Virus record (IMG/VR): IMGVR_UViG_3300010354_013855
Coordinates: 1 to 22,146 of that record
Length of the DNA: 22,146 nucleotides
Reading direction: 5' to 3' (one strand)
DNA from: a virus
The position numbers and the translations under genes were made by a program. Shown here one piece after another: positions 1 to 22,146 of the stretch; positions within the stretch are counted from its first letter, which is position 1, and each line of letters begins with the position of its first letter. The notes beneath the pieces are model-generated. The model had not been told where the DNA came from. It saw only the letters and a program-made list of their open reading frames with translations, and did no database searches.

Positions 1-361
1 TGAGAAACATGGCCTGTTTGACCTCAGCAGTTTCTTGCCCAAGAAGCCCACCGACGTGGAAATGAAAGTGATCAAAGAGATGTTCGAAGCATCAGTGGAT
101 GGTCAGCCTTACGATATCGAGCGTTGGGGTCAGTACTTCCGTCCCGCCGGTGTGCAGGCTCCTAGCGGTGCCAAGTCTAGTGATGAAGCTGTTGCTCCTG
201 CTGCGGCCGAAACCAAAGCAGCACCTGTACCTACTACCAGCAGCTTTGATGACGAAGAGGACGCACCGGTAGCATCTGCTCCAGTGACCAAACCAGCTGC
301 ATCAGGGCAGAGTGCGCAGGATATCTTGGCCATGATCCGTAGCCGTCAAACAGCCAAGTAA
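1..361 (+). CDS. C-terminal part of probable gp32-like ssDNA-binding protein (5' partial)
   Basis: The reading frame is open from base 2, so the gene starts upstream of the window. A TTG at 35 is internal: the frame upstream of it continues with plausible coding (EKHGLFDLSSFLPKK). What is visible is a short helical stretch (DVEMKVIKEMFEASVDG), then a low-complexity Ala/Pro/Ser/Thr linker holding an acidic patch (DDEEDAP), then a short conserved-looking end (SAQDILAMIRSRQ). Phage T4-type gp32 proteins end this way: a core domain, a flexible linker and an acidic or protein-binding tail. In T4, gp32 works with UvsX and UvsY on single-stranded DNA, and both are encoded 3-5 kb downstream here. The identity is inferred from tail layout and context, because the OB-fold core is outside the window. 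Another acidic-tailed DNA metabolism protein is possible. Confidence 0.55.
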   Translation, partial: EKHGLFDLSSFLPKKPTDVEMKVIKEMFEASVDGQPYDIERWGQYFRPAGVQAPSGAKSSDEAVAPAAAETKAAPVPTTSSFDDEEDAPVASAPVTKPAASGQSAQDILAMIRSRQTAK

Positions 362-364
362 TCT

Positions 365-1024
365 GTGCTGTCGCATCTGGATAGAGTTCTTTATCCAACC
401 CGCTGTGAGGTCATTGAAATAGTGCCCTCACAGCGGTATGTGTTTCCTATATTCAAAAATGGCAGCACCAGCTTGTACGATTGGAGCAAGGAAAATCGTA
501 CCAAGATATTGTTCAACGAACAGATAAAGAAAATACTCACTATCGATGTGATATTGCGAGATCCTAAAGATAGACTCATATCTGGGATCAACAGTTTCAT
601 ACATTATGTGTTGCGAGATAATCCTGAGTTGGATAGAAAAACTGTGACATGGTTTGCAACGAATTATTTTTATCTAGATCGGCATTATAGTAGTCAATTA
701 TCTTGGTTGGTTGCTTTGGCAAGATATCTTGATTCAAATTCTCGATTGACATTCCTGCCAATGTCTGCGGTGCAAGATATCGCCAACACACATCGTTCGC
801 CTGTAGATGTTGGCAAAGTCACCCACGAACTCGAAACTGTCATCAGCAGTATTGAAATTTGCAAAATGTATCAAAGATTAGACATGGTGCTGTATACGTT
901 GATTGGACAGTCATTGACTTGGCTACAGGTATTGGAGCATCTTCAACAACAAGATGCCGATGCCTATGATTTCGTAGTGACTTACGCAAAAAAAATAATA
1001 GAACCTTTGTATGTATTGTCCTAG
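365..1024 (+). CDS. Sulfotransferase-like protein
   Basis: This 219-residue protein carries the two short signatures of PAPS-dependent sulfotransferases. The first is a 5'-phosphosulfate loop, FKNGSTSL (residues 30-37). The second is a 3'-phosphate segment, RDPKDRLISGINSF (residues 65-78), with the Arg and Ser that normally hold PAPS. The family transfers sulfate from PAPS to sugar hydroxyls or other acceptors. The rest of the protein is unlike anything I recognise, and it is shorter than most family members. The start is GTG at 365, three bases after the previous stop, with no strong ribosome binding site, so translational coupling is likely. The end overlaps the next gene by 14 bases. The gene looks more AT-rich than its neighbours, which may mean recent acquisition. 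No PAPS synthesis gene is in the window, so host PAPS would be needed. Confidence 0.6.
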   Translation: MLSHLDRVLYPTRCEVIEIVPSQRYVFPIFKNGSTSLYDWSKENRTKILFNEQIKKILTIDVILRDPKDRLISGINSFIHYVLRDNPELDRKTVTWFATNYFYLDRHYSSQLSWLVALARYLDSNSRLTFLPMSAVQDIANTHRSPVDVGKVTHELETVISSIEICKMYQRLDMVLYTLIGQSLTWLQVLEHLQQQDADAYDFVVTYAKKIIEPLYVLS

Positions 1025-1892
1025 ACTAGATCATTTTGTGCGATTCAATGCCAATGGTACTGTGAGCCGTTGTGGACACATGGTATCCCCGCCTGAATTT
1101 GGATCACTGGCAGAGATGGAATCCAGCACTTGGTTGGCTGATGCCCGGCAAAAAATGCTCCAAGGTGAATGGCCCAAAGAGTGTGTAAGATGTCAAGAAA
1201 CAGATCCTGACAGCATTAGACGTTATGCCGAAAAGCTAGATAATTTGACCAGATTTCAAGATGACTATCTGCAGGTAGGCGGTGTGCTGGACAATCTATG
1301 CAATTCGGCCTGTATGACTTGCAACGAACATCTCAGCACTCGTATAGGCAGTCTCAAAGGTCGTGTGTTTCCCATAGTCAACAATCTAGATCGATTTTGG
1401 GATCTACCACAAGAACGCATAGCGCATCTAGATATCAATGGTGGTGAGCCCAGTTACAGCAAAAATTATCGCAAGATCCTGGAAAACTTGCCACCCAATC
1501 TACAAACGTTGAGACTCAATACCAACTGTAGCACCGTGCTCACTGAACTCAAACACATTGCACGCAGAACAGGAGTTGAAGTAACTGTGACTGTGAGCTG
1601 TGATGGTATTGGGCCTGTGCATGATCTCTTGCGCTGGCCTATACCTTGGTCTAAATTCTATGAGAATCTCATGATCTACAAAACCATGCCTGTGGATCTC
1701 AATCTCTGGACCACGGTTAGCATATTGAATGTGCATGATTTGGTCAATATACAAAAGTTCGCACAGGAACATGGTCTTGATCACTCTTATGCATATTTGA
1801 AAACACCCATAGAACTCAGCGTGGATTATAACGATCCCCATGCTGCCCAAGAATACATACGCGAACAGAAACGATTGAGAGGCATAGAATGA
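1011..1892 (+). CDS. Radical SAM protein with N-terminal twitch-like Fe-S domain (first copy)
   Basis: The 293-residue protein has the radical SAM cluster motif CNSACMTC (Cys97, Cys101, Cys104; CX3CX2C) and the SAM-binding GGEP at 144-147. Before the barrel lies a cysteine set, Cys3, Cys21, Cys58 and Cys61, spaced like the twitch/SPASM auxiliary-cluster domain normally found at the C-terminus (pattern C..17..C, then G-W-P-x-x-C-x-x-C). Such enzymes use SAM to make a 5'-deoxyadenosyl radical; SPASM/twitch members commonly modify peptides, but sugar and other substrates are known. The start at 1011 lies inside the end of the sulfotransferase-like gene, and the stop overlaps the SDR start by 4 bases (ATGA). 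A second, diverged copy lies at 2458-3615. Family assignment is firm; the substrate is unknown. Confidence 0.88.
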   Translation: MYCPRLDHFVRFNANGTVSRCGHMVSPPEFGSLAEMESSTWLADARQKMLQGEWPKECVRCQETDPDSIRRYAEKLDNLTRFQDDYLQVGGVLDNLCNSACMTCNEHLSTRIGSLKGRVFPIVNNLDRFWDLPQERIAHLDINGGEPSYSKNYRKILENLPPNLQTLRLNTNCSTVLTELKHIARRTGVEVTVTVSCDGIGPVHDLLRWPIPWSKFYENLMIYKTMPVDLNLWTTVSILNVHDLVNIQKFAQEHGLDHSYAYLKTPIELSVDYNDPHAAQEYIREQKRLRGIE

Positions 1893-2461
1893 AAATAGCC
1901 ATAACCGGACATACCGCTGGAATTGGTCGGGCATTGTGCCAACTGCTGACCAATCGAGGTCACGAGATAGTGGGACTCAGCAAACGCGAAGGCCATAATA
2001 TCCGTGTGATTCCGCGCATGGTACAGGCCATTGAACTCTGTGACTTGTTCATCAACAATGCCCAAGCAGGTTATGCCCAGACTGAACTGCTATACGCCAT
2101 ATGGGAACGTTGGCAAGGACAACCCAAGCATATCTGGTGCATCAGTACCATGATGACACAATCGCCCATGGATCCGCCTATTCCAGGACAGAGCATGATA
2201 TCAATGAGCGCATATCGCAATCAAAAGGTAGCATTGGAACATGCATGCCAGCAACTACGATGGAAAAATCATTTACCCAACATCACGGTTATACGTCCAG
2301 GAGGCGTTGCTACACAGCCAGATCAACAATCACCGTGGCCCTATGCTAATGTGTATGCATGGTCTAATAATTTACTAGAAATCATGATCAATGCTGCAAA
2401 TAGCCAACTTGGTATACAAGAAATATCGCTTGGACCTGTCAAGTCTGCTATCCAACTATGA
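1889..2461 (+). CDS. Short-chain dehydrogenase/reductase (SDR)
   Basis: This 190-residue protein has the classical SDR landmarks: the cofactor loop TGHTAGIG (residues 6-13), the NNAQ motif (56-59), a catalytic Ser86 in CISTM, the pair Tyr109-x3-Lys113, and the RPGG turn (136-139). It should bind NAD(P) and oxidise or reduce a hydroxyl/keto group, possibly on a sugar nucleotide, although short SDRs act on many substrates. At 190 residues it is short for the family (about 250), with a compact C-terminal substrate region. It is coupled by 4-base ATGA overlaps to a radical SAM gene on each side, so all three are probably translated together and act on the same product. The fold and catalytic residues are clear; the substrate is not. 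Confidence 0.85.
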   Translation: MKIAITGHTAGIGRALCQLLTNRGHEIVGLSKREGHNIRVIPRMVQAIELCDLFINNAQAGYAQTELLYAIWERWQGQPKHIWCISTMMTQSPMDPPIPGQSMISMSAYRNQKVALEHACQQLRWKNHLPNITVIRPGGVATQPDQQSPWPYANVYAWSNNLLEIMINAANSQLGIQEISLGPVKSAIQL

Positions 2462-3615
2462 ATCCACGAGACTTCCTGACCAATCGTAATTTTTGTCCAA
2501 TGCCCTGGACTGGATTGATGTATAACTTTGATGGCTCAGTCAAGAATTGCATTCGCAGTGCTGGCAAAATTGGAAACATACAACACACACCTATCCAAGA
2601 TATCTTGCAAGGTCCAAAGAATATCCAAACTCAACAAAGCATGCTGGACCGACAACCGGGGTCAGATTGTTACACCTGTTATGATCTCGAGCAAGACAAA
2701 TCAGGATTCGATATCATCAGCGATAGGGTCTTTTATTTGCGCGAGCTCAAACAGCTACCCATGTCCACTTATCAACTGGGTCATCATGACCTGCACACCA
2801 TAGATATTCGATGGACCAATTTGTGTAATTTTTCTTGTGTGTATTGTAGCCCAGAATTCTCCAGCCGTTGGGCGTCTGAATTAAACATCAAGACAGCTGA
2901 ACCCACAGAACAACAGCGACAGGACTTTAAATCATATATTTTCAAACACGCCGCCCAATTAAAGCATGTGTATCTAGCAGGTGGCGAGCCATTGTTGATC
3001 AAAGAAAATCTTGAATTGTTGGATTTACTAAATCCAGACGTAAACCTACGAATCAATACCAATCTCAGCAAAGTAGACACACGCATATTCGAAAGGGTCT
3101 GTGAGTTCAAAAACGTTCATTGGACAGTAAGCGTAGAAACCCAGGCACATGAATTTGAATATATCCGGCATGGTGGTCGATGGCAAGACTTTTTGGATAA
3201 CCTTGACGTTATCGCCAATCTAGGTCACAAGATCACTTTCAACATGTTGCATTTCTTATTGAATTACAACAGCATATTCGACTGCGTGGATTTCTTGAGG
3301 CATCGCGGATTCCACGCCAATTCTTTTGTGATTGGAGCATTGCTTACCCCAGAATACCTAAACATTAGACATCTCCCAGAACATGTGTTACAATCAGTCA
3401 AGAAAGAACTGCAATCACGGATCAATCAAGCACCAGGTTATTTGTTAGAAGATAGTTACAAAAACATGCTGCGCTATATCGATCAACCAATGGAAAAAAA
3501 TCTTTCCGGATCGTTTTCTATGTTGGCACGACTGGATCAACGACGTGGACTCAACAGTTCCGAAATATTTCCGGAGCTATACAAACTTTTTAATCAAGGA
3601 AACTACCATGGGTAA
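2458..3615 (+). CDS. Radical SAM protein with N-terminal twitch-like Fe-S domain (second copy)
   Basis: The 385-residue protein repeats the architecture of the enzyme at 1011-1892. An N-terminal cysteine set (Cys13, Cys31, Cys71, Cys74) resembles a twitch auxiliary cluster. It is followed by the radical SAM motif CNFSCVYC (Cys123, Cys127, Cys130) and GGEP at 175-178. It is about 90 residues longer, with an extra C-terminal region after the barrel. The two proteins are clearly diverged, so they probably act on different positions or steps rather than being redundant. The start ATG overlaps the SDR stop by 4 bases. The last 8 bases overlap the start of uvsX, tying this accessory gene directly to the recombination genes. 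The reaction cannot be deduced from the sequence. Confidence 0.88.
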   Translation: MNPRDFLTNRNFCPMPWTGLMYNFDGSVKNCIRSAGKIGNIQHTPIQDILQGPKNIQTQQSMLDRQPGSDCYTCYDLEQDKSGFDIISDRVFYLRELKQLPMSTYQLGHHDLHTIDIRWTNLCNFSCVYCSPEFSSRWASELNIKTAEPTEQQRQDFKSYIFKHAAQLKHVYLAGGEPLLIKENLELLDLLNPDVNLRINTNLSKVDTRIFERVCEFKNVHWTVSVETQAHEFEYIRHGGRWQDFLDNLDVIANLGHKITFNMLHFLLNYNSIFDCVDFLRHRGFHANSFVIGALLTPEYLNIRHLPEHVLQSVKKELQSRINQAPGYLLEDSYKNMLRYIDQPMEKNLSGSFSMLARLDQRRGLNSSEIFPELYKLFNQGNYHG

Positions 3616-4669
3616 ACCATTTGACGTAAGCAAGTTCCGCAAGGAAATCACCAAAAGTATCGACGGATTATCAATCGGATTTAATGATCCCACCGACTGG
3701 ATTAGCACAGGCAACTATGCTCTCAACTACCTGATCTCAGGCGATTTCAACAGAGGTATTCCACTAGGCAAGGTCACTGTGTTCGCAGGTGAGTCAGGTG
3801 CAGGCAAGAGTTATATCTGCTCAGGCAACATCATCAAGAACGCACAAGAGCAAGGCATATTCGTAGTGTTGATTGATTCAGAAAACGCACTAGACGAGGA
3901 TTGGCTCAAAGCACTAGGTGTAGACACATCAGACAGCAAACTGCTGAAATTAAGCATGGCCATGATCGACGATGTGGCCAAGACCATTTCAACATTTATG
4001 GCTGATTACAAGGCCTTGCCCGACGGCGAGCGACCCAAGGTCATGTTTGTAATTGACAGTTTGGGCATGTTGCTCACTCCCACAGACGTGAACCAGTTTG
4101 ATGCAGGTGAGATGAAAGGTGACCTAGGTCGCAAGCCCAAAGCACTTACAGCCCTTGTGCGTAACTGTGTGAACATGTTTGGCAGTTATAACGTGGGCCT
4201 GGTATGTACCAATCACACCTACGCCAGCCAGGACATGTTTGATCCCGATGACAAGATCTCAGGTGGTCAAGGCTTTATCTATGCCAGCTCGATCGTGGTA
4301 GCCATGAAAAAGCTCAAGCTCAAAGAGGACGAAGATGGCAACAAGATCTCAGACGTGATGGGCATCCGATCAGCCTGCAAGGTCATGAAAACACGCTATG
4401 CCAAGCCCTTTGAAGGCGTGCAGGTCAAGATCCCATACGAAACAGGCATGAATCCCTACTCAGGACTCACTGACCTGGCCGAGAAGAAAGGCCTGCTCAA
4501 AAAGGATGGTAACAGGCTCATGTTTATCACTTCAGACGGTGAGATCATCAAGCACTTCCGCAAAGGCTGGGAAGCCAACGAAGATGGATGCTTGGACAAA
4601 CTCATGGTAGACTTCCAAAATCAGAAAACAGAGGTAAGTAACTCTGAAACTGATTCGGAGGAAGCCTAA
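3608..4669 (+). CDS. uvsX: UvsX-like RecA-family recombinase
   Basis: This 353-residue ATPase has a Walker A, GESGAGKS (residues 61-68), and a Walker B, VMFVID (145-150), in the RecA/UvsX layout. An N-terminal segment lies before the ATPase core, and the C-terminal tail ends in an acidic stretch (ETDSEEA). UvsX forms filaments on single-stranded DNA and drives strand invasion for recombination-dependent replication and repair. I chose ATG 3608 rather than an in-frame start 63 bases upstream: the downstream ATG follows an AAGGAA ribosome binding site, begins the conserved MGKPFDVSKF segment and leaves only an 8-base overlap with the radical SAM gene. The stop overlaps the next start as TAATG. 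The pairing with a UvsY-like gene two positions downstream strengthens the assignment. Confidence 0.93.
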   Translation: MGKPFDVSKFRKEITKSIDGLSIGFNDPTDWISTGNYALNYLISGDFNRGIPLGKVTVFAGESGAGKSYICSGNIIKNAQEQGIFVVLIDSENALDEDWLKALGVDTSDSKLLKLSMAMIDDVAKTISTFMADYKALPDGERPKVMFVIDSLGMLLTPTDVNQFDAGEMKGDLGRKPKALTALVRNCVNMFGSYNVGLVCTNHTYASQDMFDPDDKISGGQGFIYASSIVVAMKKLKLKEDEDGNKISDVMGIRSACKVMKTRYAKPFEGVQVKIPYETGMNPYSGLTDLAEKKGLLKKDGNRLMFITSDGEIIKHFRKGWEANEDGCLDKLMVDFQNQKTEVSNSETDSEEA

Positions 4670-4908
4670 TGCCCCATCTAGCAAGTGAAATCTGGAGTGA
4701 ACTCAAACGCTATATCAACACCGTGGATCGTGACGAAGCAGCCGAGACCTTGGTCAGTGTGCTGGTAGATCATGACATCGATGCTGATGACATCCGTGAT
4801 GCTTTCAAAGGCGATGGTGAAATCAAACGCGCCTTGACCAGCTATTTGGATGATGCTGATGAGGAAGCAGAGGAATATGACGAAGAATACGAAGATGACG
4901 AGGACTGA
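4669..4908 (+). CDS. Small acidic protein between uvsX and uvsY
   Basis: A 79-residue protein starts with a predicted helical domain (SEIWSELKRYINTVDRDEAA, residues 6-25), continues through VLVDHDIDADDIRDAFKG and IKRALTSYLDD, and ends in a strongly acidic tail from residue about 60 (DADEEAEEYDEEYEDDED). Small proteins of this kind occur near uvsX in T4-like phages of aquatic bacteria, as far as I remember, but I know no assigned function. A strong GGAGGAA ribosome binding site precedes the TAATG junction with uvsX, and its own stop overlaps uvsY as TGATG. The acidic tail could mimic DNA or contact a recombination protein, as the gp32 tail does; this is inference. Confidence 0.85.
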   Translation: MPHLASEIWSELKRYINTVDRDEAAETLVSVLVDHDIDADDIRDAFKGDGEIKRALTSYLDDADEEAEEYDEEYEDDED

Positions 4909-5360
4909 TGTGGTATAGCCGCGTAGTAGCCAATCTTGGTTGTATCCCCGACTTCATAGCTCATTACGAGCGTGAGCTAGAGGATGCCAAACGAGATTGT
5001 CGCATAGGTGGCATAGTGGAGAAAAACATCTCTGCGCTGCCGGGCATAACCGAGCAACGATTCAACCAGCTTCAAGAGATCGAAGCTGTGTTGAACTATC
5101 TCAACATCCAACTGCGCAAGATACGCCGTAAACACTTCCAAAAATATCTGGAAGCCTATGCCCGCGCACTCACCAGCCGAGACGCAGAAAAGTATGTGGA
5201 TGGTGAAGATGAAGTGATTGATTTTGAGACTATTATTAACGAAGTGGCTCTGCTGCGCAATCGCTGGCTGGGCATCATGAAGGGCTTGGATACCAAACAG
5301 TGGCAGATGGGCCATATCGTTAGACTGCGTACAGCAGGCATGGAAGATATCACTGTATGA
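4908..5360 (+). CDS. uvsY: UvsY-like recombination mediator
   Basis: The 150-residue protein is largely helical, with a basic central segment (LNYLNIQLRKIRRKHFQKYL) and a conserved end (LRNRWLGIMKGLDTKQWQMG, then HIVRLRTAGMEDI). Its length is close to T4 UvsY (about 137 residues), and its position two genes after uvsX fits. UvsY binds single-stranded DNA and loads UvsX onto gp32-coated strands. The N-terminal WYSRVVANL and the SRDAEKYVDGEDEVIDF stretch match what I recall of UvsY-like proteins in marine T4-like phages. Direct similarity to T4 UvsY is weak by eye, so the call rests on family memory plus context. Start and stop overlap neighbouring genes (TGATG and ATGA). Confidence 0.75.
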   Translation: MWYSRVVANLGCIPDFIAHYERELEDAKRDCRIGGIVEKNISALPGITEQRFNQLQEIEAVLNYLNIQLRKIRRKHFQKYLEAYARALTSRDAEKYVDGEDEVIDFETIINEVALLRNRWLGIMKGLDTKQWQMGHIVRLRTAGMEDITV

Positions 5361-5893
5361 AGCCCGGCAAGATCTTGTTAGATATACCACAACAGTACGC
5401 CAGTGTCAACGATCGCCATAGGCGCGAATGGTTCATAAACGATTTGGCGCAGCATCATGGTTGGCGGTGTGGTGCCGAGATTGGCGTGCGGTTTGGTCGT
5501 ACTCTTTTTTGCCTGTTAGACAACAACCCAAATTTAGCAATGTGGGCTGTAGACAAAGACATCACACAGTTTCACAATCAAGATGTGCAAAATCGTTATG
5601 GCACCAGACTCAATGTGCTTTCCGGCATGAGTTGGGATATGGCAGCGCATGTGCCGGATCAAAGTCTTGATTTTTTCTTTATAGATGCAGGACATGGCTA
5701 CAAAAGCGTGATCCGTGATCTAGTGGCCTGGGTGCCGAAACTACGCCCTGATGGGTGGTTCATAGGTCATGACATCAACTTTCCTGCCGTAAATCAAGCC
5801 GTAGTCGATCATTTTGGACATTATTGTGTAGGTCCTGACAATGTGTGGTTCTTGCCTCCCACACATGATGTAAGCATGCTGATAAAATTATAA
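5357..5893 (+). CDS. Class I SAM-dependent methyltransferase (family 24-like)
   Basis: The 178-residue protein has a Rossmann-type SAM-binding start, AEIGVRFGRT (residues 40-49), an acidic residue at the end of the second strand (AVDKD, 64-68), and FFFIDAGHGYKSVIRDL (106-122) followed by LRPDGWFIGHDI. This fits the Methyltransf_24 group, which often acts on sugars or small molecules in glycan clusters. It is the last gene of the plus-strand recombination operon, overlapping uvsY by 4 bases. Its stop overlaps the convergent transferase gene by 6 bases. A second protein of the same type is encoded at 13748-14326. The methyl acceptor is unknown; glycan is likely from the neighbourhood. Confidence 0.8.
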   Translation: MKPGKILLDIPQQYASVNDRHRREWFINDLAQHHGWRCGAEIGVRFGRTLFCLLDNNPNLAMWAVDKDITQFHNQDVQNRYGTRLNVLSGMSWDMAAHVPDQSLDFFFIDAGHGYKSVIRDLVAWVPKLRPDGWFIGHDINFPAVNQAVVDHFGHYCVGPDNVWFLPPTHDVSMLIKL

Positions 5894-6724
5894 CAGCAAT
5901 CTAGCCAAGGGCTCACCAGTTTCAATCTCCGGTATCAGCCACTCTGTGTGTGCCAACTGCTCTAACCACTGTTCACGATCTGGCATCACAGGGTTTTCTA
6001 TCTGTGAAAAATCAAGATTGGCCACAGGCGCAGCCAAACTGTTTGCACCCACAAACGCAGGCACACCACTCAAGATGGCCTGTGTGCCAGGACCGCTGTT
6101 GTGGTTGATCACGGCCCAGGCATCCGCCAAACAGCGATCATAATCAAAGCCATCATAGGTACCTGGCACAGGCTGTGGACTCTGTATCCAGCAACCGGGT
6201 ATGTGGGCTATGCGCTGCCTGGGATGTGGACGTATGATCAAAGGGCGGCTGGTATGCTGCCGTAGTCGAGCTGCGGTTTCTGTGAGCCAGGCCACAGCAG
6301 GTGGTTGACCAGCCCATTGCTCACTATCGTCTCGCTGCATGGCGATGACCACATTGACGCCACGTTCACGCCAGGGTTTCAACCTTAGTCTCAACTGAGC
6401 AGCACGACCAGGCCGTATCTCGCCTGGATAACAGCCCTGCCAAGTACCATTCATGCCCAATTTCCAGGTAAGGTCACGCTGTATCATGCCAACTTCGGCC
6501 ACGATCACAGGTCGATTACTAGCACGAAACAACTGCCATATCTGTTGATTGGATCGCATGCGCCCATGCCATAGCACGCTCCAGATCACCGCCACATCTG
6601 CGCTGCTGTCCATACTGGCATGTGCGATTCCCAGCCTATCTAGTCCTGCTCGGATGGCTGCAAACACAGGTGGGCTATTGAGCGCACCATATTGATCAAA
6701 TATACCCACACGTAGATTTGGCAT
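5888..6724 (-). CDS. GT-B-like capsule/glycan transferase paralogue 1
   Basis: This 278-residue protein has the second-half layout of GT-B-type capsule transferases (Kdo or glycerophosphate transferase-like): PWRERGVNVVIAMQRDD, RPLIIRPHPRQR, and then the acceptor/donor loop NHNSGPGTQAILSGVPAFVG. It ends with a family-specific tail, MPDREQWLEQLAHTEW followed by PEIETGE. The closest paralogue in the window is the gene at 10053-10991 (shared PWR..G..V....QRD, RPHP and MPDREQWL). The gene stands alone on the minus strand between plus-strand blocks. Its ATG lies 11 bases from the ATG of the divergent glycosyltransferase gene, so any promoter must overlap that neighbour. An AAGG ribosome binding site is possible about 9 bases upstream. 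The specific sugar is unknown. Confidence 0.72.
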   Translation of the reverse strand: MPNLRVGIFDQYGALNSPPVFAAIRAGLDRLGIAHASMDSSADVAVIWSVLWHGRMRSNQQIWQLFRASNRPVIVAEVGMIQRDLTWKLGMNGTWQGCYPGEIRPGRAAQLRLRLKPWRERGVNVVIAMQRDDSEQWAGQPPAVAWLTETAARLRQHTSRPLIIRPHPRQRIAHIPGCWIQSPQPVPGTYDGFDYDRCLADAWAVINHNSGPGTQAILSGVPAFVGANSLAAPVANLDFSQIENPVMPDREQWLEQLAHTEWLIPEIETGEPLARLLL

Positions 6725-6730
6725 TAAATA
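6723..6730 (+). promoter_or_regulatory. Possible T4-type late promoter element (ATTAAATA)
   Basis: ATTAAATA matches 6 of 8 positions of the T4 late consensus TATAAATA, including the TAAATA core. It ends 5 bases before the ATG at 6736, the same spacing as the two perfect matches at 12539-12546 and 19245-19252. It overlaps the start codon of the divergent gene. No Shine-Dalgarno sequence is seen before 6736. Confidence 0.45.
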
Positions 6731-6735
6731 ACCTT

Positions 6736-7542
6736 ATGAAATATTCAGTAGTTACCACATTCCATAACCCTGGATACAAACATTATGGCCAGCGCATGAT
6801 ACAGAGCTGGTTAGCATCCTGGCCCGAACAAGTTGACTTGGTAGTTTATGCTGAAAACTGTGAGGTCCAGGAAGCTGGCCACAATCTTGTGATTCGCGAT
6901 ATCTCAATATGTCAAGACCTAACAGATTTCAAAAATAAATGGCAAGATGTACCGCGAGCTAACGGTGATGTCACTGATGATCCTGTGCGCAGCCAGCGCA
7001 GAGATTCAGGTAAAGGATTCAAATGGGACGCTGTAAGATTCGCACACAAGGTCTACAGCATCTTTCATTGTGCCCGGAATCATGCTACTGATTGGCTGAT
7101 CTGGATGGATGCAGACATGGTGTGCCACAGCCCAGTAACACTATCTGATCTAGATCGCCTGTGTCCGCCAGACCGTGATTTGTGTTTTTTAGGTCGTCAA
7201 GGCAAATACTCAGAATGCGGTTTGTATGCCATGAACTTGACCAGCCAACCTGTGATAGCTTGGTTGGAAGATTTCCAAAGATTTTATGATAATGCAGAAC
7301 AAGGAATCTTTACCTTGGCTGAGTGGCATGACAGTTTTGTTTTTGATGCTGTGAGGACTAGACATCAACTGCGTGAATTAGATTGGGCAGCAGGCATAAT
7401 AACCGGAGAAGGCCATCCTTTGATCAACAGTGAATGGGGAGCTTATCTTGATCATCTCAAAGGAGCCCGCAAAGATCTTGGACGTAGCAAGCGCACTGAT
7501 CTACGAGTAAGACGAACAGAAACTTATTGGACCCAACAGTGA
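6736..7542 (+). CDS. GT-A-type glycosyltransferase with DAD motif
   Basis: The 268-residue protein starts with a GT-A-like strand (MKYSVVTTFHN) and carries the metal/nucleotide-sugar motif WLIWMDADMV with DAD at 125-127. It is followed by LGRQGKYSECGLYAMNL and a WHDSFVFDAV segment that probably forms the active site. It should transfer a sugar from a nucleotide donor. I place the start at ATG 6736; a TTG at 6718 in the same frame would overlap the divergent gene and adds residues unlike a GT-A start. The stop overlaps the next gene as GTGA (7539-7542). Acceptor and sugar are unknown. Confidence 0.78.
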   Translation: MKYSVVTTFHNPGYKHYGQRMIQSWLASWPEQVDLVVYAENCEVQEAGHNLVIRDISICQDLTDFKNKWQDVPRANGDVTDDPVRSQRRDSGKGFKWDAVRFAHKVYSIFHCARNHATDWLIWMDADMVCHSPVTLSDLDRLCPPDRDLCFLGRQGKYSECGLYAMNLTSQPVIAWLEDFQRFYDNAEQGIFTLAEWHDSFVFDAVRTRHQLRELDWAAGIITGEGHPLINSEWGAYLDHLKGARKDLGRSKRTDLRVRRTETYWTQQ

Positions 7543-8345
7543 ATTGGTTATTCTTGGACAAAAACAACAGCGACCAGTACATACAGATGTTGGCTCGTGG
7601 ATGTGGTGTTGAACCCACCGATATGACTCAGTGGCAATATGAGCAAAACAGTGAACCATTGGTGCTACGTGGAATCATGAAGCACAAGATCATCAAACGA
7701 TGCTGGCAGGATGGTAGATGGTTCTGGTACATGGATTCGGGATATATGGGCAACAGGATCAGCACCAACAATCCAGGAGGCTGGAAACACTGGCATCGTG
7801 TAGTGCCAAACGACCTACAACACGGGACCGTGTTGCCAAGATCCAGTGATAGATTTGAACGATTGCGAATACGCATCCAACCACGACAATATGGTCGCGA
7901 TATTTTATTGGTGGCACCAGATCACAAGCCCTGCGCATTTTATGGTATAGATCGTGACACATGGTTGACTCAAACCCAAGAGCAGATACGCCAACACACT
8001 GATCATCCAGTCATAATAAGAGAGCGCAGCGTGGATAGACGCAGCCGCAAACAAAATGATTTAGCTGCGCCCAAGAATGTGCATGCTGTGGTCACTTTTA
8101 ACAGTGTGGCCGCAACTGAAGCAGTGCTGGCTGGTGTGCCTGCTTTTGTGTTGGCTCCCAGCAATGCTGCTATACCTGTGGCCAACACCGATTTATCACT
8201 GATAGATAAACCTTGGTTCGCGGAACCTGAGCAAGTGCATGCCTGGGCCTGTCATCTAGCTTATGGCCAATTTCACATACATGAATTACAAGATGGCACG
8301 GCAGCACGCATCTTGACACAAACAAAGGAGATGTTGGATGTATGA
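7539..8345 (+). CDS. GT-B-like glycan transferase paralogue 2
   Basis: A 268-residue member of the six-copy family. It shares FWYMDSGYMGN with paralogues 5 and 6, and RDILLVAPDHKPC with other copies. It also has HPVIIRERSVDRRSRK, the loop TFNSVAATEAVLAGVPAFVL, and the C-terminal signature LAYGQFHIHELQDGTAARIL. I chose GTG 7539, which overlaps the previous stop as GTGA and begins like paralogue 5 (NWLFLDKN..., then LARGCGV against FAEGCGA). A TTG 12 bases upstream is the alternative. The family resembles capsule polysaccharide transferases with a GT-B fold. The classical RPHP motif is replaced here by a basic RERSVDRRSRK stretch, so donor binding may differ from paralogues 1 and 4. Confidence 0.7.
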   Translation: MNWLFLDKNNSDQYIQMLARGCGVEPTDMTQWQYEQNSEPLVLRGIMKHKIIKRCWQDGRWFWYMDSGYMGNRISTNNPGGWKHWHRVVPNDLQHGTVLPRSSDRFERLRIRIQPRQYGRDILLVAPDHKPCAFYGIDRDTWLTQTQEQIRQHTDHPVIIRERSVDRRSRKQNDLAAPKNVHAVVTFNSVAATEAVLAGVPAFVLAPSNAAIPVANTDLSLIDKPWFAEPEQVHAWACHLAYGQFHIHELQDGTAARILTQTKEMLDV

Positions 8346-8982
8346 ATATTTAGGTTGGCATTTTCCTGACCAAGAAACTCATTTCCCTCACATGCTACAG
8401 AAAAATGTTGATCGTGGCGGACCTGCTGAATATCAAAGTCCTGTGAGAGAAAGAAGCCTTAGACTTTGCCAAGCACGCGGGTTGGCCTTGGATGTAGGAG
8501 CCAATGTGGGACTATGGAGTCGCGACTTGTGCAAACATTTTGATAGAGTGATTGCTTTTGAACCGGTGGCTTTGTTCAGAGAATGTTTGATCAAAAATGT
8601 TACCGGACAAAATCTACTGGTAAGGCCAGAAGCCTTGGGCAGTGAGAATACTCGTATCAACATGATTATAACACAGCACAATACAGGACATAGTCATGTG
8701 GATCCCACGAGCCTGGGCAATGGCCATATCAATATGATCACTCTAGACAGTCTGGATATAGGCAAAGTGGACTATGTCAAGATTGATTGCGAAGGTTATG
8801 AATACAATATCATACTTGGAGCCCGCAACACCCTGTTGACCAGCAAACCTATCATCGTAGTAGAGGACAAAAGACACAAAGACGTTGGACACGCACATAC
8901 CGAAATTGCCGTAGATACCTTGATAAGTTGGGGAGCTCGAATACTGTCTAGGATCAAAGATGATGTGATTTTGGGATGGTGA
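8338..8982 (+). CDS. FkbM-family methyltransferase
   Basis: This 214-residue protein has the FkbM pattern: LDVGANVGLWS (SAM loop, residues 51-61), FDRVIAFEPV with the acidic ribose contact, and DYVKIDCEGYEYNIILGA, followed by KPIIVVEDK. FkbM-type enzymes are O-methyltransferases, frequent in polysaccharide clusters, where they methylate sugar hydroxyls. The gene overlaps the previous one by 8 bases and is one base away from the next, between two copies of the transferase family. It is therefore probably expressed with them and acts on the same glycan. Confidence 0.88.
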   Translation: MYEYLGWHFPDQETHFPHMLQKNVDRGGPAEYQSPVRERSLRLCQARGLALDVGANVGLWSRDLCKHFDRVIAFEPVALFRECLIKNVTGQNLLVRPEALGSENTRINMIITQHNTGHSHVDPTSLGNGHINMITLDSLDIGKVDYVKIDCEGYEYNIILGARNTLLTSKPIIVVEDKRHKDVGHAHTEIAVDTLISWGARILSRIKDDVILGW

Positions 8983-8983
8983 C

Positions 8984-10060
8984 ATGTATCTAGTATTGAA
9001 TCATGATGAAGTAGTAACTGGGTTAGCTAAAAAAATCATAGCTCGGTCGTTGCGCGGTCGTGAACCGGATTGGTCGACCTCCACTGCGTATCTTCGCAAG
9101 ATGGATAAAAAGTTCTTGAAAACTGGCTTGATAGAAATCAATTTTGCTACCTTGAATGAACTGCTGATGCAAGACACCAAAAGTTACAAGGAAAGTTTGA
9201 CGAAAGAGTACAAGAAAAGATATCGTGGTCTCATCAGCTGGTTAGCTGATAGATATGATCTTCTTGATATACCCAACTCCCAACTAACAAGTCTTTATCT
9301 ACATGACCCCGCAGTTGGCTTTGTCAAAGCCATGAGCCAGCACATGACTCAAGATCCTGTATGGAAAGTGGCAGGCGAAATCATTCCAGATGATCAACCT
9401 GTGCTGATTAGGGGTAACGCACCTGTGCATCATGCTCTACTAAGTCATCGTATTCAAAGTCAATTGCCTTTTTGGTTTGTGGATACTGGGTATACCAATT
9501 TCCTTACAGGCAAAAAAACTTGGCATCGACTTGTGGCCGATCATATACACCATATACCTCCTAACACATATTTCCCACCAGATAGATTGACGACTTTACC
9601 TAGTTTGCCACAACCATGGCGTGATCAAGGCCGCGACATCTTGGTAGTTGAAAACAGTGATAAGCATTATCAAATGTTTGGTACCACTTTGTCTGCCTGG
9701 CGACAAGGTGTCAAGGAAACACTCAGCAAACTCACAGACAAACCTATCAAATTCCGCCCTAAATCAGACGATATCAAAAATCGTGATAGTCTATATGAAC
9801 ATCTGACTCAGTCAGATTATTACTGTGTGATAACAGATGCCAGCGCGGCCGCGATAGAAGCAGTTTGGGCAGGCATACCCATAATCACCTTAAACACACA
9901 CATCAGCCGACCAGTGGCTCGCACCAGTCTAGAGGACATAAATGATCTGTATCGAGGGCCCATAGGTGATTGGCTGTGCGCTCTTTCGTATAGCCAATTT
10001 ACTCAAAGAGAAATGTTTGATGGAACTGCCCTGAGATTGATGGAGCAATATTATGTTTGA
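8984..10060 (+). CDS. GT-B-like glycan transferase paralogue 3 with N-terminal extension
   Basis: At 358 residues this is the longest copy of the six-member family. The first 100 or so residues, rich in Lys/Asp and helical in character (LTKEYKKRYRGLISWLADRY), have no counterpart in the other copies and could be a separate acceptor-binding or interaction domain. The rest follows the family: PFWFVDTGYTNF, GRDILVVENSDKHY, the basic KPIKFRPKSDDIKNR stretch, the ITDASAAAIEAVWAGIPIIT loop, and the tail LSYSQFTQREMFDGTALRLM. The stop overlaps paralogue 4 by 8 bases. Its C-terminal signature is closest to paralogue 6 (12533-11697). I infer a glycosyl or phosphoglycosyl transferase. Confidence 0.68.
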   Translation: MYLVLNHDEVVTGLAKKIIARSLRGREPDWSTSTAYLRKMDKKFLKTGLIEINFATLNELLMQDTKSYKESLTKEYKKRYRGLISWLADRYDLLDIPNSQLTSLYLHDPAVGFVKAMSQHMTQDPVWKVAGEIIPDDQPVLIRGNAPVHHALLSHRIQSQLPFWFVDTGYTNFLTGKKTWHRLVADHIHHIPPNTYFPPDRLTTLPSLPQPWRDQGRDILVVENSDKHYQMFGTTLSAWRQGVKETLSKLTDKPIKFRPKSDDIKNRDSLYEHLTQSDYYCVITDASAAAIEAVWAGIPIITLNTHISRPVARTSLEDINDLYRGPIGDWLCALSYSQFTQREMFDGTALRLMEQYYV

Positions 10061-10991
10061 TGTGGTGGTGTATCTCAGTAGCCTACCGCGTATAGCAGAT
10101 CGCAATCGCAAGGTGGAGGTTCTAGAAGCTTTTGCTGCCGGCGCCAGATCCCAAGGAGCTTCGGTGTTGATACAAACTCAGCATCAAGTAGTAGATTGCA
10201 AGTTGGCGGTGATCCTGGGTTGGGTAGGTACCAAGATACGAGGATCCCATATACAGCTACGGCGAGATGTGATAGATCATCAACGTAAGACCGGCAATCA
10301 CGTGATGCCCATAGACAGCAGTTGTTTCAAATTTGTGGATCAAGACAGCGTTTTCTTGAGGTACAGCCTAGATGGCGTGTTCTATAACAAAGATATCTAT
10401 GCCAACGCTGATAGCGACGATACCAAATGGTGTGAAATACAGCACAAGTTTGGACTTGAATTACAACCTTGGCGTACACATGGAGACCATGTGCTGGTAT
10501 GTTTGCAACGCGATGGAGGTTGGAGCATGAAAGGTACAGACATGTCGGAATGGACCTATCGTACCGTGCATCAACTGAGAGATCTTACCCAAAGACCAAT
10601 TTTGGTTCGCCCACACCCAAAGTATCGCATGGATCTGTCAGGCTTATCTGATATACCCAATGTAAAACAAAGCATGGATGGATCAAAGTTGCAACAGGAT
10701 CTGAGGGGCGCCTGGGCTGCTGTATTTTGTAACAGCAGCAGTAGTGTTGCAGCAGTATTGGCTGGTATACCAGTGTTTGCCGATGATGATGATTGTGTGG
10801 CCTGGGATGTGGCCAATCATGATTTACAACATATCGAAGATCCTGCCATGCCTGATCGGGAGCAATGGTTGAATGATCTATGCGCAGCTCATTGGACTGA
10901 TCATGACAGCATCACAGGAGAGATCTACAAAAAATTTAGACCTTATTTAATAGATCCCATGCCAGACCCGATTTCATCTCAGGCTCTGTAA
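10053..10991 (+). CDS. GT-B-like glycan transferase paralogue 4
   Basis: A 312-residue copy closest to paralogue 1: shared LQPWRTHGDHVLVCLQRDG, RPILVRPHPKYR, FCNSSSSVAAVLAGIPVFAD and MPDREQWLNDL. RPHP plus the Ser-rich loop are typical of capsule/Kdo-type GT-B enzymes. The C-terminus extends about 15 residues beyond the family end (LIDPMPDPISSQAL) and runs 56 bases into the convergent gene on the minus strand. The start ATG at 10053 overlaps the previous stop. The extension may be neutral read-through into the neighbour after a rearrangement that placed the two genes tail to tail. Confidence 0.7.
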   Translation: MFDVVVYLSSLPRIADRNRKVEVLEAFAAGARSQGASVLIQTQHQVVDCKLAVILGWVGTKIRGSHIQLRRDVIDHQRKTGNHVMPIDSSCFKFVDQDSVFLRYSLDGVFYNKDIYANADSDDTKWCEIQHKFGLELQPWRTHGDHVLVCLQRDGGWSMKGTDMSEWTYRTVHQLRDLTQRPILVRPHPKYRMDLSGLSDIPNVKQSMDGSKLQQDLRGAWAAVFCNSSSSVAAVLAGIPVFADDDDCVAWDVANHDLQHIEDPAMPDREQWLNDLCAAHWTDHDSITGEIYKKFRPYLIDPMPDPISSQAL

Positions 10992-11700
10992 ACTGACAAT
11001 AACTCAAATGTTTCATCCAGGATTCTTTACAATCGGGATCTATGTTTGGAAGATCATCAATCAATTCTATACCAGAAGTGCAAACTTGGCAAGCTGCGCT
11101 AGGACCTAGGCTTACTACAGGAATGTCATGTAGTACCGAGTCTACTGCACACGAACTTATGTAAGTGACCACGGCGTTGATATTATTACGCAACATATCT
11201 GTAAAACGATCAGCTTTTGATCTGATTGATCGTGATTTTGGACGTTGACGTATTTCAATGTCTCGATCAGTAAATTGTTTTACAATTCTTTGTGTCTGAT
11301 CTAGCCATAGATCCGGACTGCCTAAACCATAGTGCAGGCATTGTTTGTCGTCGGGAGGAACTATAAGTATTTTTTTCCCGCGATCAATGGTGCTTGTATC
11401 AATTTTTATTTTGTCTAATCTATCTCTTGGACGCATGATGATTGGGCCACAGGCATGAATCTGATTTTTCAAGACTCTGAGATAGTTCTTTTTTTTGTAG
11501 TTGCCAAAATAACCAGTGTCTATATAGTACCAATCTAATCCATATTTTTTTGCCTGCGCTATGCATGCATTGGTAGTGATACCACTAAAAATCATTGGCC
11601 ACTTGGTATTTTGATTGATACCTGCCAGGTCAACCCATGTGGCTCCACACCCTTCTGCAAAGTGTTTTATTTTTTCACGGTTTTGGAAAGCTAGTATCAT
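10936..11700 (-). CDS. GT-B-like glycan transferase paralogue 5
   Basis: The 254-residue protein is a compact family copy: FAEGCGATWVDLAG near the start, DWYYIDTGYFGNYKKKN, KKILIVPPDDKQCLHYG, the basic DIEIRQRPKSRSIRSK stretch, VVTYISSCAVDSVLHDIPVV, and LSYCQFTEPEMKSGLAWDLL. I chose ATG 11700, which forms a 4-base ATGA overlap with the upstream copy; a TTG at 11721 is possible but gives a larger overlap. The gene seems more AT-rich than its neighbours. Its 3' end overlaps the convergent paralogue 4. Four copies (2, 3, 5, 6) share the D-[ST/N]-GY motif absent from copies 1 and 4, so the family has two subgroups. Confidence 0.68.
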   Translation of the reverse strand: MILAFQNREKIKHFAEGCGATWVDLAGINQNTKWPMIFSGITTNACIAQAKKYGLDWYYIDTGYFGNYKKKNYLRVLKNQIHACGPIIMRPRDRLDKIKIDTSTIDRGKKILIVPPDDKQCLHYGLGSPDLWLDQTQRIVKQFTDRDIEIRQRPKSRSIRSKADRFTDMLRNNINAVVTYISSCAVDSVLHDIPVVSLGPSAACQVCTSGIELIDDLPNIDPDCKESWMKHLSYCQFTEPEMKSGLAWDLLNKV

Positions 11701-12533
11701 TGCTCGGTTAGGATGCGCCAAGCAGTGCCATCGGACATCTCGGCGAAAGTGAATTGACTATAACTTAGGTGTCTTAACCAAGCGTTTCTTTCATCTTCTG
11801 ATGGAAAGTAAGGTTTTTCAATATCGCTGATGTTACGAGAGCATATTTCTTGGGCTGCATTGGGTCCCAGAGTGATGGCAGGTTTGCCCAACATCACTGC
11901 CTCAACAGCCGCCACTGAGCTGAAAGTAATCAAACAATGAACATCATTGGCCAAAGTTTGCTGCATGGTGTCCACTTTGCTGCGTTCTTCTCTATTGCGT
12001 TTTAGGCGTACTTCAATTGGACGGTCGGTATATTTTTTGATCTCAGCAATGGTATCTTCAATCCAGCGGGTTTGATTGATATCCCACATGCTGAAACTTT
12101 TTTCGCTAGGCGGTGCCAGCAATATTTTGCGTCCTGGACTGTACGGCTTGAGCATGTACTGTAACTGTTGCAATCTTTTGGGATGACGATTTTGTATAGG
12201 ACGACAATCATGCACATTGTTTTTGATGATACGGAAATGTGTTTTCTTACTGACATTACCAATGTACCCATTGTCTATGTAATAAAAGGTACGTCCGGTG
12301 GCCCAGCAGTATTTGACTGATTTGGTCAATTTCATACCTCTGATACACCAAGGATGGGAAGCTGGTAGATGCCAGGCCTCTTGGCTGCTCATCACTATGC
12401 CATCACAACCCTTGCTGAAACTTTTGGCAAACACACCTTGACGGCGATCTGAGGGATGATAATCTAACTTGCGATCTATACACAACACCTGTGTGGGATA
12501 TGCGGTACGATTCAATATGATTTCAGGTTTCAT
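11697..12533 (-). CDS. GT-B-like glycan transferase paralogue 6
   Basis: A 278-residue family copy with TFYYIDNGYIGNVSKKTHF, GRKILLAPPSEKSFSMW, PIEVRLKRNREERSK, the LITFSSVAAVEAVMLGKPAI loop, and the signature LSYSQFTFAEMSDGTAWRIL. The N-terminal 40 residues are specific to this copy, but GVFAKSFSKGCDG matches the GCG segment of copies 2 and 5. The ATG at 12533 is preceded, after 5 bases, by a perfect TATAAATA on the same strand, with no clear Shine-Dalgarno sequence between them. It is the first gene of a two-gene unit with paralogue 5. The transferred sugar is unknown. Confidence 0.7.
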   Translation of the reverse strand: MKPEIILNRTAYPTQVLCIDRKLDYHPSDRRQGVFAKSFSKGCDGIVMSSQEAWHLPASHPWCIRGMKLTKSVKYCWATGRTFYYIDNGYIGNVSKKTHFRIIKNNVHDCRPIQNRHPKRLQQLQYMLKPYSPGRKILLAPPSEKSFSMWDINQTRWIEDTIAEIKKYTDRPIEVRLKRNREERSKVDTMQQTLANDVHCLITFSSVAAVEAVMLGKPAITLGPNAAQEICSRNISDIEKPYFPSEDERNAWLRHLSYSQFTFAEMSDGTAWRILTEQ

Positions 12534-12538
12534 AATGA

Positions 12539-12546
12539 TATTTATA
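12539..12546 (-). promoter_or_regulatory. T4-type late promoter element (perfect TATAAATA)
   Basis: On the minus strand TATAAATA is followed by TCATT and then the ATG at 12533. This is the exact T4 late consensus, read by RNA polymerase with the phage gp55 sigma factor. T4 late transcripts begin about 6 bases after the element, which here is the A of the start codon. It lies in the 27-base gap between two minus-strand genes. Confidence 0.72.
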
Positions 12547-12560
12547 TGCGTATATTGTGG

Positions 12561-13220
12561 TCAGGCACAGGTGGTACTGGGCATGGATTGCAAGTTGGTA
12601 TAGTAAGGTTTGACTGCGCGTAACCAAGGAAACAGTTGGCGACACATGATTGCATCATTGGGCCACCATCCAATTTTTTGTTGAGCATCCATCAGCTGTT
12701 GTGCTGCCCAGGGCTGTATGACATAGGCACTGTTACCTGGCAAACCCTGAGGAACATTTTGATTAGTTATCCAGGGTATTTCATTCTCTCCATCTACCAA
12801 GGCTTGATCATACAGTAGTGCGCCAAATGTGGCACCTATAGGGCTGTTGATGCTGATAGCACCGCCTTTGAAATTCCATGTGCGGAATTCACGCACAAAC
12901 ACAGCATCATGTTCTAGCACACAGATAGGTTCATTGAGACCCACACACAACTGCCACAGTAACCAATGACTTTGAGCGCAGGCGATGCGACGTCTGACAT
13001 CAAGGTTTTTGTATGCAGTCAGTGTGAGATTGGTTTGATCGCATGTGCGACGTTTTCTATCCGGCCAGCGCCATTCACAGTCAAACATGGTGTCGGGAGT
13101 CACGGCAGGAAATATTTCAGCTGTGAGTTCACTGTTGGTAGTGGTTATGCTGCGTAAACAGGTTTCAGCAGCTGATTCACTGGCTGCATGGCCCATGATA
13201 GTGATCACGAATGCTCGCAC
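12561..13220 (-). CDS. Glycosyltransferase family 25-like protein (first copy)
   Basis: This 219-residue protein shows the GT25/LPS galactosyltransferase pattern. A helix ACAQSHWLLWQLCV (residues 80-93) leads to the metal-site motif PICVLEHDAVFV with EHD at 103-105. A later segment reads NSAYVIQPWAAQQLMDAQ, then WWPNDAIMC. GT25 enzymes add sugars to LPS cores or to hydroxylysine/peptide acceptors. The start is GTG 13220, directly after the TGA of the upstream methyltransferase gene; ATG nine codons in is too late for the first strand (MRAFVITIMGH). It is the last gene of the long minus-strand operon. A second GT25-like gene lies at 16473-17051. Confidence 0.82.
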   Translation of the reverse strand: MRAFVITIMGHAASESAAETCLRSITTTNSELTAEIFPAVTPDTMFDCEWRWPDRKRRTCDQTNLTLTAYKNLDVRRRIACAQSHWLLWQLCVGLNEPICVLEHDAVFVREFRTWNFKGGAISINSPIGATFGALLYDQALVDGENEIPWITNQNVPQGLPGNSAYVIQPWAAQQLMDAQQKIGWWPNDAIMCRQLFPWLRAVKPYYTNLQSMPSTTCA

Positions 13221-13766
13221 TCACTTGCGTCCTACGAAAATGTGATCCTGTATTAGATCGCTGCGGTCATTGTGTGTACGCCGGTCTACCCAATCTGCTA
13301 TCACTTTCAATCCAACTTCTTCTGCTATTGCACGAAATGCATCATCCATGAATCGCCAGCAATCAATCACGTCGTGCCTCTTGCCCATGCTTGGTGCTAT
13401 CAATACCATGATACAACCTGGTTTGAGTATGCGCTTCATCTCGGCCACACTACGGAATGGATTCTTGCAATGTTCCAGCATCTGACCCGATACTACCAGA
13501 TCCACTGAACCGTCTGCGAAAGGCAATGTATAAGGACCTGGCATCACATGTGTGACTCCTGGACCAGCTGTGATATCAGCCACACAATAGTTGGGGTTGA
13601 GGTCTCTAAATATGTCATAGTAGGATCGATCTTGTTGACCCTTCATCCATGATTCACTCATATCTAATCCACGTCCGCCCACATCCACTATGGTCACTCC
13701 TGGGATCAATGTGGTCAGATAGTTGGTCCTCACGGATCGCATATTTTTCAAGCTACTGGGGTGCAT
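13221..13766 (-). CDS. Class I SAM-dependent methyltransferase (family 11-like)
   Basis: The 181-residue protein contains TIVDVGGRGLDMSES (SAM loop), DLNPNYCVADITAG, and LPFADGSVDLVVSGQMLEHC, followed by AEMKRILKPGCIMVLIAPS. This is the typical strand 4/5 arrangement of Methyltransf_11. The substrate is unknown. The gene overlaps the previous methyltransferase by 19 bases and abuts the GT25 gene (TGA then GTG). The PYTLPFADGSVD and LEHC motifs make the family clear, and the setting suggests sugar or peptide methylation. Confidence 0.85.
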   Translation of the reverse strand: MHPSSLKNMRSVRTNYLTTLIPGVTIVDVGGRGLDMSESWMKGQQDRSYYDIFRDLNPNYCVADITAGPGVTHVMPGPYTLPFADGSVDLVVSGQMLEHCKNPFRSVAEMKRILKPGCIMVLIAPSMGKRHDVIDCWRFMDDAFRAIAEEVGLKVIADWVDRRTHNDRSDLIQDHIFVGRK

Positions 13767-14326
13767 ATCTCGTATTGTGTCCCATAAAAATTGTTTAGTC
13801 CAAGTCCAGTTTCGGCCACGAAAGTGTCTACTGCACGCCTCACACCTGGTTTGTTGGTGTAATCATCGCCTAGTATCTGACCTCCAGGTTTGACTATGCG
13901 TAGACAGTTACGTAGATCTGCCAGGCATCCCTGATAGCTGTGATCACCATCCACGTATACCCAATCTACTTTTTGATCAAATGTATCAAAAAATTCAGTG
14001 CTGCTTTTTCGATGTATGGTCACAGGTAGATCATGAAATCTCTTGACCACAGATCGATAAATCTTGTCATAGTATTTTTGGAAATCTGCCGGATCTTCAG
14101 ATCCTACCAGTTGACTATAACGTTTTAGATAATTTTGATAGGTACCATGTTCATCGCTGTGAGTGTAAGGCACCGGACTCCAACTGTCTACCAGATGCAG
14201 ATGACTGGCTCGTGTCAAAAATCTAGCACTGCTGTCTCCTTGCCACACGCCAATCTCTACGCCTACGCTGTGGGGAGGAATGCGATTGAGTGTATGACGA
14301 CTATCTGAATTTTTTCCGTACATCAT
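13748..14326 (-). CDS. Class I SAM-dependent methyltransferase (family 24-like)
   Basis: The 192-residue protein has VEIGVWQGDSSARFL (SAM loop, from residue 23), LHLVDSWSP, and VDWVYVDGDHSYQGCLADLR, then VKPGGQILGDDYTN. This is the Methyltransf_24 pattern also seen in the gene at 5357-5893, though the two are well diverged. Members of this group methylate sugars in glycan and macrolide pathways. There are two adjacent ATG codons; the first, at 14326, forms ATGA with the stop of the heptosyltransferase-like gene. It is one of three methyltransferases in this operon. Confidence 0.83.
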   Translation of the reverse strand: MMYGKNSDSRHTLNRIPPHSVGVEIGVWQGDSSARFLTRASHLHLVDSWSPVPYTHSDEHGTYQNYLKRYSQLVGSEDPADFQKYYDKIYRSVVKRFHDLPVTIHRKSSTEFFDTFDQKVDWVYVDGDHSYQGCLADLRNCLRIVKPGGQILGDDYTNKPGVRRAVDTFVAETGLGLNNFYGTQYEICTPVA

Positions 14327-15102
14327 GATTTAATTTTTCCAAGGCAGTGATTGAGCTGGCAACCATTGCGTATGGCTCTGGCTAGATGATGGCTCCACTT
14401 GTGCTCATTTGTGGCATAGATATGTATATTGGCAGGCTGAAGATATAACTGTGCAAAGTGCATGAATCCGCTGTCAACCCCAATATGTATGCCGGCTTGA
14501 CTCATGGCATAACCTATGTGAGGCAATGATCTACGCAACAATGGTTCAGTTGCTTCGCCTCCAACTGGCACTATTTGATAGCCCTGAGACCGATAGTGAT
14601 CTTGTATACGAATCACCTGTTGGCTGTCCATGCGCCGTTTCTTGGCAGTGCTGTCCCATTGGCTAGTCACAAACTTGTCAGGCAGGCAAAGGTCAGCGCC
14701 CACGGGTGGTGGTTTTAATGCAGGATATGTGGCAAAATATGGAGCTATGTCTATGCGCTCTTGGGTATCGTATCTGTGTCTTATATCCATGTAACAATAG
14801 GCTTCTGCATCATAACCTTGATCACGCAAATATTGCATCCATTGCGGTTCAGATAAGCCACTGACAGCATGCGCTTTGATAGTGACCGATCCTGCGGGCA
14901 GCAAACTGATCAGGCTTTGATACGTTTCGGGCTTGTCTCGATTGTATTTGTCTTGAGTTAGATGCAAGGTCACTGGCGTTTGATTATGCAGACCATATAG
15001 ATAACCTATCAGTACTGTGTGTGTCATATCGCCAAGACCGGGAGTGGTGTAGGGCATGCCCTCTTTGCGAATGCTTAGGCTACGTATGGCCAAGTGTTTC
15101 AT
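14323..15102 (-). CDS. GT9/heptosyltransferase-like glycosyltransferase
   Basis: The 259-residue protein starts with a GLGD segment (residues 22-25) of the kind found at the donor end of GT9 heptosyltransferases. It ends with a typical GT-B donor loop, AGIHIGVDSGFMHFAQL, where D-S-G-x-x-H corresponds to the family DSGpmH motif. The central VGGEATEPLLRRSLP segment fits the strand after the domain linker. It is shorter than cellular GT9 enzymes (about 330-350 residues). Coupled by 4-base overlaps to methyltransferase genes on both sides. Sequence is divergent elsewhere, so a different GT-B family is possible. Confidence 0.65.
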   Translation of the reverse strand: MKHLAIRSLSIRKEGMPYTTPGLGDMTHTVLIGYLYGLHNQTPVTLHLTQDKYNRDKPETYQSLISLLPAGSVTIKAHAVSGLSEPQWMQYLRDQGYDAEAYCYMDIRHRYDTQERIDIAPYFATYPALKPPPVGADLCLPDKFVTSQWDSTAKKRRMDSQQVIRIQDHYRSQGYQIVPVGGEATEPLLRRSLPHIGYAMSQAGIHIGVDSGFMHFAQLYLQPANIHIYATNEHKWSHHLARAIRNGCQLNHCLGKIKS

Positions 15103-15665
15103 TTGACCGCCAGTTGATAAAGATGAGATCGCAGTCCAGTTTTGGAGTTAGTGGGCATTTGTTCCCGTATCGTGAGTCCCACTTGTGCAAACAACTGTTC
15201 TAATTCATCACTTTGGATTTCCAACGGATCCCATGCTCTTGAGCGCACATGGAAACTGTGCTCCAGGTATATTCGGCCTTGATGGTTGAGTTGATGTCGC
15301 CATGTGATCAAGGCCTTTTTGGGATCTATGCTGTGATCAAAACTGTTGGTATAAACTATATCAAATCTACCGATCCAATCTTCACGCTGTTCATGGAAAT
15401 CCCACTGCACAGTCATGTCAAACTGCGTGGCAGTATGACTGATTTCTGTGCCCATAATATCAGCCGATGGATAATACTTCAGGAACAATTTTTGTTCAGC
15501 ACCATTCCTGGTTCCATGACACATGATATGATCGGCTGAACCGTGGTACTGAGCCACATGCCGGATGGTGTAATCCGTGACATGTACCAAATTGATTTTT
15601 TCCACGTTGGCCTGTGTTTGAGCTTGCACATACTCCGCATAGTCTTGGTATTGGTATATTTTCAT
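15099..15665 (-). CDS. Methyltransferase-like protein
   Basis: The 188-residue protein resembles a class I methyltransferase. HIMCHGTRNGAEQKLF (residues 46-61) occupies the SAM-loop position, IMGTEIS carries the acidic ribose contact, and FDIVYTNSFDHSIDPKKAL followed by HQGRIYLEH occupies strands 4 and 5. The SAM loop is CHGTRNG rather than the usual GxGxG, which I have seen in phage and marine proteins of unassigned specificity. It overlaps the GT9-like gene by 4 bases. A TAAATA core lies upstream of the ATG, but it also forms the stop codon of the preceding gene. Function beyond the fold is unknown. Confidence 0.68.
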   Translation of the reverse strand: MKIYQYQDYAEYVQAQTQANVEKINLVHVTDYTIRHVAQYHGSADHIMCHGTRNGAEQKLFLKYYPSADIMGTEISHTATQFDMTVQWDFHEQREDWIGRFDIVYTNSFDHSIDPKKALITWRHQLNHQGRIYLEHSFHVRSRAWDPLEIQSDELEQLFAQVGLTIREQMPTNSKTGLRSHLYQLAVK

Positions 15666-15675
15666 GACTGGGTAT

Positions 15676-16476
15676 TTACGCTATCTTGACACCAATGTCT
15701 GCCATCAACTGTGCTATATTTTCCCCTCTGTCAGGCAGTAGATCTTTTAGAAAGAAATGCACAAAATGTGCCTGTGGTAACTGGTCGTCCCGGATGGCTT
15801 TATACAAAGCATTCCAGTGCCAGCTCATGTTTTGTACAGGCATGTGTGTGTGCTTGATCCACCAGTTCAACAACATCTGATCAGTGCTCCATTTAAAATA
15901 GCCCACACCGTCAATGAAGTCTTGAAACTCGGGCCTGGCCAAGAATTCAGCTGGGGTCTGGCCATTAAGAAAAGGTGCAAATAATTTGGTATTCAATAGT
16001 ATCATGCCCATGTTGTAGAATTCAGCTCCATGATCGTTCCAGCGCCAATCCACGTCCGTGAGAGGTCCAAAAGCAGATTTTGAATATTTGGTTATCTTGC
16101 CTAAATGTTTTTTGGTACAAGGGAGATCTCTTTCCGCGACCACTCCCATGGCCCTATCGGGCTGCAACTGTTCAAAGATATCCGGTGCCTGTTCTCGCAC
16201 AAAAATATCACTGTCCACAATGGCTATCTGATCATATTGGTCCACATAGGCAAAGGCATTTTCTTTTTCAAATATAGGCAGATATCCCAGTCTAGCAATG
16301 GCTTCTGTGCTGCGTCCGGAACGTTGTGGATTGGGACATATTCTCAACACAGGTTCGCGCTGTATGATATGCGTGATATCATGGCGATCACAATATCGTG
16401 CCACGCTGGCCACACAGGTGTCATACAACACACTGGGCTTGCCCACATAAACTTGATATATCATGCGCTTGGTCAT
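15676..16476 (-). CDS. GT-A-type glycosyltransferase with DSD motif
   Basis: The 266-residue protein begins with MIYQVYVGKPSVLYDTCVAS, has IAIVDSDIFV with the metal-binding DSD at residues 88-90, and later GAEFYNMGMILLNTKLF, WSTDQMLLNWW and HFVHFFLKD. The last His-x-x-His is typical of GT8-like enzymes, which place a late His on the metal. The gene overlaps the GT25 gene by 4 bases (ATGA). Ten bases separate its stop from the next ATG, the widest internal gap in this operon. Sugar and acceptor are unknown. Confidence 0.78.
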   Translation of the reverse strand: MTKRMIYQVYVGKPSVLYDTCVASVARYCDRHDITHIIQREPVLRICPNPQRSGRSTEAIARLGYLPIFEKENAFAYVDQYDQIAIVDSDIFVREQAPDIFEQLQPDRAMGVVAERDLPCTKKHLGKITKYSKSAFGPLTDVDWRWNDHGAEFYNMGMILLNTKLFAPFLNGQTPAEFLARPEFQDFIDGVGYFKWSTDQMLLNWWIKHTHMPVQNMSWHWNALYKAIRDDQLPQAHFVHFFLKDLLPDRGENIAQLMADIGVKIA

Positions 16477-17051
16477 TGTAGATCCCTGGTGAAACTGAAT
16501 TTGTTTTGTCTCACACGCACCACGTCGTGGTGATCATGTTGCACATCCACTATGCCATCACACAGCATCCAGTCTGCTGGCATAGCTCCATGCTCATGCA
16601 CCCAAGAGATTATTTTGGCTGCACCTTGCGGCGTGATCATGTAGGCTCTAGCACCCTCCCACCATTGACCAGGAGGTATTGGTTTGCTGGGTCGGAAACC
16701 TTCCAACTTGACCACATCTTGTATGTCTACATTCACTGGTCCTGCCACAAACTCTACATCATGCTCAAAGATGGCCAAAGTTTGATTGGTCTGCACACAT
16801 TGATTCCAAAGTCGCCAATGGCTCAAGAAACAACCTTGGGTGCCTGGACGCTGCATGTATTTCACGCATTTTTTATGATTTGGATATATCCTGATACCAT
16901 GCTGAGCTAGATCTGTGGTACGACCATCTGTGCCAGAGAACAAACTTAGATTCCAACCATGGGCACGACCGGTGGTCAGAGCATGTTGACTCCATTCACA
17001 GCTATCTGAGAATGCTTCCAGCCTGATTATAAAACCAGCTAAGGTCTCCAT
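16473..17051 (-). CDS. Glycosyltransferase family 25-like protein (second copy)
   Basis: The 192-residue protein has the GT25 layout: GCFLSHWRLWNQCV (residues 73-86), then LAIFEHDVEFV with EHD at 96-98, then a GARAYMITPQGAAKII segment and PADWMLCD. It shares the SHW-x-LW core and EHD with the protein at 12561-13220 but is clearly diverged, so the two probably act at different steps. It is compact compared with cellular GT25 proteins (about 250 residues). It overlaps the double-domain glycosyltransferase gene by 13 bases and the GT-A gene by 4. Confidence 0.84.
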   Translation of the reverse strand: METLAGFIIRLEAFSDSCEWSQHALTTGRAHGWNLSLFSGTDGRTTDLAQHGIRIYPNHKKCVKYMQRPGTQGCFLSHWRLWNQCVQTNQTLAIFEHDVEFVAGPVNVDIQDVVKLEGFRPSKPIPPGQWWEGARAYMITPQGAAKIISWVHEHGAMPADWMLCDGIVDVQHDHHDVVRVRQNKFSFTRDLQ

Positions 17052-18478
17052 TTGTCTACCATGTCCTGAAATACCTTTTGATTTTTAAGATCGCCTTTGC
17101 CTGTGAAAAATTTCATGTCACGTTTGGCACCCCAACTACACCATGATATGTCGATGTTTTCAAACTCTATGCTGCTGAATATATGTTTGAGTTGGTGCTG
17201 GTCCATGAACCAATAAGCACCTTTGCTGAAACCTCGCAGCAGACCAGTACGAAATCTATGCCTAAATTCTTGTCCTGCTTCACCTGTGCCTAAACTGATG
17301 CAACTGGCTATCAAGGTATCTGGATCTTTGGGTTTGCGCATGCCGCGAGGAGTCTCAGTCAATGCTTCAAATTCTTCTTGATCAAAAGTGTTACACAATA
17401 TGGTATCAGCATCTATTTGTAGCACGTATTGATCAGATTCAAACAAGTCGGCCATGCGCATGAACCTGGCACAACTAAAGTATATTTTTTCACGCATCTG
17501 ATCATGATCATCAGTTTTGAGTATCTGAGTGTTGCGATACATGCGTGGCGCGCTGGTGTTGAGTGGAATGCCTTGTATGAATTCTTTGGTTAGTATCTCG
17601 TGACTATAGGTTACTCTGTCATGAGTGTATAGATTATCACACAGTTGATCATAGCACATGAGATGCACATGTACACTCAACCAATCAATCTGTTGAACTA
17701 TGCTGTGTATGAGTGGAATGACCATGCGCTGATAATATTCGGTATCACAGCTCACGTAGATCACATGTTTGCCTTGAGGTTTATCTCCCAATAATTCTGG
17801 CAGTTCAAAAGTCTGTTCGCAATACTCAGTCAAAGCTCTTTCATCATGCCAGACTTCAGCTTGCGGCGAGTCCTTATATTCTCGAAAGCAAGGTGTGCCT
17901 AGTGTATAGTGCAGCAATTTGGCATGGGGATTTGGCCCTAGTTCGTCTGGCAACCAGTTCCATTCTATGGGCAATTCACCTATACGCTGATCTTGCAACC
18001 AGCTAAAACGATGTAGATAGCTGCCTTCCTGCTGTTGAACGAATGTTGGTTTCAATTTGCGATTGGGGAACGCACCGCAATTCCATAGAATCACGCTGCT
18101 CCAATTCTTGCGTGGATAGTCTGGGTTTTTGGCACCCATATATTTGAACCGTTGTCGGGTCACATAATCATGTTTGACCACCATGACATCCTTGTTGTAT
18201 TCACGCAGATTCCAAAGTTTCACAATGTCGTCGCGTAGCACCATGTCACCATCTATGTATATGGCCCAACCATTGAATCCCATGAGATGTGGCACCAGGA
18301 ATCGAGAATATATAAACTGATTTGATCCATCATGATGTGTTTCAACATAATCTTGCAAAAGATTCAAACACAATGGATGTATGGTCACTGGTTCAGAAGC
18401 ATGTCGTATGATGCTGTTCACGCACACGTGAAACGCTATTGCTTCTTTGGGATCATATCCTATGAATATGGGTATCAT
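17039..18478 (-). CDS. Tandem double-domain GT-A glycosyltransferase
   Basis: This 479-residue protein contains two GT-A domains in one chain. The first (about residues 1-230) starts IPIFIGYDPKEAIAFHVCVN and has YIDGDMVL with DGD at 76-78. It continues with WNCGAFP, WNWLPDELGP and KLLHYTLGTPCF, a GT8-like late His included. The second (about 237-479) restarts with HVIYVSCDTEYYQRMVIPLI and has YVLQIDADTIL with DAD at 356-358. Both DXD motifs look intact, so the protein may add two sugars in sequence or one domain may bind the acceptor. The ATG at 18478 overlaps the previous stop as ATGA. Confidence 0.82.
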   Translation of the reverse strand: MIPIFIGYDPKEAIAFHVCVNSIIRHASEPVTIHPLCLNLLQDYVETHHDGSNQFIYSRFLVPHLMGFNGWAIYIDGDMVLRDDIVKLWNLREYNKDVMVVKHDYVTRQRFKYMGAKNPDYPRKNWSSVILWNCGAFPNRKLKPTFVQQQEGSYLHRFSWLQDQRIGELPIEWNWLPDELGPNPHAKLLHYTLGTPCFREYKDSPQAEVWHDERALTEYCEQTFELPELLGDKPQGKHVIYVSCDTEYYQRMVIPLIHSIVQQIDWLSVHVHLMCYDQLCDNLYTHDRVTYSHEILTKEFIQGIPLNTSAPRMYRNTQILKTDDHDQMREKIYFSCARFMRMADLFESDQYVLQIDADTILCNTFDQEEFEALTETPRGMRKPKDPDTLIASCISLGTGEAGQEFRHRFRTGLLRGFSKGAYWFMDQHQLKHIFSSIEFENIDISWCSWGAKRDMKFFTGKGDLKNQKVFQDMVDKWRP

Positions 18479-19239
18479 CTGCGCTCGATATCATCTTCTA
18501 CACAGCGTGAGCCATACTGTATCTCTACCACACGCAGGGCATGCTCAGTTTCATTGCTGAGCTGATGCCATTGAGACTTGCAGATATGTATGTGCTCAAA
18601 TTGTTCGTAGGTACCCAACAAGTCTAGGTCTGTGCTGCGATCCAGGCTGTAAACAGTGGCCCGTCCTTCAGCTACAAACCAGTGCTCGGCTCTATCACCA
18701 TGCCGTTGCATGCTGAGCCGTTGGCCCGGTTCTACCACCAGTTCTTTGACCTTGACCTGTTGGCCTTGTTCATGCAGCACACGATAGTATCCCCAGTTTC
18801 TCGGAGTCTTGGGTGCTTTCCATTCTGTGAGTATCCAGGAGCTGGAGTTCTTTTTGTGGTCGCCGCCTATGCCAAACTGGAACTCAAGATTGGGATCCTG
18901 CACAGTCATTTCGGGTATGTTTACATCAGTGCGGTCGCCACCATTGGCGAATATGATGCGATCTTGTGGATAACTCTGGCGCACCATCCAGATGGCGTGT
19001 CTGGCTGAGCCATCAGAGTCATCAAAGTCAATGACGAAATCCACACCCGACATGGCTCTCAAGATAGCAGCACGTTCCATCAAGGGCATGAATGCCCGAC
19101 CCTTTTTGCGGGCCAGCCATTGATCTGAATTCACACCCACTACCAGGATGTCTCCCAGTTTCTTGGCAGCTTGAATGTAAGCAATGTGTCCGCTGTGTAC
19201 GGGATCAAACCCGCCTGTGACCAGCACGATAGTTTTCAT
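18475..19239 (-). CDS. Nucleotidyltransferase-cupin (phosphomannose isomerase-like) fusion
   Basis: The 254-residue protein joins two enzymes of sugar activation. The N-terminus is a cytidylyltransferase-like domain (TGGFDPVHSGH, HxGH at residues 15-18; GVNSDQWLARKKGR; FANGGDR), like the adenylyl/cytidylyltransferase half of RfaE/HldE. The C-terminus (about 146-254) is a cupin like the isomerase end of ManC-type proteins: RNWGYYRVL, VVEPGQRLSMQRHGDRAEHW, then HICKSQWHQLSN. In the metal motif the usual H-x-H reads H180-G-D182. I prefer ATG 19239 over ATG 19245, because it begins MKTIVLVTGGFDP and lies 5 bases after a perfect TATAAATA. It heads the minus-strand operon. It would supply an activated sugar; which sugar is unknown. 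Confidence 0.83.
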   Translation of the reverse strand: MKTIVLVTGGFDPVHSGHIAYIQAAKKLGDILVVGVNSDQWLARKKGRAFMPLMERAAILRAMSGVDFVIDFDDSDGSARHAIWMVRQSYPQDRIIFANGGDRTDVNIPEMTVQDPNLEFQFGIGGDHKKNSSSWILTEWKAPKTPRNWGYYRVLHEQGQQVKVKELVVEPGQRLSMQRHGDRAEHWFVAEGRATVYSLDRSTDLDLLGTYEQFEHIHICKSQWHQLSNETEHALRVVEIQYGSRCVEDDIERR

Positions 19240-19244
19240 GCGCA

Positions 19245-19252
19245 TATTTATA
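19245..19252 (-). promoter_or_regulatory. T4-type late promoter element (perfect TATAAATA)
   Basis: Minus-strand TATAAATA, followed by TGCGC and the ATG at 19239. The spacing is identical to the element before 12533. It probably drives the whole minus-strand operon down to 12561. A second late-type core, on the plus strand, lies 18 bases away, so this is a bidirectional late promoter region. Confidence 0.72.
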
Positions 19253-19270
19253 TGCCCAGATTAAGCTGTA

Positions 19271-19278
19271 AGTAAATA
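19271..19278 (+). promoter_or_regulatory. Possible T4-type late promoter element (AGTAAATA)
   Basis: AGTAAATA keeps the TAAATA core of the T4 late consensus and ends 4 bases before the ATG at 19283. It is a weaker match than its minus-strand partner at 19245-19252, but this is the only space available for a plus-strand promoter here. Confidence 0.45.
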
Positions 19279-19282
19279 CCGC

Positions 19283-19984
19283 ATGGATATTGTCAACTGT
19301 GCCTGTGTGATACATGGTCCCGCCTATGGTTGGCACTATGTGGAACGATTACATGGCATGCTCAAACGCAATCTTAGCTCGCAAGTACGCATGCATGTGT
19401 TCACTGAAGCCAACAGACCTGTGCCCGCGCACATGACAAAACATGTTTTGCAAGACTGGACAGTTCATGGTCCCAAAAAAGCCTGGTGGTACAAACTACA
19501 AATGTTTGATCCCAGCCATCATCGGGGTCCTTTGTTGTATTTTGACCTAGATACCGTGATAGTGAACAACATAGACTGGATCACGCATCAAGATCTCACA
19601 TTATTCTGGACCATCAAAGATTTCCAACACCTGTATCGTCCTACCAGCACAGATCTCAACAGCAGTGTCATGTGGTTTGATACTGTGCGTTACGATTATG
19701 TTTGGCAGGAGGTGCTGCGGCGCGGCATAGACAAAGTGATAGGACAATACAGAGGCGATCAAGACTATCTGTCGGAAGTGATAAATCACGGTCATAGACG
19801 ATATCTACCGCGCATCCGCAGCTGGCGCTGGCAGTGTTGGGACGGTGGTTATGATTTTAAAAAACGCAAATGGCGTGAACCCGGCGCAGGAACTGATATC
19901 ACCGACACAGATGTGATGATATTCCACGGCAAACCCAAACCCGATGAAGTATCGGATCCTGTGATACAGCAATATTGGCAATGA
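19283..19984 (+). CDS. GT-A-type glycosyltransferase with DLD motif
   Basis: The 233-residue protein has an N-terminal strand with VIHGPAYGWHYVERL, the segment KKAWWYKLQMF, and PLLYFDLDTVIV with the metal-binding DLD at residues 88-90. It continues with SSVMWFD, YRGDQDYLSEVI and a final MIFHGKPKP, where the late His fits the metal site of GT-A retaining enzymes. Similar proteins are frequent in T4-like phages and in bacterial glycan clusters. Its stop overlaps the GT4 start as ATGA. Sugar and acceptor are unknown. Confidence 0.8.
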   Translation: MDIVNCACVIHGPAYGWHYVERLHGMLKRNLSSQVRMHVFTEANRPVPAHMTKHVLQDWTVHGPKKAWWYKLQMFDPSHHRGPLLYFDLDTVIVNNIDWITHQDLTLFWTIKDFQHLYRPTSTDLNSSVMWFDTVRYDYVWQEVLRRGIDKVIGQYRGDQDYLSEVINHGHRRYLPRIRSWRWQCWDGGYDFKKRKWREPGAGTDITDTDVMIFHGKPKPDEVSDPVIQQYWQ

Positions 19985-21045
19985 TAATACGGCTGTTTGG
20001 TAAACGCAACAATCTTGGCATAGGCACCCATTATGGGTGTTTTGCAGATGCCTTGCATCAAATCTGGTCAGGGACCATACAAGAAGTAGACATTGAAAAT
20101 CAGTCCGACTTGCAGAAGGCTGCTGCACACAGCCAGCCAGATGACATCAACATCAGTTTTGTCAGCATGAATTTAGAAGATCATTTCCGTGGCCACAACA
20201 TACAGTGGATCGTGTTTGAAAGCACTGTGATTCCTGAACTGTTGCTGAGTACATTGCGAGCAGCTCAATGGGTATGGGTACCCAGCACATGGGGACGCGA
20301 TGTGCTGCTGGCCAACCACATAGATACAGGCAAGATTGATATAGTGCAAGAAGGTGTGGATCCCAACAGATTTCAACCCTGCGATCTGCGTGGCGCACGA
20401 CCATTTAGATTTTTGACTGTGGGCAAAACCGAACCTCGCAAAAGTCTGGTTGAGATCATGCAAGCATTCGCGCACACATATGGTCACGATTCCACAGCAG
20501 AGCTAGTGATCAAAACAGATCATTTCTGGAAAGCCGAAAGCAAACGTCAAACTATACAGCAAGTGGCCAACAGTCTCAGTGGGGGTATACGTGTGGAATG
20601 GGGCAACTGGAGCCAACAGCGAATGTGTGATTTGTATCATGATTGTGATGTGTTTGTGTTTGCCAGTAAGGGCGAGGGCTGGGGACTGCCATTGATTGAA
20701 GCTTTGGCTTCGGGTATGCCTGTTTTGTCTAGCCATCACAGCGCTCAAGCTGACTATCTTGCTCACTGCGGCAGCAGCGTGATAGCCATAGACTATGACA
20801 TGGTACCAGTTGACTGCGAGGACTATAGGTTGTTTTACAACATGCATGGTCAAGACATGGGCGAGTGGGCTCAACCCAGAGTCAGCAGCATAGCACAAGG
20901 CATGCGTGAGGCCAGACAGAACTATCATTCTCTCAAATCTCAAGCTCTGGCAAACAGCAGGATCATACGTGCTGGTTGGAACTGGCGCGCCAGTGCGGCT
21001 CGTGCTCTAGCTGTGTTGCGTGAGCGGGGTCTATTGTCCGGTTGA
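19981..21045 (+). CDS. GT4-family glycosyltransferase
   Basis: The 354-residue protein is a GT-B enzyme of family 4: VWVPSTWGRDVLL, IVQEGVDPNRFQP, FRFLTVGKTEPRKSLVEIM (start of the donor domain), and GEGWGLPLIEALASGMPVLS, with the Glu pair that binds the donor sugar phosphate. It should transfer a sugar with retention of configuration. I chose ATG 19981, which overlaps the previous stop (ATGA), over a TTG six bases upstream. The stop TGA (21043-21045) lies inside the -35 element of the promoter for the next gene. Length is typical for GT4. Confidence 0.92.
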   Translation: MIIRLFGKRNNLGIGTHYGCFADALHQIWSGTIQEVDIENQSDLQKAAAHSQPDDINISFVSMNLEDHFRGHNIQWIVFESTVIPELLLSTLRAAQWVWVPSTWGRDVLLANHIDTGKIDIVQEGVDPNRFQPCDLRGARPFRFLTVGKTEPRKSLVEIMQAFAHTYGHDSTAELVIKTDHFWKAESKRQTIQQVANSLSGGIRVEWGNWSQQRMCDLYHDCDVFVFASKGEGWGLPLIEALASGMPVLSSHHSAQADYLAHCGSSVIAIDYDMVPVDCEDYRLFYNMHGQDMGEWAQPRVSSIAQGMREARQNYHSLKSQALANSRIIRAGWNWRASAARALAVLRERGLLSG

Positions 21046-21070
21046 CCAATAATGGGCATGGTGCTAGTAT
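21042..21070 (+). promoter_or_regulatory. Sigma70-like promoter P1
   Basis: TTGACC (21042-21047), a 17-base spacer, then TAGTAT (21065-21070). The -35 contains the stop codon of the GT4 gene. The start would be near 21077, followed by an AGGA ribosome binding site at 21090 and ATG 21100. It lacks the leader box found after the next three promoters. Confidence 0.7.
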
Positions 21071-21099
21071 TGCATCATTTACACGATATAGGATAGATC

Positions 21100-21432
21100 A
21101 TGCGCGGAGCCTTACTGTTGCTTTTGATCAGTACCACAGCCGGTGCCCAGACCAGTTTGGGCAACTTTAACTGGCGAAATCCTGAAAGCCGATTCACAGT
21201 ACCCCCGAGGCTGACCGATCAGACCCAGCGCATACGGTGGATAGCTGTGGATGATGTCAATGCCACATGCAATATGGAAAATATCCGCAGAACAGGCAAG
21301 CCCATCGGCTACAATGTACAAGGGTGCCAGTTTATGGAAAATCACGAGTGCATCATCATCACCCCAAAAATCACCACTATCCACAATCTTGGGCATGAAG
21401 CCTTGCACTGTTTTGTGGGAAACTACCACTGA
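21100..21432 (+). CDS. Small exported protein with HExxH metalloprotease-like motif
   Basis: This 110-residue protein has a clear signal peptide (Arg2, then ALLLLLIS, with a probable cut after A-G-A at residue 16). The mature part has four cysteines (57, 76, 84, 104), fitting disulfides outside the cytoplasm. It ends with GHEALHCFVGNYH: H99-E-x-x-H103 is a zinc-protease-type site, and H110 is a candidate third ligand. I recall small proteobacterial and phage proteins with a GHExxHCFxGxxH end of unproven function. The third His is seven residues after the second, so it is not a textbook metzincin (six). It has its own strong promoter and an AGGA ribosome binding site. Periplasmic action during infection is inferred. 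Confidence 0.75.
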   Translation: MRGALLLLLISTTAGAQTSLGNFNWRNPESRFTVPPRLTDQTQRIRWIAVDDVNATCNMENIRRTGKPIGYNVQGCQFMENHECIIITPKITTIHNLGHEALHCFVGNYH

Positions 21433-21464
21433 TTCCCCAGCAAAATCAATGACTTAGCGCCTGG

Positions 21465-21493
21465 TTGACCAGAAATACTCATTTTGCTACAAT
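21465..21493 (+). promoter_or_regulatory. Sigma70-like promoter P2
   Basis: TTGACC (21465-21470), a 17-base spacer, TACAAT (21488-21493). It lies in the 93-base gap before the ATG at 21526 and is preceded by GG, like the other promoters of this group. A conserved leader box follows at 21498-21519. Confidence 0.82.
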
Positions 21494-21497
21494 ATGG

Positions 21498-21519
21498 ACA
21501 TACAGTAAACAAACAGGAG
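21498..21519 (+). repeat. Conserved leader box, copy 1
   Basis: ACATACAGTAAAC, a variable base, then AACAGGAG (with flanking A's), ending in the ribosome binding site 6 bases before ATG 21526. Copy 2 at 21746-21767 differs at one of 22 positions. It would form the first 20 or so bases of the transcript. Confidence 0.75.
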
Positions 21520-21525
21520 CCAAAT

Positions 21526-21708
21526 ATGACATTCGACCAAGCTATGCAAGTGGTGCAGCAGTATCAAAAAGATTGGGCTCTGCCCGGGCTGTTGGAAACC
21601 CTCCAGCAAATGGGGGACCACGATGGTAACGAATTGTCCTACTCGGACTATCGTGCATATCGTGTGGTGATGACTCAAATGTCCAAACTGTTTGCCCCTG
21701 CAAAATAA
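21526..21708 (+). CDS. Hypothetical small protein (60 aa)
   Basis: A 60-residue protein, predicted helical (MTFDQAMQVVQQYQKDW, then LPGLLETLQQMGDH and YSDYRAYRVVMTQMSKLF), with no signal peptide or membrane segment. I do not recognise it. The start is ATG 21526, 6 bases after AGGAG; an in-frame TTG at 21484 lies inside the promoter and cannot be used. It is preceded by its own promoter and leader box. Small, separately promoted genes of this type are typical early genes of T4-like phages, many of which redirect host functions, but nothing in this protein shows a target. Confidence 0.8.
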   Translation: MTFDQAMQVVQQYQKDWALPGLLETLQQMGDHDGNELSYSDYRAYRVVMTQMSKLFAPAK

Positions 21709-21712
21709 GCGG

Positions 21713-21741
21713 TTGACCAGAAAAGGCCATTTCTATATAAT
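21713..21741 (+). promoter_or_regulatory. Sigma70-like promoter P3
   Basis: TTGACC (21713-21718), a 17-base spacer, and a consensus TATAAT (21736-21741). It has the best -10 of the group, five bases after the previous stop codon. The leader box follows at 21746. Confidence 0.88.
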
Positions 21742-21745
21742 GTTG

Positions 21746-21767
21746 ACATACAGTAAACGAACAGGAG
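21746..21767 (+). repeat. Conserved leader box, copy 2
   Basis: Same 22-base box as at 21498-21519 with one base changed (G for A in the middle), including the AGGAGG ribosome binding site before ATG 21774. A weaker relative, TTACAGTAAAAGAAC plus GGGG, follows promoter P4 at 22016-22034. Confidence 0.75.
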
Positions 21768-21773
21768 GCAGCA

Positions 21774-21986
21774 ATGGGCTGGATTCGGGACGGTGAACGT
21801 GTGGCAGGCAAATACATGGACCAACTTATTGAGGGCGTGGTGCTTGAGAGCCGCGTCAAGTATGGTGGCAAGGTCCAGCTCACGGTGCTGCTGGACAAGC
21901 CCATCCAGCTGCGCTGGCGCCCTGTGGACCAGCCCCGTAACATCGTGTTAGTGGACACTGACCAAGTGGTCACAGTGGCAGGTTGA
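21774..21986 (+). CDS. Hypothetical small beta-rich protein (70 aa)
   Basis: A 70-residue protein with alternating hydrophobic residues suggesting a small beta barrel (YMDQLIEGVVLESRVKYGG, KVQLTVLLDKPIQLRWRPVD, then NIVLVDTDQVVTVAG). No signal peptide, membrane segment or catalytic motif. I do not recognise the family. An AGGAGG ribosome binding site lies 6 bases before ATG 21774, and it has a dedicated consensus promoter. The TGA stop is embedded in the -35 TTGACA of the next promoter. Base composition here is higher in GC than in the glycan region. Probably an early gene. Confidence 0.82.
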   Translation: MGWIRDGERVAGKYMDQLIEGVVLESRVKYGGKVQLTVLLDKPIQLRWRPVDQPRNIVLVDTDQVVTVAG

Positions 21987-22011
21987 CACCTAAATCAATA
22001 TCCTATACAAT
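21983..22011 (+). promoter_or_regulatory. Sigma70-like promoter P4
   Basis: TTGACA (21983-21988), a 17-base spacer, TACAAT (22006-22011). The -35 overlaps the stop codon of the previous gene. The leader to ATG 22073 is about 55 bases, longer than for P2 and P3, and has a degenerate leader box plus a separate AGGAG ribosome binding site at 22061-22065. Confidence 0.82.
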
Positions 22012-22072
22012 AGCGTTACAGTAAAAGAACGGGGCAACAAGACCCAATCCAAACAATACTAGGAGCCAGCAA

Positions 22073-22146
22073 ATGAGCCAAGTGTTAATCAAGAACGGTG
22101 TTTATCGCAACAAAGCGGTGAACGATGTGGTGTTCAATCTCGTCAA
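22073..22146 (+). CDS. Start of an unidentified small gene (3' partial)
   Basis: ATG 22073 follows AGGAG by 7 bases and is driven by promoter P4. Only 24 residues are visible (MSQVLIKNGVYRNKAVNDVV, then FNLV) before the window ends. They give no family match that I recognise. The promoter, ribosome binding site and open frame make a real gene likely. Confidence 0.75.
   Translation, partial: MSQVLIKNGVYRNKAVNDVVFNLV

Follow-up and report, generated by a model that had tools for sequence, protein, structure and literature searches.

Phage relatives of KpsC-type beta-Kdo transferases that lack the nucleophile aspartate and may transfer sugars by another route

The closest described systems to the proteins analysed here are the retaining beta-Kdo transferases KpsC (GT107 modules), WbbB (N-terminal domain, GT99) and KrkA (GT140), which belong to one modified GT-B fold group. 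The covalent Asp-Kdo adduct formed by WbbB and KrkA, and a general base that in KrkA sits on another element, are described in parts of PMC12887879, while an excerpt of PMC10148158 gives Glu66 as the general base of KpsC. The KpsC-related KpsS1 (GT118) is presented in the same parts of PMC12887879 as a pseudaminic acid transferase, and thus as using a donor other than Kdo. Judged by title, open-access papers on QXXXD glycosyltransferases concern bacterial enzymes, and those that combine GT107 with phage concern E. coli capsules. None of the open-access titles listed, those on virion glycosylation included, describes the phage family of Kdo-transferase relatives reported here, and none was listed that pairs phage genomes with Kdo transferases. 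To our knowledge, no activity is known for any member of this family.

Our window is a stretch of 22,146 nucleotides (positions 1 to 22,146 of virus record IMGVR_UViG_3300010354_013855), in which six family members were detected at E 1e-5. The six predicted reading frames are all open, and they lie among other genes as follows.

3545..4669, (+), UvsX/RecA-like recombinase, near the array in many relatives
5888..6724, (-), copy 1 (clan B, Ser type), KpsC-like GT-B protein; Gln130, Arg165-Pro-His167-Pro168, Glu77 and Ser210 retained, nucleophile column Ser134
6718..7542, (+), GT-A-like protein, divergent from copy 1; weak Glycos_transf_2 match (E 0.08)
7539..8345, (+), copy 2 (clan A), DSGY; without the Gln and without HP
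8338..8982, (+), FkbM-type methyltransferase, recurrent neighbour
8984..10060, (+), copy 3 (clan A), helical insert following beta strand 1
10053..10991, (+), copy 4 (clan B, Gly type), QRDGG and RPHP; nucleophile column Gly, general-base column Asp
10936..11700, (-), copy 5 (clan A), 56-base tail-to-tail overlap with copy 4
11697..12533, (-), copy 6 (clan A), DNGY; RLKR replaces RPHP
17039..18478, (-), GT8-type glycosyltransferase, recurrent partner
18475..19245, (-), nucleotidyltransferase-cupin fusion (CTP_transf_like E 1.6e-14, MannoseP_isomer E 2.9e-21), recurrent partner

Copy 2 has a GTG at 7539 (the mechanical reading frame begins at TTG 7527), and for copy 5 the start codon is ATG 11700, which gives a 4-base overlap with the end of copy 6.

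The original prediction of a single family with two subgroups was borne out. BLASTP among the six gave 28-35% identity within clan A (copies 2, 3, 5 and 6; E 1e-21 to 1e-48), 35% between copies 1 and 4 of clan B (E 3e-29) and 21-32% between the clans (best E 3e-17; no significant match for copy 4 with copy 5), and the profiles of the two clans matched each other over 244 columns (probability 100%, E 1.5e-42). Each subgroup has the motifs named for it: copies 1 and 4 carry QRD, RPHP and MPDREQWL, the other four D-[STN]-GY. The C-terminal signature LSYSQFT..EM.DGTA, which had been attributed to all six, is well matched by copies 3 and 6 and more loosely by copies 2 and 5, but nearly absent from copies 1 and 4. 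With regard to copy 3, the supposed private N-terminal domain is actually a helical insert behind the first beta strand (about residues 7-121 of the AlphaFold model), and phmmer also matched it in four orthologues (L008, L009, L012 and L013); it was not found by phmmer in the long proteins of L016, L018 and L135, which belong to the copy 3 clade. Pairwise dN/dS had a median of 0.089 (range 0.033-0.276, 51 pairs).

The family was placed on the basis of fold comparison, and the AlphaFold models of copies 1 and 3 (pLDDT 96.4 and 93.9) agree with the GT-B-type transferase fold that had been claimed. For copy 1, the best 15 PDB entries listed were all KpsC, WbbB or KrkA (Z 13.8-10.6, with 220-232 residues superposed at rmsd 3.9-5.3), and the next entry outside this group scored Z 9.5. 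For copy 3, KpsC and WbbB were again on top (Z 10.1-9.0), with a small lead, as an epimerase at Z 8.8 ties with the lowest WbbB rows. The models resemble the retaining beta-Kdo transferases KpsC, WbbB and KrkA, clearly for copy 1 and with a small margin for copy 3; copies 2, 4, 5 and 6 would share the modified GT-B fold by homology. UDP-GlcNAc 2-epimerases and UDP/TDP glycosyltransferases (CalG, GtfA) were rejected as sources of the fold, having lower Z scores and, in the copy 3 comparison, covering mostly one domain. The clan B profile also matched 19 KpsC/KpsS-type modules (probability 95%, E 8e-9), as did, less strongly, that of clan A (probability 73%, E 3e-5); since the pattern used to pick these modules already demanded an HP motif and one of QXXXD type, the presence of both in them follows from the selection.

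General libraries hardly cover the family. None of the six was confidently assigned to a family by Pfam or PHROGs, NCBIfam gave no family for copies 1 and 6 (the two searched), and profile searches against PDB sequences returned chance-level matches only. Capsule_synth (PF05159) had no match in the window and so did not reach its curated cut-off there; among relatives it matched 1 of 75 rows from clan B (E 0.0011) and, at E <= 0.01, none of the 76 from clan A. Across these scanned rows, the sole recurrent Pfam or PHROGs match was the putative glycosyltransferase DUF6716 (PF20471), found in 19 of the 76 clan A rows (E <= 0.01, best 5.5e-5) and in 1 of the 75 clan B rows. One relative with a full QXXXD motif, L204, exceeds the DUF6716 cut-off (32.4 vs 27 bits); in the window, copies 2, 3 and 6 score 9.9-14.0 bits against that cut-off of 27, with matches that are short and C-terminal wherever their position is given, and copies 1, 4 and 5 have no match at E <= 1. 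The folding sets comprised 76 and 75 rows, drawn from the best 75 of 94 and the best 75 of 127 ranked candidates, with one partial row removed from the second.

Our alignment of the clan B and KpsC profiles placed the active-site columns in register: Gln130 of copy 1 falls on the Gln of QXXXD and Ser134 on its Asp, RPHP on KxHP, and Glu77 on the Glu of EDG, which is KpsC Glu66 (counted on the alignment to 6mgc). Copies 1 and 4 share with KpsC the Gln, the RxHP and the acidic base column. Unlike KpsC, all six proteins lack the nucleophile Asp (Ser in copy 1, Gly in copy 4; clan A without the motif), the clan A copies are also without the Gln and the HP, and all six are single short modules in phage arrays; the missing residue is also the Asp that forms the adduct in WbbB and KrkA. 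The Gln and the CMP-binding (K/R)XHP, as RPHP, are thus confined to copies 1 and 4, while an acidic residue occupies the KpsC Glu66 column in all six (Asp, except in copy 1, where it is Glu), the only one of these site features that copies 2, 3, 5 and 6 retain. A further acid, Glu266 in copy 1 and Glu343 in copy 3, is almost invariant in both clans and could be catalytic. Since the nucleophile Asp is missing from 6/6 copies, we have not filed them with GT99, GT107 or GT140, and their chemistry probably differs from that of the bacterial relatives.

The same pattern extends to the relatives, for which motif counts cover proteins of 225-450 residues (458 of 509, near copies included); because only 80 of at least 591 relatives were kept from the first viral scan (80 of 82 from the second), the frequencies describe a biased sample. 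In the 258 clan B rows (199 distinct), the Gln, Arg, His and an acidic base column (Asp or Glu) are each present in 258/258, and the nucleophile column holds Gly in 133, Ser in 101, Asp in 18 and Asn in 6. The 200 clan A rows have Pro in the Gln column in 177 and Lys or Arg in the His column in all 200; their base column is acidic in 188 and non-acidic in 12. QXXXD is retained in early-branching relatives, and 13 fetched IMG/VR loci (near copies included, about 9 distinct proteins at 95% identity) carry a QXXXD copy alongside copies of the Ser and Gly types. The losses of Asp, Gln and His can each be placed as one change on a 113-row tree rooted on KpsC; this was a quick tree with weak deep forks, long rows and 7 of the 19 KpsC/KpsS modules.

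It looks, from these columns, as though the donor site was remodelled stepwise with loss of double displacement. The ancestral copy would have had a full QXXXD and RxHP site and, for that reason, probably moved a CMP-activated ulosonic sugar (e.g., Kdo) by double displacement. Ancient duplications would have been followed by loss of the Asp nucleophile in one lineage, which kept the acid at the general-base (Glu66) column. As copies 1 (Ser) and 4 (Gly) retain the CMP motif, their most likely reaction would be the single-step transfer of a CMP-linked acidic sugar, the base-column acid activating the acceptor, and such a transfer predicts an inverted product. Copies 2, 3, 5 and 6 would have changed further and, given Lys or Arg in place of the His and the absent Gln, probably use another activated donor. 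Together with the GT8, GT25, GT-A-like, FkbM and nucleotidyltransferase-cupin partners, the six may assemble a glycan stepwise.

Our overall proposal, which we hold with about even confidence, is that the six share ancestry with KpsC, WbbB and KrkA, lost the Asp, had their donor site remodelled, and build a glycan stepwise by inverting reactions, most likely on virion proteins. Its supported parts are the homology of the six, the fold of copies 1 and 3, the motif columns and the loss pattern on the tree; the reaction itself is inferred. More tentatively, and with some doubt on our part, a single nucleophile loss in a phage lineage may have bred inverting enzymes and new donors, with some phages keeping the covalent ancestral type alongside. 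The copies could instead still be retaining, using a neighbouring acid as nucleophile (e.g., the Asp at Gln+2 of copy 4) or a front-face SNi route, as other retaining GT-B enzymes do. The fold and CMP motif are typical of retaining enzymes, and Asp is common at Gln+2 in the Gly-type rows (84/133). However, that position is also Asn (31/133) or Pro (11/133), and the 101 Ser-type rows have no conserved acid at Gln+1 to Gln+3 (Asp in 17 at Gln+2 and in 25 at Gln+3), which makes continued retention unlikely in our estimation.

The original prediction also explained the array by recent local duplication with inversion, and the six genes are indeed homologous and adjoining. In the tree that addressed their monophyly, however, they are not a clade: they fall in six different clades (95-row tree) that include members from other phages, and constraining the six to one clade was rejected (AU p 4e-67). 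Each copy finds its closest relatives in other phages (43-74% identity); its siblings in the window, if they match at all, come at places 32 to 426 in hit lists that run to 336-448 rows. The related locus L012 has no copy 5 counterpart between copies 6 and 4. The copy 3 - copy 4 pair is co-directional with the preceding copy in four relatives (L013, L016, L018 and L135), opposite to its orientation in the window, so the turned copies 3 and 4 are better read as the inversion of a pre-existing pair than as duplication with inversion. Recent local duplication is thus refuted within the sampled relatives, and we give it almost no credence.

The family is widespread but little described. It is common in uncultured phages, often close to uvsX, and the window array likewise adjoins uvsX and not structural genes. 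A divergent pair of a GT-A-like gene and a copy 1-type gene occurred 73 times in 163 fetched sources, and in the listed intact examples where a GT8 partner precedes a clan A copy, the partner is shorter (about 680-720 bases). A pattern scan of a species-genome collection matched 33 stretches and gave two loci, L171, a phage contig judged by its genes, and L172, with two members downstream of a capsid gene (Phage_cap_E); the reading of the family as an ordinary capsule operon of the host was rejected on this account. A profile search of 398 genomes from the phylum of L172 found 8 at E <= 0.001, 3 of them strong (E 4e-31 or better) and including L172's own, and on these matches in the one phylum sampled, rare cellular or prophage members exist. 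Open-access titles that pair FkbM with the virion concern algal viruses.

For the target of the glycan, we favour virion proteins, given the tail and capsid neighbours described below. Position near the recombination gene uvsX would suit attachment to modified phage DNA, as would the precedent of DNA-modifying phage glycosyltransferases cited in a portion of PMC12619734; however, of the Pfam-scanned genes of this 22-kb fragment none was recognised as serving modified-base synthesis, and members come after tail genes in two cultured Caulobacter phages and near the capsid gene at L172, so that a DNA target appears decidedly improbable. It is also quite unlikely that the KpsC-like enzymes work on a host glycan and that the cassette thereby alters host lipopolysaccharide or capsule (e.g., to keep out other phages). 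The nearest characterised enzymes do work on capsule and O-antigen, but the window genes that were scanned with Pfam included no recognisable flippase or polymerase, and the several methyltransferases suggest a capped decoration. The same Pfam scan recognised no CMP-Kdo synthesis gene in the window.

These phage proteins form a large family with the Kdo-transferase fold, most of whose members lack the key residue, and because intact relatives sit within some of the same arrays, the change of mechanism is testable on natural pairs. A poorly covered family thereby gains a fold, plus a guess at the donor chemistry of the copy 1 and copy 4 types. If the proposal is true, the family would provide a natural series for how a glycosyltransferase switches stereochemistry.

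The six ORFs noted in the window are open and homologous, and the observation that they encode six related transferase-family proteins was confirmed by both BLASTP and profile-profile matches. BLASTP among the six grouped them into two clans, with clan B types named by the residue at the nucleophile column:

5888-6724, minus strand: copy 1, clan B (Ser type)
7539-8345, plus strand: copy 2, clan A
8984-10060, plus strand: copy 3, clan A
10053-10991, plus strand: copy 4, clan B (Gly type)
10936-11700, minus strand: copy 5, clan A
11697-12533, minus strand: copy 6, clan A

The clans were cross-linked at E values down to 3e-17 by BLASTP among the six, and their profiles matched over 244 columns (probability 100%, E 1.5e-42). 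A profile search found no seventh family member in the window. Copies 4 and 5, on opposite strands, share 56 bases at their 3' ends (10936-10991).

AlphaFold2 predicted confident models for copy 1 (pLDDT 96.4) and copy 3 (pLDDT 93.9). The best 15 PDB entries listed for the copy 1 model were all KpsC, WbbB or KrkA, which are retaining beta-Kdo transferases (Z 13.8 to 10.6), and the first entry outside the Kdo transferases was a UDP-GlcNAc epimerase (Z 9.5). For the copy 3 model, KpsC and WbbB were the top entries (Z 10.1 to 9.0), with KrkA at Z 8.5 to 8.1 and an epimerase at Z 8.8, inside the tie range. Copy 3 had been credited with a private N-terminal domain; its extra part is instead modelled as a helical insert after strand 1, which recurs in four other proteins (sequence search; 458 proteins including copy 3). 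No model in Pfam or PHROGs named any of the six copies. Their top glycosyltransferase-like Pfam match was DUF6716, a putative glycosyltransferase (14 bits vs. a cut-off of 27), which also matched 19/76 clan A relatives at E <= 0.01 (best 5.5e-5) and 1/75 clan B relatives, and is a recurrent but weak relative of the family. PHROGs gave single-member matches only on the relatives of both clans.

According to PMC10148158 and PMC12887879, KpsC, WbbB and KrkA attach Kdo covalently to the Asp in their QXXXD motif and use a Glu as base; binding of the Kdo carboxylate is assigned to the Gln of QXXXD, and that of CMP to an HP-type motif. Using 19 KpsC/KpsS-type modules from bacterial genomes as the motif reference (KpsC numbering via alignment to 6mgc), the match was found at 95% probability for the clan B profile (E 8e-9) and at 73% for clan A (E 3e-5). 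In clan B, all 258 rows keep the QXXXD Gln, the Arg and His of the CMP-binding RxHP motif and an acidic residue (Glu or Asp) at the general-base column, and 254 keep the Pro of RxHP; the nucleophile column holds Gly (133), Ser (101), Asp (18) or Asn (6). Ser-type rows carry Gln136 (101/101) and Gly-type rows Arg131 (133/133) and His261 (131/133); these differing, near-fixed neighbours point to separate functions. Clan A has Lys or Arg at the His column (200/200 rows) and mostly Pro at the Gln column (177/200); its base column is acidic in 188/200. The same motifs were in register in a profile-independent MAFFT alignment (14 rows printed). In all six window copies the nucleophile that defines the retaining Kdo transferases has been lost, so they are not filed under GT99, GT107 or GT140; the family is best described as phage relatives of these enzymes.

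On a tree rooted with KpsC modules, the first family branches were a bacterial genome member and one from phage ct7QV12, both with QXXXD, which is also retained in two further phage groups. The ct7QV12 member (MW202713.1, 4792-5613) has the full motif and lies, for nearly its whole length, where the record annotates no gene. The losses of Asp, Gln and His each map to one change on this tree, but its deep forks are weakly supported, so there may instead have been a few separate loss events. A QXXXD member was present in 14/161 sources (10 groups at 95% identity; nine without ct7QV12) and, in all of these but ct7QV12, sat beside Gly-type and Ser-type copies, indicating that ancestral and derived types coexist in some phages.

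IMG/VR relatives numbered at least 591 for the clan A query and 82 for clan B, of which 80 were kept from each. Together with the window and three phage records, the fetched stretches held 509 homologous ORFs on 164/164 sources, a presence that reflects selection of the sources for holding the family; 151 carried two to five family ORFs each. The best relatives of every window copy lay outside the window (43-74% identity), and its window siblings ranked 32nd to 426th in match lists of 336 to 448 rows. In a 95-row tree of the copies and their homologues, each window copy fell in its own clade among other phages' proteins, and a topology test rejected one clade for all six. The six are therefore not recent local copies, and the local duplication of the original prediction, for which monophyly was the proposed check, is not upheld. 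Since dN/dS was low in 51/52 close pairs (0.033-0.276, median 0.089; the remaining pair was saturated), the family genes are maintained by selection.

The genes around the array resemble a cassette for glycosylation and modification, with GT25, GT8, GT-A-like and GT1 transferases, FkbM and other methyltransferases, a nucleotidyltransferase-cupin fusion, radical SAM proteins and UvsX. The best 15 UvsX relatives listed (62-69% identity) come from phages whose genomes span 337-490 kb. In a set of 64 loci 15 kb or longer, with types assigned by best match to window genes, a core recurred: copy 1 type (57/64), copy 4 type (61/64), copy 2 or 6 type (58/64), copies 1 and 4 with any clan A member (50/64), uvsX (53/64), the nucleotidyltransferase-cupin gene (52/64), GT8 (54/64) and a counterpart of window gene 6718-7542 (56/64). 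Copies 3 and 5 were each the best match on 12/164 sources, window included. The copy 3-copy 4 pair shares the strand of the preceding family copy in four loci (L013, L016, L018, L135) and is reversed in the window, L008, L009 and L012, the last lacking the copy 5 type. With both orientations found among relatives, the orientation change, earlier ascribed to duplication with inversion, is best read as a flip of a pre-existing pair.

Several other features of the window were observed. The fusion gene (18475-19245), a constant partner of the family, joins a nucleotidyltransferase, nearest to NCBIfam models of the heptose or glycerol-phosphate kind (below cut-off), to a mannose-6-phosphate isomerase type cupin. 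Two twitch-domain radical SAM genes, 1011-1892 (NF033640, 130 bits; relatives on 9/164 sources) and 2458-3615 (246 bits, exceeding the cut-off of 170; 28/164 sources), flank an epimerase-like gene. Direct 60-base repeats (21463-21522 and 21711-21770; 80% alike), look by eye like duplicated promoters with ribosome sites: in each, TTGACC is separated by 17 bases from TACAAT or TATAAT, and AGGAG occurs close to the repeat's end.

The analysis supports the family, its fold and motif columns, the order in which the residues were lost, the selection on the genes and their neighbourhood. Beyond this, we propose that copies 1 and 4 would catalyse a one-step transfer of a CMP-linked acidic sugar, with the base-column residue (Glu77 of copy 1, an Asp in copy 4) acting as base, and that clan A would use a different donor. 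A protein target was weighed from gene neighbourhoods: family members lie after tail genes and before lysis genes in Caulobacter phages CcrColossus and CcrSC, and a Phage_cap_E capsid gene precedes two of them on a Pseudomonadota MAG contig (L172). That contig (1-5893), which encodes an S49 peptidase, Phage_cap_E and one unnamed ORF ahead of the two members, is a piece of a prophage or phage in which the family sits close to the capsid gene. A second contig (PAOW01000003.1), filed as a Euryarchaeota MAG, carries a helicase-like gene, a glycosylation cassette and three family members; by its genes, read by eye, it resembles a phage contig and is probably misbinned. In Pelagibacter phage Mosig, as in the window, the named neighbours of the family are non-structural. 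Mycobacteriophage virions carry glycosylation, as cited in PMC12619734. The product of the window's enzymes would probably be a glycan on phage proteins.

Follow-up and report, generated by a model that had tools for sequence, protein, structure and literature searches.

One uncultured clade of jumbo phages very probably practices systematic leaderless late transcription from T4-type late promoters, as judged from where the late element TAAATA stands relative to start codons. In these genomes, the distance from TAAATA to ATG has a sharp peak with its mode at 5 bases. The leaderless state of the corresponding mRNAs is predicted with good confidence from this promoter spacing, and we infer where the transcripts begin, how they are translated, and what the arrangement is for.

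Late promoter elements abut start codons in the window

The window, i.e., the whole stretch of DNA analyzed (22,146 nucleotides), is recorded as a 22-kb fragment and comes from an uncultured T4-like jumbo phage. Its genes for UvsX and a UvsY-like mediator (Table 1) identify the phage as T4-like. Among named phages, Sinorhizobium phage Phosso has the nearest UvsX (69%); next come the UvsX proteins of Vibrio phage 2.275.O, Agrobacterium phage Atu_ph07, CBB, GAP32, and others, all of them jumbo phages. Closer UvsX relatives are numerous in IMG/VR (81-95% among the 80 loci kept), and some IMG/VR relatives of the window lie on contigs of >300 kb. No tRNA was found in the window. Six paralogous proteins of ~260 to 360 aa, sharing 21-35% identity, are encoded almost adjoining one another between 5888 and 12533, and three of them had no family match when searched (5888-6724 and 11697-12533 in Pfam, 7527-8345 in PHROGs). 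This region is rich in sugar-transferase and methyltransferase genes and is perhaps a glycan-synthesis island.

Table 1. Late promoter elements and genes of the window (gap, number of bases between the element and the ATG)
Feature	Position	Strand	Remarks
TATAAATA late-promoter element	12539-12546	-	followed by TCATT, then ATG 12533-12531; gap 5
TATAAATA late-promoter element	19245-19252	-	followed by TGCGC, then ATG 19239-19237; gap 5
ATTAAATA element	6723-6730	+	followed by ACCTT, then ATG 6736; gap 5
AGTAAATA element	19271-19278	+	followed by CCGC, then ATG 19283; gap 4; divergent to the element at 19245-19252
TAAATA, weaker candidate	15673-15678	-	7 nt before ATG 15665
UvsX gene	3608-4669
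UvsY-like mediator gene	4908-5360
Six paralogues	5888-6724, 7527-8345, 8984-10060, 10053-10991, 10936-11721, 11697-12533	both
Gene of the ~280-aa paralogous family, no Pfam match	11697-12533	-	start MKPE.. conserved in nearest orthologues
Cytidylyltransferase/mannose-6-P isomerase-cupin fusion gene	18475-19239	-	Pfam PF01467 and PF01050
Conserved gene, function not assigned	6736-7542	+	N-terminus MKYxVxTTF conserved
Gene without assigned function	19283-19984	+	3′ of the gap-4 element

TAAATA occurs eight times in the window, counting both strands: in four copies, 4 or 5 nt separate the end of the element from a gene's ATG, in a fifth 7 nt do, and three lie away from starts. The copy at 7 nt is a weaker candidate because its TAA doubles as the stop codon of the gene at 15676-16476. 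Placements at gap 4-8 thus number 5, against 0.05 expected from dinucleotide shuffles of the upstream regions. When single deviations from the octamer were allowed, the window contained two perfect copies plus two variants with a TAAATA core, and the octamer alone was not above its chance frequency in the window; hence, its placement is the significant feature that needs explanation. A first-pass annotation of this DNA had described four elements 4-5 bases ahead of an ATG, at starts without a clear Shine-Dalgarno site. Their positions and spacings were confirmed, and a Shine-Dalgarno motif is absent at all four starts. The same annotation took each start to be fixed by a conserved N-terminus, which is the case for 12533, 19239, and 6736, but not for 19283, where the first residues of the orthologues differ. 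Between 19237 and 19285, two divergent late elements on opposite strands sit inside the 43 bp that separate two start codons, leaving no room for a leader on either side.

A spacing peak throughout the clade

The distance between TAAATA and start codons was compared between 11 related IMG/VR contigs (~2.0 Mb, three of them held out; the clade totals also include the window) and six cultured T4-like phages, of which T4, Syn9, RaK2, and PA5oct were covered whole, and Atu_ph07 and Phosso by 400 kb each. Such a genome-wide scan, which the first-pass annotation had proposed, yields a peak at 5 in the clade contigs that is absent from the six cultured phages. More specifically, the clade distances for ATG starts are bimodal, with a peak at gaps 4-8 (mode 5, n = 182), a valley at 9-15 (n = 20), and a hump at 16-32 (n = 243). 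The corresponding counts for the six cultured phages are 12, 28, and 222, i.e., a hump only (clade versus cultured, gap 4-8 versus 16-32; Fisher P = 3e-28). ORF calling relied on a simple script in which every ATG of an ORF's first third was a candidate, and single cases may be wrong; this fault also affects the shuffles and the cultured controls, yet these show no peak.

Every clade contig tested, the held-out ones included, showed the peak at 5, flanked by shoulders at gaps 4 and 6-8. The held-out contigs, fetched once the rule was fixed, gave counts at gaps 4-8/9-15/16-32 of 34/1/28 (G025), 10/4/35 (G021), and 15/1/18 (G023). Observed counts exceeded a contig's own shuffles in each of the first eight clade contigs, G002 (51% GC) had 16 placements versus 0.8 expected, and none of the six cultured phages tested exceeded its shuffles. 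Likewise, when all hexamers were scanned by position at distances 2 to 14, TAAATA at gap 5 was the most enriched hexamer other than Shine-Dalgarno motifs (P = 1e-34). Its overlapping shifts and the variant TAAGTA came next, and the cultured set had no comparable enrichment. Host-type promoters were rejected as generally leaderless, since TATAAT at gap 6 was just mildly raised (12 versus 3.5, P = 3e-4 before correction); the effect is thus mostly confined to the late element and its TAAGTA variant. Perfect octamers at gap 5 numbered 20/52 in the first 160 related loci.

The peak supports the earlier proposal that late mRNAs are systematically leaderless, but for a part of them: gap 4-8 accounts for 182 of the 425 TAAATA-linked ATG starts (~43%, the denominator being gaps 4-8 plus 16-32), and the others, tail sheath included, are leadered. 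Among seven genomes compared, the near element precedes the genes for a virion structural protein and an HNH-like 113-aa protein in all seven, for another virion protein in six, for the terminase large subunit in five, and for a tail-tube-like protein in four. It was found in single or few cases ahead of portal, head-tail adaptor, baseplate wedge, and tail spike genes. In most genomes, the elements of the tail sheath and main tail tube genes are leadered, and a Shine-Dalgarno site precedes the G004 major capsid gene. This distribution is suggestive, but not proof, of a split between low-copy (near) and high-copy (leadered) proteins.

Sequence signs of probable transcription from the A of AUG

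The T4 late TATA box spans -13 to -6, its first two bases being -13/-12 (PMC2988020); by this numbering, with the +1 position transferred from T4, gap 5 puts +1 on the A of AUG. Independently of this numbering, 49 of 51 starts at gap 5 have a pyrimidine directly ahead of the ATG, compared with 138 of 297 Shine-Dalgarno genes in the same phages (P = 9e-13); in the full set, 79 of 84 do. RNA polymerase start sites prefer a pyrimidine at -1 and a purine at +1, and the pyrimidine found here is the pattern as for a putative Y(-1)A(+1) start on the A of AUG. Most ATGs at gaps 6-8 are likewise preceded by a pyrimidine, and transcription may still start on the AUG or at most 3 nt ahead of it. The first-pass view that RNA starts exactly on the AUG therefore applies strictly at gap 5, gaps 4 and 6-8 implying a leader of 0-3 nt.

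The start codons themselves differ between the two classes. ATG outnumbers GTG/TTG by 182:10 at gap 4-8 and by 243:73 at gap 16-32 (P = 3e-8), a contrast that is inflated by the larger number of false starts at longer gaps. Shine-Dalgarno 4-mers accompany 18 of 182 starts at gap 4-8 versus 161 of 243 at gap 16-32, their scarcity at the short gaps being partly a matter of geometry, since the promoter element sits where they would lie. The empty valley at 9-15 fits a rule by which genes have either no leader or one with room for a Shine-Dalgarno site. A conserved -35 element is lacking: in neither gap class did the 20 bases 5′ of the core contain a strongly conserved position.

Conservation among orthologues and the late sigma factor

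TAAATA-N5-ATG is present at the cytidylyltransferase gene in most of 80 orthologous loci, with varied upstream flanks, and many of the loci without TAAATA carry a GAGG(C)G motif ahead of the same first residue. At about the same place, orthologues of gene 6736 carry either TAAATA or, at a gap of ~6, TAAGTA; TAAGTA replaces TAAATA just 5′ of the match start in L418, L419, L422, L432, and others. Together with the enrichment of TAAGTA at gap 5, this indicates that the late element of the clade tolerates G at this position. In contrast to these conserved sites, those at 12533 and 19283 have no counterpart element in their orthologues (10 in the case of 19283), so that 12539-12546 is a local promoter and promoters of this kind come and go locally. 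In several relatives (L116-L119, L139, and L152), the promoter is enclosed by the inverted repeat GCAGATAAATATCTGC, whose end lies at the ATG. The repeat site lies ~16 bases before the cytidylyltransferase ATG, and the repeat might serve as an operator or fold into a hairpin that encloses the element.

Homologues of gp55 (matches to phrog_12791/phrog_234) were identified in G001, G002, G006, G021, G024, and G025; the window fragment stops short of the gp55 region. Leadered relatives have gp55 homologues too, indicating that one sigma system serves both layouts. Searching for gp45 with PF02916 recovered T4's own gp45 only and missed even that of Syn9, the model being too narrow. On both the UvsX (95/97) and TerL (89/84) trees, the short-gap trait represents one gain, and the clade stands apart from PA5oct, whose TerL is the nearest among cultured phages, and from Phosso.

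The clade also encodes bS21 (L183:14907-15137, L251:5274-5495, and L263:111-332 on the minus strand; L214:17844-18056 on the plus strand). In two genomes, a leadered TAAATA lies 27-28 nt upstream of this gene, and bS21 may be a late gene. Phage bS21 was rejected as the cause of the leaderless trait, as it is found in the leadered phages Atu_ph07 and Phosso and in Vibrio phage 2.275.O as well. Relatives of bS21 were too weak to assign a host, the best matches (58-62%) coming from proteobacterial MAGs labelled Burkholderiales, Neisseriaceae, and Proteobacteria.

Discussion

We propose that host RNA polymerase, together with a phage gp55-type sigma factor, would begin RNA on the A of AUG at gap 5 and within 3 nt of it at gaps 4 and 6-8. 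Translation would probably proceed by leaderless initiation, in which the 5′-terminal AUG is bound by the 70S ribosome, or by the 30S subunit with IF2, independently of Shine-Dalgarno pairing. Leaderless translation is also the more tolerant of kasugamycin. Within the clade, the layout systematically covers a large share of the late genes (terminase, portal, adaptor, minor virion proteins, and glycan-synthesis genes); leaders are retained by the genes for the major capsid protein, the tail sheath and, in most genomes, the main tail tube. Holding low-copy products at a low, uniform rate is a plausible use. A more far-reaching version appears doubtful to us, namely that the late program is split under one sigma factor into leaderless mRNAs for low-copy and packaging proteins and Shine-Dalgarno mRNAs for capsid and sheath, with ribosomes maybe shifted to leaderless initiation late in infection, perhaps via the phage's own bS21.

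Several other explanations of the spacing were weighed. The elements might add late transcription while the main translation comes from read-through polycistronic mRNAs, leaderless mRNAs being a minor by-product. Such read-through would suit the ~44% of gap 4-8 starts (54 of 123) that lie within 60 nt of the end of a same-strand upstream gene, as well as the site at 12533, which lies within a minus-strand gene run. We nevertheless consider it unlikely, because the remaining 56% have no close same-strand gene end upstream, three of the four window sites lie at divergent junctions, and a by-product would not yield a peak at 5, a pyrimidine at -1, and an empty valley at 9-15; some gap 4-8 genes may also be translated from read-through mRNAs. 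If TAAATA five bases ahead of the ATG served translation rather than as a promoter, as an unstructured A/T-rich stretch recognized by the ribosome, this would account for its occupying the ribosome-binding position, where it stands in for the Shine-Dalgarno motif. However, the same genomes also carry TAAATA 16-32 nt upstream beside Shine-Dalgarno motifs, other permutations of four A and two T show no peak except those overlapping TAAATA, the element matches the T4 late promoter in phages that have a gp55 gene, and a translation signal does not predict avoidance of gaps 9-15, all of which makes this reading very improbable.

True late promoters could also have been paired with the wrong ATG, such that transcription starts inside the gene or an internal leadered codon is used. 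We find this hard to credit, given that orthologues without the element keep a conserved N-terminus at the same Met, that the TerL start of the clade aligns with residue 1 of Phosso TerL, and that gap 4-8 has a strong preference for ATG. The probability that chance or composition produced the pattern in A/T-rich, compact genomes, for instance through TAA stops just 5′ of starts, is negligible. Although TAAATA is common in some clade genomes, stop-codon overlap covers 17 of 123 gap 4-8 cases, and such an artifact is rejected by the shuffles, by reversed and permuted hexamers, by removal of stop codons, by the held-out contigs, and by the six cultured phages, several of which are A/T-rich, as well as by the excess in G002 despite its GC content.

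Leaderless transcription from T4-type late promoters is thus the reading we prefer. It would mean that the mode of translation can switch when a promoter element is moved by ~15 bases at dozens of genes in one lineage. It also offers a gene-start rule for the clade, by which TAAATA 4-8 nt ahead of an ATG marks the start; gene callers that seek Shine-Dalgarno sites may pick wrong starts in these genomes. Since relatives without the trait exist, the purpose of leaderless mRNAs is testable in this phage group.

T4 late transcription is a textbook system, and its promoters (gp55/gp33/gp45) have the same TATAAATA octamer, no conserved -35, and a gp55-type sigma factor; leadered late genes with the same element are also found in the clade. 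In T4, however, the element lies well upstream with a Shine-Dalgarno leader, and 0 T4 starts have gaps of 4-8, versus 182 in the clade. The T4-related jumbo phages CBB and GAP32 have ATAAATA ahead of structural genes (PMC5259590), that is, the same motif family in related phages with a gp55 homologue, and a pattern count revealed no gap-5 excess in CBB. RaK2, Atu_ph07, Phosso, and PA5oct have leadered elements only, unlike the clade.

Leaderless genes are likewise known elsewhere. They occur in Deinococcus-Thermus with a -10 element adjacent to the ORF (PMC12340547) and in other bacteria (PMC3160421), where the mRNA starts on or near the AUG; as in the clade, the promoter abuts the ORF and there is no Shine-Dalgarno site. 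The leaderless phage message of lambda cI (PMC9031893) begins at the AUG, as predicted here, but cases of this type are isolated genes that do not form a genome-wide late layout. A paper on AR9 mentions in passing the frequent absence of leaders from phage transcripts, with reference to an E. coli ribosome study (PMC5312081). A search of openly accessible papers turned up no description of systematic leaderless late genes in T4-like phages, and the reviews and genome papers covered are likewise silent on them. Both building elements, the T4-type late promoter and the leaderless gene, were already known, and what is new is their clade-wide combination: bacterial leaderless genes use host sigma factors, whereas the clade would use a phage late sigma factor and has Shine-Dalgarno leaders elsewhere.
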